Positions 1 to 64,000 of a DNA stretch of 64,000 nt are shown here, in pieces (the stretch's first letter is position 1; every line of letters begins with the position of its first letter). The notes under the pieces are model-generated. The model worked only from the letters and a program-made list of their open reading frames with translations, was not told where the DNA came from and searched no databases. Source of the DNA: Methylobacterium organophilum (GTDB lineage Bacteria > Pseudomonadota > Alphaproteobacteria > Rhizobiales > Beijerinckiaceae); assembly GCF_022179465.1 (NCBI RefSeq), contig NZ_BPQV01000001.1, positions 62,001 to 126,000 on the forward strand. Direction: 5' to 3'. Made by a program: the position numbers and the translations under genes.

Positions 1-1
1 G

Positions 2-184
2 GGCCTGAGTTTCCACGTCGGCGCCTCGGTCGGCGTCGCCCTCGCGGCCCGGGAGGACCCGGATTCCCTGTTCGGCCAGGCCGATGCCGCCCTCTACGCC
101 GCCAAGAACGCGGGGCGGAATACCTATCGGTTCGCCCCACCCGCTGCCGCACCGGCAGCGGGCCGCCACGAAAGGCGCGGTTGA
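2..184 (+). CDS. GGDEF-domain (diguanylate cyclase) protein, C-terminal fragment
   Basis: The window opens inside this gene; about 60 residues are visible. They carry the hallmarks of the end of a GGDEF domain: ASVGVALA, then an AD.ALY.AK..GRN.Y pattern (ADAALYAAKNAGRNTYRF). An Ala/Pro-rich tail follows and the frame stops at TGA 182-184. The family makes cyclic di-GMP from two GTP. The GGDEF signature, the start and any sensor domain lie upstream of the window, so catalytic competence cannot be judged. It reads in the same direction as psd, 60 bp downstream. Confidence 0.8.
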   Translation, partial: GLSFHVGASVGVALAAREDPDSLFGQADAALYAAKNAGRNTYRFAPPAAAPAAGRHERRG

Positions 185-244
185 CGCGGGCACGCCCCCC
201 TGCCATCGGGCGAAGGTCCACGCCCGCTGATCCGCCGGAGCCTC

Positions 245-955
245 ATGTCCGACCTCCTCGAGACGATCCGCCGAACGCTCGTGCCGATCCACAAGGAGGG
301 CTATCCCTTCATCCTGATCGGCATCGTGCTCACGGTGCTGTTCGGCTACTTCTCCCAGTTCCTCGGCTGGATCTTCCTGATCCTGACCCTCTGGGTCTGC
401 TACTTCTTCCGCGACCCGGAGCGCGTGGTGCCGGTGGGCGACGGGCTCGTCGTCTCCCCCGCGGACGGCCGGGTGAACCTGATCGCCACGGTGCTGCCCC
501 CGCCCGAGCTCGACCTGCCGCCCGAGCCGATGCTGCGCATCTCGGTCTTCATGAACGTGTTCGACTGCCACGTGAACCGCGTGCCGGTGACGGGCCGGAT
601 CGGGCAGATCCACTACACGCCGGGCCTGTTCCTCAATGCCGAGCTGGACAAGGCGAGCGAGGACAACGAGCGCAACGCCCTCGTGATGGAGACGACCCAT
701 GCGGGCCGGCCGGTGCGGATCGGCGTGGTGCAGATCGCCGGCCTCGTGGCGCGCCGCATCGTCGGCTTCGTCTCGGCCGGGGATTCGCTCCAGGTCGGCG
801 AGCGCTTCGGCCTGATCCGCTTCGGCTCCCGCGTCGACGTCTACCTGCCCGCCTCGACGCGGGTGCTGGTCGGGCTCGGCCAGAAGGCCGTGGCCGGCGA
901 GACGGTTCTCGCCGATCTCGGGGGTGGCCCGGAGCGGGCGTTTCGCCGTATCTGA
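245..955 (+). CDS. psd: Phosphatidylserine decarboxylase proenzyme
   Basis: A 236-residue protein that converts phosphatidylserine to phosphatidylethanolamine at the inner membrane. It matches the short proteobacterial/archaeal-type Psd: a hydrophobic segment at about residues 20-53, the [13 protein letters not shown] block near 102-114, and a C-terminal [11 protein letters not shown] motif. In this class the Gly194-Ser195 bond is where the proenzyme self-cleaves to form the pyruvoyl group; that is family knowledge, and the Gly-Ser is visible. The stop lies 5 bp before the pssA start, so the two consecutive steps of PE synthesis are very probably co-transcribed. The start at 245 gives the normal family length. 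Confidence 0.95.
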
Positions 956-960
956 CCGCG

Positions 961-1803
961 ATGGACGATCTCTTCGCCCCCTTCGAGCCCGATCTCAACG
1001 AGCCGCGCCGGCGCCGCTTCAAGCCGGTCCCGTTCCGGATGATCGCGCCCAACATGATCACGCTCCTGGCGCTCTGCCTGGGGCTGACCGCGATCCGGCT
1101 CGCCTTCGAGGGCAAGTTCGAGCCGGCGGTGATCGCCGTGGTGGTCGCCGCCGTGCTCGACGGCATCGACGGGCGCGTCGCCCGCCTGCTCAAGGGCACC
1201 TCGCGCTTCGGCGCGGAGCTCGACTCGCTTGCCGACTTCGTGAATTTCGGCTGCGCCCCGGCCCTGATCCTCTACGGCTTCGCCCTGCACGACCTGCGCT
1301 CGGTCGGCTGGATCGGGGCGCTCGTCTTCGCCATCGCCATGGCGCTGCGGCTCGCCCGCTTCAACGCGATGCTGGACGATCCCCACCGGCCGGAATGGAA
1401 GAAGGACTTCTTCGTCGGCATGCCCGCCCCCGCCGGCGCGCTGACGGGCATGCTGCCGCTCTATCTCAACTTCCTCGGCCTCTCCTTCGAGGGCTGGGGC
1501 GCGCCGGTCATCCTGGCCTATATCCTCGTCATCGCCCTACTCGTGGTCTCCACGGTGCCGACCTTCTCCGGCAAGACCTGGGGCAAGCGCGTGCCCCGCG
1601 ACTGGGTGGTGCCGATCTTCCTCGTGGTCGTGGTGGGCTTCGGCCTCGTCATCAGCTTCCCCTTCGAGAGCCTGGTGACGGTGAGCCTCGCCTATCTCCT
1701 GCTCCTGCCCCTCGGCACCCTCCAGTACCGGCGCCGCCTGAAGCAGGAGCCCGCGCCCGCCCTGCCCGCCTCCGGCCCCGACGCCCCGTCCGAGGGGCCC
1801 TGA
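961..1803 (+). CDS. pssA: CDP-diacylglycerol--serine O-phosphatidyltransferase
   Basis: A 280-residue integral membrane enzyme that makes phosphatidylserine from CDP-diacylglycerol and serine, the substrate of the upstream psd product. The CDP-alcohol phosphotransferase signature is complete: D67-G-x-D70-G-x-x-A-R75, then G84-x3-D88-x3-D92, the metal and substrate ligands. Several membrane helices follow (about residues 95-255). The ATG at 961 is chosen because it immediately follows the psd stop. The same frame is open further upstream, but only as a shadow of psd. The C-terminal tail is Pro/Ala-rich. Confidence 0.95.
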   Translation: MDDLFAPFEPDLNEPRRRRFKPVPFRMIAPNMITLLALCLGLTAIRLAFEGKFEPAVIAVVVAAVLDGIDGRVARLLKGTSRFGAELDSLADFVNFGCAPALILYGFALHDLRSVGWIGALVFAIAMALRLARFNAMLDDPHRPEWKKDFFVGMPAPAGALTGMLPLYLNFLGLSFEGWGAPVILAYILVIALLVVSTVPTFSGKTWGKRVPRDWVVPIFLVVVVGFGLVISFPFESLVTVSLAYLLLLPLGTLQYRRRLKQEPAPALPASGPDAPSEGP

Positions 1804-2147
1804 GCCCCCTCGGGCGGCCCCTCGGCCCTTCGACGATCCCTCCGGCTGCCTCCCGGTCGATCCCGCGGAACGAAATCGGGCCCTGGGCATTCCTGCCCGG
1901 GCTCGAAACGGTTCAGAGATCTTGAGAGCAGCCGCGTTTCTCTTCGCTTCTTCCGGAACACGGCGCTCGAACGTCCTCTACCGCGCCCGCGCGTCCTCGC
2001 ACGGGGCGGCGCGTCGCGACGCGCGCGATCGAGGCTTCACGCGCCGCCTTTCCGCCGAAGAATCCCTGCGCACGCATGCTTGTCGCGGGGGCGCCTCCGC
2101 CCATGTTGCGCTGCGAGGGGTTTTCGACAGAGCGGAGGACTTGGACA
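1804..2147. other. Intergenic region, no gene recognised
   Basis: No convincing coding sequence is seen in these 344 bases. A GC-rich stem-loop at about 1882-1901 (CCTGGGC with GCCCGGG, one G-T pair) may end the psd-pssA transcript, but it has no T-run. The rest is presumably the leader of the downstream secreted protein. Confidence 0.4.
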
Positions 2148-2573
2148 ATGATCGTCCCGAAGACTCGCGATGGCATGAAACGAACGCTGCTCGGCCTCTC
2201 GCTTCTCGCGGCCGCCGTGGCGCCTCTTCCGGCGCTGGCGCAGGAGGGGCTGAGCGCGCCGCCCCCGATCACCCTGCCGATCGCCCCCCAGGACAACCCG
2301 CTCTCCAACGGCGATCTCGTCTTCTACGGCAATTACTGCGGCCCGGGCAGCAAGGGGCCGGGCCTGCCGCCGATCGATGCCCTCGACGCCGCCTGCATGC
2401 ATCACGATGCCTGCTCGCCGGCGGTGGGCAGCGGCGCCCTGCCCAGCTGCGGCTGCAACCGCCGGCTCTACAAGGAGGCCCGGGCGGTCTCCTTGCGCCG
2501 GGACCTTCCCCAGGACACGCATATGGCCGCCCAGGTCGTGATGGAGGGGGCGAAGACCCTCGCCTGCCGCTGA
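2148..2573 (+). CDS. Secreted phospholipase A2-like protein
   Basis: A 141-residue protein with a signal peptide (residues 10-31, ending PALAQ) and the core of the secretory phospholipase A2 fold. A Ca-binding-loop-like YCGPGSKG lies at residues 63-70. It is followed by LDAACMHHDAC at 79-89, matching the A/C-C-x-x-H-D-x-C catalytic helix with His86-Asp87. Further Cys residues at 101, 103 and 140 could form the usual disulfides. The family hydrolyses the sn-2 ester of phospholipids; activity here is inferred. The start at 2148 is chosen because a GGAGG lies about 10 bp upstream; the ATG at 2175 is an alternative that also keeps the signal peptide. It follows the phospholipid-synthesis genes but is separated by 344 bp. 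Confidence 0.75.
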   Translation: MIVPKTRDGMKRTLLGLSLLAAAVAPLPALAQEGLSAPPPITLPIAPQDNPLSNGDLVFYGNYCGPGSKGPGLPPIDALDAACMHHDACSPAVGSGALPSCGCNRRLYKEARAVSLRRDLPQDTHMAAQVVMEGAKTLACR

Positions 2574-2582
2574 GCCGCCCAC

Positions 2583-2608
2583 GGCACCGCCGCCTTGACG
2601 GCGGTGCC
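2583..2608. terminator. Stem-loop between convergent genes
   Basis: GGCACCGCCG at 2583-2592 pairs perfectly with CGGCGGTGCC at 2599-2608 around a 6-nt loop. It sits in the 46-bp gap between two convergent genes, so it probably terminates transcription in both directions. There is no T-run. Confidence 0.6.
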
Positions 2609-2619
2609 GCCGGAGGGCC

Positions 2620-3018
2620 TCAGGCCTGCGGCGTGTCGGGCACGATGCCCAGGGCGTCGAGCCCCTCGTCCAGGAGGTCGCTCGCGTTCGGCGTGCCGAG
2701 CAGCTCCTTCACCACGCCGTCGCCGGCCGCCTCGCGCTCGCGGGCGAAGCGCACGGCGTTCGGCCATTCGGCGGCCTCCATGTCGCCGCGGCCGACATAG
2801 AGGAGGGCGAGCAGGTTGGCACGCTCATCGTCGTTGAGCCCCCTCAGGAACGAGCGGATCTCGCTTTCCGTGGCATCGTCCGTGCCGCTCACGAGCACGT
2901 CGGTCGCGCCGTCATCGATGGGGTTCGAGCCGGAATCCGGATCCGTCGGGCCTTCCTTCACCTCGATCGCCCGCAGCCTGAGGATGGTCTCCGTGACCTT
3001 GTCGAGGGCGATGTCCAT
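2620..3018 (-). CDS. DUF3775 domain-containing protein
   Basis: A 132-residue acidic, probably cytoplasmic protein with no signal peptide or membrane helix. The central region (about 50-115) matches the DUF3775 pattern: SEIRSFLRGLNDDERANLLAL, then Y-V-G-R-G and a run with W-x-x-A-V-R-F-A. These small alphaproteobacterial proteins have no assigned function. It is convergent with the phospholipase-like gene, and its start faces the secreted-protein gene at 3217. Confidence 0.75.
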   Translation of the reverse strand: MDIALDKVTETILRLRAIEVKEGPTDPDSGSNPIDDGATDVLVSGTDDATESEIRSFLRGLNDDERANLLALLYVGRGDMEAAEWPNAVRFAREREAAGDGVVKELLGTPNASDLLDEGLDALGIVPDTPQA

Positions 3019-3216
3019 TCACGAAACTCCCGTCTCTGGCATGGCGGCGCGGAGGCGGCTCGCCGGCCCCGCCTTGGAGCCCCGACAACACGCCAGAGGC
3101 CCCGCGGGTTCGCTTGCCGGCCGCGGCCTTGGCTCCGCGCCATCCGACGGCCCGAAATCATTGGATGCCGTCGCCACAAGACTTCGCGCAAAAGTTGCGT
3201 TTGGCTAGAAGACGTC

Positions 3217-4710
3217 GTGCCCCTTCCCGATCCGTCCCGCCTCGCCCGTCTCGGTGCCGCCCTCTGGGGTGCCACCCTCCTGGCCGCCACCGGCCTCCCC
3301 CGGCCGGCTTCGGCCGAGACGGAGAACAGCCTGCCCGCCTGCTATCCCACGGCCGGAGGCGCCCTGGAGATCTGCCGGAGCTTGGGCGAGCCGGAAGGGC
3401 TCCTGTTCGCGCCGCCCCCCTGCGCCTTCGCCTACGGCGTGCAGATCCTCCGCCTGAAATGGCGCGGGGCGCCGGGTCCGCTGCAATTCGTCTATCACGC
3501 CGAGCCGAAGCGCGAGACGCGGCGCGGCCACCGGGGGGCGGAGGACGGATGCCCGGGCGATCTGCGCGCCACCGATCCGAGCCTCGGCGGGACGCTGAGG
3601 ACCGGGCGGCAAGCGGAGCAGCTCGTCGCGACGATGCCCCCCTCCGCCTATCGCTTCTGGGCCGGGCAGGCGGCCTCGGGCGAGGCGCCGCGGCGGAAGA
3701 AGCGCCGGCGGGGCCGCAGGGCGCGGGAGGAGCAGCCCCAGGAGATCCGCATGGTCGCCGCGGCCGAGGAGGCCAGCGGCGCCCGGGATCCGATGACCGT
3801 GGCCGGCCGCGACTGGGCGGGCGACGACACCTATGCCGTGCTGATGCTCGCCACCGAGACCAACGACCAGGGGCGCCGTCACGTCCTGATCCAGGCCCGC
3901 ACCGCGGATTTCGAGCATTTCGACCTGCGCACCCGCGACGAGAGCGGCGCCACCGCCTGGACGCCCTTCGGCGAAGAGGCGTCGCAGCCCCGGCGGCGCG
4001 GCCGGCGCAACGCGCCGTCGGCGCCGGCCCTGGCACCGGTGCTCGACGAGGCCGGCAAGCCGATCACCGGCCATTGCGCGGCGCAGGGCGCCGAATCCCG
4101 CGGGCTGGTCGGCTCCGTGAGCGTGGTCGACCAGACCTATTACTACTTCTACACGGATGTGCTCCCGTCCGATTGCAGCGAGCCGGCGGCCAAGCGCCGG
4201 ATGGGGCTCTACCTGCGCACCAGCAAGGACGTGATGGCCGAGCGCAGCTGGTCGGCACCGCGCATGATCATCGAGGGGCTGCCGCCGGACACCCTGATGC
4301 GGGTGGCCAAGGCCAAGGGCATGGAGCGCTGGGCGGTCGCCTATTCCTGCTTCCGGCCCGCCAACGCCCCGGGCGGCCCGGTGGCGGATGTCTGCCTCCA
4401 ATACACGGCCACGCTCGCGCCCGGCGCGATCGCGGGCCTCACCCTGTTCTCCGAGCCGGTCGGCGCCGTGCGCTCGCCGGCCTTCCTCGGCCTGCGCTCG
4501 GGGGGCGACGGCAGCGGACGCTACGGCCGCGACGGCTTCTTCTGGATGACCGACCGCTACGGCAACCTCGACACGCCGTCGATCTACCCCGGCAAGGACG
4601 GCTTCCTGACCTGGCTCGACCGCCAAGCCCCGCGCAGCGACGGCAGCGAGGGGTCGAGCCTCTATGGCCGCCCCGTCTACTGGTCGACCTGGAGCGTGCG
4701 GACACGCTAG
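3217..4710 (+). CDS. Uncharacterised secreted protein with beta-propeller-like repeats
   Basis: A 497-residue protein that I cannot assign to a characterised family. A GTG start is chosen because a signal peptide begins there (hydrophobic residues 12-30, ending RPASAET). The mature part has blade-like stretches such as GLVGSVSVVDQTYYYFYTDV and GLYLRTSKDVMAERSWS. These recall the 'visible, displayed, x-x-S-x-D-x-x-W' rhythm of five-bladed glycosidase propellers (GH43-like), but no catalytic set can be confirmed. Two Arg/Lys-rich inserts (PRRKKRRRGRR near 158-168 and PRRRGRR near 265) interrupt the protein. It appears to be a single-gene unit. Confidence 0.7.
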   Translation: MPLPDPSRLARLGAALWGATLLAATGLPRPASAETENSLPACYPTAGGALEICRSLGEPEGLLFAPPPCAFAYGVQILRLKWRGAPGPLQFVYHAEPKRETRRGHRGAEDGCPGDLRATDPSLGGTLRTGRQAEQLVATMPPSAYRFWAGQAASGEAPRRKKRRRGRRAREEQPQEIRMVAAAEEASGARDPMTVAGRDWAGDDTYAVLMLATETNDQGRRHVLIQARTADFEHFDLRTRDESGATAWTPFGEEASQPRRRGRRNAPSAPALAPVLDEAGKPITGHCAAQGAESRGLVGSVSVVDQTYYYFYTDVLPSDCSEPAAKRRMGLYLRTSKDVMAERSWSAPRMIIEGLPPDTLMRVAKAKGMERWAVAYSCFRPANAPGGPVADVCLQYTATLAPGAIAGLTLFSEPVGAVRSPAFLGLRSGGDGSGRYGRDGFFWMTDRYGNLDTPSIYPGKDGFLTWLDRQAPRSDGSEGSSLYGRPVYWSTWSVRTR

Positions 4711-4790
4711 GCGCTCCCCGCCGACGCGGATCCGGTTCGGCGAAAGACAGCGCGTCAGGGCAAGGGTCTGGGGCCGTGCCCGGATTCGTC

Positions 4791-4889
4791 TCAGCGCCGC
4801 GAGGCAAGGTCGCCCGCGCGCCGGTGCCACATCAGCATCAGGCCCGCCACGACGAGCCACGGGCAGGCGATCCCGATGAAGAACGACAT
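4791..4889 (-). CDS. Small single-pass membrane peptide downstream of selB (32 aa)
   Basis: A 32-codon frame starting MSFFIGIACPWLVVAGLM and ending in a basic tail (WHRRAGDLASRR). It has one predicted membrane helix at about residues 3-21 and a positive-inside C-terminus. A strong ribosome-binding site (GGGAGG) sits about 8 bp before the ATG. It lies 102 bp after the selB stop on the same strand, so it may be the last gene of the formate dehydrogenase/selB unit. The function is unknown. The good SD, helix and charge pattern make it a more likely real gene than chance. Confidence 0.55.
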   Translation of the reverse strand: MSFFIGIACPWLVVAGLMLMWHRRAGDLASRR

Positions 4890-4991
4890 CCGATGTCCTC
4901 CCAGGGCGCCGGACGTCGCGGGCCATCCCGCACCGGCGCCGGAATGATAAGCCGGGCCGGCGCCGCCGCAAGGCTCGGGCGAGGCTCGTGT

Positions 4992-6893
4992 CTATCCCGG
5001 GCGCCCGTCCTCGCCGAGGATGACGCGGCGGTCGCCGATCCGGCGGGTGAAGCGGATCGCGTCGAGATGCTCCAGCAGGGGAATCGAGAACTTGCGGGAG
5101 ATGCCGAGGGTCGCCCCCGCCTCCCGTGCCAGAAAGCCCTCCCCGCCCCGGTCGGCCGGATAGGTCTGCGCGAGCTGCCGCTTCGCCTGCGCGATGGCGT
5201 CCTTGTGGAACAGGATCGTCCGCTTCTGCACCCGGTCGAGGGCGCGCACGAGGGTGCCGGCGCCCAGCAGGAAGGCGAGCGCCTCACGCCGGCGGATGTC
5301 GCGGCCGACCGCCTCGATCTCGTCGGGCGGGGTCAGGCCGCCCTTGCGGAAGAGGGCCTCCAGGGCGCGGACATGTTCGGTGGCGTTGCGGGCGGGATCG
5401 AAATCCGCCCGGCGGAACAGCGTGCCCGCCTGAACCGCATCCTTCGTGGCGACGAGGTCGCGCAGGGCCGCGGCGGCGGCGGCCTCGCCGAGGCCGCTCT
5501 CCCGGGCGAGCCGGTCGAGGGGGACGCCGTGCTCGATCGGGTGATCGCGGTGATGGCGGGCGAGCGCCGCCAGCACCGTCTCGCGCAGGCGCGTGAAATG
5601 CGCCGCATCGACGAGCCTGTCCCCGACCGGACGGGCGCGGATCTCGCTCAGGCGGCGGCGTACCCGATCCGGGGCCACGCCGACGGCGCGGACCAGATCG
5701 GCCTCGCTCACGCCCTCCAGGCCCCCCTGTGCCAAGCGGATGTCGAGGGCTTCGCGAGGGCCGCCGGCCGCGAGCGCGGCCAGATCCGCCAGCACCTTCG
5801 CGTCGTTGCGCTTGCGCCGCCGGGAGAGCGGATCGAGCACGCGGCCGCCGGCCACGGTGATCGGCGGCGCATCCAGGCGGAGGATGAAGGGCTCGCGCAC
5901 CGGAAGCGCGATGTCCTCCTCGGCGCGCAGTTGCGCATAGGCGGTCTCGCCGGGCTCCAGGGCTTCCCGGTCGAGCAGGCGCAGGCGCGCGGGGACCTCG
6001 GCGGTGCCGTAGAGGAGCCGGCAGGCGGTGCCGCCGGCAAGCGGCGCCTCGGCGGAGGCCACGGCGGTGAGCACCACGTCGATCCAGCGCGTCGGCGCGA
6101 GAAGACCGGGCGCGCACAGGGCCTGGCCCCGGTGCAGATCGGACAATTCGATGCCGCGCAGGGCGACCGCCGTGCGCCGGCCGGGCTCCGCCGTCTGCAC
6201 GCTGCGGCCGTGGATCTGCAGGCTGCGGACCGTGACGGCGCGGCCGCCCGGCATCAGCGCGAGCTTGTCGCCGACCGCGAGGGGGCCGCGGCGGAGCGTC
6301 CCGGTGACGACCGCGCCGAAGCCCGCCCGGGCGAAGACGCGGTCCACCGGCAGATAGGGGAAGCCGTCGTCGATCGCCGCCGGGGCGTCCTTCAGGAGCG
6401 CGCCCAGGGCCTGGGCCAGGGCTTCGAGGCCGGTGCCGGCGACGACGGAGGTCGGCACCACCACCGCCTGTTCGAGCCCCGCCCGCGCCGCCACCGCGGC
6501 GAGTTCCGCGCTGCGGGCGGCGACAGCCTCCGGGCTGACGAGGTCGCATTTCGTGAGGGCGATCACGCCCCGGCGCACGCCGACGAGCCGGGCGATCTCC
6601 AGATGCTCCACCGTCTGCGGCTTGATGCCCTCCTGCACGTCGACGGCGAGCAGAACCGCGCGCATGCCGGTGGCGCCGGAGATCATCGCCCGCACGAAGC
6701 GCTCGTGGCCGGGCAGGTCGACGAGGTCGATCTCGCCCTCCGGCCGCCGCAGCAGGGCGAAGCCCGGGACGATGGAGACGCCGCGGGCCTGCTCCTCCTT
6801 CAGGCGGTCGGTCTCGACGCCGGTGAGGGCGCGGACGAGGGCGGTCTTGCCGTGATCGACATGGCCGATCACGCCGACGAGGAGCGACTTCAT
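4992..6893 (-). CDS. selB: Selenocysteine-specific translation elongation factor SelB
   Basis: A 633-residue GTPase that brings Sec-tRNA(Sec) to in-frame UGA codons next to a SECIS hairpin. G1 is GHVDHGKT (10-17), G3 DLPGH (59-63) and G4 TKCD (114-117). The EF-Tu-like beta domains follow, then a C-terminal series of winged helices (about 390-633) that binds the SECIS loop. Length and domain order match bacterial SelB. It is 90 bp downstream of fdhE on the same strand. Its obvious client is the formate dehydrogenase alpha subunit at the head of this cluster. No selA, selD or tRNA-Sec gene was found in the window. Confidence 0.97.
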   Translation of the reverse strand: MKSLLVGVIGHVDHGKTALVRALTGVETDRLKEEQARGVSIVPGFALLRRPEGEIDLVDLPGHERFVRAMISGATGMRAVLLAVDVQEGIKPQTVEHLEIARLVGVRRGVIALTKCDLVSPEAVAARSAELAAVAARAGLEQAVVVPTSVVAGTGLEALAQALGALLKDAPAAIDDGFPYLPVDRVFARAGFGAVVTGTLRRGPLAVGDKLALMPGGRAVTVRSLQIHGRSVQTAEPGRRTAVALRGIELSDLHRGQALCAPGLLAPTRWIDVVLTAVASAEAPLAGGTACRLLYGTAEVPARLRLLDREALEPGETAYAQLRAEEDIALPVREPFILRLDAPPITVAGGRVLDPLSRRRKRNDAKVLADLAALAAGGPREALDIRLAQGGLEGVSEADLVRAVGVAPDRVRRRLSEIRARPVGDRLVDAAHFTRLRETVLAALARHHRDHPIEHGVPLDRLARESGLGEAAAAAALRDLVATKDAVQAGTLFRRADFDPARNATEHVRALEALFRKGGLTPPDEIEAVGRDIRRREALAFLLGAGTLVRALDRVQKRTILFHKDAIAQAKRQLAQTYPADRGGEGFLAREAGATLGISRKFSIPLLEHLDAIRFTRRIGDRRVILGEDGRPG

Positions 6894-6983
6894 GGACTCG
6901 GGACGATGCAGGCGGTGACGGACAACCGCTGATTAGAGACGGCGTCACCTCGGGTGAAGGCCCTTGCCGCGGTCAAGGCCGGA

Positions 6984-8003
6984 TCAGGTCACGAAGAGCA
7001 GGTTGAGCCCGGCCTTGCGGAAGCCGTCCTCGACGATCTTCAGGTCGAGGCCGTAGGAGGCCACGTCGTCGGCGATGGGGTCGAGGGCCGGATCGCGGTG
7101 CTGGTGCAGGTGCTTGAGATAGCTGTGGCAGGTGCCGCAGGCCTCGACCTGCACGTCCTTCGAGAGCTCGTCGAGGCCGTAATAGCTGATGTCCTCGCCG
7201 GAGCCGCAGGCGGTGCAGCGGATGCGCACGTGGTTCCACAGGGTGCCGCAGAGGGAGCAGGACAGGTAGCGGGCCTTGTCAGCCGGGGTCCAGGACACGA
7301 TCAGGCTCGCGGTCGGCGCGCCGCCGCAGGCCGGGCAGACGCCGTCGGCGACCGGCTTCAGAGCCTTCGGGGTCAGCCGCGCGGCGAGCCCCGCGAGATG
7401 GACCTGAAGGGCGCCGGCGACGAAGACGCATTCGGCCATGCGCTCGACCGGGAAGGCGCCCTCGAAGACCTGCAGGGCGAGGTCGAGCCGGTCCTCGGCC
7501 GGCGCGGCCTTCAGCGCGGCGAGCGTCTGCCGCGCGGCCTCGGGCGCGCCGGAGAGGTCGACCTTGTCGAGCAGGGCGTCGAGGCAGGCGGGAAAGCCGC
7601 TTTCGTCGGGGAGCACGCTGCGCGAGAGCGCCGGCATGCCGTGCTCGGCGCGCAGGGCGAGGTCCGCCTCGGAGACGGGCGCTCCCGCCTCGGAGCCGGG
7701 GCTCTCCGCCTGCACCGCGGCCTGGGCCTCGGCGATGGCCGCGAGGAACAGGAGGTAGCCGCCGAGGGGATGCTCGGGCGCGAGCGCCCGGAAGCGGGCG
7801 GCGCGATCCCGGAACAGCGTCTCCGGCGCCGGCAGCCGCACGAACGGCACCGCGCCCGAGATGCCGATCTGGTCGGGATCGGGCTTGATCCGCTCGAGGC
7901 GGCGGGCGGTCGCCTGCCGGGCCTCCGCCTGCTCGGCGGGGGTGGACGGCGTGTCGTTGCCCGCCCCCTCCTTCGAGGGAGCGCGCTTGAAGAAACGGGC
8001 CAA
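6984..8003 (-). CDS. fdhE: Formate dehydrogenase accessory protein FdhE
   Basis: A 339-residue cytoplasmic protein needed to make active, membrane-exported formate dehydrogenase-N/O; it binds the catalytic subunit before Tat export. The C-terminal half carries four CxxC pairs (C223/C226, C249/C252, C263/C266, C289/C292), the rubredoxin-like metal sites of FdhE. The start is 3 bp after the gamma-subunit stop, so it belongs to the fdn operon. The N-terminal 30 residues are low-complexity and basic, a little longer than in enterobacterial FdhE. Confidence 0.95.
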   Translation of the reverse strand: MARFFKRAPSKEGAGNDTPSTPAEQAEARQATARRLERIKPDPDQIGISGAVPFVRLPAPETLFRDRAARFRALAPEHPLGGYLLFLAAIAEAQAAVQAESPGSEAGAPVSEADLALRAEHGMPALSRSVLPDESGFPACLDALLDKVDLSGAPEAARQTLAALKAAPAEDRLDLALQVFEGAFPVERMAECVFVAGALQVHLAGLAARLTPKALKPVADGVCPACGGAPTASLIVSWTPADKARYLSCSLCGTLWNHVRIRCTACGSGEDISYYGLDELSKDVQVEACGTCHSYLKHLHQHRDPALDPIADDVASYGLDLKIVEDGFRKAGLNLLFVT

Positions 8004-8006
8004 ATC

Positions 8007-8732
8007 TCAGTGTCCGCGCTTGTCGGTCGATCCGGTGCGGGTCGGCAGGCTGGCCGCGATCTGGCGGAACCACTTGCGGTGGTGCCGGTAGGCCCAGCCC
8101 CCCGTCACCGTGCCGCGCACCATCGCCCGCCCGGTGCCGCGCACCCAGATGCCGGCATAGATGTGCACGACGATGATGGCGATGGCCACCACCGCGGCGA
8201 GCGAGTGGCCGAGGAGCGCCCAGCGCTGCGTCTCGATGGTGGTGGCGCCGCCGAAATACTGCTCCCAGATCGCCAGCCCCGTGACGAACATGATGCCGAT
8301 CAGGGCGGTCTGCCCCCAGAACACGCCCTTCTGCCCGGCATTGTACTTGCCGAGCTCGGGCAGGCGGTCCTCGCGGTTGGTCACCACGTCGCCGATATGC
8401 TTCGACCATTCCACGTCGTCGCGGTTCGGGATGTTGAGCCGCCAGAAGCGGATGAACAGGAACGCGAAGCTGACCACCAGCGCGACGCCCATCCAGGGAT
8501 GGAAGGCGCGCGTGGTCTGCCCCCCGCCGAACAGGGCGGTGAGGAAGTTCAGGTAGGGCGTGAACATCGCCAGCCCGGACAGGGTCAGCAGGGTGAACAG
8601 GATCGCGGTGATCCAGTGGTTCACCCGCTGCAGCCCGGTATAGCGGGGCACGTAGAGGACCTCGGACGCCTCGGTCTTCACTTCCCGAAGAGGCCGGACC
8701 TCGCTGTCGCGAACGTCGGTATGGATCGTCAT
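8007..8732 (-). CDS. fdnI: Formate dehydrogenase gamma subunit (cytochrome b556)
   Basis: A 241-residue membrane subunit that takes electrons from the beta subunit and passes them to quinone. Four hydrophobic helices are visible, and the first begins with RVNHWITAILFTLLTLSG, typical of the FdnI/FdoI di-haem cytochrome b. Candidate haem His ligands occur in that first helix (NHW), the FHPWMGV segment and near VVHIYAG. It lies 51 bp after the beta gene and 3 bp before fdhE. The N-terminal 40 residues are an extra hydrophilic leader compared with E. coli FdnI. Confidence 0.94.
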   Translation of the reverse strand: MTIHTDVRDSEVRPLREVKTEASEVLYVPRYTGLQRVNHWITAILFTLLTLSGLAMFTPYLNFLTALFGGGQTTRAFHPWMGVALVVSFAFLFIRFWRLNIPNRDDVEWSKHIGDVVTNREDRLPELGKYNAGQKGVFWGQTALIGIMFVTGLAIWEQYFGGATTIETQRWALLGHSLAAVVAIAIIVVHIYAGIWVRGTGRAMVRGTVTGGWAYRHHRKWFRQIAASLPTRTGSTDKRGH

Positions 8733-8783
8733 CGGATCAGTCTCGTTCGAACGCCACCCGGGAGAATACCACGATCCGGCCGC

Positions 8784-9713
8784 TCACGACGGCCGGATCT
8801 CTCTGCCCCCTTCGCGCGCCGCCTTGTCCTTGAGGTCGATCGCCTCCTCTTCCTCCTCCGGCACCACCTCGTTCGGGCCGGCGGTGACGTAGTGGAAGAA
8901 GCCCGCGAGGGCCGCGAAGCCCATCGTGGCGAGGCCGAACACCTTGGCGCCCCCCTTCCAGAAGGAGACGAGCGGCGAGATCTTCGGATCGTCCGGCAGG
9001 CCGTTATAGAGGTGCGGCTTGTCGTTGTGGTGGAGCACGTACATCACGTGCGTGCCGCCGACCCCCTTCGGGTCGTAGAGCCCCGCATGGTCGAACCCGC
9101 GCGACTTGAGGTCGTCGATCCGGTCATGCGCCTGCTCGACCATGGCCTCCTTGGTGCCGAACATGATCGCGCCGGTGGGGCAAGCCTTGGCGCAGGCCGG
9201 GGCCTGGCCGACGGCGACGCGGTCCGAGCACAGGGTGCACTTGTAGGCCTTGCGGTCGGTCTTCGAGATGCGCGGGATGTTGAAGGGGCAGCCCTTCACG
9301 CAATACGCGCAGCCGATGCAGTTCTCCTCGACGAAGTCGACGATGCCGTTGGAGTACTGCACGATCGCCCCCGGCGACGGGCAGGCCTTGAGGCAGCCCG
9401 GGTCGGTGCAGTGCATGCAGCCGTCCTTGCGGATCAGCCATTCGAGATTGCCGGCCTCGTTCTCGTATTCGGTGAACCGCATCAGGGTCCACGTCTTCGC
9501 GGTGAGGTCGTGCGGGTTGTCGTAGACGCCGACATTGATGCCGACGTCGTCGCGCAGGTCGTTCCACTCCTCGCAGGCCGATTGGCAGGCCTTGCAGCCG
9601 ATGCACTTCGACACGTCGATGAGCTTGGCGACCTCCTCGTGGGCGCGGATGGCCGGCGGCTGGTCCGTGGAGGCGGAGCGCTGCCGGATATCGAGGGAGC
9701 TGTAGTCAGCCAT
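8784..9713 (-). CDS. fdxH: Formate dehydrogenase beta subunit (four-cluster ferredoxin-like)
   Basis: A 309-residue electron-transfer subunit that relays electrons from the molybdopterin alpha subunit to the cytochrome b subunit. Ferredoxin-type Cys groups are visible in order: [37 protein letters not shown] and CTLCSDR...CAKACPTGA, enough for four [4Fe-4S] clusters. A single C-terminal helix (about 265-283, [17 protein letters not shown]) anchors it in the membrane as in FdnH/FdoH. The alpha stop is 15 bp upstream, so translation is probably coupled. Confidence 0.96.
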
Positions 9714-9728
9714 GGTTCACACCCTCCC

Positions 9729-12700
9729 TCACGCGACCCGGTCCGACGGAGGCGAGGTCGGCTCGATGTTCACGAGCCAAGCCTTGAACTCCGGCGTCTC
9801 GGTGTTGGCGTCGCCGACCACGGGGGTCAGCGAGTTCGGGTGCCATCCTTTCTTGGTCTGGCCGATGAAGCCCCAGTGCTGCGGCATGCCGACCACGTGG
9901 ACCTTCTTGCCGTCGCAGATCAGCGGCTTGATGCGCTTGGTCACCACCGCCTTGGCCTTCACCGAGCCGCGCTTCGACCAGACGCGGACCCAGTCGCCCT
10001 TGGCGATGCCCTTCTCGCGGGCGAGCTCCTCGGAGATCTCGACGAAGGCCTCCGGCTGGAGGATCGCGTTGATCTTCGCGTGCTTGGTCCAGCCGTGGAA
10101 GTGCTCCGTCAGCCGGTAGCTCGTCGCCGCGTAGGGGAACTCCTCCGAGGTGCCGAGATCGGCCAGGTCACCCTTGAAGATGCGGGCGGCGGGCGCGCCC
10201 TTGATCTTCGGGAAGGCGGCGTTGGCGACCGGGGACTCGAAGGGCTCGTAATGCGTCGGGAACGGCCCGTCGCGCATGAGGCCCCGGGTCCACAGCCGGG
10301 CGACGCCCTCCTGGTTCAGGATGAACGGGCCCATGCCCTTCTCGGGGGCCACGGTGGCGCCGTAGTCCGGCACGTCGAAGCCGACCCACTGCTTGCCGTT
10401 CCACTCGATGAGCTTCTTCTTCTCCGACCAGGGCTTCCCGTCCGGGTCGCACGAGGCGCGGTTGTAGAGCACGCGGCGGTTGGCCGGCCAGGCGAAGGCC
10501 CAGTTCGGCGCGATGCCGCGATTGCCGGGATCGGTGTTGTCCCGGCGGGCCATGGTGTTGCCCTTCTCGGTGTAGCAGCCCGAGTAGATCCAGCAGCCGC
10601 AGGCGGTCGAGCCGTCGTCCTTGAGCTGCGCGAACCCGTCGACCTGCCTGCCGGCGGGGATCGTCGCCCCCGTGGCGTCCTGGATCGGGGCCAGCGTGTA
10701 GCCGTTGAGCTCGCGGGCGAGCTCCACCGGCGTCGGCGATTCCGCCAGGGCGTAGTTCCAGGTCAGGTTGACGATCGGATCCGGGAAGGCGCCGCCGTCC
10801 TTCTGGTACATCGCCTTCATCCGAAGGAAGATCGCCGACATGATCTCGATGTCCGAGCGGCACTCGCCCGGCGCATCCTGAGCCTGCCAGTGCCATTGCA
10901 GCCAGCGCGAGGAGTTCGAGAGCGACCCCTCCTCCTCCGCGAACAGCGTGGTCGGCAGCTCGAAGACTTCCGTCTGAATCTTCGTCGGATCGACGTCGTT
11001 GTACTCGCCGTGGTTCTCCCAGAAGCGGGCCGTCTCGGTCTGGAGCGGGTCCATGACCACGAGGAACTTCATCTTCGAGAAGGCCTCGGTCATCTTGGCG
11101 CGGTTCGGGAACGACAACAGGGGGTTGAAGCCCTGGATGACGTAGCCCGTCATCTTGCCCTGCTTGGCAAGCTCGAACCCGCGGATGACGTCGTAGGTCG
11201 GCACGTCGAGCTTGGGCAGATAGTCGTACGCCCAGTCGTTCTCCTTCTGCGCCTTGTCGCCCCACATCGCCTTCTGGAAGGAGACGAAGAACTTGTTGTA
11301 GTTCTGCCAGTAGCTCATCTGGCCGGGGCGCAGCGGCTTGAACTGCCGCTTGGCGATGTAGGACGCGTAATCCGGCTCCTTCTCGATCGGGATGTTCAGA
11401 TAGCCGGGGATGAGGTTGCTCATCAGCCCGATATCCGTGAGCCCCTGGATGTTCGAGTGGCCGCGCAGGGCGTTCATGCCGCCGCCCAGCATGCCGATAT
11501 TGCCGAGCAGGGTCTGCACGATGCACATCGAGCGGATGTTCTGCGAGCCCTTGGAATGGTGCGTCCAGCCGAGCGCGTAGAGCGAGGTCATCGTCTTCTC
11601 GGGCGACGACGTCTCCGCGATCATCTGGCAGACCTTGAGGAAGGTCTCCTTGGGCGAGCCGCAGATCCGCTCCACCATCTCGGGCGTGTAGAGCGCGATG
11701 TGCTTCTTCAAAAGCTGCATCACGCAGCGCGGATGCTGCATCGTCTCGTCGACGACGGCGTAACCGTCGGGACCGATCTCGTAGTCCCAGGTGGTCTTGT
11801 CGTAGTCGCGCTTGTCCTCCGAGTAGCCCGAGAACAGGCCCTCTTCGAACGCGTAGCCGTCCTTCACCACGAACGCGGCGTTGGTGTAGGCGGTGAGATA
11901 GCGATGCTGGAGCTTGTCGTTGTCGATCAGGTACTTGGCGACACCCGATAGGAACGCGATGTCCGTCCCCTGCCGGATCGGGCAGTAGAGATCGGCCACC
12001 GAGGCGGTGCGCGTGAAACGAGGATCGATGACGATGAGCTTGGCGTTGTTGTGCGCCTTGGCTTCCACCACCCACTTGAACCCGCAGGGGTGAGCCTCAG
12101 CGGCATTGCCGCCCATCACGGTGATGAGGTCCGCGTGCTTGATGTCCATCCAGAGGTTGGTCATCGCACCGCGGCCGAAGGAGGGCGCCAAACTGGCGAC
12201 CGAAGGACCGTGTCAAACCCTGGCTTGGTTGTCGAAGACCAGGGCCCCCATGCTTCGGACCGTCTTGTAGGTCAGCCAGGCCGTCTCGTTGGTGGTGGCC
12301 GAGGCGCCCAGGAAGCCGGTGGTGATCCATCGGTTGACCGTGAGGTCGCCGTTCTTGGCCACGAAGTTCCTGTCGCGGTCCTCCTTGAGGAGCGTCGCGA
12401 TCCGGTCGAGGGCGAAGTCCCAGGAGACCCGCTTGAACTCGGTCGTGCCCGGCGCCCGGTATTGCGGGTACTTGGTGCGGGTCTCGGACCGGATGAAGTC
12501 GAGGAGCGCCGAGCCCTTCGGGCAGAGCGTGCCGCGGTTGACCGGATGATCCGGGTCGCCCTCGACATGCATCACCGCGGACTTGGCGTTCTTCGAACGG
12601 TCGCCGAGGCTGTAGAGGATGACGCCGCAGGCCACCGAGCAATACGGGCAGGTGTTCCGCGTCTCGCGCATCTGCGCGAGCTTGTAGGGCCGCACCGCGG

Positions 12701-12809
12701 CGGCCATGGCGGGCTCGAGCCCGCCGAATCCGAGGGCGCCGAGCGAGCCCCCTGCGAGGCCGGCGCCCAGCCCCTTCAACAACCCGCGCCGCGAGACCTG
12801 GACCGTCAT
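9729..12809 (-). CDS. fdnG: Formate dehydrogenase-N alpha subunit, selenoprotein (UGA = Sec199)
   Basis: A 1026-residue molybdopterin oxidoreductase that oxidises formate in the periplasm. The twin-arginine signal SRRGLLKG lies at residues 6-13. Cys54, 57, 61 and 96 form the [4Fe-4S] site. The frame is interrupted once, by TGA at 12213-12215, exactly where the family has selenocysteine: the context is NQARV-U-HGPSVASLAP, and the following frame resumes without a shift. I read this as Sec199, not as a broken gene. A SECIS-like hairpin follows 11 nt later, and selB is in the same cluster. The start at 12809 is chosen because it places the Tat motif correctly; the frame is open 46 codons further upstream without homology. 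Automated gene callers will split this gene in two. Confidence 0.95.
12184..12201 (-). promoter_or_regulatory. SECIS element for UGA recoding in fdnG
   Basis: On the minus strand the sequence GGTCGCCAGTTTGGCGCC can fold as a GG/CC base, a bulged U, a 4-bp CGCC/GGCG stem and an AGUUU loop containing the G-U step recognised by SelB. It begins 11 nt after the UGA, the same spacing I recall for E. coli fdhF, whose SECIS also has a bulged U and an AGGUCU loop. The fold is read by eye and not energy-calculated. Confidence 0.8.
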
Positions 12810-12968
12810 GGCCTGACCCTGTTGAGAGGTATTCTCATTCCAAATCGTTTCCCAGGAACGCGCCCTGGTGGCAAGTGCGGTCGCGTGACACACGACCCTA
12901 AATTGTTGCGCGCAATCGATACGTTCGAAGGCCGGATTCCATCCCAAGCGATGGCGGGTTAGCCCTCC

Positions 12969-13304
12969 TTATTTCGACGGCGAGGCCGGATTGCTGCCGG
13001 ACGGGTTCGGCGTGCGGTGCGGGAGCGGCTCCTGCGGCTCCTGGCCGGTCTTGTTGGGGGTTTCGCTCGGCGGCACCGGGCGGTCCTTGTTCTGCGCGGT
13101 CGACTGGCCGCCCGGATCGGGCGCGTCCTTGCCGGCGGATTGCTCCCGCGGCACCGGCGCCTGGCTCCAGCCGTCATTGGCGCTGCGCGACCTGTCCCCG
13201 AGCACGTCTTGGCCCTTGATGCCGCCCTTGTCCTGCGCGAGGGCGGGCAGCCCCGAGGCGGCGAGCAGAAACGCAGCGGCGGCGAAACGGGTGAGATACG
13301 GCAC
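12969..13304 (-). CDS. Small secreted hypothetical protein
   Basis: A 111-residue protein with a signal peptide (MPYLTRFAAAAFLLAASG, ending PALAQ) and a short hydrophilic, Pro/Gly/Gln-rich mature region with no recognisable fold. The composition suggests an intrinsically disordered periplasmic or cell-surface protein. It lies head-on upstream of the fdn operon region, separated by 159 bp. No function can be proposed. Confidence 0.6.
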   Translation of the reverse strand: MPYLTRFAAAAFLLAASGLPALAQDKGGIKGQDVLGDRSRSANDGWSQAPVPREQSAGKDAPDPGGQSTAQNKDRPVPPSETPNKTGQEPQEPLPHRTPNPSGSNPASPSK

Positions 13305-13364
13305 GGCGGCCCTCGATCGTTGCGGATCCAGGGAAAGCGCGCCCGCGCCGCGGGAGTTCCTGCC

Positions 13365-14117
13365 TCAGAAGCCGCGGGCGGCGATCAGGTCGCGCAGGGT
13401 GGTGATGGTGGAAGAGTCGGCGACGCCGTCGACCCGCGCCTGCCGGAAATGGCGCTGGAAGGCCGTCACCACCGCCTCCGTCCGGGCCTCGAAGAGGCCG
13501 GTCACCGGCTGGTCGTAGCCGTAGAGGGCGAGCATGGCCTGGAGCGCCTCGACCGGCTGGCCGGATTCGCCCCGGCTGAGGAAGCGGCCGTCGCGGATCG
13601 GGCACGGCGGCACGTGATGGCCGATGCCCGCCGCGGCGAGACGATCCCAGGGAAAGTTCTCGCCGGGATCCTCCTTGCGCTCCGGCGCCACGTCCGAATG
13701 GGCGAGCACCCGCGCCGCGGGGATGCGCCAGCGCGCGACGATGTCCCGACACAGGGCGATCACCCCCGCGATCTGCGCCTCCGGATAGGGCGGCAGGCCG
13801 CCGTCATGGCCGGGATGGACGATCTCGACGCCGATGGAGCGGGAATTGATGTCGGTCTCGCCCATCCAGACGGCCCGCCCCGCATGCCAGGCGCGGCGCG
13901 CCTCGGGCACGAGCTGCACCGCGCGGCCATCCTCGTAGACGAGATAATGGGCCGAGACCTCGGCGGCGGGGTCGCGCAGCCGGGCGAGCGCCAGGGCGGC
14001 GTTCTCCATGCCGGTATAGTGGAGGATCAGCATGTCCGGGGCGGTACCGCTGCGCTCCCCGTGGTTCGGCGAAGGCAGCACCTTCTCCGCGAACGGGCTG
14101 TCGGGGACGAGGCTCAC
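13365..14117 (-). CDS. N-acetylmuramoyl-L-alanine amidase (Amidase_2) with peptidoglycan-binding domain
   Basis: A 250-residue enzyme of the AmiD/AmpD type. It cleaves the amide bond between N-acetylmuramic acid and L-Ala in peptidoglycan. The Amidase_2 domain covers about residues 25-165: ILHYTGM with the first zinc His, SAHYLVYEDG, SIGVEIVHPG, and VLAHSDVAPERKEDPG with another zinc ligand. A PG_binding_1 domain fills 175-250 (VEALQAMLALYGYD...). No signal peptide is apparent, so it may act on cytoplasmic recycling products or be exported another way. It overlaps the upstream TerB/J-domain gene by 4 bp (GTGA), so the pair is translationally coupled. Confidence 0.93.
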   Translation of the reverse strand: MSLVPDSPFAEKVLPSPNHGERSGTAPDMLILHYTGMENAALALARLRDPAAEVSAHYLVYEDGRAVQLVPEARRAWHAGRAVWMGETDINSRSIGVEIVHPGHDGGLPPYPEAQIAGVIALCRDIVARWRIPAARVLAHSDVAPERKEDPGENFPWDRLAAAGIGHHVPPCPIRDGRFLSRGESGQPVEALQAMLALYGYDQPVTGLFEARTEAVVTAFQRHFRQARVDGVADSSTITTLRDLIAARGF

Positions 14118-14839
14118 GTGATGCCCCGCTCCGCGGCGATGCGGTCCCAGGCCGCGTTCAGGGCGGCGAGCCGGTGGGTCGCGATCGCCACCGCCTCCGG
14201 CGGCAGGCCGCGGGCCACGGCCCGGTCGGGATGGTTCTCGGCCACGAGCCGGCGGTACTGAGCCTTGAGGGCGGCGTCGTCCGCCTCCCGGCCGAGGCCG
14301 AGCACGAGATAGGGATCGTCGGGCAGGCGGACATGCCGGGCGGCGACGCGCAGGAAGCCCGCCTCGTCGAGGCCGAAGATCGCCGCCACGTCGCGCAGGT
14401 AGCGCTCCTCCTTCTCGTGGATCGCGCCGTCGGCCTTGGCGATGTGGAAGAGGCCGTCGAGCACGTCCTCGAGCAGGGCCGGCTCGTCGCGGAAGGTCGA
14501 GGCGAGCTGCTGGGCATAGGCCTCGAAGCCGGCGGTCGTCGTCTTGGCGAGGTCGAACAGCCGCGCGACCCCGGGCCGGGCCGCAGGCGCGACCTGGACC
14601 ACGCGGTCGAAGGCCTCGATCTCGGAGGGCGTCACCACCCCGTCGGACTTCGCCATCTTGGCGGCCAGCGCCACGAGGCCGGTGGTGAAGACCACGTCCT
14701 TGGGCGTCGCGCCGAGCAGCGCGCCCTCGCGGTCGACCAGGAAATGCCCGGCCACGCCGCCGAGCAGGGCGCCGAGCGGCCCGCCGAGCAGGGCCCCGAG
14801 CCCGGCGCCCCCGATCTTGCCCCAGAGACCGGCGCTCAT
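14114..14839 (-). CDS. TerB and J-domain (DjlA-like) protein
   Basis: A 241-residue protein with a Gly-rich hydrophobic N-terminus (GGAGLGALLGGPLGALLGG, a possible membrane hairpin), a TerB-like helical domain at about 50-160 and a C-terminal J domain with HPD at residues 203-205 (AENHPDRA). This is the DjlA arrangement: a membrane-attached co-chaperone that stimulates DnaK. Its stop overlaps the GTG start of the amidase, suggesting joint action at the envelope. Confidence 0.9.
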   Translation of the reverse strand: MSAGLWGKIGGAGLGALLGGPLGALLGGVAGHFLVDREGALLGATPKDVVFTTGLVALAAKMAKSDGVVTPSEIEAFDRVVQVAPAARPGVARLFDLAKTTTAGFEAYAQQLASTFRDEPALLEDVLDGLFHIAKADGAIHEKEERYLRDVAAIFGLDEAGFLRVAARHVRLPDDPYLVLGLGREADDAALKAQYRRLVAENHPDRAVARGLPPEAVAIATHRLAALNAAWDRIAAERGIT

Positions 14840-14994
14840 GTGCGGGGCGCTCCTGCGCGGAGGGCGCCCGCGGACGGGACGGGCGGGGCGGCGGGGGAAA
14901 GCAAGGTCGGCCTCATCGGCAGGCTGTCGCGGCTTCGCCGGTTAACCCCGGAAGCGCGCGCCGGTGCAACCGCGCCGTGGCGGCTCCGCCGCCG

Positions 14995-15030
14995 AAAACG
15001 CGAAGGCCGGGGCGATCGCCCCGGCCTCGC
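14995..15030 (-). terminator. Rho-independent terminator
   Basis: On the minus strand GCGAGGCCGGGGCG, a short loop and CGCCCCGGCCTTCGC are followed by TTTT. It lies about 30 bp after the small lipoprotein gene that ends at 15060. Confidence 0.8.
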
Positions 15031-15059
15031 ACGCTTGAATTCAACCCTGACGGCGATTC

Positions 15060-15329
15060 TTAGCGGCAGTACACGTCGCCATAGGCGTCGCGGTAGGTGC
15101 CGTAGGGGCAGCGCGGCGCGGTGGCCGCACCGGCGATGGCGCCGCCGGCGCCGCCGATGGCCGCGCCCGCGAGCGCGCCGCCGGCCCGGCCCGTGGCGAG
15201 GCCGCCGATCGCCGCGCCGAGGCCGGCGCCGAGGGCACCGCCGCCGAGGGCACGGTCCTGGGGCGTGTTGCAGGCGCCGACGGACAGGGCGAGCGTACCT
15301 GCGAGCACGGCTGCGACGAGCTTCTTCAT
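15060..15329 (-). CDS. Glycine-zipper lipoprotein
   Basis: An 89-residue protein with a lipoprotein signal (MKKLVAAVLAGTLALSVGAC; lipobox V-G-A-C) and a Gly/Ala-zipper made of GGALGAGLGAAIGG-type repeats, as in OsmB/SlyB-like outer-membrane lipoproteins. The C-terminus carries two Cys (CPYGTYRDAYGDVYC). The start at 15329 is chosen over the upstream in-frame codon because GGGAG lies about 9 bp before it and the signal peptide starts there. Confidence 0.8.
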   Translation of the reverse strand: MKKLVAAVLAGTLALSVGACNTPQDRALGGGALGAGLGAAIGGLATGRAGGALAGAAIGGAGGAIAGAATAPRCPYGTYRDAYGDVYCR

Positions 15330-15528
15330 GACCGAGAACTCCCTTGTGCGGTCCCGCGCCCGGCCTGATTTCACCGTGGCGCCCTAACCCAGCTTAGCCA
15401 TTATGCACATGAATGGCGCCGGAACGGTCTAGGTTCCGCCTCTTTCGTCGGGGGGCATGACTTTTTTGCCGCAGACCGCCATGTGTGCGGCGGAACGCAG
15501 CCGGCCCGTCACCCATCTCGAGGATTCC

Positions 15529-16128
15529 ATGCCCAAAGCCACCCTGATCGTCCGCAAGCCCGCCGTCCGGCCCGAGCAGGTCGTCGACACGATCGCGCTC
15601 GACCATGCCGGCCGGCGCGCGACGCACGGCGCCCTCACCGCCGCGGGCGGTCTCGGCTTCGAGCTCGCCCTCTCCAACGCCGCCGGTCTGGAGGACGGGG
15701 ACGCCCTGAAGCTCGAGGACGGGCGCCTGGTCGCCATCCGCGCGGCGGACGAGCCGCTCCTCGAAGTCCGCGCCGGCAACCCGGCCCGGCTGCTGCGCCT
15801 CGCCTGGCAGCTCGGAGGCGAGCACGTCCCCACCGAGGTCGGCTCCGAAGCCCTCTACGTCCCGGTCACCGCCAACGCCCTGGTCCGCAACGCCGGCTGC
15901 GAAGCCGCCCCGGTCACCCGCCCCTTCAAGCCCGAAAAGCCCCCCCACGACCATAGCCAGTGCGGCCACGACCACCATCATCACGATCATGGCGACGGGC
16001 ACGGCCATGCCCAGGCTCACGACCATGCGCACGATCACGGACATGAGCATAAGCACGGTGCCGAGTGCGGCTGCGGCCATGATCACCATGACCACGACCA
16101 TAAGCACGGGCATCACCACGACCATTGA
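15529..16128 (+). CDS. ureE: Urease accessory protein UreE with long His-rich tail
   Basis: A 199-residue nickel metallochaperone-like protein. Residues 1-135 match UreE (peptide-binding domain, then LAWQLGGEHVPTEV and LYVPVTANALVRNAGC). Residues 140-199 are a metal-binding tail with about 27 His in 60 positions, plus Cys pairs. The family delivers Ni to urease. No urease structural or other ure gene is in this window, so this copy stands alone or serves a distant ure locus. It is 47 bp before dusA on the same strand. The start at 15529 follows the family N-terminus. Confidence 0.85.
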   Translation: MPKATLIVRKPAVRPEQVVDTIALDHAGRRATHGALTAAGGLGFELALSNAAGLEDGDALKLEDGRLVAIRAADEPLLEVRAGNPARLLRLAWQLGGEHVPTEVGSEALYVPVTANALVRNAGCEAAPVTRPFKPEKPPHDHSQCGHDHHHHDHGDGHGHAQAHDHAHDHGHEHKHGAECGCGHDHHDHDHKHGHHHDH

Positions 16129-16175
16129 GACCCTCGCGCGTTGAAGCCGAAACGGCGAGGGGCTATCCGCCCGCG

Positions 16176-17210
16176 ATGACCAAGCCTCTCCTCAACGCCG
16201 AAGACCTGCGCTTCACGGTGGCACCGATGATGGACTGGACCGATCGGCGCTGCCGGTCGTTCCACCGTGTCCTATCGCGCCGGGCCCGGCTCTATACCGA
16301 GATGGTGACGACGGGCGCCGTGCTCCACGGACCGCGGGACCGGCTGCTCGGTTTCGATGCCGTCGAGCATCCCGTCGCCGTGCAGCTCGGCGGCTCGGAT
16401 CCGGCCGATCTGGCGGCGACCGCCCGGATCGCCGCCGATTACGGCTACGACGAGGTCAACCTCAATGTTGGCTGTCCCTCCGACCGGGTGCAGGAGGGCC
16501 GCTTCGGCGCCTGCCTGATGCGCGAGCCCGCCCTGGTCGGCGACTGCGTGTCGGCGATGAAAGCGGCCGTCTCGATTCCGGTGACGGTGAAGTGCCGCAT
16601 CGGCGTCGACGACCAGGATCCTGAAGAGGCCCTCGACAGCCTCGCGCAGGCGGTGATCCCGGCTGGCGTCGATGGGCTGATCGTGCATGCCCGCAAAGCC
16701 TGGCTGAAGGGTCTGTCGCCTAAGGAGAACCGGGACATCCCGCCCCTCGATTACGGCCGGGCGGCCCGCCTGAAGGCGGCCCATCCCGCCCTGCCGATCG
16801 CGGTCAATGGCGGCGTCACCACGATCGCGCAGGCCAAGGCCCTCCTGCGCAACCTCGACGGCGTCATGATCGGCCGGGCGGCCTATAGCGACCCAGCAAT
16901 CCTGCTCGACGTGGATTCCGAGCTGTTCGGAGAAACGCCGCCGGTCGCCAACGCCTTCGAGGCGGTGGAAGCCTTTGCTCCCACCATCGCCCGCGGCCTC
17001 GAAGAGGGACTGCGGCTGCACGCCTTCACCCGGCACATGCTCGGCCTGTTCAACGGGCGCCCGGGCGCTCGGGCCTATCGCCGCCATCTTGCCACCGCCG
17101 GTATGGCGCCCGAGGCCGGGCTCGCCACGCTGCGGGAGGCCGTGGTCCATGTCACGCGGGCGACGGCTTCGGCCTACGGCACCGACGAGGCGTGGCAGAC
17201 GGCCTGCTAG
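16176..17210 (+). CDS. dusA: tRNA-dihydrouridine(20/20a) synthase DusA
   Basis: A 344-residue FMN- and NADPH-dependent enzyme that reduces uridine to dihydrouridine in the tRNA D-loop. Visible signatures are VAPMMDWTDRRCR at the N-terminus, NLNVGCPSDRVQEGRFGACLM with the catalytic Cys, the VKCRIGVDD segment, VHARKAWLKGLSPKENR, and the FMN-phosphate loop near AVNGGVTT and VMIGRAAY. The length is right for the DusA subfamily. Confidence 0.95.
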   Translation: MTKPLLNAEDLRFTVAPMMDWTDRRCRSFHRVLSRRARLYTEMVTTGAVLHGPRDRLLGFDAVEHPVAVQLGGSDPADLAATARIAADYGYDEVNLNVGCPSDRVQEGRFGACLMREPALVGDCVSAMKAAVSIPVTVKCRIGVDDQDPEEALDSLAQAVIPAGVDGLIVHARKAWLKGLSPKENRDIPPLDYGRAARLKAAHPALPIAVNGGVTTIAQAKALLRNLDGVMIGRAAYSDPAILLDVDSELFGETPPVANAFEAVEAFAPTIARGLEEGLRLHAFTRHMLGLFNGRPGARAYRRHLATAGMAPEAGLATLREAVVHVTRATASAYGTDEAWQTAC

Positions 17211-17450
17211 CGCGCGCCGAAATGGATACCAGCTCGGCGAGAGAACGCGCATCGAGACGAGGTTCGGCAATGCCTTTCTTTTCGCCGGCAAATTAGTCAA
17301 AAATCTTATTCGGCAAATATTTGTGGCGGCCAAAACACATGCTTCCGAAACAAATATTGTGACGGATTATGACTGAGCGTTGAACCGTAGCAGCCGCTAC
17401 GCCTCCGGGAAGCAACCACCAGCTGACTCGCTCCCCGGGGGACCTTCATC
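17211..17450 (+). promoter_or_regulatory. AT-rich upstream region of the PAP2 autotransporter with a repeated CAAATATT motif
   Basis: Bases 17270-17375 are far more AT-rich than the surroundings. Within them the perfect palindrome CAAATATTTG (17314-17323) is echoed by CAAATATTGTG at 17351. The two copies are 37 bp apart and both are followed by GTG. They look like regulator-binding sites for the autotransporter gene that starts at 17451. No confident -35/-10 pair could be assigned. Confidence 0.4.
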
Positions 17451-20400
17451 ATGCGGTTCGATCACGGCGTCTCGGTCGCGGCCATCCTGGCCGCCACGAT
17501 CGGGGCAGGCGCGGCCCAGGCCCAGACGGCCAACACCACGCCCGCCAACGTCAACGTCCTCAACCTGCTCTCGCCCTTCCTGGGCCTCAACGCGACGGCA
17601 ACGGGCCAGGCCACGCTCCAGACCAATCTCGACCAGACGGTCGCCCTGAACAACGGGGCGTCCTCGGACCGGCAGGCCCAGGCGATCAGCGATAAGAACC
17701 TGCCCGGCAACGCGAGCAACAATCTCTCCTCGGTCGGCCTCGGCATCTACGGCCCGGGCGCCAACCTCGCAGGCGGCCTGCCCGCCCAGACCCCGATCAA
17801 CGGCATCACGCCGATTCAGGCGGTGGGCGGCCTCGGCGCCCGACTCGGCCCGATCTTCCAGCGCGGCACCGCCAACGGCACGGGCGGCCCCCTCGGCGCC
17901 ACCGTGGACCTACTCGCCCGCGCCTCTTCCTTCACCGGCACCGATCTCGGCGTCGCCAAGAACTTCTTCGCCAACGGCGCGCCGAACAATCCGGCCGTGA
18001 CGCCCGCGGGCTACGTCCCCACCCCCGCTGTCGCCCCGGCCGGTTATACCCTGCCGAGCTTCAACGGCCTGCCGAACACGAGCAACAGTGTCTACGATCT
18101 CGCCTATGGCGTGACCAACACGCAGCCGGGCCAGAACGTCTACGGCGATTCTCGCCCCGTGCAGGTCGTGCCGGACCGCCTGAACAAGTTCGACCCGACC
18201 GCCCTCGGCGGGCTGGCGACCAACCCCTCCTTCCCGAGCGGGCACACCACCTACGCCTTCACCGACAGCATCCTGATCGCGATGCTGGTACCGCAGCAAT
18301 ATCAGAGCATGATGGCCCGTGCCGCCGATTACGGAGCGAGCCGCATCATCCTCGGCGTGCATTACCCGCTCGACATCATCGGCGGCCGGGCGCTCGCGAG
18401 TTACGACCTCGCCCAGGCCTTCACCAATCCGCTCTACGTCAACAACGCGGCCACCACTGGCACGGCGATCAACCTGCCGAGCCTGTTCACCCAGGCCTCG
18501 GGCCAGATCCAGGCCTATCTCTCCGCGCAATGCGGCGACACCGTCGCCAATTGCGCGGCGAGCACGGCCAACAATGCGGGCAATCCCTATACCGCCTCCG
18601 CCGTGAACCAAGCCCTCTACCAGCAGCGCCTGACCTACGGCCTGCCGACCCTGAGCTTCGTCGCCGCCCCACGCGAGGCGGCGCCGGCCAATGGCCCCGA
18701 CGCCTCGATCCTGCTCGCCCCGCTCTACGGCGGCAGCACCGCCGCGGCCAAGACGATCGCGCCCACCGGCGGCCTCTACGGTTCGCTGCAATCCGGCACG
18801 ATCAACCAGATCCTGGTGAACACCGAGACCAACGCGCTGACCGCCTTCTACGGCACGCCCCTCAGCTACTGGAGCCGCATCGACCTCTATTCGGCCGCCG
18901 GCTATTTCGGGAACGTCACCGGCAGCCTGCGGATGGACCCACTCGACCGGCTGACCACCGACGTCATCGTCGGCAATGGCGGCACGCTCTTCGCGGACGG
19001 CACCATCACCGGCCGCACCATCCTGACCGCCGGCGCCGTCCTCGGCGGCACGGGCAGCCTCGGCAGCCTTACGGCCCTGAGCGGTTCGACGGTCGCCCCC
19101 GGCAACGGTCTTGGCACCCTGACAGTGGCCGGAAATGCCGCCTTCCTCTCGGGAGCAACCTACCAGGTCCAGGCCAATGCCGCCGGCCAGGCTTCGCGCC
19201 TCGCCGTTGGCGGTAGCGCTAGCCTCGGCGGCACAGTGGACGTGCAGGCCCAGGGCGGCCTCTACGCCCCGCGCACGGCCTACACCATCCTGACCGCCCA
19301 GGGCGGCGTGAACGGCCAGTTCTCCAACGTCAGCGCGAATTTCGCTTTCCTCACCCCAAGCCTGCGCTACCAGGCCAACGAGGTCGATCTGACGCTGACC
19401 CGCAACGACATCGCCTTCGCCGCCATCGCGCAGAACCGCAATCAGGCCGCCGCGGCCGATGCGGTGCAGAACACCGGCCCTGGGGCGGGTGTCTACGACC
19501 GCACGGTCGGCCTCACCACGGCGGAGGCGCAGGACGCCTTCCAGGCCCTGTCGGGCGACGTACATGCGAGCGCCGCCTCGGCCGAGTTCGGCACCGCCTT
19601 CTTCATCCGCGAGGCCATCCTCGACCGGCTGCGCCGGGGCGGCAGCCCGGGCTATGCCGAGACCGCTGATTTCGGCAACCTGCCGGCGACCTACACCGCC
19701 GACCTGCCGGGCCGCACGGCGCCGGTGGCGGTGGTGCCCGCGCGGGTGATCGACCCGCGGGTATTCGGGCTGTGGGGCCAGGGCTTCGGCAGCTTCGGCG
19801 ACGTCCGCAGCGACGGCAACGCCGCCGGGCTCACCCGCCAGAGCAGCGGCTTCGTGCTCGGCGCCGACCTGCGGCTCGAGAACGGCTTCCGTCTCGGCGT
19901 GGCCGGCGGCTATGCCTTCACCAGTCTCGACACCAGCGGCCGCCAGCAGACGGGCGAGATCGGGAGCGGCTTCGGCGCGGTCTATGGCGGCACCGAGTTC
20001 GGCCCGGTCGCCCTCCGGCTCGGCGCGGTCTATGCCGACAATTCCCTGCGCACGCGCCGCACCGTCACCTCCCCCGGCCTGTCCGAGGTCGAGACGGCGC
20101 GCTACGGCGGCTCCACGGTGCAGGGCTTCGGCGAGCTCGGCTACCGCTTCGCCCTGGGCTCCGGCGCCCCTTCCGCCCCTGTCAGCAAGGCCCCGGTGGT
20201 CGCGCCTGCCGCGCCGCTCTCCTACATCGAGCCCTTCGTCGGGGGCGCCTATGTCAGCATCCACCACGACCGCTTCGCGGAGACGGGCGGCCTAGCGGCC
20301 CTGCGCGGCTTCGGCCGCGACACCGATGTCGGCACCTTTACCGCGGGCGTGCGGGCGCGGACGGTGTTCGACCTTGGGCTCGGCGCGCCGGTCTCGGCCT

Positions 20401-20642
20401 ATGCCATGGCCGGCTATCGCCGCGCCTTCGGCGACGTGGTGCCGACCGCGCTCCTGGCCTTCAGCACCGGCCCGAGCTTCGTGACGGCCGGCATCCCGAT
20501 CGACCGGGATGCCCTGGTGGCCAATGCCGGCCTCGACCTGCGCGTCTCGGCCAATGCCACGATCGGCATCGCCTATACCGGCCAGGTCGGCGAGCGGGCC
20601 CAGGACCACGCGGTGAAGGGCAACTTCACCCTGCGCTGGTGA
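17451..20642 (+). CDS. Autotransporter with N-terminal PAP2-type acid phosphatase domain
   Basis: A 1063-residue secreted protein. A signal peptide (ending AAQAQT) is followed by a PAP2/class A acid phosphatase-like region. PSFPSGH spans residues 260-265, with His265, and SRIILGVHYPLD includes Arg298, His304 and Asp308, the C-terminal catalytic motifs of the superfamily. The middle (about 490-650) has passenger repeats of autotransporter type (GTLTVAGNAAFLSGATY...). The C-terminal 300 residues (from RVFGLWGQGFG) form the 12-strand autotransporter barrel, ending in Trp. So the phosphatase is probably carried to the cell surface. The first PAP2 motif (KxxxxxxRP) is only partly kept (YGDSRP). 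A terminator follows. Confidence 0.9.
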   Translation: MRFDHGVSVAAILAATIGAGAAQAQTANTTPANVNVLNLLSPFLGLNATATGQATLQTNLDQTVALNNGASSDRQAQAISDKNLPGNASNNLSSVGLGIYGPGANLAGGLPAQTPINGITPIQAVGGLGARLGPIFQRGTANGTGGPLGATVDLLARASSFTGTDLGVAKNFFANGAPNNPAVTPAGYVPTPAVAPAGYTLPSFNGLPNTSNSVYDLAYGVTNTQPGQNVYGDSRPVQVVPDRLNKFDPTALGGLATNPSFPSGHTTYAFTDSILIAMLVPQQYQSMMARAADYGASRIILGVHYPLDIIGGRALASYDLAQAFTNPLYVNNAATTGTAINLPSLFTQASGQIQAYLSAQCGDTVANCAASTANNAGNPYTASAVNQALYQQRLTYGLPTLSFVAAPREAAPANGPDASILLAPLYGGSTAAAKTIAPTGGLYGSLQSGTINQILVNTETNALTAFYGTPLSYWSRIDLYSAAGYFGNVTGSLRMDPLDRLTTDVIVGNGGTLFADGTITGRTILTAGAVLGGTGSLGSLTALSGSTVAPGNGLGTLTVAGNAAFLSGATYQVQANAAGQASRLAVGGSASLGGTVDVQAQGGLYAPRTAYTILTAQGGVNGQFSNVSANFAFLTPSLRYQANEVDLTLTRNDIAFAAIAQNRNQAAAADAVQNTGPGAGVYDRTVGLTTAEAQDAFQALSGDVHASAASAEFGTAFFIREAILDRLRRGGSPGYAETADFGNLPATYTADLPGRTAPVAVVPARVIDPRVFGLWGQGFGSFGDVRSDGNAAGLTRQSSGFVLGADLRLENGFRLGVAGGYAFTSLDTSGRQQTGEIGSGFGAVYGGTEFGPVALRLGAVYADNSLRTRRTVTSPGLSEVETARYGGSTVQGFGELGYRFALGSGAPSAPVSKAPVVAPAAPLSYIEPFVGGAYVSIHHDRFAETGGLAALRGFGRDTDVGTFTAGVRARTVFDLGLGAPVSAYAMAGYRRAFGDVVPTALLAFSTGPSFVTAGIPIDRDALVANAGLDLRVSANATIGIAYTGQVGERAQDHAVKGNFTLRW

Positions 20643-20684
20643 GGCCAGCAAGCCTTCCGGCGCGACCATGACGCGGCAGATACG

Positions 20685-20716
20685 AAAGGGCGTCGCCGAC
20701 AACGGCGGCGCCTTTT
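20685..20716. terminator. Rho-independent terminator, probably bidirectional
   Basis: AAAGGGCGTCGCCG, loop ACAA, then CGGCGGCGCCTTTT lies between the convergent autotransporter and aspartyl protease genes. It has a T-run on the plus strand and a TTTC on the minus strand. Confidence 0.8.
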
Positions 20717-20733
20717 CGGTTCGGGCGGAGGCT

Positions 20734-21426
20734 TCAGCGGCTGCGCAAGATCAGTCGGTCGCCGCGCACCTCGTAGGAGGGTAGGCGGGTGAGGAAGCTC
20801 TGGCCGAGCAGGTTCTCGGACAATGTGCCCGGCCGGCTCACCATGGCATCGACGCGGCGTTCGGTGATCGGGCCAATCGTGATCGATTCGAGCTGGGTCG
20901 GGGCGGCGAGCGTCGTGCCATTGGCGGTCGCGACGCGAATATGGAAATCCGCGGCCTCCGGCCTGATCCCGAGCGCGGCGGCTGTGTCCGCAGTGAGCAC
21001 GACGCTGCTCGCTCCGGTGTCGAAAGCGAAGCGGCGCTCACCCTGGCCGTTCACGTCGGCGAGCACGGAGAAGCTGCCGTCGGAGCGGCGGGTGATCGTC
21101 ACCTCGCCGCCCGGCCCGACCACCGCCGCACCCGGGCGGAGCACGCCCATCAGGTTGGCGCCGACCTCCTGCGCCTGCTCACGATAGGCATAGGCGCCGA
21201 TCACCACGAGGAAGAGCACGACCCAGATCGCGAACTGTCCCAACGTCCGCCCGGCCCCCTCGCGAAAACGGCGCAGGAAGCCGGTCCCGAACAGGATCAA
21301 GAGCGCGCCCCCGGAGGCGAGGCCTGCGATCTGGTCCGAGCTGAGGCCGCCGAGGCCATTGCTGGCATCCGTCGCCACGAGGACGACGAGGGCAAGGCCG
21401 AGAAGGCCGAGGAGGAACCACATCAT
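20734..21426 (-). CDS. Membrane-anchored retropepsin-like aspartyl protease (TIGR02281 type)
   Basis: A 230-residue protein with three hydrophobic segments (about 3-19, 37-50 and 65-80), followed by a single-lobe aspartyl protease domain. The catalytic D136-T-G-A-S motif lies in FAFDTGASSVVL, and the C-terminal LGQSFLTRLPSYEV is typical of clan AA. Such domains act as dimers. The ATG at 21426 overlaps the stop of the DUF1289 gene (ATGATG), so the two are coupled. The substrate is unknown. Confidence 0.88.
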   Translation of the reverse strand: MMWFLLGLLGLALVVLVATDASNGLGGLSSDQIAGLASGGALLILFGTGFLRRFREGAGRTLGQFAIWVVLFLVVIGAYAYREQAQEVGANLMGVLRPGAAVVGPGGEVTITRRSDGSFSVLADVNGQGERRFAFDTGASSVVLTADTAAALGIRPEAADFHIRVATANGTTLAAPTQLESITIGPITERRVDAMVSRPGTLSENLLGQSFLTRLPSYEVRGDRLILRSR

Positions 21427-21659
21427 CGGCGGGGTGCGACCTCCCGATCCGGATAGGCCCGGCGCAGGCGCTCGGGCAGCTCGGCCATGATGGCCCGGCG
21501 TTGCGGCTCGGAGAGGGAGCCCCAGGCGCCGATCTCCCCGCGGGTGCGCCCACAGCCCTCGCACAGGCCTGTCACGGCATCGAGGATGCAGACCTTGGTG
21601 CAGGGGCTCGACGGCTTCGGCGCGGCGGAGACGAACATGGGCGTGAGGTGGGACGACAA
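21423..21659 (-). CDS. DUF1289 domain-containing small Cys-rich protein
   Basis: A 78-residue protein with the DUF1289 pattern: PCTKVCILDAVTGLCEGCGR followed by E-I-x-x-W. The four Cys (C-x3-C-x8-C-x2-C) look like a metal site. The function is unknown; in proteobacteria it is often found next to house-keeping genes. It is coupled to the downstream aspartyl protease by a 4-bp overlap. Confidence 0.88.
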   Translation of the reverse strand: MSSHLTPMFVSAAPKPSSPCTKVCILDAVTGLCEGCGRTRGEIGAWGSLSEPQRRAIMAELPERLRRAYPDREVAPRR

Positions 21660-21677
21660 CGGCGCGGGGTCCAGGGC

Positions 21678-22508
21678 TCAGACGGGAATGGCAGCGAGCA
21701 TGCCCAGTAAAGCGCCGACCTCTGCCACCTGCTGGCAGGCCCCGATGACGTCGCCGGTCTGGCCGCCGATGCGGTCGCGCGCGAGGGCGCAGAGAGCGAG
21801 CGACAGGGCGGACGCGAGCAGCAGGGTCAGCACCAGCCCGAGCAGCGGCAGGCCGAGGGCGAGACCGATCAGGGCGAGCAGCAGGCAGAGCCCGGCCGCG
21901 ATCCCCACCGTCGTGCCCGTGGGTCGCCCCACCGAGGCGCCGGCCCCGCCCGGCCGGGCCGGGGCGAGCAGCACCATCGGGGCGAGGGCCGCCGCGCGGG
22001 AGATGGCGGCGGCGAGCAGCAGCACCAGGGCGGCGTGGAGCCCCGCCCGATCGAGCAGGGTCGCGAGTGCGCCGGCTCGCAGAGCGAGCACCAGGAACAG
22101 GGCAGTGCCGCCATAGGCGCCGATGCGGCTGTCGCGCATGATCTCCAGGCGCCGCTCCCGGGTGCGGCCGCCGCCGAAGCCGTCGGCGACGTCGGCGAGC
22201 CCGTCCTCGTGCAGGGCGCCGGTGACGAGGGCCGAGACCGCGAGTGCCAGAGTGGCGGCGACGAAGGGGCCGAGGCGGATCTCCCAGGCCCCCACCATGA
22301 CGAGGGCCGACGGCAGAGCGAGAATCACGCCGGCGAGGGGCAGCATCCGCGGAACCGTGCGGAAATCGGGCGTGGCGTAGGGATCAGGCTCGTAGGGCAG
22401 AGCCGGAATCGACAGGCGCGAGTAGAACCGCATGCAGGCCGCGAGATCGTAGAGCACGCCCGCGCCGGGAAAGGCGGGTCCGAGATCCTGCCCGCCATTG
22501 TCGTTCAT
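21678..22508 (-). CDS. cobS: Adenosylcobinamide-GDP ribazoletransferase
   Basis: A 276-residue integral membrane enzyme that joins adenosylcobinamide-GDP to alpha-ribazole in the last stage of cobalamin assembly. The conserved ALHEDGLADVADGFGGG and RRLEIMRDSRIGAYG blocks are visible, followed by several hydrophobic helices. It is divergent from cobT, which makes alpha-ribazole phosphate, so the two sides of the same reaction are encoded back to back. The start at 22508 is chosen from homology; the frame is open much further upstream, but only antisense to cobT. Confidence 0.93.
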   Translation of the reverse strand: MNDNGGQDLGPAFPGAGVLYDLAACMRFYSRLSIPALPYEPDPYATPDFRTVPRMLPLAGVILALPSALVMVGAWEIRLGPFVAATLALAVSALVTGALHEDGLADVADGFGGGRTRERRLEIMRDSRIGAYGGTALFLVLALRAGALATLLDRAGLHAALVLLLAAAISRAAALAPMVLLAPARPGGAGASVGRPTGTTVGIAAGLCLLLALIGLALGLPLLGLVLTLLLASALSLALCALARDRIGGQTGDVIGACQQVAEVGALLGMLAAIPV

Positions 22509-22652
22509 CGCCAGCCTCACGAAGAGCCCCGGATCCCTCGACGCTGCCCGCTCGCCTTCACCACGGTCGGCCACGCCGTTATAGCTCCGCTCTTTCCCCG
22601 GCCGCAGCCCTTCGGCCACGGTTTCTTGGCTCTCTGCACGGACAATTCCGCG

Positions 22653-23672
22653 ATGTCGGACTCCACCTCTCCCTTCGCGGATATCCGCGCCCTGATCGCG
22701 CAGATGCCGGATGCCGATGCGGATGCCATCGCAGCGGTCCGCGCCCGGGACAGCGTGCTGACCAAGCCGCCGGGGGCGCTCGGCCGCCTGGAGAGCCTGG
22801 TCGAATGGCTCGCCGCCTGGCAGGGCAAAGGTAGCCCGACTCTCGACCGGCCTCTCGTCTGCGTCTTTGCCGGCAGCCACGGGGTGGTGGCGCGGGGTGT
22901 CTCGGCCTTTCCGGCCGCGGTGAACCGTCAGATGCTCGACAACTTCGCGGCCGGCGGGGCGGCGATCAACCAGCTCTGCGCGGCCTATGGCCTCGGCTTC
23001 CGGGTGTTCGACCTCGCCATCGACATGCCGACCGGGGACATCTGCGAGGGGCCGGCGCTCGACGAAAAGGCCTGCGTGGCCACCATGGCCTTCGGCATGG
23101 AGGCGGCCGCCGCCGGCACAGATTGCCTCGGGGTGGGCGAGATGGGCATCGGCAACACCACCATCGCCGCGGCGATCTACACCGCCCTCTATGGCAGCGC
23201 GCCGGCGCACTGGGTGGGGCGTGGCACCGGCGTGGACGAGGCTGGCCTGACCCGCAAGGCGGAGGCCGTGGCCCTGGCGCTGAAGACCCACGAAGGGCAT
23301 CTGGACGACCCGCTGGCGGTGCTCGCCCGCCTCGGCGGCCGCGAGATCGCCGCCATGGCCGGCGCGATCCTCGCCGCCCGGCTACAGAAGGTGCCCGTGG
23401 TCATCGACGGTTACGTCGCCACCGCGGCGGCGGCGATCCTGCACGCCCTCGACCCGCGCGCCCTCGACCATTGCCTCGCCGGCCATGTCTCGGCGGAGGG
23501 TGCCCATGCGGAGGTGCTGGAGCGCCTCGGCCTACCCCCGCTGCTCACCTTCGGCATGCGCCTGGGCGAAGCCTCGGGCGCGGCCTTGGCCATGGGCGTC
23601 CTGAAGGGCGCCCTCGCCTGCCACCGGGACATGGCGACCTTCGAGCAGGCGGGCGTCTCCGGCAAGCTTTGA
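22653..23672 (+). CDS. cobT: Nicotinate-nucleotide--dimethylbenzimidazole phosphoribosyltransferase
   Basis: A 339-residue cytoplasmic enzyme that makes alpha-ribazole 5'-phosphate from dimethylbenzimidazole and nicotinate mononucleotide. Recognisable blocks are LTKPPGALGRLE, VFAGSHGVVARGVSAFP, GVGEMGIGNTTIAAA and FGMRLGEASGAALAM. The 144-bp gap to divergent cobS holds the promoters. I see no cobalamin riboswitch in it. Confidence 0.95.
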   Translation: MSDSTSPFADIRALIAQMPDADADAIAAVRARDSVLTKPPGALGRLESLVEWLAAWQGKGSPTLDRPLVCVFAGSHGVVARGVSAFPAAVNRQMLDNFAAGGAAINQLCAAYGLGFRVFDLAIDMPTGDICEGPALDEKACVATMAFGMEAAAAGTDCLGVGEMGIGNTTIAAAIYTALYGSAPAHWVGRGTGVDEAGLTRKAEAVALALKTHEGHLDDPLAVLARLGGREIAAMAGAILAARLQKVPVVIDGYVATAAAAILHALDPRALDHCLAGHVSAEGAHAEVLERLGLPPLLTFGMRLGEASGAALAMGVLKGALACHRDMATFEQAGVSGKL

Positions 23673-23720
23673 CGCCGCTTCGCGGGCGGACCATCCTGAG
23701 GGCCCGGATCAGGCCCAGCC

Positions 23721-24938
23721 ATGACGGTACCCGAGACGGCCGCGCACGAAACCCGCTTCCTCCGGATGCTGGACAGGAGCTTCCGCCGCTACGGGGCGGC
23801 AGAGGGCCTGCCTCCCTCCCTGGCCGAGGCCGTACGAGCCACACCCCGGCACCATTTCGTCCACCGTTTCCGCCTGAGTGACGACGGGGACATTCAGGAT
23901 TTCGAGGCGGCACCGGAAGCGTGCCTTGATGACATCTACAGCGATGCCGTGATGCGCCCGGTCGGCGCGGACGGGGCCGCCCTGCCGTCGAGCAATTCCC
24001 AGCCCAGCTACATCCTCTGGCTACTGCGCCTGCTCGGGATCGAACCGGGGCAGCGGGTCCTCGAGGTCGGCTCGGGCTCGGGCTGGCTCGTCGGGGTGAT
24101 GGCGCGGCTCGCCGGCCCGGAGGGCCGCGTCGTCGGCGTCGAGATCATCCCCGAGCTCGCCGCGCGCAGCCGGCAGGACCTTGCCGGGCTCGGCCTCGAC
24201 CAAGCGACCATCGTGACCGGCGACGGGACGGCGGCGGTCGCAGGCGGCCCCTTCGACCGGGTGATCGTCACCGCCGCGACCTGGGACCTGACGGCAGCGC
24301 TCTTCGCGAACGTCGTCGAGGGCGGCCGCCTGCTGGTGCCGATCCTGATGCGCGGCGGCGGGGATGTCTGCCAGGTCGCGCTCCTCCACCGGGAGGATGC
24401 ACGCCTCGTCGCCGAGAAACGGATCCCGGGCTTCTTCGTGCCCCTGGTCGGGCCGGGCCAGCCGGCCGGTCGGTCTTTGCCACGCCTGGAGGAAGCGCTT
24501 CGGATGTACGGCCTGCCTTCGGAGCCCACGGCCTCATGGCCCTTCCCGCTCGCAGCGTTCTGGCCGGTGGCGGCCGCCTTCGGCCTGTTCCTGCGGATCG
24601 CGGAGCCGGGGACCCTCGCCCTCGCGACGGGCGGAAAACTCCCGCCCACGATCGCCCTGTGCGCGCCATCGGGCGGCTCCCTCGCCCTGCTCCGCGGCGA
24701 CCGGCTCGAGGTCTACGGCACGCAGGAAGCGGCACGGATTCTGATCGAGGCCTATCGGCGCTGGGCCTCCCTCGGCATGCCTGGACCGGAGAGCTTCGCG
24801 CTGGAGGTCGTCCCGGCCGCCGGGGCGCCTGCGGAGGCGCCGGGCCTGCATGTGGAGCATCGCGGCGCGAGCGCCCTGGTCTGGCGCCTGCCATCGGATC
24901 TCGGCGCCTGGTCGATCCTGGCGGGCGCGCTGCCCTGA
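23721..24938 (+). CDS. PCMT-like methyltransferase with long C-terminal extension
   Basis: A 405-residue protein. Residues about 20-215 look like protein-L-isoaspartate O-methyltransferase (SSNSQPSYILWLL before the SAM motif VLEVGSGSGWLVGVMA at 113-128, then FDRVIVTAATWDL). Ordinary Pcm is about 210 residues; the extra 190 residues form a separate domain I do not recognise. Such extended Pcm-like proteins are seen beside modification or peptide-maturation systems, but nothing here supports that. It begins 48 bp after cobT and ends 4 bp before the convergent histidine kinase. Confidence 0.75.
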   Translation: MTVPETAAHETRFLRMLDRSFRRYGAAEGLPPSLAEAVRATPRHHFVHRFRLSDDGDIQDFEAAPEACLDDIYSDAVMRPVGADGAALPSSNSQPSYILWLLRLLGIEPGQRVLEVGSGSGWLVGVMARLAGPEGRVVGVEIIPELAARSRQDLAGLGLDQATIVTGDGTAAVAGGPFDRVIVTAATWDLTAALFANVVEGGRLLVPILMRGGGDVCQVALLHREDARLVAEKRIPGFFVPLVGPGQPAGRSLPRLEEALRMYGLPSEPTASWPFPLAAFWPVAAAFGLFLRIAEPGTLALATGGKLPPTIALCAPSGGSLALLRGDRLEVYGTQEAARILIEAYRRWASLGMPGPESFALEVVPAAGAPAEAPGLHVEHRGASALVWRLPSDLGAWSILAGALP

Positions 24939-24942
24939 GCCC

Positions 24943-26487
<1,545 letters not shown>

Positions 26488-26715
26488 GCCGGTGTGGGAA
26501 CGCTGGGGGGCGGAGCGGCGGGGGGCCTGCCCCGGATCGGAAGACCCAGATTGCGCGCGATATGTTAAGAACCGGCTGCCGAGACCGGGAGAGTTTTCAC
26601 CGTACCGGCAGAAAGCGGCTCGAGGCCGCCGCGGCCTCATGTGCGCCGGCGCACATCGGCCGGGGCGAGACCGGGACTAACCCCAGCGCTTGGGGCCTTG
26701 CGATCGGAGACTGGC

Positions 26716-27171
26716 ATGTTCACGATCACCGTCAACGGGACGTCGCATCAGGTCGAGGCCGATCCCGAGATGCCCCTGCTCTGGGTGCTGCGCGACCGCC
26801 TCGACATGACGGGCACCAAGTATGGCTGCGGCATCGCCCAGTGCGGCGCCTGCACCGTGCATCTCGACGGGCAGCCGGTGCGCGCCTGCCAAACCCGCAT
26901 CGGCGATGTCGGCGAGGCCAAGGTCACGACCATCGAGGGCGTGTCCGGGAAGGTCGCCGAGGCCGTCCAGACCGCCTGGCGCGGGCTCGACGTGGTCCAG
27001 TGCGGCTACTGCCAGTCCGGCCAGATCATGTCGGCCATCGGCCTGCTTACCGACAATCCGAAGCCCTCGGATGCCGATATCGACGGTGCCATGGACGGCA
27101 ACGTCTGCCGATGCGGCACCTACCAGCGCATCCGCGCCGCCATCCACGAGGCTTCCCGGACCCTGGGCTGA
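26716..27171 (+). CDS. Molybdenum hydroxylase small (2Fe-2S) subunit, isoquinoline oxidoreductase IorA-like
   Basis: A 151-residue electron-transfer subunit of the xanthine oxidase family. The plant-type [2Fe-2S] ligands are C38, C43, C46 and C58, and the second, helical-domain cluster uses C96, C99, C131 and C133 (CGYC...CRC). It is 89 bp before the large subunit, so they form a two-gene unit. The substrate is not known: IorAB-type enzymes oxidise N-heterocycles or aldehydes. Confidence 0.92.
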
Positions 27172-27260
27172 GCCCCTCCGAGGCCGAAAGGCCCCTCGCC
27201 GCCCCACCGCTTCGGCGGGGCCGCAGATTCCTCAGGCTCCCTGCCGCACCGGAGGTCCCT

Positions 27261-29471
27261 ATGCTGAAAACCGCCCGGCCCGACGCCCAGCACCCCGCCC
27301 CTTCCCGCCGCGCGTTCCTCAGCGGCGGCGCGGTCGCCACGGGCGCGATCCTGATCGGCTTCCGCCTCGACCTGCGCAATCCGGCCCGCGCGGCTGGGGG
27401 CCCCGATCTGTCGAAGGTCGGGGCCCAGCCTAACGCCTTCCTGCGCATCGCCCCCGACGACACCGTCACGGTGATGATCAAGCATCTCGACATGGGCCAG
27501 GGCAACACGACCGGGCTCGCCACCATCCTGGCCGACGAGCTCGACGCCGACTGGTCGAAGGTGCGCACCGCCTTCGCCCCCGCCGATGCGCGGCTCTACA
27601 ACAACCTGCTGATGGGCCCGGTGCAGGGCACCGGCGGCTCCACCGCCATCGCCAATTCCTGGTACCAGTTGCGCAAGGCGGGCGCCGCGGGCCGCGAGAT
27701 GCTGGTGACCGCCGCCGCCTATCGCTGGAAGGTGCCGGTAGCCGAGGTCACGGTCGAGAAGGGCGTGGTACGCCATGCCGCCTCGAACCGGGCGGCCCGC
27801 TTCGGCGAACTCGCGGAGACGGCGGCGAGCCTGCCGGTGCCGCAGGAGCCGAAGCTCAAGGAGCCGGGCGCCTGGACGCTGATCGGCACACGGGTGCCCC
27901 GCCTCGATTCCGTGGCCAAGACCAACGGCAGCGCGATCTACTCCCTCGACATCCGCCGCCCGGGCCAGGTAACCGCCCTCGTCGCCCACAGCCCGCGCTT
28001 TGGCGGGGTGCCGAAACGCGTCGACGACAAGGCCGCATACGCCGTGCCCGGCGTCCTCGCGGTGGTGACGATCCCGACCGGCGTCGCCGTGATCGCCAGG
28101 GACACCTGGAGCGCCATGAAGGGCCGCGAGGCCCTGTCGGTGACCTGGGACGACTCCGCCGCCGAAACGCGCTCCTCCGATACGATCCTTGCGGAATACC
28201 GCACCCTGGCCGAGAAGCCCGGCCTCGTCGCCTCGGCGAGCGGCGAGCCCGACAAGGCGATCGCCGGGGCGGCCAAGGTGCTGGAAGCTGAGTTCAGCTT
28301 CCCCTATCTCGCCCATGCGGCAATGGAGCCGCTGAACGCCACGATCGAGCGGGCCGCCGACGGCTCCTTCGACGTCTATGCCGGCTGCCAGCTCCAGACG
28401 ATCGAGCAAGCGGTGGTAGCCGCCACCCTCGGCATCACGCCGGAGAAGGTGCGGCTGCATACCCAATGGGCCGGCGGCTCCTTCGGCCGCCGAGCGACGC
28501 CGGGTGCGGATTACTTCGCGGAAGCCGCCCAGATCGTGAAGGCCTGGGACGGCAAGGCGCCGGTCCATCTGGTCTGGACCCGCGAGGACGACATGGCCGG
28601 CGGCTTCTACCGCCCGACCGTCTACCACAAGGTCAGGGCCGGCCTCGATGCCAAAGGTGCCATCCTCGGCTGGCAGCACGTCATGGTCGGCAAGTCGATC
28701 ATGATCGGCTCGCCCTTCGAGGCGATGCTGATCAAGAACGGCATCGATTCCACCACCGTCGAGGGCGCCTCGGACACGCCCTACCAGCTCCCCGCCTACC
28801 GCTTCGAAGTGCACAATGCCCGCGAGGGCGTGCCCGTCCTGTGGTGGCGCTCGGTCGGCCATACCCACACCGCCCATGCGATGGAGGTGTTCATCGACGA
28901 ACTGGCCCACGCCGCCGGGGCCGATCCCCTCGCCTATCGCCTGTCGCTCCTGAACCGCGCGCCGCGGCTCTCGGGGGTTCTGAAACTCGCCGCCGAGAAG
29001 GCCGGCTGGGCCGACAAGCCGGCGGAGAAGGGCCGCGCCTACGGCATCGCCGCCCACGAATCCTTCGGCTCGTACGTCGCTATGGTGGCGGACGTGACGG
29101 TGGGCGCCTCCGGCGTGAAGGTGAACCGCATCGTCGCCGCGGTCGATGTCGGCATCCCCGTGAACCCGGACGTGATCCGCGCCCAAGTGGAGGGAGCAGT
29201 CGGCTTCGCCCTGTCCTCCGTGCTGCGCAACCGGATCACCCTGAAGGACGGCATGGTGCAGGAGACGAACTTCGACAGCTACCAGCCGACCCGGATCAGC
29301 GAGATGCCAAAGGTGGAGGTGCACATCACCCCCTCCACCACCGACCCGACCGGCATCGGCGAGCCCGGCGTCCCGGTGCTGGCCCCGGCCATCTCGAACG
29401 CCATCTTCGCGGCAACCGGCCAGCGCCTGCGCTCCCTGCCCCTCGACACGGCCGGGCTGAAGGGGGCCTGA
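27261..29471 (+). CDS. Molybdenum hydroxylase large subunit, IorB-like, Tat-exported
   Basis: A 736-residue molybdopterin-binding subunit. It starts with a twin-arginine signal (SRRAFLSGG, then a hydrophobic stretch), so the enzyme acts in the periplasm and carries its small subunit along. Family landmarks are KHLDMGQGNTTGLATI, QGTGGSTAIANSW, QWAGGSFGRR, PVLWWRSVGH and the C-terminal GIGEPGVPVLAPAI with the catalytic Glu. A third, cytochrome c subunit is often linked to such pairs but is absent here, so the electron acceptor is open. Confidence 0.92.
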   Translation: MLKTARPDAQHPAPSRRAFLSGGAVATGAILIGFRLDLRNPARAAGGPDLSKVGAQPNAFLRIAPDDTVTVMIKHLDMGQGNTTGLATILADELDADWSKVRTAFAPADARLYNNLLMGPVQGTGGSTAIANSWYQLRKAGAAGREMLVTAAAYRWKVPVAEVTVEKGVVRHAASNRAARFGELAETAASLPVPQEPKLKEPGAWTLIGTRVPRLDSVAKTNGSAIYSLDIRRPGQVTALVAHSPRFGGVPKRVDDKAAYAVPGVLAVVTIPTGVAVIARDTWSAMKGREALSVTWDDSAAETRSSDTILAEYRTLAEKPGLVASASGEPDKAIAGAAKVLEAEFSFPYLAHAAMEPLNATIERAADGSFDVYAGCQLQTIEQAVVAATLGITPEKVRLHTQWAGGSFGRRATPGADYFAEAAQIVKAWDGKAPVHLVWTREDDMAGGFYRPTVYHKVRAGLDAKGAILGWQHVMVGKSIMIGSPFEAMLIKNGIDSTTVEGASDTPYQLPAYRFEVHNAREGVPVLWWRSVGHTHTAHAMEVFIDELAHAAGADPLAYRLSLLNRAPRLSGVLKLAAEKAGWADKPAEKGRAYGIAAHESFGSYVAMVADVTVGASGVKVNRIVAAVDVGIPVNPDVIRAQVEGAVGFALSSVLRNRITLKDGMVQETNFDSYQPTRISEMPKVEVHITPSTTDPTGIGEPGVPVLAPAISNAIFAATGQRLRSLPLDTAGLKGA

Positions 29472-29745
29472 GCGCCATCCGATCGCGCGGAGTGACTTCC
29501 GAGATCTCGGTCGGGCCCTGAGAGACGTTTGAAGCGTCCCCGTGTGGAGAGGGGTCGGGGTGCTGCAGAAGGCTCCTCCATCGGCCTGCGCGAAGCGCCG
29601 CCTCAGCGCCAAGACTTCGCGCTCGCCTCGGAACATCCCCCAACATCATGAACGAAGGCGCGATCGACCGGAATCTTGCGAAATCAATTTTCGGCACGTC
29701 TCATCGCGACGACTCGCAATCCATCCTGATCCCTGGGGGCACGCG

Positions 29746-29990
29746 ATGAGGCGCAAATCAGGCTTCGCGCCCCTGCTGGCAATCTCCGCGCTATCGCCCA
29801 CCCATACCTTCGCCTGCGGCGAGGGCGGCGAGGGCGGCGCGGAAGGCGACGCGAAGTGGCTGTCGAACCGGGGCGCCGCGGTGGCAGCCGATAAGGCCGC
29901 GGCCCTCGACAAGTTTGTCGCGGGCAGCGACGCTACCGCACCATCGACACCTACGTCTTCTGCGTGAATCCCGAGGGCGTGACCCGAGCC
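29746..29990 (+). pseudogene. Cache-domain protein remnant, frameshifted
   Basis: The frame from 29746 encodes a signal-like N-terminus (MRRKSGFAPLLAISALS) and VAADKAAALDKFVAGSD, typical of small periplasmic single-cache-domain proteins, then runs into a stop at 29965-29967. In the next frame the sequence continues at once as YRTIDTYVFCVNPEG, the expected continuation. Restoring one G at about 29931 (gacGgctac) joins them as GSDGYRTIDTYVFC. Beyond that the usual AHPNP part is missing, so the gene is both frameshifted and truncated before the next gene at 30058. Confidence 0.65.
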
Positions 29991-30057
29991 GGAAGGCCGA
30001 CGCGACACGGTAACGCCCCGCTCGCCAGAACAAGGACGCCTCTCCATCTCAGGAAGC

Positions 30058-30714
30058 ATGTCCCCCTCTTCCACCGCCTTCGAGGATGTCGCCGCGGATC
30101 TGCGCGCCTGCCGGCTCTGCCGGGACGCCCCCGCCTTCGGCCCGCCCCTGCCGGTCGAACCCCGCCCGATCGTGCAGGGCAGCCGCTCCGCCCGACTCTG
30201 CATCGCGAGCCAAGCGCCGGGCAACCGCGCCTTCCGCAGCGGTGTGCCCTTTCAGGACCCCTCCGGCATCCGTCTGCGCGATTGGCTCGGCCTCGACGAG
30301 ACGGCCTTCTACGACGCTTCCCGGCTCGCCATCGTGCCGATGGGCGCCTGTTTCCCCGGCCACGATGCCCAGGGGGGCGACCTGCCACCGCGGCGGGAAT
30401 GCGCTCCGCGCTGGCGGGAGGCGCTCCTCGCCGGCCTGCCGCGGATCGAGCTGATCATGGTGATCGGACAATACGCGCAGGCTTGGCATCTCGGCCGCGG
30501 CCGGGGTCTGACCGAGACGGTGCGGGACTGGCGCGCGATCCTCGACGCCCCGCGCCGCCCCCGCGTGCTGCCTCTGCCCCATCCCTCTTGGCGCAACAGC
30601 GGCTGGCTCAAGCGCCATCCCTGGTTCGAGGCGGAGCTTCTGCCGGTGCTGCGGGAGGAGGTGGCGCGGGTGATGGAGCCGCCGGCAGCGTTGACAGGGC
30701 CGCCCTCGGCGTGA
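30058..30714 (+). CDS. Uracil-DNA glycosylase superfamily protein
   Basis: A 218-residue protein with the pattern of short UDG-superfamily proteins: an N-terminal CRLC pair, the active-site region [20 protein letters not shown], and [13 protein letters not shown], matching the H-P-S motif that grips the DNA. The second half of a four-Cys [4Fe-4S] set is not obvious, so it may be a non-cluster variant. It likely removes uracil or another damaged base. It is 31 bp before pyrF. Confidence 0.85.
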
Positions 30715-30745
30715 TGGTGCGGACTGCCCCGCTGCAGAGTTGCCG

Positions 30746-31450
30746 ATGCCCGATTTCGCCGATCCCCGCGACCGCCTGATCGTCGCCCTCGACCTGCCGA
30801 GCGTGGCCGAGGCGGAGGCGCTGATCGACCGGATCGGCGATGCCGCCACCTTCTACAAGATCGGCTACCGCTTGGGGTATGCCGGCGGCCTCGCCCTTGC
30901 AGCCGATCTCGCCCGGCGCGGTCTCAAGGTCTTCCTCGACCTCAAGCTCCACGACATCGGCAACACGGTGGAAGAGGGCGTGCGCGCCGTCTCCGACCTC
31001 GGCGCGACCTTCCTCACCGTGCATGCCTATCCGCAGACTATGCGGGCCGCCCTGCGCGGACGCGGGGCCGGCCTGAAGATCCTGGCGGTGACCGTGCTCA
31101 CCTCCTACGACGATGCGGACGCGGCGGAAGCGGGCTATGCCCTACCCGTGGGCGAGCTCGTCGCCCGGCGCGCGGCCCAGGCCGCCGAAGCCGGGATCGA
31201 CGGCATCGTCTGCTCGGCGGCGGAGGCGGAGCGCGTGCGCGCCATTGCGGGGCCGGACCGGCTCATCGTCACCCCCGGCATCCGCCCCGCCGGCGCCGAT
31301 CACGGCGACCAGAAGCGGGTGATGACCCCGGGCCAGGCCCGGGCAGCGTGGATCGACCACGTCGTCGTCGGCCGACCGATCACCGGCGCCGCTGATCCCA
31401 GAGCGGTGGCCCAGGCCATCGTCGCCGAGATGCAGCCGGCGGCTCCGTAG
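30746..31450 (+). CDS. pyrF: Orotidine 5'-phosphate decarboxylase
   Basis: A 234-residue TIM-barrel enzyme of the last UMP synthesis step. The catalytic D-x-K-x-x-D motif is D65-L-K67-L-H-D70, and the phosphate loop VTPGIRP and the VVGRPIT segment are present. The start at 30746 is chosen over the TTG two codons earlier because homologues begin at that Met. It closely follows the uracil-DNA glycosylase-like gene. Confidence 0.96.
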
Positions 31451-31561
31451 AAGGCTGCGGGATCCTCACGATCTGGGCACGACGGGCCAAGCCCGCCTCG
31501 TCATCCTCGAAGCATCACGGCCCACAGTCTCGCCGAGTCGATGCCGGTTCTCGCTCCCGAG

Positions 31562-32179
31562 TCAGGCGGCCGGGCGCAGGCCGCCGAGCAGGAAGGCGAT
31601 CATCGCCTCGAGTGGCGGCACGGGTGCGTCCGGCGTCTGGCTCACCAGAACGGGATGGCAGTAGCGCACGATCGCCACGTGGATGCAGGCGGCCGCGGTC
31701 ACGGGATCTGAGACGGTGAATTCCCCCCGGCGCACGCCGTCGGCTACGACGCGCTCGAAGACGGCACCGATCCGGTCGACATGCTTGCGGCAGACGTCCC
31801 AGCTCTCGGTCATCGCCGCCTCGACCATCTCATGCATGCGGGGGAACGCCTCGCAGCGCTCCAGACAATCGCGATGGAGGGTCGTGATGATGTCCGCCAG
31901 CCGATCGGCAGCGCTGAGGCCCGGCGCATCCGCGATGCTGAGGATCAGCGCTTCGATCTCGCTGGTGAGGCGCTCCACGACCGCTTCGTTGATCGCCTTC
32001 TTCGAGTCGAAGAACCGGTACACGTTCGCCGGGCTCATCCGGAGCGTCTTCGCGATGTCGGCCACCGTGGTCTTCTGGTAGCCGATCTCCCGGAACGAGC
32101 GCTCCGCAGTCGCGATGATGCGACAGCGCGTGGTCGGGGCGTTCTCCTCCGCGAGTGCGGCGTCGGTCTCGGTCGTCAT
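31562..32179 (-). CDS. TetR family transcriptional regulator
   Basis: A 205-residue repressor-type protein. The N-terminal helix-turn-helix is clear (RIIATAERSFREIGYQKTTV, then AKTLRMSPANVYRFFDSKKAI). The C-terminal helical domain contains the stretch DCLERCEAFPRMHEMVEAA and resembles TetR_C 'AefR-like' regulators. Its neighbours are pyrF (convergent) and a GNAT gene; neither is an obvious target. The ligand is unknown. Confidence 0.9.
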   Translation of the reverse strand: MTTETDAALAEENAPTTRCRIIATAERSFREIGYQKTTVADIAKTLRMSPANVYRFFDSKKAINEAVVERLTSEIEALILSIADAPGLSAADRLADIITTLHRDCLERCEAFPRMHEMVEAAMTESWDVCRKHVDRIGAVFERVVADGVRRGEFTVSDPVTAAACIHVAIVRYCHPVLVSQTPDAPVPPLEAMIAFLLGGLRPAA

Positions 32180-32392
32180 CGTGGTGAAGCCTAGGGATCG
32201 GCTCGGGCCTCGTCAAAGAGGCGCTACCACAGGAACGTTTGGCAAGGGAAAGCGATGCCCTATCCCCGCGTCGTCGCTTTCATTCTTCCGAGTGTCGAGA
32301 TCGGGACACGCATCGGGACCTTTGCGGGACGGAGCCGATCCGACCAGCAGCCTGGACGGAAGAGCCCGTCACTCTCGCGGCACGGCCGCCCG

Positions 32393-32848
32393 TCAGCTTT
32401 TCTTCCGAAGGGGGCGCACGAAGCAGCCTGCGGTCTCGAGGAAGCCGGTCGCCTCGCAGAATGCCCCCAGACCCGGCACCTGCGGCGGCACGAGAAGCTG
32501 CAAGCTGCCGCAGCCCGCCATGCGGGCGGCTTGGGCGGCGGCCTTGAGGAGCTGGCGCCCGATGCCGCGGCGACGTTCCTCCGGGCCCACCAGCAACTGC
32601 GTGATCTGAGCGATGGGGAAGGCCTGTTCGAGGGCCGGATACCAGTGCAGGACCACGATGCCGCTCGGCGGCCCCCATTCCAGCGCGAGCAGGGCCGTGC
32701 CATGCGTGTAACGGATCGCGTCGAGCTGCTCGGCCAGCACATGCGAGGGTACCGGATGCCCGGCGGCCCGCATCAATTCGGCGAGGCCGGGCGCATCGGC
32801 GGCCGTTGCCGTGCGGATCTCAAGCCCGTAGCGGCTTCCCAACGGCAT
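32393..32848 (-). CDS. GNAT family N-acetyltransferase
   Basis: A 151-residue protein with the GNAT fold: an N-terminal IRTATAADAPGLAELM, and the acetyl-CoA loop QLLVGPEERRRGIGRQLLKA (R/Q-x-x-G-x-G/A form, here RRGIGR). The substrate is unknown. It is a stand-alone gene, 99 bp before tRNA-Thr, with a 213-bp gap to the TetR gene on the same strand. Confidence 0.88.
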   Translation of the reverse strand: MPLGSRYGLEIRTATAADAPGLAELMRAAGHPVPSHVLAEQLDAIRYTHGTALLALEWGPPSGIVVLHWYPALEQAFPIAQITQLLVGPEERRRGIGRQLLKAAAQAARMAGCGSLQLLVPPQVPGLGAFCEATGFLETAGCFVRPLRKKS

Positions 32849-32947
32849 CTCCGATCATCGGCATACCCAAGGCAGCGCCGCGCATCCCCGGCTCTGCCGC
32901 CGAGATACCGCAGGTTCGGTGCCTGAAACTTAAGTGTTTTGGAAAAC

Positions 32948-33023
32948 TGGTGCTGCGAGAGAGGATTGAACTCTCGACCTCCTCATTACCAATGAGGTGC
33001 TCTACCACTGAGCTACCGCAGCA
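32948..33023 (-). tRNA. tRNA-Thr (anticodon GGT)
   Basis: The minus strand folds as a complete tRNA. The acceptor stem is TGCTGCG/CGCAGCA with encoded CCA. The D arm is GCTCAGTGGTAGAGC, the anticodon stem CCTCA/TGAGG has loop TTGGTAA, and the T arm is GAGAGTTCAATCCTCTC. The anticodon GGT reads ACC/ACU. Confidence 0.96.
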
Positions 33024-33388
33024 GGAGGGCCGGCAGCGCGTCGGCCCCGGACGGAGGCGGCATTAGCGGAAGCCGGACGGCTTTGCAACGCCTTCTCGGC
33101 CGCCGAGGCAAGAAGACGAGCCCGACCATGCGCGACGTGGCCGCGGCGCCGCACCGGCGAAGCCTGCATCCGTCCCTCCGCGCCCGGTTGGCCCACCCTG
33201 TTTTTCGCCCGACCATGAAAGAGGTCGCTGTGCGGAACACAGCTTCCCTCTCCTGCCGTGCGAACAGTGTCCCCCTTGATGATCGGGCCGTTTCGGAGGA
33301 TGACGCGCGGCGATGTGGCTCCGTAAGCTCCGGAGGCTCTGGTGCGAACGGCCTATCTCGACGCTTTTCGGGCCCGCGCTCAACTTGA
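33024..33388. other. Intergenic region before rpsT, no gene recognised
   Basis: Open frames on both strands here show no recognisable protein features and no ribosome-binding site. With the promoter and leader that follow, the gene-free stretch from tRNA-Thr to rpsT is 529 bases. Confidence 0.5.
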
Positions 33389-33417
33389 TTGACGCAGGAC
33401 CGGAGCGCCGATATAGA
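33389..33417 (+). promoter_or_regulatory. Sigma-70-type promoter of rpsT
   Basis: TTGACG (33389-33394) and TATAGA (33412-33417) are separated by exactly 17 bp. This predicts a transcript start near 33424 and a leader of about 130 nt before rpsT. The leader contains GC-rich inverted repeats (for example around GGCCGATCGGCC, 33488-33499) that could serve S20 autoregulation. Confidence 0.75.
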
Positions 33418-33552
33418 GCCCCATCCGCCGCCGGGCGCCATCAGTGCGAATCGGCGGCTTCGTCATTGCCTGAAGACATGACGCGCCGGCCGATCGGCCG
33501 CTCCCTTTGAGAGCGGGGCGCATCGGCGCCGCCCGACCAAACGAGGATGCCC

Positions 33553-33819
33553 ATGGCCAACACCGTGTCGGCCAAGAAAATGACCCGCAAGATCGCCAAG
33601 CGCACGGCGATCAACCGCTCGCGCCGCTCCCGCATGCGCACCTTCGTCCGCAAGGTCGAGGAGGCCATTGCCACCGGCGATTCCTCCAAGGCTCTCGAGG
33701 CGCTGCGCGCCGCCGAGCCGGAGATCATGCGCGCCGCCCAGCACGGCATCGTTCACAAGAACAATGCCTCCCGGAAGGTCTCGCGCCTCAGCGCTCGGGT
33801 GAAGGCGCTCGCGGCCTGA
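33553..33819 (+). CDS. rpsT: 30S ribosomal protein S20
   Basis: An 88-residue basic 16S-rRNA-binding protein starting [13 protein letters not shown] and containing [19 protein letters not shown] and the C-terminal [19 protein letters not shown]. The ATG at 33553 is preferred to the ATG at 33547 because S20 begins MAN. GAGG is just upstream of both. rpsT directly before dnaA is the usual order in Rhizobiales. Confidence 0.97.
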
Positions 33820-33857
33820 GGGCCAGCACCGCCTCTCATCGCGTTCGATTCGGAATC

Positions 33858-33884
33858 AGCCCTGCCATTCGGCGGGGCTTTTTT
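33858..33884 (+). terminator. Rho-independent terminator of rpsT
   Basis: AGCCCTGCC, loop ATTC, GGCGGGGCT, then a run of six T. It lies 39 bp after the rpsT stop. Confidence 0.9.
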
Positions 33885-34401
33885 CATGCCTCGCGCGCCG
33901 CGCACGACCCCAAGGATCGCCCGACACGCTTGTGCACCGTCGAGCGCGAGTTGTTCACAGGATGTTTCGAGTTGTCCCCGGGCGCCCCTTGCAGCCCCCA
34001 GACGGACACCGGTTTCAGAACCCGTTAACGATAATCAAAATTGTTCCAGTTGCAGCGCGTCATGCACGCCGTGTAGCTTAACAAAACGTATCCAAAGTCG
34101 CTTGGATACCAAGTTTCAACGACTTGCACCGGCATGATCCCCAAGTCGCCTGCGGATTCTCATCTCGACGCTGCTTTGCCGCGCCGCAGGAAGCGGGGCC
34201 GAACTGTCCCCATAACTCCCAATGTTAGGAGAACGATAGAGAATTGTTGATAGACCTCCACCATCGCCAAGCGGCGGCGGTGCGGGCCTTGACAGCCCCA
34301 TGACGATTCGGGGGCCTCGCGAATCTCCGCGAGTCCACCTCTTACTCAGTGTGTGCGTACGCAGCCGCGGCGGCTCCCCGTTCCGGCTGCGAGGAGAGCG
34401 T
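33885..34401 (+). promoter_or_regulatory. dnaA upstream region (candidate origin or control region)
   Basis: About 500 bases without a gene. The part 34020-34260 is clearly more AT-rich than its surroundings and holds the overlapping inverted repeats described separately. One imperfect DnaA-box-like sequence (TTGTTCACA, 33951-33959, 7 of 9 to TTATCCACA) is present; I do not see the cluster of boxes expected of oriC. It is best treated as the dnaA promoter region, with origin function unproven. Confidence 0.45.
34088..34124 (+). repeat. Overlapping inverted repeats upstream of dnaA
   Basis: GTATCCAA (34088-34095), spacer AGTCGC, TTGGATAC (34102-34109) is a perfect 8-bp inverted repeat. It overlaps CTTGG-ATA-CCAAG (34101-34113) and AAGTCG (34095-34100) with CGACTT (34119-34124). 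A third AAGTCG lies at about 34142. The structures are mutually exclusive. They could be a protein-binding site or alternative RNA hairpins. Confidence 0.6.
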
Positions 34402-35922
34402 ATGATGCACCTCGACGGCAGTATGGCGGACGGTGCCGGTGGCGGCAGGAACGGCGAGAACGGGAGCGACGTCCCGGCCGCCTGGACCCGGGTGAAGCGG
34501 CGGCTGCGCGCCGAACTCGGCGAGGACGTATTCGCGAGCTGGTTCGCCCGGCTGGAACTGGAGGACGTGAGCGGCGGGACCGCCCGCCTCACCGTGCCAA
34601 CCCGGTTCCTCAAGAGTTGGATCGAGTCGCATTATCTCGACCGCGTCCTGAACACCTTCCGGGCCGAGACGGAGGCCGTCGAGCGCATCGAAGTCGGCGT
34701 GCGCGGCCCCTCGGCCTCGCCGCGGCCGGCCTCCGCATCGGCCAAGCCTCACCCGACGAGTGCGCCGCTCGCCCGCATCCAGGCCAGCGCCGCCTCCATG
34801 GCAGCCATCTCCACCGGCGCCGAGCCGCTGCCGGACGCAGAACTGCCGCTCCAGCGCGCAGAGACCGGGGTACCGGGTGACCTGAACGGAGCTCCGCTCG
34901 ACCCCCGCCTCACCTTCTCGAACTTCGTGGTCGGCCGCTCCAACGCCCTGGCCCATGCCGCGGCCGAGCGGGTCGCGAGCCACGAAGGCGAGGGCACCCT
35001 CTACAACCCGCTCTACGTCCATGCCGGCGTGGGCCTGGGCAAGACGCACCTGTTGCACGCGATCGGCCACGCGGCCCGCGAGGGCGGGCGCCGGGTGATC
35101 TACCTCACCGCCGACCGCTTCATGTACGGCTTCGTCAACGCCCTACGCACGCAGAACGCCCTCGCCTTCAAGGAGCGGCTGCGCGCCATCGACCTGCTGA
35201 TCCTGGACGACGTGCAGTTCATCCAGGGCAAGTCGATCCAGGCGGAATTCGGCCACACGCTGAACGCGCTGGTCGATGCGGGCAAGCAGGTGATCGTCGC
35301 TTCCGACCGGCCGCCGACCGAGCTCGAGGCCCTGGACGAGCGGGTGCGCTCGCGCCTGGCCGGCGGCCTCGTCGTCGAGATCGGCAGCCTCGACGAGTCG
35401 CTGCGCGCCTCCATCCTGCAGGCGCGGCTCACGGCGGTGCGCCTCGCCCATCCCGGCTTCGAGGTCTCGCCGGCCGTGGCGAGCTACGTCGCCAAGGCCA
35501 TAACCGCCAACGGACGCGACCTCGAAGGCGCGGTGAACCGGCTGCTCGCCCACGCGACGCTCACCGGCGCTCCCGTGACGGTCGAGACCGCGGAGAACGC
35601 GATCCGCGATCTCGTGAAGAACCGCGAGCCCAAGCGCATCAAGATCGAGGACATCCAAAAGCTCGTCGCGAGCCGCTACAACGTCTCGCGCTCCGACATC
35701 CTGTCGGAGCGGCGCACCGCCGCCGTGGTGAAGCCGCGTCAGATCGCCATGTACCTCTCCAAGGTATTGACGCTGCGCTCGCTCCCGGAGATCGGCCGCC
35801 GTTTCGGCGGGCGCGACCACACCACGGTCCTCCATGCCGTGCGCAAGATCGAGAAGCAGATCGGCGAGGACGCGACGCTCGGCGACGAAGTCGAACTCCT
35901 GAAGCGCATGCTGATGGACTGA
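34402..35922 (+). CDS. dnaA: Chromosomal replication initiator protein DnaA
   Basis: A 506-residue AAA+ initiator that binds DnaA boxes and melts oriC. The N-terminal domain I has [21 protein letters not shown] variable Ala/Pro/Ser-rich linker spans about 100-160. The Walker A loop (GVGLGKTH) is near residues 208-215, and Walker B is LLILDDVQF. Domain IV carries the DnaA signature [15 protein letters not shown]. The start at 34402 has GAGGAG 5 bp upstream; ATG 34405 is an alternative. The coding frame shows no homology further upstream. Confidence 0.97.
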
Positions 35923-35949
35923 GCCGAACGCCAAAGGACCACATCGCCG

Positions 35950-35990
35950 GACGCCGCGCCCCATCCGAGGGGGTGCGGCGTCGTCGTTTT
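35950..35990 (+). terminator. Rho-independent terminator of dnaA
   Basis: GACGCCGC...CCCC, loop ATCCGA, GGGG...GCGGCGTC, then TCGTCGTTTT. It separates dnaA from dnaN, which therefore has its own promoter in the 240-bp gap. Confidence 0.8.
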
Positions 35991-36163
35991 CGGAGCCGAA
36001 CCGTCGCTCGCGATCCGGTCCACCCCGACCTGCGCCGCCAATCACTTGGGGTTGATCGCGGCCCGGTCTCTTGCGTTGCCGGTGCCGGTTCGCCAAGTTG
36101 CCGGACCGCGCCCGATCTCGGACAGTCGCGGGACGATCGGTCGAAGCCAGAGTTTTTCGAAAG

Positions 36164-37285
36164 ATGAGAGTCACCGTCGAGCGCGCGGCCCTTCTCAGGT
36201 CGCTCGGCCACGTGCACCGGGTCGTCGAGCGTCGCAACACGATCCCGATTCTCTCCAACGTGCTGCTGCGCGGCGGGCCGGACGGGCTTGAGCTGAAGGC
36301 GACCGACCTCGACATCGAGGTGACCGAGACGATTCCCGCCGATGTGGTCGATGCGGGCGCCACCACGGTGCCGGCGCATGTCATCTACGACATCGTCCGC
36401 AAGCTGCCCGAAGGCGCGCAGGTCTCCCTGGAGACGAGCGGTGAGACCGGGCAGATGACGATCCGTTCGGGCCGCTCGCGCTTCGCCCTGGGCGCGCTGC
36501 CGGAAGGGGACTTCCCGGATCTCGCCGCGGGCGAATTGCCCCACCGCTTCACCATCGGCGGCCTCGACCTGAAGCGTCTCATCGACAAGACGCAGTTCGC
36601 GATCTCGACGGAGGAGACGCGCTACTACCTCAACGGCATCTACCTGCACACGCTCGATGCCGATGCCGGGCTGAAACTGCGGGCGGTCGCCACCGACGGG
36701 CATCGCCTCGCCCGTGTCGAGATCGACGCTCCCGAAGGCAGCGGCGGCATGCCGGGCATCATCGTGCCGCGGAAGGCCGTGGCCGAAATTCAGAAGCTCG
36801 TGGACGATGGCGGCGAGACCGTCGAGGTCGAGCTGTCGCCGGCCAAGATCCGCCTGCGCTTCGCCGGCGGCGTGACGCTGATCTCGAAGCTGATCGACGG
36901 CACCTTCCCCGATTACCAGCGGGTCATCCCCTCCGGGAACGACAAGTACCTCACCGTCCAGCGCGACGAGTTCGCCAAGGCAGTGGACCGCGTCTCGACG
37001 ATCTCGTCCGAGCGGGGCCGCGCCGTGAAGCTCGCCATGGGCGAGGGGCGCCTCGCCCTCTCGGTGAACAATCCGGATTCCGGCTCGGCCACGGAAGAGC
37101 TCGACGTCGACTACGATGCGGCCACTCTCGATATCGGCTTCAACGCCCGCTACCTGCTCGACATCACCGGCCAGCTCGAGGGCGACACCGCCCTGTTCAA
37201 GCTGGCGGATCCGGGCTCCCCGACCCTGATCCAGGACAAAGAAGGCGCCTCTGCCCTCTACGTGCTGATGCCGATGCGGGTGTGA
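36164..37285 (+). CDS. dnaN: DNA polymerase III beta sliding clamp
   Basis: A 373-residue ring-forming processivity factor. It starts MRVTVERAALLRSLGHVHRV and contains the family blocks RNTIPILSNVLL, ATDLDIEVTE, TDGHRLAR and the C-terminal YVLMPMRV. The three repeated clamp folds fit the length. The start at 36164 is set by homology; the open frame runs 31 codons further upstream without support. It is followed 40 bp later by recF. Confidence 0.97.
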   Translation: MRVTVERAALLRSLGHVHRVVERRNTIPILSNVLLRGGPDGLELKATDLDIEVTETIPADVVDAGATTVPAHVIYDIVRKLPEGAQVSLETSGETGQMTIRSGRSRFALGALPEGDFPDLAAGELPHRFTIGGLDLKRLIDKTQFAISTEETRYYLNGIYLHTLDADAGLKLRAVATDGHRLARVEIDAPEGSGGMPGIIVPRKAVAEIQKLVDDGGETVEVELSPAKIRLRFAGGVTLISKLIDGTFPDYQRVIPSGNDKYLTVQRDEFAKAVDRVSTISSERGRAVKLAMGEGRLALSVNNPDSGSATEELDVDYDAATLDIGFNARYLLDITGQLEGDTALFKLADPGSPTLIQDKEGASALYVLMPMRV

Positions 37286-37325
37286 CGCAGGTTTCGAAGA
37301 CGACGCCTGCGTCTATATCGTTTGC

Positions 37326-38483
37326 ATGGATACGATGCCGGCCGGGGCGCCGCGCCTCAGCCGCCTGATCGCCCGCGACTTCCGCAACCACGCCGATCTC
37401 GATCTCGTGCTCGGGCGGCGCTTTGTCGCGCTGGTGGGCGAGAACGGAGCGGGCAAGACCAATCTTCTGGAGGCGATCTCGCTGTTCTGCCCGGGCCGCG
37501 GCCTGAGGCGGGCAGATTTCGCGACCATGGCCCGCCAAGGTGGTCCGGGGGGCTTTGCCGTGTCCGCGACCCTGTCCGGCGACGGAGACGGTCACCGACT
37601 CGGCACCGGCCTGGAGCCGCCGGGGCATGACGGCCGGGCGGCGCGGCTGTGCCGGATCGACGGTGCCGCGGCCTCCTCACCCGTCGCCTTCTCGGAATTC
37701 CTGCGCGTGGTCTGGCTGACGCCGGATCTCGACGGGTTGTTCCGCGGTCCGGCCGGCGACAGACGGCGCTTCCTCGACCGGCTCGTGCTTGCCGTCGATG
37801 CCGGGCACGGCGCCCGGGTCTCCGCGATGGAACGGGCGCTGCGCTCGCGCAACCGCCTGCTGGAGGAACGCCCCGACGATGCCCGCTGGCTCGACGCCAT
37901 CGAGCGCGAGGTGGCCGAGCTCGGCATCGCCGTCGCCCTTGCCCGCCGGGAGACCGTGGAGCGCCTCGACCGCCTGATCGCCGAGAACAGGGACGACGCA
38001 CAGCCTTTTCCCTGGGCGAGCGTTCGGCTCGAAGGCGATCTCGACGACCTCGTCGCGGTCTGGCCGGCTCTGGAGGCGGAGGACCGCTTCCGCCGCGCCC
38101 TGCAGCAGGGGCGCCATCGCGACCGCGCTGCGGGTCGTACCCTCATCGGACCGCAGACGACGGATCTCGTCGTGCGTCACGGGCCGAAGGACGTGCCCGC
38201 CGCGACCGCCTCGACGGGCGAGCAGAAGGCCCTGCTGATCGGGCTCGTCCTCGCCCATGCCCGCCTCGTCCAGGCGATGAGTGGGCTTGCGCCCCTCATC
38301 CTCCTCGACGAGGTCGCCGCCCATCTCGACCCGCGCCGCCGCGCCGGCCTGTTCGACGCCCTGGAGGCGCTGCCGGGACAGGTCTGGATGACGGGGGCGG
38401 ATCCGGCCCTGTTCGTGGAGCTCGACGGGCGCGCCGATGTGATACGGATTGTGGACGGCCACGTGGTGCCGTCCGACGCCTGA
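37326..38483 (+). CDS. recF: DNA replication and repair protein RecF
   Basis: A 385-residue SMC-like ATPase that helps load RecA at gaps. Walker A is GENGAGKT (38-45), the ABC-type signature is STGEQKALLIGL and Walker B is LILLDEVAAHLD. It lies downstream of dnaN in the common order. The usual gyrB does not follow; a LysE exporter comes next, 7 bp away. Confidence 0.95.
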   Translation: MDTMPAGAPRLSRLIARDFRNHADLDLVLGRRFVALVGENGAGKTNLLEAISLFCPGRGLRRADFATMARQGGPGGFAVSATLSGDGDGHRLGTGLEPPGHDGRAARLCRIDGAAASSPVAFSEFLRVVWLTPDLDGLFRGPAGDRRRFLDRLVLAVDAGHGARVSAMERALRSRNRLLEERPDDARWLDAIEREVAELGIAVALARRETVERLDRLIAENRDDAQPFPWASVRLEGDLDDLVAVWPALEAEDRFRRALQQGRHRDRAAGRTLIGPQTTDLVVRHGPKDVPAATASTGEQKALLIGLVLAHARLVQAMSGLAPLILLDEVAAHLDPRRRAGLFDALEALPGQVWMTGADPALFVELDGRADVIRIVDGHVVPSDA

Positions 38484-38490
38484 TTCCGCC

Positions 38491-39102
38491 ATGCCCCTGT
38501 CGAGCCTCGCCCTGTTCGCCACCGTCTATGCGGTCGCCGTCGCCACGCCGGGGCCCGGTGTGGTCGCCCTCGTCGCCCGCGTCCTGGCGCGTGGGCCAGG
38601 CGGCGTGCCGGCCTTCATCGTGGGTTTCCTCGTCGGGGACCTCGTCTGGTTCTCTATCGCGGCGACCGGCTTCGCGGTGCTCGCACAGAGCTTCGCAGCC
38701 CTGTTCATCGGGCTCCGCTATCTCGGCGCGGCCTATCTCCTTTATCTCGCATGGCGCGCCTGGACCGCACCGGTCGAATCGGTGACGGCAGAGCCCCTGC
38801 ATGGCGAGGGCCGCCTGCGCCTGTTTCTCGGCGGCTTCGCACTGACCCTCGGCAACCCGAAGGTGGTGCTGTTCTTCCTGGCGCTGCTGCCGAGCGTGGT
38901 CGATCTCGAACATCTCGATGCGCGCGGAATGGCCGAGATCGCAGCCGTCATCGTGATCGTGCTCAGCACGACCCTCGGCGGCTATGCCGTCGCGGCTGAT
39001 CGAGCTCGCCGCCTGTTTACTTCCCAAAGGGCTCGCCGGGCCGTCAACCGCGGGTCCGGGGCCGTCATGGCCGGCGCGGCTCTCGCTGTGGCCACCCGCT
39101 GA
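38491..39102 (+). CDS. LysE family amino-acid exporter
   Basis: A 203-residue membrane protein with about six helices. The LysE/RhtB start motif is visible (VAVATPGPGVVALVARVLARG), and GFALTLGNPKVVLFFLALLP matches the conserved N-P-K segment. It probably exports an amino acid or related metabolite; the substrate cannot be told. It is close behind recF and may share its transcript. Confidence 0.9.
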   Translation: MPLSSLALFATVYAVAVATPGPGVVALVARVLARGPGGVPAFIVGFLVGDLVWFSIAATGFAVLAQSFAALFIGLRYLGAAYLLYLAWRAWTAPVESVTAEPLHGEGRLRLFLGGFALTLGNPKVVLFFLALLPSVVDLEHLDARGMAEIAAVIVIVLSTTLGGYAVAADRARRLFTSQRARRAVNRGSGAVMAGAALAVATR

Positions 39103-39484
39103 GGTCGGCTCGGCACAGGAAGCCCCCTATCACGTCGAGGAGCGAGACGCGGGCGCGGGCACCGACGAATATCCCGTCACTGCCAGCTTCACCGAAGAAC
39201 ACTTTGTCGGGCCATGCGATTCCGGAGCGGCTTGATCGCTCCCGGCCATGCGTCCGGCGACAGCTCCCGCCACGCGGGCTCATTTACGAGGGCATGACGC
39301 ACCGCCTCGGTCTTGCTCCCGCGCGCCCGTAGTGCCAGCTTCTCGGCGAGGCGTTCACCTCGTCGCTGCGGACGTTTTTAGAGGCATGCGCGGCTTCGCT
39401 GCTTAGACATCCGAAACGCATCGCCTACACGCCCGCCCCGCAAACCGGCCGCTCCGGCTTCGATCCGATTTTCGCAGAGACACC
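39103..39484. other. Intergenic region with decayed toxin-antitoxin DNA
   Basis: No intact gene is present in these 382 bases. The minus strand holds remnants of a VapB-like antitoxin and of the first codons of a VapC-like toxin (see the separate entry). The remaining 100 bases before recQ contain its promoter and show nothing else I recognise. Confidence 0.55.
39130..39387 (-). pseudogene. vapBC-type toxin-antitoxin remnant
   Basis: An ATG at 39387 begins MPLKTS and stops after ten codons. In another frame the sequence continues as ERLAEKLALRARGSKTEAVR followed by HALVNE, the core of PSK/VapB-type antitoxins, and ends KPLRNRMARQ at a stop (39189-39191). The junction region reads as a damaged 'MPLNIRNDEVNRLAEKL'. 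Just after it, from 39172, IFVGARARVSLLDVI resembles the MFVDASAIVSLL start of VapC PIN-domain toxins, with a missing start Met and catalytic Asp. The toxin then disappears. I read this as a dead type II toxin-antitoxin locus; the match is from memory of the family pattern. Confidence 0.55.
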
Positions 39485-41347
39485 ATGACCGCTCGCCTCG
39501 ACGAGGCCCGTGCCGCGCTCCGAAAGACCTTCGGCTACGACGATTTCCGGCCCGGCCAGGATGAGGTGATTGGGGCGGTGCTCGACGGCGAGCACGTCTT
39601 CGCCGTGATGCCGACCGGGTCGGGCAAGTCGATGACCTACCAGCTCCCGGCTCTGGTGGATGCCGGATTGACGGTGGTGGTCTCGCCGCTGATCGCCTTG
39701 ATGCACGATCAGGTGCAGCAGATGCGCGCCTTCGGCATCGAGGCGGCGACGCTGAATTCCACGGTGGCCGAATCCGAATCGCGCGAGGCCTGGCGCAAGA
39801 TCCGGAGCGGCGAGTTGCGCCTGCTCTTCGTCTCGCCGGAGCGGCTGCTGATGGAAGGCTGCATGGACGCCCTGTGCGGGGCCGGCGTGCGCCGTCTCGC
39901 CGTGGACGAGGCCCATTGCGTCTCGCAATGGGGGCACGACTTCCGGCCGGAATACCGCGAGCTCGCCCGTGTCCGCGAGGCGCTGGGCAACGTGCAGACG
40001 CTGGCCCTCACCGCCACCGCCGACCAGGCGACGCAGGCCGACATCTCCGAGCGGCTTTTCCCTGCCGGCCGGCCGCCGCGGACCTTCGTCCATTCCTTCG
40101 ATCGGCCGAACATCCGGCTGACGTTCGAGCCCAAGGACAATCCGACACGGCAGCTGGAGCGTTTCCTGCGCCCCCGGCGCTCGGAGAGCGGCATCATTTA
40201 TTGCTCGTCCCGCAAGCGGGTGGAGCAGCTCGCCGACAGCCTCAAGGCGGATGGCTTCAAGGCCTTCCCCTACCATGCCGGGCTCGACCAGGGCACGCGC
40301 ATGCGCAACCAGGACACCTTCCTGCAGGAGGACGGGGTGGTGATGACCGCCACCGTCGCCTTCGGCATGGGGATCAACAAGCCCGACGTGCGCTTCGTCT
40401 GCCATGCCGACATGCCGACCAATGTCGAGGGCTATTACCAGGAGATCGGCCGCGCCGGCCGCGACGGCCTGCCCGCGGACACGCTCACCCTCTATGGCCT
40501 TGACGACATGGCCCTGCGGCGCCGTCAGATCGACGAGAAGGAGATCCCGGACGAGCGGCGCCGGGTCGAGCGCCGCAAGCTCGAGGCGATGATCGCGCTC
40601 TGCGAGGGCGCGACCTGCCGCCGCCAGTCGCTGCTGGCCTATTTCGGCGAGACCAGCGCCCCCTGCGGCCGCTGCGACCTCTGCCGCGGCGGGGTGACCC
40701 TGATCGACGGCACCGTCCCCGCCCAGAAGCTCCTTTCCGCGATCGTGCGCACCGGGCAGCGCTACGGCGCGGCCTATGTCTGCGACCTCGTGCACGGCAA
40801 GGAGAGCGAGCAGATCCGTCGCAACGGCCACGCCGCCCTCAAGACCTTCGGCGTCGGCGCCGACAAGCCGGTCGCGGCTTGGCGCGCGATCCTACGCCAG
40901 CTCTTCGCGGCAGGCGCGGTCGCCGAAAATGCCGACGGCTATGGCGGCCTGTCCATGACCGAGAAGGGCGAGGCGATCCTGTTCGGTCGCGACCGGATCG
41001 AGCTGCGCCCCGATCCAGAGCCACGCAAGGCCGAATCCCGCAGCCGGCGTTCCGCCACCCGCGAGGACGACGCCCTTCAGCTCGGCGAGGCGGACGAGGC
41101 CCTGTTCCAGCACCTGCGCGGTCTGCGCGCCACTATCGCCCGGGCGGAAGGCATCGCCGCCTTCATGGTCTTCCCCGACCGGACGCTGATCGAGATGGCC
41201 CGCGCCAAGCCCGTCGATCTCTGGGCCCTACGCTCGGTCCACGGGGTCGGCGAGCGCAAACGCGAGGCCTATGGCGAGCGCTTCGTGACCGCGATCGCGG
41301 AATTTCTGGCCGATGACGGGCAGCGCCGCCGGACGATCACCGGCTGA
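39485..41347 (+). CDS. recQ: ATP-dependent DNA helicase RecQ
   Basis: A 620-residue 3'-5' helicase. Walker A lies in [14 protein letters not shown] (near 41-54) and the DEAH box in [16 protein letters not shown]. Helicase motifs V and VI occur in [16 protein letters not shown] and [12 protein letters not shown]. The zinc-binding Cys set follows (CR.Q.LL.YFGE...CGRCDLC), then the winged helix and a C-terminal HRDC domain (about 540-610). Full length for the family. It repairs stalled forks and acts with RecF-pathway proteins, one of which lies 1 kb upstream. Confidence 0.96.
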
Positions 41348-41376
41348 CCGCTAAGATCGGACGCGGGGCGACCGGT

Positions 41377-41562
41377 TCACACCTTCACGTCGACGAGCTT
41401 GCCCTGTCCCTGTGGCGGGGCGGGCGACGCATTCGCCGTACTCGCCACGAGATCGGCGACGGCGCGCTCCGCATCGATCTGCTGGCGTGCCACGGCCGTG
41501 CCGACGTTCTGCGAGAACGAGGCGGCCAGCATCTGCGTGGCTTGCGAGGCGATGGAGGTCAT
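41377..41562 (-). CDS. Small hypothetical protein (YjfB-like?)
   Basis: A 61-residue protein, MTSIASQATQMLAASFSQNV then an amphipathic helix with a Pro/Gln-rich tail. The early 'A-x-x-Q-N-V-G-T-A-V-x-R-x-x-I-D' pattern recalls the short YjfB-like 'putative motility protein' family, but the likeness is weak. It is convergent with recQ, 29 bp apart. The ribosome-binding site is poor. Confidence 0.45.
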   Translation of the reverse strand: MTSIASQATQMLAASFSQNVGTAVARQQIDAERAVADLVASTANASPAPPQGQGKLVDVKV

Positions 41563-41829
41563 GCCTGCAGCCTAGGGCCCTCCCCGTGAAGGCGCAGTTA
41601 CCACGACACCGAAGGATTGATCAGAATGATGGTTCTCGCCTTCGGAAAACGATGCAGCAAGACCTCGGCGTTCGTATCTGGCTTGCGTGAGAGCCAAGCC
41701 CTGCCCACGGGCGATCGTCCAAGCGTGCCCTTCCGGTTGCGCGCGTGACTCTTTCGCACTCGCCCCTGGCGATCTGCATCGTGTAGGCACGCGGCTCCCT
41801 CACGCCTTCGCCCGAGGAGCCGCCGAGTC

Positions 41830-43065
41830 ATTTCCGAGAGTCCCGCTTCGAGCGCCCCCTTCCGCCGTCAGGTCTTCTACCTGCCCGGCTTCGATCCGCG
41901 CGATCCCGAGACCTATTGGGGCCTCTATCGCCGCGAAGCCCGCTTCACGGCTGGTCGGCGTGGCCTCGGAATCACGGTCGGCGAGCCGGTGCGGAACTCC
42001 GATGGCCTCAGCCTCGACTGGACGATCCGCTGCGAAGCCGGGGCACGGCAGGCCGAGACGCGCTATACGCTTCTGCGCTGGGAAGAGATCGTCCGCAGCC
42101 GCTTCCCCCGCTCCAACCTGACGCGCCTTTGGGCGATCCCAGCGCTCTGGTGGCGTCTCCGGCGCAGCGGCTACACGAAAGCCTTCCGCAAGGAGGCGCG
42201 CCGCTTCGCCCGAGTCATCTACGGCGTGCATCAGATCTACGCCGCCTTCGTGCTGCTGGCCGTTGCGGCGGCGACGCTGCTGGTGACGGGCACGCCCCTC
42301 AGCGGCGGGCCGGCCGCACTGACCGCTCTCCTGATCCCGCTCGTAGCCTACGGAATCCTGGGGCTCATCACCCGCGTCACCAAGGGCAAGCCGCTCTACA
42401 TCGCCCACCTCGTCGACGACACGGCCTTCACCCACGACCACGCGAGCGGGGCCGAGACCCGCATGCGCGACCGGCTCGGCGCCTGGGCCGAGAAAATCCG
42501 CGCCGCGGAAGGCCAGGCGGACGAGATCGTGGTGATCGGCCATTCCTCGTCGAGCTTCCTCGCGATCGAAGCATTGGACCGGCTCCTGTCCACCGACCCC
42601 GATTTCGGCCGCCGCAGCACGCCCGTGACCCTCGTTACCATCGGCAGCGTAATTCCCTGGATCACCCTCGACCCCCGGGCAGTGGAGATGCGGGCCGCGC
42701 TCCAGCGCTTCGGAGCCGCCTCGGCGATCGCTTGGCTCGACCTCAGAGCCAAATGGGACTGGCTTTCGATCCACCTGCGCGATCCCCTCCAGGCGAGCGG
42801 GCTCCCGGCGGCCGCCCCGGGGCGGCTCGTGGCGCAGCACGTGCGGATCGAGGACCTGATCGAGCCCCGGATCGTGGCCCGGCGGCGCTGGAACCTGTTC
42901 CGCATGCATTTCCAGCTGCTGATGTCGAGTTGCCGCCCGGACACCTTCGACTACATCGCCTTCACGGCCGCCCCGGAGCCCGTCCACGCCTATGTGGCGG
43001 CGCGCCGCAAGGCGGGGCAGCAGGGGGCAGCGCAGGATCCGGAGGCCGCCATCGCGGGGGTATGA
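41830..43065 (+). CDS. Membrane-spanning alpha/beta-hydrolase-like protein; probable non-ATG start
   Basis: A protein of about 411 residues. Two hydrophobic helices (about 135-180) are followed by VVIGHSSSSFLAIEAL, a nucleophile-elbow-like G-H-S-x-S, so it may be an esterase/lipase-type fold with an unknown substrate. The first ordinary start is GTG 41989, but coding-quality sequence with the expected N-terminal RRQVFYLPGFDPRDPETYWG lies upstream in frame. No ATG, GTG or TTG occurs between there and a stop near 41748. An ATT at 41830 has GAGGAG 10 bp upstream and is my best start; it may be a genuine rare start or a mutated ATG. I cannot name the family. Confidence 0.65.
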   Translation: MSESPASSAPFRRQVFYLPGFDPRDPETYWGLYRREARFTAGRRGLGITVGEPVRNSDGLSLDWTIRCEAGARQAETRYTLLRWEEIVRSRFPRSNLTRLWAIPALWWRLRRSGYTKAFRKEARRFARVIYGVHQIYAAFVLLAVAAATLLVTGTPLSGGPAALTALLIPLVAYGILGLITRVTKGKPLYIAHLVDDTAFTHDHASGAETRMRDRLGAWAEKIRAAEGQADEIVVIGHSSSSFLAIEALDRLLSTDPDFGRRSTPVTLVTIGSVIPWITLDPRAVEMRAALQRFGAASAIAWLDLRAKWDWLSIHLRDPLQASGLPAAAPGRLVAQHVRIEDLIEPRIVARRRWNLFRMHFQLLMSSCRPDTFDYIAFTAAPEPVHAYVAARRKAGQQGAAQDPEAAIAGV

Positions 43066-43214
43066 GCGGATCGCGCACAAGAGAGTGTTTGCAGGCTCGG
43101 CCCTGACGCTCTAGAGCCGCATCCACGCACATGAATGCAGATCCTGGATTCGCAGGGTAACATCCCGCCCGCGGTTGCCGTCTCCTGTCGGACGGCCGCA
43201 GCGTGTCGTGGACG

Positions 43215-43236
43215 CCTGACGCCGGACGGCGTCAGG
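43215..43236 (+). promoter_or_regulatory. Strong hairpin in the purL leader
   Basis: CCTGACGCC, loop GGAC, GGCGTCAGG forms a perfect 9-bp stem ending 20 bp before the purL ATG. There is no T-run, so it is more likely a translational or RNA-stability element than a terminator. Confidence 0.5.
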
Positions 43237-43256
43237 TGAGGCTTCAAGGTCTTGGC

Positions 43257-45482
<2,226 letters not shown>

Positions 45483-45506
45483 AGCCCTTCGAGAAGGACC
45501 GTTCCG

Positions 45507-45743
45507 ATGCCGATGGATGCGCGCGAGATCGAGGCGATGATCCGCGAGGCGCTGCCCGACGCCACGGTGGAGATCAAGGATCTCGCCGGCGACGGCGACC
45601 ACTATGCCGCGACCGTGATCTCCTCCGCCTTCAAGGGCAAGACGCGGGTCGCCCAGCACCAGATGGTCTACGGCGCCCTGCAGGGACGCATGGGCGGCGT
45701 GCTGCACGCCCTTGCGCTGACCACGGGCGTTCCCCAGGATTAA
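45507..45743 (+). CDS. BolA/IbaG family protein
   Basis: A 78-residue BolA-like protein with the helix-turn KGKTRVAQHQMVYGAL containing the conserved His. The family partners monothiol CGFS glutaredoxins in iron-sulfur trafficking, and such a glutaredoxin is the very next gene, 87 bp away. The short length fits the YrbA/IbaG subgroup. Confidence 0.94.
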   Translation: MPMDAREIEAMIREALPDATVEIKDLAGDGDHYAATVISSAFKGKTRVAQHQMVYGALQGRMGGVLHALALTTGVPQD

Positions 45744-45830
45744 GGGATTCCGCGCGCGGACGGGTTTGCCCGGGCATCGCGCCACCGGACTCCGACGATC
45801 AATTCGCAGAACCGCGCAAGGACGGGACCC

Positions 45831-46169
45831 ATGACCGACATCAACACGGCGATCCAGAACGAGATCGCCTCCCAGGACGTGGTCGTGTTCATGAAGGGCA
45901 CGCCGCAATTCCCGATGTGCGGCTTCTCGGGCCAGGTCGTGCAGATCCTCAATTACCTCGAAGTGCCGTTCAAGGGCGTGAACGTCCTCGACGACATGGC
46001 GATCCGCGAGGGCATCAAGGCCTTCTCCAACTGGCCGACCATCCCGCAGATCTACGTGAAGGGCGAGTTCGTGGGCGGCTGCGACATCGCCCGCGAGATG
46101 TTCCAGTCCGGCGAGCTGCAGCAGTTCCTGTCCGAGAAGGGCATCCCGGTGAAGACCGCCGCCGCCTGA
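45831..46169 (+). CDS. grxD: Monothiol glutaredoxin (Grx4 type)
   Basis: A 112-residue glutaredoxin with the single-Cys active site CGFS in FMKGTPQFPMCGFSGQ, followed by SNWPTIPQIYVKGEFVGGCD for glutathione binding. It carries a [2Fe-2S] cluster between two subunits or with BolA and delivers it to other proteins. It is paired with the upstream BolA gene and followed by a strong terminator. Confidence 0.97.
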   Translation: MTDINTAIQNEIASQDVVVFMKGTPQFPMCGFSGQVVQILNYLEVPFKGVNVLDDMAIREGIKAFSNWPTIPQIYVKGEFVGGCDIAREMFQSGELQQFLSEKGIPVKTAAA

Positions 46170-46193
46170 CCGGCGCCGGAGCGGACGGAGGAA

Positions 46194-46215
46194 GGGCGCC
46201 GCGGGCGCCCTTTTT
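46194..46215 (+). terminator. Rho-independent terminator of purL-bolA-grxD
   Basis: GGGCGCC, loop GCG, GGCGCCC, then TTTTT, 24 bp after the grxD stop. Confidence 0.92.
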
Positions 46216-46296
46216 CGTGCGCACTGGCCAGAGCGGCGGGAAACGCCTGCGGCCTCAGGGACTTCTCTTCGGAGCGAGCGTCGCCGGAGGGAGCGC

Positions 46297-47193
46297 ATGC
46301 GGGATGTCATCATCGTGGGCGGCGGCCCGGCCGGGCTGAATGCCGCCCTGATCCTCGGGCGCAGCCGGCGCAGCGTGCTCCTCTGCGACACCGGCGAGCC
46401 GCGCAACGCGGCCACGCCCCGGACCTGGGGCCTGTTCACCCGGGACGGCACGGCCCCCTTCGACCTGCGGGCCAAGGCCCATGCCGATCTCGACCGCTAC
46501 GAGACCGTGCGGCGGCGGCAGGTGGAGGTGGTGGAAGCCCGGCGGGTGGAGGACGGCTTCGAGATCGTCCAGGCCGATGGGCGCCGCGAGCGCGCCCGCC
46601 GCCTGATCCTCGCCACCGGCCTGCGCCAGGAACTGCCGCAGGTCGAGGGCTTCGACACCTATTGGGGCCGGGGCGTGCATGCCTGCCCCTATTGCGACGG
46701 CTACGAGGCGCGGGACCGTGCCCTCGTCGCCTATGGCGAGGGGCATGGCGGCTGTGGGCTCGCCCTGGAGCTGACCTGCTGGAGCCCCGACGTCACCCTC
46801 TGCGTCGAAGGCGAGGCGTCCCTGTCGGAGAAGGACCGGGCGCGCCTTGCCCGCAACCGCATCCGCGTGGTCGAGGGCCCGGCCCTCCGCCTGGAAGGCG
46901 ACGGCGACCAGCCGAGCCGCCTCGTGCTCGCGGACGGGCGCGCGATCGCCTGCACGGCCCTGTTCCTGATGCCGGATACCTGCGCCCCCTCCCCTCTGGT
47001 GACGCAGCTCGGCTGCGAACTCACCGAGCGCGGGGTGGTGCCGACCCGGGACTACGAGAAGACCAACGTGCCGGGTCTCTACGTGGCCGGCGACGCCTCC
47101 CGCCGGGTGCAGTTCGCCGTCGTCGCCGCGGCGGAGGGCGCGATGGCCGCCTTCGCGATCAACACGGAGCTCATCGCCGAGGACACCCGCTGA
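46297..47193 (+). CDS. Thioredoxin-reductase-like FAD/NAD(P) oxidoreductase
   Basis: A 298-residue flavoprotein. The FAD-binding VIIVGGGPAGLNAALILGRS starts at residue 4; the redox-active CPYC lies in GVHACPYCDGYE near 128-135, and the second FAD motif is GLYVAGDAS. The NADPH loop is unusual: YGEGHGGCGLALEL in place of the canonical G-G-G-D-S-A. It resembles the shorter thioredoxin-reductase relatives that act on substrates other than thioredoxin. It is a single gene between grxD and an SMP-30 gene. Confidence 0.88.
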   Translation: MRDVIIVGGGPAGLNAALILGRSRRSVLLCDTGEPRNAATPRTWGLFTRDGTAPFDLRAKAHADLDRYETVRRRQVEVVEARRVEDGFEIVQADGRRERARRLILATGLRQELPQVEGFDTYWGRGVHACPYCDGYEARDRALVAYGEGHGGCGLALELTCWSPDVTLCVEGEASLSEKDRARLARNRIRVVEGPALRLEGDGDQPSRLVLADGRAIACTALFLMPDTCAPSPLVTQLGCELTERGVVPTRDYEKTNVPGLYVAGDASRRVQFAVVAAAEGAMAAFAINTELIAEDTR

Positions 47194-47220
47194 GGCTGGT
47201 TTCGGGGTGAGGCGGTGGCG

Positions 47221-47268
47221 CCTCTCCTCGCCTCCTGGGCGAGGGGGACCGCGCGCAGCGCGGGGGAG
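47221..47268 (-). repeat. Dispersed intergenic repeat, copy 1
   Basis: On the minus strand this reads CTCCCCCGCGCTGCGCGCGG, then TCCCCCTCGCCCAGGAGGCG and AGGAGAGG. It contains two potential hairpins (CCGCGCGCAGCGCGG and CCTCGCC/GGCGAGG). A diverged copy in the opposite orientation lies at 52851-52900. It looks like a genome-wide intergenic palindrome family. Confidence 0.6.
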
Positions 47269-47377
47269 CGGCTGCCCGAGCACGCGGCCGGAGGCGAGAG
47301 GACGGGGCCGGATATCGGCTCGGGGCCCGGCGTTGTCCCCGAAACGGGACCGGTCCCGTCCGGAGCGATCGAGAGCC

Positions 47378-48331
47378 ATGGCCCCACGCCTGCACCCGCA
47401 CAGCCCCCGCGTCGCCGTCGCCTGCGGCTGCACGCTCGGCGAGGAGGTGATCTGGGACGCGCGCTCCGGCCTGCTGATCTGGGTCGATATCGAGAACCCG
47501 GCGATCTGGCGCCACTGGCCGGCGACGGACGAGACCACGCGCCTGCCCCTCGACGAGAAAATCGGCTTCGCGCTTCCGACGCAGGAACCCGACCGGGTCG
47601 TCGCGGGCTTCCAATCCGGCGTGGCCCTCGTCACTCTATCGGACGGAAGCCGGGAGCCGATCGTGCGGCCGGAGCCGCATCCGCCGGGCAATCGCCTCAA
47701 CAGCGGCCATGTCGGGCCGGACGGCGTCCTCTGGTTCGGCAGCATGGACGACGCGGAGAAGGCCGATACGGGCAGCTTCCATCGCTGGGACGGGCAGCGC
47801 CTCGCGACCTTCGGCGGCCGCCACGCCGTCACCAACGGCCCTGTCCTGAGCCCGGATGGATCCTGCCTCTACACGATCGCGACGAGCCGGGACCTGGTGC
47901 GCCGGCACCCGATCCTCGACGGGACGATCGGCGAGGCGGCGCCCTTCATCCGCTTCGAGAAGGGCTGGGGCCACCCGGACGGGCTGACCGTCGATGCGGA
48001 GGGCTTCGTCTGGATCTGCCACTACAACGGCTCGCGCATCACCCGCTTCGCGCCCTGCGGCGAGATCGAGCGCGTGCTGCCGATGCCGACGGCACTGGTG
48101 ACCAAATGCACCTTCGGCGGCCCGGATCTGACGACCCTCTACGTCACCACCTGCCTGAGGGGCCGCGATCCGACCCTGGACCCGATGGCGGGCCATCTCT
48201 ACGCGGTCGAGACCGGCATCCGCGGCCTGCCCGGCAATATCTACGGATGCACGGGCGCCCCGGCGCCCATTATTGACTCGTTAAGTTCTCGTGCGCCTTC
48301 GCACCGCGGCGAGACCCCTGCGATGCAATGA
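47378..48331 (+). CDS. SMP-30/gluconolactonase family protein
   Basis: A 317-residue six-bladed beta-propeller hydrolase. The family metal-site residues are visible: LGEEVIWDARSG (Glu), NRLNSGHVGPDGVLWFGSMD (Asn), TNGPVLSPDG (Asn) and GHPDGLTVDAEGFVWI (Asp). It probably opens a sugar lactone such as gluconolactone or arabinonolactone; the substrate is unknown. The start at 47378 is set by homology. The upstream frame runs through the intergenic repeat and is not coding. Confidence 0.9.
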   Translation: MAPRLHPHSPRVAVACGCTLGEEVIWDARSGLLIWVDIENPAIWRHWPATDETTRLPLDEKIGFALPTQEPDRVVAGFQSGVALVTLSDGSREPIVRPEPHPPGNRLNSGHVGPDGVLWFGSMDDAEKADTGSFHRWDGQRLATFGGRHAVTNGPVLSPDGSCLYTIATSRDLVRRHPILDGTIGEAAPFIRFEKGWGHPDGLTVDAEGFVWICHYNGSRITRFAPCGEIERVLPMPTALVTKCTFGGPDLTTLYVTTCLRGRDPTLDPMAGHLYAVETGIRGLPGNIYGCTGAPAPIIDSLSSRAPSHRGETPAMQ

Positions 48332-48341
48332 TGAAGATGTG

Positions 48342-48653
48342 ATGAACCGCGAAAGCTTCGCGGAACTTTTCCCCGCAAGTCCCGTTATCGAACGGTCGAG
48401 CTTCCCGCTCGGCGGTCGCGAGACCCGGATGGCGGCCCAGGAGCCGGTCATGGCTGTCTTTGATGCGAAGGATCCGACGCTGAATTCCGACGATGCGGCC
48501 CTGCTCGCGCATGTGCTGCATCCGACGCCCGCGACCCGTGCTCATGCGAAGCTGCGCGGCCGGCGGCTGCTCAAGCGAGCCAATCCCTTCGCCGTCCAGC
48601 CCGAGGATCCGACGCCGGCGGTCGACGGCGCCCTCTCCCCGGCCGCGCGCTAA
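48342..48653 (+). CDS. Hypothetical protein
   Basis: A 103-residue soluble protein beginning MNRESFAELFPASPVIERSS. It has no signal peptide, membrane helix or motif that I recognise, and a short basic patch (KLRGRRLLKRAN) near residue 75. It starts 11 bp after the SMP-30 gene and is convergent with the membrane protein at 48659. The start could also be one of the downstream Met codons. Confidence 0.5.
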   Translation: MNRESFAELFPASPVIERSSFPLGGRETRMAAQEPVMAVFDAKDPTLNSDDAALLAHVLHPTPATRAHAKLRGRRLLKRANPFAVQPEDPTPAVDGALSPAAR

Positions 48654-48658
48654 GCCTC

Positions 48659-49474
48659 TCACCAGCTCTGCGTCGTGATGAGTCCCTGCTTCGTCACGAC
48701 GACCCAGTTGCGGCCGCGCCGCTCGATCGCCTCGACCCGGCCGATCCCCGGCACGGAATCGCCCGGGGCGACCTCCACCAGCCGCCGCTTGCGATCCTCC
48801 AGCATCGCGACCCCGTCATAGACCTCGCGCACGGCCCAGTTCTCGATCGCCTCCGGCTTCGGCTTATCGGGCAGGCTGCCCGTCGTCTGGACCGGATCGG
48901 CCTTCGCCGTCGGAGCCGGGGCGGAGAGGGCCGCCACCGGCACGGCCGGGACGCGCTTCTCGATCAGAGCGGTCAGGCTGGCCTGGCGGACGGCCTGCTC
49001 GCGCTCCGCCTGCTCAAGGCGCTCGCTCAGGGCCGCGATGCGCTTGTCGAGCACCTGCTCCATCTTGCCGATGCGCTCGCCGAGGACGCCCGTGACGGAC
49101 TTGCGGTCCCCGCGCGCGGCCTCGCCCTGATCCTTCAGCCCGGCCACGGCCTTGGTGAGCCGCTCGACCTCGCCGCTCAGCCGCGCGCTCTCGAGGCGGC
49201 CCGCCTCAAGCCCGGCGGCCATCTGGCGCAGGGCCTCGTCGCTCCCGCCCTGCGGCGCGGCCACGAGGCCGAGCACGCCGCCGAGGGCCAGGGCGCCGGC
49301 GAGGGCGCCGAGCATCAGCGGGTTGGGCTTGAAGGCCGGAATCCGCGATGCGGGGGTTTCGGCGGATGTCGCGGAACCGGAGACGGCCTGCTTCAGCAGG
49401 GCCTCGGGCGAGAGCGTGGGGGCGGAGGCCTTCTTCAGGTCGTCCTTGCCGGCGGCGTCGACGGAGTCGGTCAT
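48659..49474 (-). CDS. Membrane-anchored coiled-coil protein of unknown function
   Basis: A 271-residue protein. A cytoplasmic N-terminus (1-48) is followed by one membrane helix (PLMLGALAGALALGGVLGLV, about 52-71), then a long helical, heptad-rich stretch (80-170; EALRQMAAGLEAGRLESARL...). A Pro-rich linker leads to a small C-terminal domain ending RNWVVVTKQGLITTQSW. That end domain resembles the periplasmic domains of pilus/secretion assembly proteins (PilP/GspC-like), but no partner genes are nearby. The function is unknown. Confidence 0.75.
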   Translation of the reverse strand: MTDSVDAAGKDDLKKASAPTLSPEALLKQAVSGSATSAETPASRIPAFKPNPLMLGALAGALALGGVLGLVAAPQGGSDEALRQMAAGLEAGRLESARLSGEVERLTKAVAGLKDQGEAARGDRKSVTGVLGERIGKMEQVLDKRIAALSERLEQAEREQAVRQASLTALIEKRVPAVPVAALSAPAPTAKADPVQTTGSLPDKPKPEAIENWAVREVYDGVAMLEDRKRRLVEVAPGDSVPGIGRVEAIERRGRNWVVVTKQGLITTQSW

Positions 49475-49809
49475 GACTCGTGCTTCCCGTAAACCTCGGA
49501 AAGCATTGGTTAAGCACGTTTGTTTACTAAACCCTTACCGGCCTCCCGCCCCGCGCCCTTCCCTGGGCTGAAGCCCTCCCCCGACTCTCCAAAGCCGGCC
49601 CTCGACGGCCTCGTGCCGATCCCGCAGCGCGGCATGCTGGGCCGTGTCGGCCGCCGTTTCCCCTGCGTCAGGCCCTCCATCGCAGCGCGCAGCACTTCGA
49701 TCCATGCGTGGGACGCATGCTGGCATCTGGTATTTTGTACTTCATATCCAATGGTGCGAGGGCTATCTCACTCTTGTTCGCACCGCACCATCGCTTCTGG
49801 AGGGGTCAC
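49475..49809. other. Intergenic region with a frc-type operator-like site
   Basis: No supported gene lies in these 335 bases. It holds the divergent promoters for the coiled-coil protein (49474) and the 53-residue membrane protein (49810), and the motif TGGCATCTGGTATTTTG at 49721-49737 discussed with the frc operator sites. The area 49720-49800 is AT-rich. Confidence 0.5.
49721..49737 (+). promoter_or_regulatory. Degenerate copy of the frc-region operator motif (site C)
   Basis: TGGCATCTGGTATTTTG matches the left 13 bases of the motif found around frc (TGGYATCTGGTAT); the right half has decayed. It lies 73 bp before the ATG of the small membrane protein at 49810. Confidence 0.4.
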
Positions 49810-49971
49810 ATGATCGGCACCGTACTTTCTTCTCTGGTCCTGCTCTTCGCTGTGCAGGCCCTGCTCGTCGTCAAGCTCGCCGACAAGCTCACCGCCGATG
49901 CCGCCGCCCGCCAGGACAGCCACAAGGGCGTCGCGCAGCCGGCCGGCCGCTACGCCGCGCACGCCGCGTAA
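49810..49971 (+). CDS. Small single-pass membrane protein (53 aa)
   Basis: It starts MIGTVLSSLVLLFAVQALLV, one hydrophobic helix (4-22), followed by a charged helix (KLADKLTADAAARQ) and a short tail. The SD GGAGGGG lies 6-7 bp before the ATG, which decides this start over the in-frame ATG at 49708. The function is unknown. The operator-like site C upstream suggests it may be controlled with frc. Confidence 0.6.
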   Translation: MIGTVLSSLVLLFAVQALLVVKLADKLTADAAARQDSHKGVAQPAGRYAAHAA

Positions 49972-50097
49972 GCCGACCTCGATCACCCCGGCGGCCGTCC
50001 GCCACCGCGTGATCCGATTCGCGTCTCCCAGCGCCCGCGCCTGACGGCGCGGCGCTCGGCCATGCCTCCCCGGAGGTCCCGTTCGGTTCCGGATCGC

Positions 50098-50286
50098 TCA
50101 GACGATGCCGGGGAAGGCTGGGATCGAGCCCGAAGGCGTGTCCCGCACAGGCCCAGCGAATCCGGTCGCCCCGCCGACCGGAAACCCGAGCGTCTCGTCG
50201 TCGGCCGCCGGAAGGGCCACGGACGTTTCCTCCTCGGAGGCTTGCCCGAACGCTTCGGCAAGCAGAGCAAGCGCTATGTCGGCCAT
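50098..50286 (-). CDS. Small acidic hypothetical protein (62 aa)
   Basis: A 62-residue frame starting MADIALALLAEAFGQASEEE, with GGGAGGA 6-7 bp upstream as ribosome-binding site. The N-terminal half could form an amphipathic helix; the rest is Gly/Pro-rich. It lies downstream of frc on the same strand, and operator-like site A is 55-71 bp before its ATG. No homologue is recognised. Confidence 0.45.
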   Translation of the reverse strand: MADIALALLAEAFGQASEEETSVALPAADDETLGFPVGGATGFAGPVRDTPSGSIPAFPGIV

Positions 50287-50340
50287 CAGGCGTCCTCCCG
50301 TTGGGGGCCAGGGGTCCCGCGGACGCCCTGACTCATGATT

Positions 50341-50357
50341 TGGTATCTGGTATACCA
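50341..50357 (-). promoter_or_regulatory. Operator-like site A (TGGTATCTGGTATACCA)
   Basis: This 17-bp site contains the perfect palindrome TGGTATACCA plus a further TGGTAT half. It fits the TGGT-N-ACCA type operator of FadR-subfamily GntR proteins, such as the one encoded at 52050. It lies between frc and the 62-residue gene. Confidence 0.55.
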
Positions 50358-50394
50358 ATAAGCGCTATAATGCAAGATGCGCCGCGATAGCGCG

Positions 50395-51675
50395 CTATTC
50401 TGCGGCCGCTTTCTGCACGTAGCCGGTAGCGCCCGATGCCACGATGCGCTGAACCTCCCCCTCCGAGCAGCCGAGCACGTCCCGCAGGATCTCCTCCGTA
50501 TGCTCGCCGAGCAGGGGAGAGCGGGTGATGGCCACCGCGTTCGCCGACAGCTTGATCGGATTTCCGACCGTCAGATACGGCCCGCGGGCCGGATGCTCGA
50601 CCTCGACGACGGTACCGCTCGCCCGCAGGGCCTCGTCCTCGGCGATCTCCTTCATCGACAGGATCGGCCCGCACGGAATGTCGTAGGCGTTGAGGATCTC
50701 CATCGCCTCAAACTTGTCGTGCTTCATCGTCCACGCCTCGATGCGCGTGAAGATCTCGTTGAGATGCGGCAGGCGCGCCTTCGGGGTGGCGTAGCTGGGG
50801 TCGGTCTTCCAGCCGGGCTCGCCGATGATGTCGCAGATCGGCTCCCAGACCGCGCCCTGGGTGATGAAATAGATGCAGGCGTTGGGGTCCTGCTCCCAGC
50901 CCTTGCACTTGAGGATGCGGCCGGGCTGGCCGCCCCCGGAATCATTGCCGGCCCGGGGCACGGAATCGCCGAAGGGAATGCCCTCGCCGAACTGGCTGTA
51001 TTCCATCAGCGGGCCGCGCTCGAGGCGCTGCTGGTCGCGCAGCTTCACCCGGCAGAGATTGAGCACGCCGTCCTGCATGGAACAGTCGACCCGCTGTCCC
51101 TCACCCGAATGGGTGCGGTGGAACAGGGCGGTGACGATGCCGAGGGCGAGATGCAGGCCGGTGCCGGAATCGCCGATCTGGGCGCCGGTCACCATGGGCA
51201 GCCCGTCCCGCCAGCCGGTCGTGGAGGCGGCGCCGCCCGCGCATTGCGCGACGTTCTCGTAGACCTTGCAATCCTGGTAGCGGCCGGGGCCGAAGCCCTT
51301 CACCGAGGCGAGGATCAGGCGCGGATTCTCCGCATGCAACTTCTCCCAGGAGAAGCCCATCCGCTCCAGGGCGCCGGGGGCGAAGTTCTCGACCAGCACG
51401 TCGCATTCGCGGATCAGGCGCCAGAGCACCTCCTTGCCGGCCGGGTTCTTGGCATCGATGGTGATCGAGCGCTTGTTGTGGTTCAGCATCGTGAAATAGA
51501 GGCTGTCCACGCCCGGGATGTCCTGCAACTGCTGGCGCGTGGCGTCGCCCGTTCCGGGGCGTTCGATCTTGATCACGTCGGCGCCGAACCACGCGAGAAG
51601 CTGCGTGCAGGTCGGACCGGACTGGACATGCGTGAAGTCGAGCACCTTCACGCCGTCGAGCGCCTTGCCCATCAT
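50395..51675 (-). CDS. frc: Formyl-CoA:oxalate CoA-transferase
   Basis: A 426-residue class III CoA-transferase that moves CoA from formyl-CoA to oxalate (or back) in oxalate breakdown. The N-terminus [20 protein letters not shown] and [14 protein letters not shown] match Frc closely. The catalytic Asp (about 169) lies in [12 protein letters not shown], and the Gly loop near GGGQPGR is present. An AGGAGGA precedes ATG 51675; ATG 51672 is equally possible. The partner oxalyl-CoA decarboxylase (oxc) is not in this window. It is divergent from a GntR regulator, with operator-like sites on both sides. Confidence 0.95.
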
Positions 51676-52049
51676 CGCTTCCTCCTGAGAGCCGGTCTTT
51701 CCGCGCGGCGCATCGTGCGGAGCCCGTCCCGCGGCCTCGCGCCGCATCGGAAGCTCCCCGGAAGGCTCCTCAAACGGAGCGCGTCCCGCGCACGAGTCGG
51801 GCCGTCACCCCTGCCGACTCTTCGCGAATAATCTGGCATACCAGATGCCAGACGTCAATTTTTTAGGCACCTGCCATGCGTCCGTTGCCGGGTAGAAGGC
51901 TCTTCCCCTTCACGCGCGACCTGGGCAGAACTTCTCGGAGAGCCGGCCGTCGCCTTGTCTTTCGCAAGGGGAGTCGCCATGGTCGAGGTCGTTTGCACGC
52001 TGCAGTGGTCCCTCGACCAATCCGGCTCGGAACGCGAAAACCTGGTGAG
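51676..52049. other. Divergent frc/GntR control region
   Basis: A 374-bp gene-free stretch between two divergent genes. It contains operator-like site B (51834-51850) and a short T-rich patch at 51858-51864. The region must hold both promoters, but I cannot place -35/-10 boxes with confidence. Confidence 0.55.
51834..51850 (-). promoter_or_regulatory. Operator-like site B
   Basis: On the plus strand TGGCATACCAGATGCCA; on the minus strand TGGCATCTGGTATGCCA. The arms CTGGCAT and ATGCCAG form a 7-bp inverted repeat with a 5-bp spacer. It matches site A in 15 of 17 positions and lies about 160 bp before frc and 200 bp before the GntR start. Confidence 0.6.
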
Positions 52050-52733
52050 ATGGAAAATTTCGCAATAAAGCCGATCGTGCCGGCGACGAGCTTGCGGACC
52101 CTTGCCTACGAAGCACTGAAGTCCGCGATCACCAACATGGACATCTACGGACAGGCCGGCGACGTCCGCCTGGACGAGCGCGGTCTGTCCCAGACCCTGG
52201 GCGTCAGCCGCACCCCGATCCGCGAAGCGCTCACCGTGCTGGAGCAGGAAGGCTTCGTGCGCAACGAGCCCCGCCGGGGCGTCTTCGTCGTCAAGAAGAC
52301 GCGCAAGGAGATCGTCGAGATGATCCAGGCCTGGGCGGCCCTGGAGAGCATGGCGGCGCGCCTCGCCTGCACCCACGCCTCCGACGAGGATCTCGCCTGC
52401 ATGCGGCGGATGTTCCCGGAATTCTTCGAGGGCAGGCCCTCGGACCATCTCGACGAGTATTCCGAGGCCAATATCCGCTTCCACCAGAAGATCATCTCGC
52501 TAGGCCAGAGCGAGGTGATCAAGGACATGTGCAGCAATCTGCTCATGCACGTGCGCGGCATCCGCAATCAGGCCCTGCGCCAGGGCGACCGCGCCTCGAA
52601 GTCGATCGAGGAACACATTCAGATCATCGAGGCGCTGGAGGCGCGGGACGCCGTGCGGGCCGAGCGCCTGGTGCGCGACCACGGCCTCGGCCTCGCCGCG
52701 CATGTGGAGCAGTACGGCGCCCATCTCGACTGA
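52050..52733 (+). CDS. GntR family (FadR subfamily, FCD domain) transcriptional regulator
   Basis: A 227-residue regulator. The winged HTH is clear (DVRLDERGLSQTLGVSRTPI, REALTVLEQEGFVRNEPRRG). The C-terminal FCD domain has metal/ligand positions in FHQKIISLGQSEVIKDM and EEHIQIIEALEARDA. It is divergent from frc and is the natural candidate to bind the repeated TGGYATCTGGTATNCCA motif in this area. The inducer may be oxalate, formate or a CoA ester; that is inference. The start at 52050 fits the family N-terminus. Confidence 0.93.
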   Translation: MENFAIKPIVPATSLRTLAYEALKSAITNMDIYGQAGDVRLDERGLSQTLGVSRTPIREALTVLEQEGFVRNEPRRGVFVVKKTRKEIVEMIQAWAALESMAARLACTHASDEDLACMRRMFPEFFEGRPSDHLDEYSEANIRFHQKIISLGQSEVIKDMCSNLLMHVRGIRNQALRQGDRASKSIEEHIQIIEALEARDAVRAERLVRDHGLGLAAHVEQYGAHLD

Positions 52734-52850
52734 GGCTGTTTCCAAACGGTGGCAGCGGTCGCCGCGGTTTTTCCTTCTCTTTGGGGGAGGTGGCCGCGAA
52801 GCGGACGGAGAGGGCGGCGCCGTGGTGCCCGGCATCGGACCCGGCGCCCT

Positions 52851-52900
52851 CACTCCACCGCGCTTCTCGCGGTCCCCCTCGCCCAGGGGGCGAGGCAAGG
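52851..52900 (+). repeat. Dispersed intergenic repeat, copy 2
   Basis: The core CCGCGCTTCTCGCGGTCCCC, then CTCGCCCAGGGGGCGAGG, is a diverged copy of the element at 47221-47268 in the opposite orientation. Most of the 254-bp gap between the GntR gene and the RND pump is made of this repeat and the terminator that follows. Confidence 0.6.
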
Positions 52901-52929
52901 CCGCCGCCCGAGCGGGCGCTCCCAGCGAC

Positions 52930-52974
52930 AACGAAAAGCCCTCTTTCAGATCCCGGGAAGGGGGCCTTTTCGTT
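52930..52974. terminator. Bidirectional stem-loop terminator
   Basis: AACGAAAAG (52930-52938) pairs with CTTTTCGTT (52966-52974), extended by CCC/GGG pairs across a one-base bulge. It serves the convergent GntR and RND pump genes. Confidence 0.75.
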
Positions 52975-52987
52975 TGCGGTGCAGGGC

Positions 52988-55900
52988 CTACTCCGCCGGC
53001 ACGGAATGCCCGTGGGGCACGGGGGCGGGGCCCGGCTGCGCCGTCTCGCCCTCGGCGGCGTCCTTCCGCCTGAAGAGCCGCATCACCACCACGAAGAAGA
53101 CCGGCACGAAGAACACGGCGAGCACCGTGGCCGAGATCATGCCGCCCATCACGCCCGTGCCGATGGCCTGCTGGCTCTTCGAGGCGGCGCCGGTGGCGAT
53201 GGCGAGCGGCACCACGCCGAAGATGAAGGCGAGCGAGGTCATCACGATCGGGCGGAAGCGCAGGGTCGCCGCCTGGATGGTCGCCTGGACGAGGCTGGTG
53301 CCGGGCTTCCAGAGGTCCTTGGCGAATTCCACGATCAGGATCGCGTTCTTGGCCGAGAGGCCGATGATCGTGATGAGCCCGATCTTGAAATATACGTCGT
53401 TGGGCATGCCCCGCAGATAGACCGCGGCCAGGGCCCCGACGACGCCGAGGGGGATCACCAGCAGCACCGAGAACGGGATCGACCAGCTCTCGTAGAGGGC
53501 CGCCAGACACAGGAACACGATCAGCACCGAGAGGGCGAGGAGCAACGAGGCCTGGGAGCCCGCCTGCTTCTCCTGCTCGGACTGGCCGGTCCAGGTGTAG
53601 CCGAAGCCCCGGGGCAGGAAGGTCATCAGCCGTTCCATCTCGGCGATGGCATCGCCCGTGGTGTAGCCCGCCCGCGGCTCGCCGGTGAAGCGCACCGATT
53701 GGTAGCCGTTGAAGCCGACGATCTGGCTCGGCCCGAGGCTCCATTTCAGGTCGGCGAAGGAGGACATCGGCACCATGGTGCCCTGGCTGTTCTTCACCGC
53801 GTAGTTCATCAGGTCGGCGGCCTGCATGCGCTGCAGCTGCTCGGCCTGCACGTAGACGCGCTGCATCTTGCCGCGGTTCGGGAAGTCGTTGGTGTAGACC
53901 GAACCGAGATTGACCTGGATCGCGGCATTGATGTCCTCGAACTTGACGCCGAGGGCGGCGGCCTTCTCGCGGTCGATCACCAGCTCCGCCTGAGGCGTGG
54001 GCGGCAGGCCCTCGATCTTCACCTTCTGCAGGACGGGGCTCTGCTTGGCGAGGCCGAGGAGCTGCGCCTCCGCCGCGGTGAGGGCCGAGTAGCCCTTCTG
54101 GGCCCGATCCTGCAGGCGGAAGGAGAAGCCCGCCGCGTTGCCGAGATTGTCCACCGGCGGCGGCTCCTGCGCGTCGACCACCGCGTCGCGGTAATCGGCG
54201 AGCGCCGCATTGGTGCCGTTGACGAGGGCGATGGCGGAATTGGCTGCGTCCCGCTCGGACCAGGGCTTCAGGGTGACGAAGGCCTGGCTCAGATTCGGCC
54301 CCTGGCCGGAGAAGGAGAAGCCGTTGAGCATCGTCACCGTGGCGACGCCCGGCTGGGCCAGGAGATGCTCCTCGACCTTGCGCACCGCCGCCTGGGTCCG
54401 GTTGAACGAGGCGCCCGCCGGGGTCTGGATGTCCACGGTGAAGAAGCCCTGGTCCTCCACCGGCAGGAAGCCCTCCGGCAGGCGCAGGAAGGCGAAGGCG
54501 GTGCCGCCCACCAGGATCAGGTAGATCACCATCACCCGGCCCGACTTCTTGATGAACCAGCCGGTGCCGCGGCCGTAGCGGGCGGTCTCGCGGTCGACGA
54601 TCCGGTTGAACCAGCCGAAGAAGCCGCCCTTGGCGTGGCCGTGGCCCTTGGCGATGGGCTTGAGCAGGGTGGCGCAGAGCGCCGGCGTCAGCGTCAGCGC
54701 CAGCAGGGCCGAGAAGGCGATGGAGGTGACCATCGCGATCGAGAACTGCCGGTAGATGATGCCGACCGAGCCGGGGAAGAAGGCCATCGGGATGAACACG
54801 GCCACCAGCACCAGGGTGATGCCGATGATCGCCCCGGTGATCTGGCCCATGGCCTTGCGGGTCGCCTCCTTCGGGGGCAGGCCCTCCTCGTTCATGATGC
54901 GCTCGACATTCTCCACCACGACGATGGCGTCGTCGACGAGGATGCCGATGGCGAGCACCATGCCGAACATGGTCAGCACGTTCACCGAGAAGCCGGCGAG
55001 CAGCATCACCGTGACCGTGCCCATCAGGGCGATCGGCACGACGATGGTCGGGATGAGGGTGTAGCGGATGTTCTGCAGGAACAGGAACATCACGATGAAG
55101 ACCAGCACCACCGCCTCGACCAGGGTGTGCAGCACCTTCTCGATCGAGGCCTTCACCGCGGGGGTGATGTCGTAGGGGATGTCCCACTTCAGCCCCGGCG
55201 GGAAGAACTGGGACAATTCCTCCATCTTGGCGCGGATCGCCTTGGCGGTCTCCAGGGCGTTGCCGTCTGGGGCGAGCGTCACCGAGATGCCCGCCGCCTC
55301 GCCGCCGTTCAGCCGGGTCGAGAACTGGTAGGCGTCGCCGCCGAGCTCGATCCGGGCGACGTCGCGCAGGCGCACATTCGAGCCGTCGGAATTGGCGCGG
55401 AGCACGATCGCGCCGAAATCGTCCACCGTGCTGAGCTGTCCCTTCACGATGATCGGCGCGAACACGGCGTGATCGACCGGGCTCGGCTGGGCGCCGACCG
55501 CGCCGGAGGCGATCTGGATGTTCTGGTTGCGGATCGCATCGGTGACGTCGCCCGGCGTGAGGGAGAGGCCGCGCAGCTTGTCCGGGTCGACCCAGACGCG
55601 CAGGGAGCGCTCGGTCGAGTAGAGGGTGGCGCGGCCCACCCCCGGGATGCGGCGGATCTCGTTGATCACGTTGCGCATCAGGAAGTCGCCGAGCCCGATC
55701 TCGTCCATCTTCCCGTCGGTCGAGACCAGGGTGATGATGTTGAGGGTGGCGGCCGAGGCCTCCTCCACGAGGATGCCGTTTTGGCGCACCTCCGCGGGTA
55801 GGCGGGCCTCGACGCGCTTCAGGCGGTTCTGCACCTCCACGGAGGCGAGCGCCGGATCCGTGCCCGGCTGGAAGGTCGCGGTGATGTTGATCGAGCCGAA

Positions 55901-56152
55901 GGAGTCGGTGGTCGACTCGAAGCTCATGATGTTGGCCGCGCCGTTCAGCTCGTCCTCGATGAGGCGGGTCGTGCCCGTGTAGAGGCTCTCGACCGAGGCG
56001 CCAGGGAAGGCGGTCGACAGGGCGATCGAGGGCGGGGCGATCACCGGATACTGCGCCACCGGCAGCATCGGGATCGCGAGCACGCCCCCGAGGATGATGA
56101 AGAGGGCGACGACCCAGGCGAAGACCGGCCGGTCGATGAAGAAGCGTGCCAT
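52988..56152 (-). CDS. RND efflux pump inner-membrane subunit (HAE1/AcrB type)
   Basis: A 1054-residue proton-driven drug exporter. It has the AcrB start MARFFIDRPVFAWVVALFII, two large periplasmic loops and 12 helices. The proton-relay Asp pair is in GILVDDAIVVVENVER. Full length for the family. The adaptor gene starts 16 bp upstream on the same strand (adaptor-pump order). No outer-membrane channel gene follows, so a TolC-like protein from elsewhere is expected. Export substrates are unknown. Confidence 0.95.
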   Translation of the reverse strand: MARFFIDRPVFAWVVALFIILGGVLAIPMLPVAQYPVIAPPSIALSTAFPGASVESLYTGTTRLIEDELNGAANIMSFESTTDSFGSINITATFQPGTDPALASVEVQNRLKRVEARLPAEVRQNGILVEEASAATLNIITLVSTDGKMDEIGLGDFLMRNVINEIRRIPGVGRATLYSTERSLRVWVDPDKLRGLSLTPGDVTDAIRNQNIQIASGAVGAQPSPVDHAVFAPIIVKGQLSTVDDFGAIVLRANSDGSNVRLRDVARIELGGDAYQFSTRLNGGEAAGISVTLAPDGNALETAKAIRAKMEELSQFFPPGLKWDIPYDITPAVKASIEKVLHTLVEAVVLVFIVMFLFLQNIRYTLIPTIVVPIALMGTVTVMLLAGFSVNVLTMFGMVLAIGILVDDAIVVVENVERIMNEEGLPPKEATRKAMGQITGAIIGITLVLVAVFIPMAFFPGSVGIIYRQFSIAMVTSIAFSALLALTLTPALCATLLKPIAKGHGHAKGGFFGWFNRIVDRETARYGRGTGWFIKKSGRVMVIYLILVGGTAFAFLRLPEGFLPVEDQGFFTVDIQTPAGASFNRTQAAVRKVEEHLLAQPGVATVTMLNGFSFSGQGPNLSQAFVTLKPWSERDAANSAIALVNGTNAALADYRDAVVDAQEPPPVDNLGNAAGFSFRLQDRAQKGYSALTAAEAQLLGLAKQSPVLQKVKIEGLPPTPQAELVIDREKAAALGVKFEDINAAIQVNLGSVYTNDFPNRGKMQRVYVQAEQLQRMQAADLMNYAVKNSQGTMVPMSSFADLKWSLGPSQIVGFNGYQSVRFTGEPRAGYTTGDAIAEMERLMTFLPRGFGYTWTGQSEQEKQAGSQASLLLALSVLIVFLCLAALYESWSIPFSVLLVIPLGVVGALAAVYLRGMPNDVYFKIGLITIIGLSAKNAILIVEFAKDLWKPGTSLVQATIQAATLRFRPIVMTSLAFIFGVVPLAIATGAASKSQQAIGTGVMGGMISATVLAVFFVPVFFVVVMRLFRRKDAAEGETAQPGPAPVPHGHSVPAE

Positions 56153-56168
56153 GCTTGCGCGCCCCTCC

Positions 56169-57452
56169 TCAGCGAACTTCGGCGACGGCGGGCGGGGCGA
56201 TCGAGTCCGTCGAGGCCGCGTCGCGCTCGCGGCTGTCCGTGTCGACGGGCTTGCCGGTCTCCGGCGCCTCCGTCTTCCAGGCCACCGACTTCACCTCGAT
56301 GCCGGCCACGATCTTCTGGAAGCCCTCGACCACGACCTTGTCGCCGGCCCGGAGCCCCTCGCGGATCACCCAGTTGCCGCCGACGACGGGGCCGACCTCG
56401 ACCGGCTGGAGCATGACCTTGTTGTCGGGCTTGACCACCCAGACCTCGGGCTTGCCGTCGTTGGTGCGCTGGATCGCCTGCTGCGGCACGGCGATGGCGT
56501 CGGAATCGATGCCCTGCTCGATGCGGGCGCGGACATACATGCCCGGGAAGAGCTCGTCGTGCGGGTTCGGCAGGAGCACGCGCAGGGTCACCTGGCCGGT
56601 GCTCGGATCGGCGGTCACGTCGGAGAAGAGCAGGCGGCCGGCCGAGCCGTACAGGGAGCCGTCATCCATGATCAGGTGGACGTTGGCGGCGTCGTGGGCC
56701 AGCTTCGAGAGCTCGCCGGAGGCGATGTCCCGGCGCAGCTTGTTCAGCTCGCCCACCGACTGGGTGATGTCGACATAGATCGGGTCGAGCTGCTGGATCG
56801 TGGCGAGCACGCCGGTGGAGCCCTGGTCGATCAGGGTGCCCTCGGTGAGCAGCGCCCGGCCGATGCGGCCGGAGATCGGCGCGCGCACGTCGGTCCAGGC
56901 GAGGTTGAGCCGGGCCCGGTCGCGGGTGGCCTTGGCGCCAGCGACCTCCGCCTCCGCCTGCTTCTTGGCGGCGAAGGCCGTGTCGTACTGCGCCTGGCTC
57001 GCGGTGTTGCGGGCGAGCAGGGTCTCGAGCCGCTCCGCCTGCTGGCTGGCGAGGACGAGGGCGGCCTCGGTGCGGGCCAGGGCGGCCTCGGCGCTGGCGA
57101 GCTCCACCTCGTAGGGCGCCGGGTCGATCTTGTAGAGGATGTCCCCTTCCTTCACCGCGCTGCCCTGCTGGAACAGCCGCTTCACCACGAGACCGGAGAC
57201 GCGGGAGCGCACCTCGGCGATTCGCATGGGGGCGACGCGGCCGGGCAGGTCGCGCACATAGGGGATCGGCTGGGGCTGCGCCGTGACGACGCTGACCTCC
57301 GGCGGCGGCAGGGGCACAGGGGCCGAGGCCTTCTGCTCGTTGCAGGCCGAGACGGCGACCATGACGAGGCTGGCGGCGAGCGTCGCGGCGAAGGCCGCCG
57401 GACGGTTCCGGCGCGGCTTCGAACGGGGCGACACATTCAGGCGGGACGACAC
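56169..57452 (-). CDS. RND efflux membrane fusion protein (AcrA-type lipoprotein)
   Basis: A 427-residue periplasmic adaptor. A lipoprotein signal with V-S-A-C (about residue 37) is followed by the lipoyl/barrel-sandwich half (DLPGRVAPMRIAEVRSRVSG), a coiled-coil hairpin rich in Ala/Glu/Gln (about 110-180) and the beta-barrel and membrane-proximal domains. The GTG at 57452 is chosen because it places the signal peptide properly; the frame is open 56 codons upstream without homology. It is co-transcribed with the AcrB-type pump. Confidence 0.92.
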   Translation of the reverse strand: MSSRLNVSPRSKPRRNRPAAFAATLAASLVMVAVSACNEQKASAPVPLPPPEVSVVTAQPQPIPYVRDLPGRVAPMRIAEVRSRVSGLVVKRLFQQGSAVKEGDILYKIDPAPYEVELASAEAALARTEAALVLASQQAERLETLLARNTASQAQYDTAFAAKKQAEAEVAGAKATRDRARLNLAWTDVRAPISGRIGRALLTEGTLIDQGSTGVLATIQQLDPIYVDITQSVGELNKLRRDIASGELSKLAHDAANVHLIMDDGSLYGSAGRLLFSDVTADPSTGQVTLRVLLPNPHDELFPGMYVRARIEQGIDSDAIAVPQQAIQRTNDGKPEVWVVKPDNKVMLQPVEVGPVVGGNWVIREGLRAGDKVVVEGFQKIVAGIEVKSVAWKTEAPETGKPVDTDSRERDAASTDSIAPPAVAEVR

Positions 57453-57766
57453 GTGGGATTCGCTCCTGCAATGACGCTTGGCCGCGCCCAGCCCCGGCGC
57501 GGGAGGCCGGGGACGGACGCGCGGGCGAGACCCTGCCGCGCCGCGATCCGGCGCGTGCGGACAGGATTCTGGCAATCGCCGGGCCAAGCAGGCGGCCCGG
57601 AAGGCGGATGCGGGATGCATCGCGTCGGCGTCGCGGACGATCCGCGCGCCTGCGCGGACCGCTCGATCCTGCCGCGTATCCTGGAGACGGATCTTGGCAT
57701 TCCCACGACCGTGCCCGCCGCGCGGGGGTCGACCGAGGACCGGGGCGTCCGGAATGCCGGCCCGGA
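57453..57766. other. Intergenic region upstream of the efflux operon
   Basis: No gene is supported in these 314 bases. It holds a GC-rich hairpin (CCCCGGC 57492-57498 with GCCGGGG 57506-57512) and a short inverted repeat GATGC-N5-GCATC (57607-57621). The latter could be a regulator site, but no regulator gene is adjacent. Confidence 0.4.
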
Positions 57767-58147
57767 TCAGGCCCTGGGCGGCCGGTCGGGGCAGCGCCGC
57801 TCCGCAAGGGCGCAGCCGATATCGGAGACGGGGCGCAGGCTGCGGCCGTCGCCGGTCACGAAGGGCGGGACCGCATCCGCGAAGAGCCGGCGCCCGTCGC
57901 CGGGCAGGTCATCCGCATCGAGGGCGGGCGCCGCGGCACGCAGGCTCGCCAGATGGTCGGGCAACGCGGGCGCCGTGCCGAACGCGGACAGGCCCGTGCT
58001 CACCGCCGAGACGCGGAAGGGCGCCTCGGGCGGATAGTCCGACGCGATCCCGCTCGCCGCGACGAGGCCCATCGTCAGGATCCCGACGAGGGCGGCCACG
58101 GTGGCACGGATGCGGCGGAGCGCAGGCAAGCGGAATTGTTTCGACAC
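57767..58147 (-). CDS. Hypothetical exported protein
   Basis: A 126-residue frame with a probable signal anchor (basic N-terminus, then RATVAALVGILTMGLVAASG at about 14-33) and a short hydrophilic mature part with two Cys near the end (DIGCALAERRC). The start is a GTG; the SD is weak. No family is recognised. It could be a periplasmic small protein or a chance frame. Confidence 0.4.
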   Translation of the reverse strand: MSKQFRLPALRRIRATVAALVGILTMGLVAASGIASDYPPEAPFRVSAVSTGLSAFGTAPALPDHLASLRAAAPALDADDLPGDGRRLFADAVPPFVTGDGRSLRPVSDIGCALAERRCPDRPPRA

Positions 58148-58461
58148 GGATGCGGAGTCTGGTGCTTTGCCGGAGACGACGCAATCGGGTGCGACATTCT
58201 GTCGGCCACGAAAGCATCGTCCCCGTGGAACGAAAAACCCGCGCTGCTTAAGGGGACGATCGCACGGCCCTGCCGTCCGTGCAGAACCGCATGCATTTCG
58301 CGCAAGCGTTGCAGGAATGGCACGTCCGCGCCTTCCTCTTGCCCCGAGCGGCCGCCAATCGCCAAGAACGTCCGAGCCCGAACCGACCCTTCGCGGTCCG
58401 CCAAGGTGAACGCGCTTCCGCGGATCGGACCGCACGGCTCACCGCTTCAAGGAGGATCCTG
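58148..58461. other. Intergenic region, nothing recognised
   Basis: This is a 314-bp gap between divergent genes. Overlapping open frames on both strands lack ribosome-binding sites and protein signatures. It presumably carries the L,D-transpeptidase promoter. Confidence 0.4.
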
Positions 58462-59028
58462 ATGCCGTACCGCCGCACCCTTGTCGGGGCATCCCTCGTG
58501 CTCGGGCTTCTCGCCGGGCAGCCCGCGACGGCCAACCCGCTCGATTCCGGGCCGCTCGCCGACTTCATCAACGTTTTCAAGACGCAGGCGATTCCCCGCG
58601 AGACCGTGCCCTATGCCGGCAAGGAGAAGCCCGGCACCATCGTCGTCTCCACGCGCCAGCGCCGGCTCTACTACGTCCTGCCCGGCCACGAGGCGATCCG
58701 CTACGGCGTCGGCGTCGGCCGCGAGGGCTTCTCCTGGTCCGGCACCAAGACCGTCACGATGAAGAAGGAATGGCCGGATTGGCGTCCCCCGGCCCAGATG
58801 CTGGCCCGCCGCCCGGACCTGCCGCGCTACATGGCCGGCGGGCAGGACAACCCGCTCGGCGCCCGCGCCATGTATCTCGGCTCCTCGCTCTACCGGATCC
58901 ACGGCTCCAACGAGCCCGAGACCATGGGCGCGGCCGTCTCCTCGGGCTGCATCCGCATGACCAACAAGGACGTGGTCGATCTCTACGATCGGGTCCGGGT
59001 CGGTACGAAGGTGATCGTCCGCGACTGA
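58462..59028 (+). CDS. L,D-transpeptidase (YkuD/ErfK family)
   Basis: A 188-residue periplasmic enzyme that forms 3-3 peptidoglycan cross-links or attaches proteins to peptidoglycan. The signal peptide (1-24, ending ATA) is followed by the YkuD domain with H147-G148 (IHGSNEP) and the catalytic S161-G-C163-I-R165 (AAVSSGCIRMTN). A perfect AAGGAGG 8 bp before the ATG decides the start. It is a single gene. Confidence 0.93.
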   Translation: MPYRRTLVGASLVLGLLAGQPATANPLDSGPLADFINVFKTQAIPRETVPYAGKEKPGTIVVSTRQRRLYYVLPGHEAIRYGVGVGREGFSWSGTKTVTMKKEWPDWRPPAQMLARRPDLPRYMAGGQDNPLGARAMYLGSSLYRIHGSNEPETMGAAVSSGCIRMTNKDVVDLYDRVRVGTKVIVRD

Positions 59029-59166
59029 GCGGTCGGGCGTGCGCCGGCAACCGTCGCGCGCCGCAAAAGCTGCTATAGGCGCCGCTCCGGCGGCCGGGCC
59101 CTCACCCGGCCGCCTCGTCCCGAGCCCTCCCGTGCGCCTGCCCCCGACATCCCCGAAGGCCCTGCC

Positions 59167-59970
59167 ATGATCGGCGGGGTGGATCCGAGTCTGATCGCCG
59201 GCCTGTTCGGCGTCGCTCTGGTGGCGGGCACCTGCGACGCCATCGCCGGCGGCGGCGGCCTGCTGACCCTGCCGGCCCTGCTGCTCGCCGGCCTCGATCC
59301 GGTGAGCGCGATCGCCACCAACAAGCTCCAGGGCAGCGCCGGCTCGGTCTCGGCCACGCTCGCCTTCGCGCGGCGCGGGCTGATCCGATGGCCGGGGGCC
59401 GCCCCGGCGGCGCTCGCGGCGGGGGCCGCCTCCGTGGCCGGCGCGCTCTGCGTCAGCCTGCTGCCGAAGAGCGCCCTCGACGCCCTGGTGCCGCTGCTGC
59501 TGATCGGCATCGCGGTCTATTTCGCCACCGCCCGGCGCATCCGCAACGAGGACGCCGCTGCGCGGCTCTCGCCGAAGACCTTCGCCCTGACGCTCGCCCC
59601 CGCGGTGGGCTTCTACGACGGGGTGTTCGGGCCCGGCGCCGGCTCCTTCTACATGATCGGCTTCGTGACCCTGCTCGGGCTCGGGATCGTGCGGGCGACG
59701 GCGCATACGAAGCTCGCCAATGCCGCGAGCAATCTCGGCAGCCTCGCCCTGTTCACCCTCCAGGGCACGGTGATCTGGCCCGTGGGCCTCGCCATGGCGC
59801 TCGGCGCCTTCCTCGGGGCGCAGGTGGGCTCGCGGCTCGCCATGCGGCTCGGCGCCCGGCTGATCCGGCCGCTTCTCGTCGTCATCGCCTGCGCCATGGC
59901 CGCCCGCCTCCTCGCCAATCCGGAGAACCCGCTGCGGCGGGCGGTGCTCGGCTGGCTGTTCGGGGGCTGA
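59167..59970 (+). CDS. TauE/SafE family sulfite/anion permease
   Basis: A 267-residue membrane protein with about eight helices and the family repeat: GTCDAIAGGGGLLTLPALLL early and GFYDGVFGPGAGSFYMIGFV in the second half. These proteins export sulfite, sulfonates or related organic anions; the substrate is unknown. It is followed by a stem-loop and convergent mesaconyl-CoA hydratase. Confidence 0.92.
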   Translation: MIGGVDPSLIAGLFGVALVAGTCDAIAGGGGLLTLPALLLAGLDPVSAIATNKLQGSAGSVSATLAFARRGLIRWPGAAPAALAAGAASVAGALCVSLLPKSALDALVPLLLIGIAVYFATARRIRNEDAAARLSPKTFALTLAPAVGFYDGVFGPGAGSFYMIGFVTLLGLGIVRATAHTKLANAASNLGSLALFTLQGTVIWPVGLAMALGAFLGAQVGSRLAMRLGARLIRPLLVVIACAMAARLLANPENPLRRAVLGWLFGG

Positions 59971-59986
59971 GGCACTCCGGAACGGC

Positions 59987-60020
59987 GAAGGGCCACCGCC
60001 CACGGGAGCGATGGCCCTTC
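59987..60020. terminator. Stem-loop between convergent genes
   Basis: GAAGGGCCA (59987-59995) pairs with TGGCCCTTC (60012-60020) around a GC-rich loop. It probably ends both the TauE/SafE and the mesaconyl-CoA hydratase transcripts. Confidence 0.65.
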
Positions 60021-60054
60021 CGGACGCCGTTCGACGGCGAGCCTGAACTTGGCC

Positions 60055-61101
60055 TCAGCGCGGGATGAAGGCCCAGTAGTCGAGGTCGAGGATCACCGCC
60101 GGATCGTAGCCGTCGCCCTGGCGGTCGGGATAATTGGCGCAGGGCTGGTTCTTGGTCGCCACCGTGCGCAGGCGCAGGGCGCCGATATCGGTGCGGCCGG
60201 GCAGCTCCGCGGTCTCCAGCACCTCGCTCCAGGCATAGACCGTGTCGCCGGCAAAAAGCGGGGCGACATGGCGGCCGCCATTGATGCCGGCCAGGGCGAA
60301 GGCGTTGGCGAGCCCGTTGAAGCTGAGGGCACGGGCCAGCGAGATCACGTGGCCGCCATAGATCAGGCGACGGCCGAACCGCGTCTCCTTGGTCGCATGC
60401 GCATCGAAATGCACCTTGGCCGTGTTCTGGAACAGGCGCGTGGCGATCTGGTGCTCGGCCTCCTCGACGGTCATGCCGTCGACATGGTCGATGCGCTCGC
60501 CCGCCGCGTAATCGGCGAAGCGGTGCGGGCTGCCGGCCAGCGCCGTGTCGTAGGCCTGCGGCGAGAGGGGCGGCAGGGAATGGGCGAGATCGGTCGGGTC
60601 GACCACCTTGGCCAGCGTCGGCACATGCTCCTCGGCGACCTTGGCCTCGGGGTCGCGCTTGCGCACCAGAACCCAGCGGCAATAGCTGAGCACGGTCTTG
60701 CCCGCGGAATCCGAACCCGTGGAGCGGACATAGACCACACCGGTCTGGCGGTTGGAGCTCTCCTTGAGGCCGATCACCTCGGACACGGTCGAGAGCGTCT
60801 CGCCCGGATAGACCGGCCGGTGGAACCCGCCCTCGGCATAGCCGAGATTGGCGAGCGCGTTCAGGGAGATGTCGGGCACGGTCTTGCCGAACACGACGTG
60901 GAAGGTGAGCAGGTCGTCGAGGGGGCTGGCGGGATAGCCGATCGCCTTGGCGAAGGCGTCCGACGACTGGACCGCGAAGCGCGGGCCGTAGAGGGCGGTG
61001 TAGAGCGCCACGTCCCCGGCCGTCACCGTCCGGGGAGTCGCGTGGCGGATGGTCTCGCCGAGGCGGAAATCCTCGAAGAAGCGGCCGGGATTGGTTTTCA
61101 T
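60055..61101 (-). CDS. meaC: Mesaconyl-CoA hydratase (ethylmalonyl-CoA pathway)
   Basis: A 348-residue double-hotdog MaoC-family enzyme. It hydrates mesaconyl-CoA to beta-methylmalyl-CoA in the ethylmalonyl-CoA pathway, used for acetyl-CoA/C1 assimilation in Methylobacterium. Two MaoC-like halves are visible: FFEDFRLGETIRHATPRTVT at the start and the second with FGRRLIYGGHVISLARALS. It is also known as mch in Rhodobacter, a name avoided here because mch is another gene in methylotrophs. Other pathway genes (ccr, ecm, mcd) are not nearby. Confidence 0.9.
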   Translation of the reverse strand: MKTNPGRFFEDFRLGETIRHATPRTVTAGDVALYTALYGPRFAVQSSDAFAKAIGYPASPLDDLLTFHVVFGKTVPDISLNALANLGYAEGGFHRPVYPGETLSTVSEVIGLKESSNRQTGVVYVRSTGSDSAGKTVLSYCRWVLVRKRDPEAKVAEEHVPTLAKVVDPTDLAHSLPPLSPQAYDTALAGSPHRFADYAAGERIDHVDGMTVEEAEHQIATRLFQNTAKVHFDAHATKETRFGRRLIYGGHVISLARALSFNGLANAFALAGINGGRHVAPLFAGDTVYAWSEVLETAELPGRTDIGALRLRTVATKNQPCANYPDRQGDGYDPAVILDLDYWAFIPR

Positions 61102-61216
61102 TGTGAATGCGCCTTGAAAAATGACCGACCGGGGATGGCCCGAGCAACGGCGTCGTTCTGTGCCAAGCCCCTCCCGCGCGCAAGACGCGCAAGAGGGGAT
61201 GAGTTCGGCACCGGCG

Positions 61217-61507
61217 TCAGTAGGCCATCTGGATGGCGAGGTCGGTCACGAGCTTCTGAACGAACAGGAGCAGCAGGATCAGGATGATCGGCGAGATATC
61301 GACGCCGCCGAGGTTCGGCAGCAGGTTCCGGATCGGCCGCAGGGCCGGTTCCGTGACGCGGTAGAGGAACTCGCCGATCTGCGCGACGATCGGGTTGCGC
61401 ACGTTCACCACGTTGAAAGCGACGAGCCAGCTCAGCACCGCACTCGCGACGAGAACGTAGATGTAGAGCTGGATGACGGTGTTGAAGAGCCAGAGCAGGG
61501 CGTTCAT
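61217..61507 (-). CDS. YggT family membrane protein
   Basis: A 96-residue protein with two hydrophobic helices (about 5-30 and 70-90) separated by the family loop with YRVTEPALRPIRNLLPNLGG and DISPI. YggT proteins are linked to osmotic tolerance, cell division or chloroplast-type complex assembly, with no settled biochemical role. It sits between meaC and tRNA-Ala. Confidence 0.92.
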   Translation of the reverse strand: MNALLWLFNTVIQLYIYVLVASAVLSWLVAFNVVNVRNPIVAQIGEFLYRVTEPALRPIRNLLPNLGGVDISPIILILLLLFVQKLVTDLAIQMAY

Positions 61508-61630
61508 GCGGGGGATATCGGTCCTCGGCACCCCGCGCTCGCAACCGGCGCTGGATGCGCATGCGGCAACGGGAAATTTCCGGAATTGACAGGCCGAAGC
61601 GAGCCAGCCTACAAGGCCGGCGCTCCGGAC

Positions 61631-61706
<76 letters not shown>

Positions 61707-62010
61707 GCAACTTCCCGGATTGGAAAGTTGTGCGGTGGCAAGGACTTGGACATCCAGAATCCGAGCATCTACCCGAGCTTGATCCCGTGCGCCGGGCGAT
61801 CGAGCCCCGCGATGCGCCTCGGAAAAATTCCCAGATCGATGCTGTTTGTCCTTCGGTGAAGGACCTCGAAAGCGCGTCCGAAAGCGATCCGCACAACCCG
61901 GGATCGGCCGAAGCGTGTCCCGACAGGCCCGTCCGGGCTTCGGATTTGCAGACAAGAGGGGCGCGAGGCTCCGAGAGCCCCGCGCGGACGAAGACGCGTC
62001 TTGGGAAGCC
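61707..62010. other. Intergenic region after tRNA-Ala, nothing recognised
   Basis: These 304 bases contain no supported gene. I checked for an attachment-site repeat of the tRNA 3' end and for integrase-like sequence and saw neither. A GC-rich imperfect hairpin around 61957-61985 may end the minus-strand gene. Confidence 0.4.
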
Positions 62011-62265
62011 CTATTCGCGCGGCGGTTTCAGGGGAGCCGGGGGCGAACGGAGCAGGCTCTCGATCTCGCGCCGGGGGCGCCCGGCTTTCTGGGCGATCGC
62101 CTCATCCTGCTCGGTGATGAGGTCCCGGGCCGGACCGTCGCCGTCCAGCCCTCCGAGAAGCTCGACCGGAACGCGCCGGTTGGAGGAGCGGCTGCCGTCC
62201 GCATAGACGACGTCGAACAGCACGAACCCGCGTTCCTGCGGGAGAGACTTGATACGCTTGGCCAT
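62011..62265 (-). CDS. Small conserved-looking hypothetical protein
   Basis: An 84-residue soluble protein: MAKRIKSLPQERGFVLFDVV leading into YADGSRSSNRRVPVELLGGL, then a helical segment with EQDEAIAQKAGRPRREIESL. It looks like a folded cytoplasmic protein, with the C-terminal part possibly DNA-binding by charge. No family is recognised. It is divergent from the methyltransferase at 62425. Confidence 0.6.
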   Translation of the reverse strand: MAKRIKSLPQERGFVLFDVVYADGSRSSNRRVPVELLGGLDGDGPARDLITEQDEAIAQKAGRPRREIESLLRSPPAPLKPPRE

Positions 62266-62424
62266 CAGCGCTCATAGAACCTGGGCGGATGGCGCGACAG
62301 TCCTGGTGGCTTCGCCAAGCCCTGCGCCCAGCGCACGGTCGGCCGCATCGTTCTGAGGCGATCCCCTGACGGCTTCGGCTCCTCCCCCTGCACGCCGCCG
62401 CACGGCGCCACGAGAAAGCACGTC

Positions 62425-63099
62425 ATGACCGCATGGGTCCATCTCGACACCGGCCTGATTCCCGGGGGCGGCCGAAACCTCAGCCTGATGCAGCGGGGCG
62501 ACGAATTCTCGATCGTCGTCGACACGATCGAGTTGATGAACAGCACGCGGGGCGACTCGGAGGAGGCGCTCGCGACCCTGGCCTGCACCCCGATCGCCGG
62601 GCGCCCGCATGCGCGGGTTCTGATCGGGGGCCTCGGCATGGGCTTCACCCTCCGGGCCGCCCTGAAGGTGCTCGCGCCCGATGCGGAGGTCGTCGTGGCC
62701 GAGCTGGTGCCCGCGGTCTCGGGCTGGGCGCGCGGTCCCCTCACCAAGGTCTTCGCCGGCTGCCTCGACGACCCGCGCGTCGTCCTGCGGGAGACGGATG
62801 TGACACGCCTGATCCAGTCGGGTCCCGGCGCCTGGGACGCCATCCTGCTCGATGTCGACAACGGCCCGGAGGGGCTGATGCGGCGGGCGAACGACCGCCT
62901 CTACGACGTCTGGGGCCTGCGGCGCGCCTGGTGGGCGCTCAAGCCGGAGGGGGTGCTGGGGGTCTGGTCCGGCACGCCGGACCGCAAGTTCAAGACGCGT
63001 CTGAAACGGGTCGGCTTCGGCGTTCAGGAAACGCGCATGCCGGCCAGCGGGCAGAGCGGCCCGCGGCACGTCGTCTGGGTCGCCACCCGCGCCGCCTGA
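62425..63099 (+). CDS. Spermidine synthase-like methyltransferase-fold protein
   Basis: A 224-residue protein with the SpeE/SAM fold: RVLIGGLGMGFTLRAAL (motif I) at about 65-81, VVVAELVPAVSGWARG, and DAILLDVDNGPEGLM (motif with D-x-x-N-G-P). It lacks the N-terminal beta domain of true spermidine synthases, so it is probably one of the short SpeE-like proteins of unknown substrate. Confidence 0.85.
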   Translation: MTAWVHLDTGLIPGGGRNLSLMQRGDEFSIVVDTIELMNSTRGDSEEALATLACTPIAGRPHARVLIGGLGMGFTLRAALKVLAPDAEVVVAELVPAVSGWARGPLTKVFAGCLDDPRVVLRETDVTRLIQSGPGAWDAILLDVDNGPEGLMRRANDRLYDVWGLRRAWWALKPEGVLGVWSGTPDRKFKTRLKRVGFGVQETRMPASGQSGPRHVVWVATRAA

Positions 63100-63130
63100 G
63101 ACGGGTCGGCTCGTCGCGGACGGCCGGATC

Positions 63131-63412
63131 CTACGGTTCGATCGCCGCCGTGCCCGCGCTCACGGCAAGGGCCTGTCGCGCCCCCTCGCAGCCCTGGCCC
63201 GCTTCGTCCGGGCGTCCGTGCGCCTCGCACCGCCGGGCGTTGTCGATCGGCGGAAACAAGGCCCCCAGGCCGCTCGCGACGCCGTGCAGGATCGGATCGT
63301 AATCCGAACCGAAGCCGCGGGGATGCGGGTCGGCGGCGGAGAGGAAGCGGAGGTGGGTCGGTGTGGACATGGAGGGCAGGGAGCCGCTGTTGTCGAGCGC
63401 GTATCCCCGCAT
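63131..63412 (-). CDS. Hypothetical protein
   Basis: A frame of 93 residues from an ATG at 63412 (or 79 from 63370). The stretch HLRFLSAADPHPRGFGSDYD through GLGALFPPIDNARRC looks protein-like but matches no family that I recognise, and the C-terminus is low-complexity. SD-like GGCGGA lies 7 bp before 63412. It is weakly supported. Confidence 0.35.
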   Translation of the reverse strand: MRGYALDNSGSLPSMSTPTHLRFLSAADPHPRGFGSDYDPILHGVASGLGALFPPIDNARRCEAHGRPDEAGQGCEGARQALAVSAGTAAIEP

Positions 63413-63455
63413 AATTCCGCCCGGCCTCCCCGGTTCAGGGCCGCCGCCGATCATT

Positions 63456-63614
63456 CTACGTCTTGGGGCCGACTCTCGGCCCGCGATTGTTCGATTTGGA
63501 CTTCGGCACGGGCTTCGCGCTCTCTGGCTTGTCGGCCAGGAGCCGCTTCACGCGCTCATTGAAGTCCGTTGCCGAGACGGACTGAGCGCCGCCGACATTC
63601 GCCGTACGAACCAT
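63456..63614 (-). CDS. Small basic hypothetical protein (52 aa)
   Basis: It starts MVRTANVGGAQSVSATDFNE, then a helical RVKRLLADKPES and a basic, disordered tail (KPVPKSKSNNRGPRVGPKT). GAGGA lies 5-8 bp before the ATG at 63614, preferred to the in-frame ATG at 63638. It may bind nucleic acid by charge; this is a guess. Confidence 0.5.
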   Translation of the reverse strand: MVRTANVGGAQSVSATDFNERVKRLLADKPESAKPVPKSKSNNRGPRVGPKT

Positions 63615-63798
63615 GATGTCCTCTGCCGAGCTGCCCAAGGCACGCGATTGCGCAGAGGGTATCCTTCATATGGAGGAGAGCGGCCGCGGGACGAGGGGCC
63701 TCACCGAAATAAAGGACCATGATGGCGATCCGCGCCGGCGGAGACCGTGGGACACCCGTCTCCCACGGCCGAGCGGCGGATCCGCGCGGTCGCCCGGC

Positions 63799-63969
63799 TC
63801 AGAGCGCCAGCAGGAGCGGGCCCACCACGCAGGCCGAGACGATCAGGCACAGGGCGAAGTCGAGAATGCGCTCGCCGCCGCAGGACTCCTCGAGATCCGG
63901 GTCCAGTCGGGCCTCGCGGCGAAGCCCGTGGCCCATGCCGCGCAACAGGCGTGTCGACGCCGCGATCAT
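63799..63969 (-). CDS. Small membrane protein (56 aa)
   Basis: A 56-residue frame with a basic N-terminus (MIAASTRLLRGMGHGLRREA), an acidic middle (DPDLEESCGGERILD) and a C-terminal membrane helix (FALCLIVSACVVGPLLLAL). SD GAGGA lies about 9 bp before the ATG. It looks like a tail-anchored small protein; no family is known to me. Confidence 0.5.
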   Translation of the reverse strand: MIAASTRLLRGMGHGLRREARLDPDLEESCGGERILDFALCLIVSACVVGPLLLAL

Positions 63970-64000
63970 GGCCGGAGATCCTCGATCCGATAGGTTCGCT

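Follow-up and report, generated by a model that had tools for sequence, protein, structure and literature searches.

For the formate dehydrogenase of E. coli, read-through of the UGA codon, the metal, quinone coupling and export are all established. In bacteria at large, formate dehydrogenase alpha subunits together with SelD are the most widespread selenoproteins, according to the accessible portion of a survey that also lists Methylobacterium nodulans among the selD-only organisms (PMC5029168). Clusters of the form fdoGHI-selABC(D) are described in Alphaproteobacteria, for example on pSymA of Sinorhizobium meliloti, and in them selC often lies inside selB or near it; the available part of that account does not contain the word Methylobacterium (PMC8124441). 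The available parts of two further papers, on selenocysteine in E. coli formate dehydrogenase (PMC3636253) and on Methylobacterium proteomics (PMC3621897), hold nothing decisive, and neither did a literature search on the SECIS element turn up anything of the kind.

The window, that is, the whole stretch of 64,000 nucleotides from Methylobacterium organophilum analysed here, carries a minus-strand cluster in the order fdoG-fdoH-fdoI-fdhE-selB, with fdoG first. Its features are as follows (TIGR scores are given against the model cut-off):

9729..12809, minus strand: fdnG/fdoG, formate dehydrogenase-N/O alpha subunit with one in-frame UGA (putative Sec199) and a twin-arginine-type N terminus (TIGR01553, 1kqf_A)
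12213..12215, minus strand: UGA, presumed selenocysteine codon, in alignment with Sec196 of E. coli FdnG
12160..12218, minus strand: SECIS element, whose apical hairpin has the loop A-GUU-U and, at position 17 (U of UGA = 1), a bulged U (Rfam RF01989)
8784..9713, minus strand: fdoH/fdnH, iron-sulfur beta subunit (TIGR01582, 467.3 vs 334.7; 1kqf_B, 438 bits)
8007..8732, minus strand: fdoI/fdnI, cytochrome b gamma subunit (TIGR01583, 176.7 vs 115.85; 1kqf_C, 177 bits)
6984..8003, minus strand: fdhE, formate dehydrogenase accessory protein (TIGR01562, 247.8 vs 187.65)
4992..6893, minus strand: selB, selenocysteine-specific elongation factor, 90 bp after fdhE (TIGR00475, 263.5 vs 242.25)

The gene shares with E. 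coli FdnG (PDB 1kqf/1kqg) a UGA at the Sec196 column, a SECIS element directly after it, a Tat-type N terminus, and FdnH and FdnI partners; the iron-sulfur beta and cytochrome b gamma subunits that define an FdnGHI complex both lie in the fdoG cluster. Unlike in E. coli, selB lies inside the cluster, with selA and selC together, and selD, elsewhere in the genome. Sec-containing fdoGHI genes grouped with sel genes are also shared with the alphaproteobacterial clusters, as far as the accessible part of their description goes (PMC8124441), but here the fdo cluster has selB as its only sel gene, and selC adjoins selA on another contig. The nested arrangement of other Alphaproteobacteria, selC within selB, was examined and rejected, since tRNA-Sec is next to selA instead. 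Only this layout, with selB alone in the cluster, is slightly unusual in the locus. Elsewhere in the window, a PAP2 domain and an autotransporter beta-domain occur together in one frame of 1063 residues (17451-20642, plus strand).

The preliminary description had joined two frames, 9729-12191 and 12213-12947, into one minus-strand gene interrupted by a TGA (12213-12215) at the active-site position of FdnG/FdoG, and had predicted that alignment of the joined translation to E. coli FdnG would bring the UGA to Sec196. Both frames were recovered at these coordinates and in the same frame; the TGA is in frame, flanked by NQARV and HGPSVASLAP as claimed. Translated with TGA as U, 9729-12947 gives a single protein with one internal TGA ahead of the terminal TGA. 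This joined translation matches E. coli FdnG (1kqf_A) at 1404 bits over its residues 50-1063, continuously through the TGA, and U245 (Sec199 when counted from the ATG at 12809) aligns with X196 of 1kqf_A, the predicted Sec196 position. The whole protein scores 1429.8 bits with TIGR01553, the model for the FdnG/FdoG selenoprotein, against a cut-off of 814.2. A frameshift between the two pieces was rejected: they share one frame, and the FdnG match is continuous across the TGA. A worry voiced at the same time, that annotation as two genes or as a pseudogene would lose the catalytic subunit, proved only partly apt, because a related copy with the UGA, carried by a plasmid of Terrarubrum, already stands full length as fdnG in the public record.

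Translation most likely starts at ATG 12809 with the Tat-type sequence MTVQVSRRGLLKG, and 12810-12947 would then most likely be an untranslated leader. This start is favoured because in three of the 14 genus copies (L102, L103 and L105) the nearest upstream stop lies only 4-12 codons 5' of the equivalent ATG. A Tat-type start is found 198 codons 5' of the UGA in all 14.

Rfam SECIS_3 (RF01989) gives 67.1 bits over 12160-12218, above its gathering score of 63, and nothing else in the genome (5.06 Mb) matches the model at E 0.001; the loop reads A-GUU-U vs A-GUC-U in the Rfam consensus. The bacterial SECIS model, in the accessible part of its source, requires a loop of 3-9 nt with G in the first two loop positions, an upper stem of 4-16 bp, a distance of 16-37 nt from the UGA and an MFE of -7.5 or below (PMC13188914). 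The fdoG hairpin falls within this model: its loop is GUU, 5 bp stand above the bulge, the UGA-to-loop distance is 19 nt and the apical 27 nt fold at -9.5 kcal/mol. These apical 27 nt, delimited post hoc with the structure already known, are better folded than 198 of 200 shuffles (z -2.83). The whole 59-nt element is not unusually stable (z +0.80, 152 of 200 shuffles as good).

In a comparison among relatives, 98.7% of cells are paired in the apical stem and three of its seven pairs show changes on both sides; in the lower stem just 76.3% of cells are paired. For the whole structure the figure is 86.1%, vs 31-50% for slid versions, and the covariation score exceeds that of all 500 shuffles; the number of pairs changed on both sides, five, was reached by 64 of the 500. 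The bulged U and the loop GU, the SelB contacts in E. coli, are conserved in 22 of 22 sequences and in all 29 distinct FdnG types that carry the UGA. Among 28 copies, conservation of synonymous sites downstream of the UGA shows no significant excess (8 of 17 conserved vs 215 of 680 elsewhere, p 0.14). One relative with a cysteine codon, L085 (TGC), has GC in the loop where UGA copies carry GU, a single case that would fit a relaxed need for the SECIS element.

The genome of the window carries all four components of Sec decoding: selA, selB, tRNA-Sec and selD. The selA gene (569.1 bits) and tRNA-Sec (76.2 bits) lie ~100 bp apart on contig C4, and ARAGORN calls the tRNA tRNA-SeC with anticodon TCA. 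selD (413.5 bits) is on C1 outside the window and fdhD (176.1 bits, cut-off 140.9) on C13, both from searches covering this genome only. The preliminary description had staked its selenoprotein reading on the UGA lying in the catalytic Sec/Cys column and on selA, selD and selC being present; both hold, and together with the SECIS element and selB they support that reading, with read-through itself deduced from sequence. A separate weak match to the selD model (32 bits) at 43452-44183 of the window, plus strand, lies within a 773-residue frame; this is probably another AIR-synthase-like protein, such as PurL, and not SelD. A near-cognate or suppressor tRNA might instead read the UGA as another amino acid, such as Trp or Cys, which is compatible with the sequence alone, and the sole sense-codon relative (L085) does encode Cys; set against the Sec column, the SECIS element, the tRNA-Sec with its TCA anticodon, and selA, selB and selD, this reading is extremely improbable.

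Reading of the UGA as selenocysteine also agrees with its distribution. Among 64 related loci in genome_contigs, the best relatives are from Methylobacterium (86-93%), and the codon at the site is TGA in 59, TGC in one (L085) and TNA in one. Three loci gave no site: L076 and L081 begin past it, and L075 was unresolved by the pattern used. A set of 28 coding sequences of equal length comprises the window and 27 of the 29 Methylobacteriaceae loci tried, L035 and L041 being left out because their lengths differ slightly; in it the site is TGA 27 times and TNA once, with no other internal stop.

Co-occurrence was followed in 61 genomes: the genus supplied 37, among them that of the window itself, and the order another 24. 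Fourteen of the 61, all within the genus (14/37), have FdnG at E 1e-200 or better, with TGA at the site in every case. These 14 also exceed the SECIS_3 cut-off, and a fifteenth genome (G019) has a weak match only. selA exceeds its cut-off in 18 genomes, and SelB at >=64% identity is found in the identical 18. tRNA-Sec was called by the gap between 74.6 and 52.3 bits and not by the gathering score, because tRNA-Ser passes the latter too (52 of 61 genomes over the cut-off); the window's own genome has such a 51.5-bit match, named tRNA-Ser by ARAGORN. On this basis 17 of the 18 genomes have tRNA-Sec at >=74 bits, the exception being G014 (94% complete, 420 contigs), which holds the gene, selA and selB and no tRNA-Sec match above ~52 bits. 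A UGA-containing formate dehydrogenase occurs in all 18 genus genomes with selA and selB (14 of FdnG type, six of a second type, two with both); at the thresholds applied, the remaining 19 have none. Were the genomes independent of one another, so exact a coincidence would have a chance of 5.7e-11, but they are related. Among the Methylobacterium loci of the 64 above, a SelB >60% identical lies on the same locus as FdnG in L026 and L041 only, a lower bound because many loci are short.

The second type explains the four Sec-decoding genomes without FdnG (G006, G019, G022 and G036), all of which hold it; with G017 and G026 it is present in six of the 37 genus genomes (loci L099-L101 and L192-L197). 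It is ~38-41% identical to the fdoG protein and shares with it a single in-frame UGA in the corresponding position (NQARI-U-HSS), together with a SECIS-like hairpin. The SECIS_3 score is ~30 bits in three genomes and was not reported in the other three. With its nearest NCBIfam model, NF041513 (cut-off 1400), a part of 674 residues scores 980 bits. The window's own genome yielded no second UGA formate dehydrogenase: among 11 P0001 matches the query gene alone contains an internal stop, and the second type (P0002) has no match at E 1e-150.

A true nonsense mutation, with fdoG a pseudogene in this strain, would agree with the split of the gene in two under the standard code, but the TGA is common to 14 of 14 genus copies, in each of which the next stop is the 828th codon, and to 59 of 64 relatives. 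This conservation across genera, the SECIS element and the co-occurring Sec machinery leave the pseudogene barely credible. Two separate proteins, one of the N-terminal 198 residues and one starting at TTG 12191, have next to no probability: mechanical ORFs exist for both, but the match to the solved catalytic subunit runs continuously across the two pieces and TTG 12191 falls within the SECIS match.

The locus almost certainly encodes a respiratory formate dehydrogenase of the FdnGHI/FdoGHI type, with the fdoG UGA read as active-site selenocysteine. The DNA itself presents one gene, a UGA on the Sec column, a SECIS element, a complete Sec gene set and three subunits. Actual read-through, metal, quinone coupling and export would follow the E. 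coli enzyme. A ribosome on fdoG would reach the UGA at codon 199, where the cluster-encoded SelB would bind the SECIS hairpin just 3' of it and bring Sec-tRNA-Sec, made by SelA from Ser-tRNA-Sec and selenophosphate supplied by SelD. The selenocysteine would become a metal ligand in a Mo/W-bis-MGD active site, FdhD and FdhE would assist maturation, and the Tat signal would export the alpha subunit. The complex, of the FdnGHI/FdoGHI kind, would be membrane-bound and face the periplasm, passing formate electrons through FdoH and the haem-b subunit FdoI to the quinone pool. Because its internal UGA is almost certainly active-site selenocysteine, as in E. coli, fdoG as a selenoprotein is a correct yet expected finding and adds one more member to a very familiar family.

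A by-product lies outside the window. Seven further SelB-like proteins, 33-37% identical, occur in six of the 18 Sec-decoding genomes (G007, G013, G021 twice, G023, G026 and G031; loci L156-L162 and L201); of these L201 was tested and reaches 356.5 bits with the selB model (cut-off 242.25). The window's own genome has no second SelB at E 1e-50. In seven of seven loci the frame directly upstream of the second SelB contains a single in-frame TGA, always in the same position, EGHW-U-VIDAPGPWGTGPF. One copy was tested and is a family-5 ABC substrate-binding protein (Pfam SBP_bac_5, 119 bits) with no NCBIfam family over cut-off. A further TGA copy lies beside an annotated selB on a Methylobacterium radiotolerans plasmid (L203), where the PLSDB table, itself incomplete, lists no gene over the UGA frame.

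Columns 10-41 (T of TGA = 1) are identical in all seven substrate-binding-protein genes. In the 14 codons after the TGA, a stretch picked post hoc once the column identity was known, 10 of the 13 degenerate codons with an invariant amino acid are unchanged vs 129 of 320 elsewhere (p 0.0098), and the gene's longest run of unchanged codons, 10, lies within it; this conservation is partly shared ancestry, because the proteins are 84-100% alike (two nearly identical). The stretch after this TGA folds at -24.2 kcal/mol (z -2.15) into a hairpin with a GUGGG loop and a bulged U; 9 of 200 shuffles fold equally well. The UGA column is not Cys in the two solved relatives shown, and a viral-contig search with the protein gave no confirmed relative. 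ABC substrate-binding selenoproteins are already known as SaoX and SaoB from the accessible part of one source (PMC13188914); their models are not among the NCBIfam matches of this protein. A survey of translational GTPases, in the part available, gives one SelB duplication in bacteria, or two with CysN (PMC4342817), and the open-access literature searched, as far as its text was accessible, holds no account of the second-SelB/substrate-binding-protein pair. The Sec system of the genus probably serves more than formate dehydrogenase, with an apparently undescribed candidate substrate-binding selenoprotein and a dedicated SelB in six relatives. The pair leaves the reading of fdoG unaltered and is the more novel of the two findings.

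Joining the two frames retains the catalytic subunit in annotation. Across the 37 genus genomes, selA and selB occur only alongside a UGA formate dehydrogenase, which makes the genus a clean case for studies of gain and loss of selenocysteine use. The sequence evidence supports a selenium-dependent respiratory formate dehydrogenase in Methylobacterium, its gene being present in 14 of those 37 genomes, and selenium supply should therefore affect formate use.
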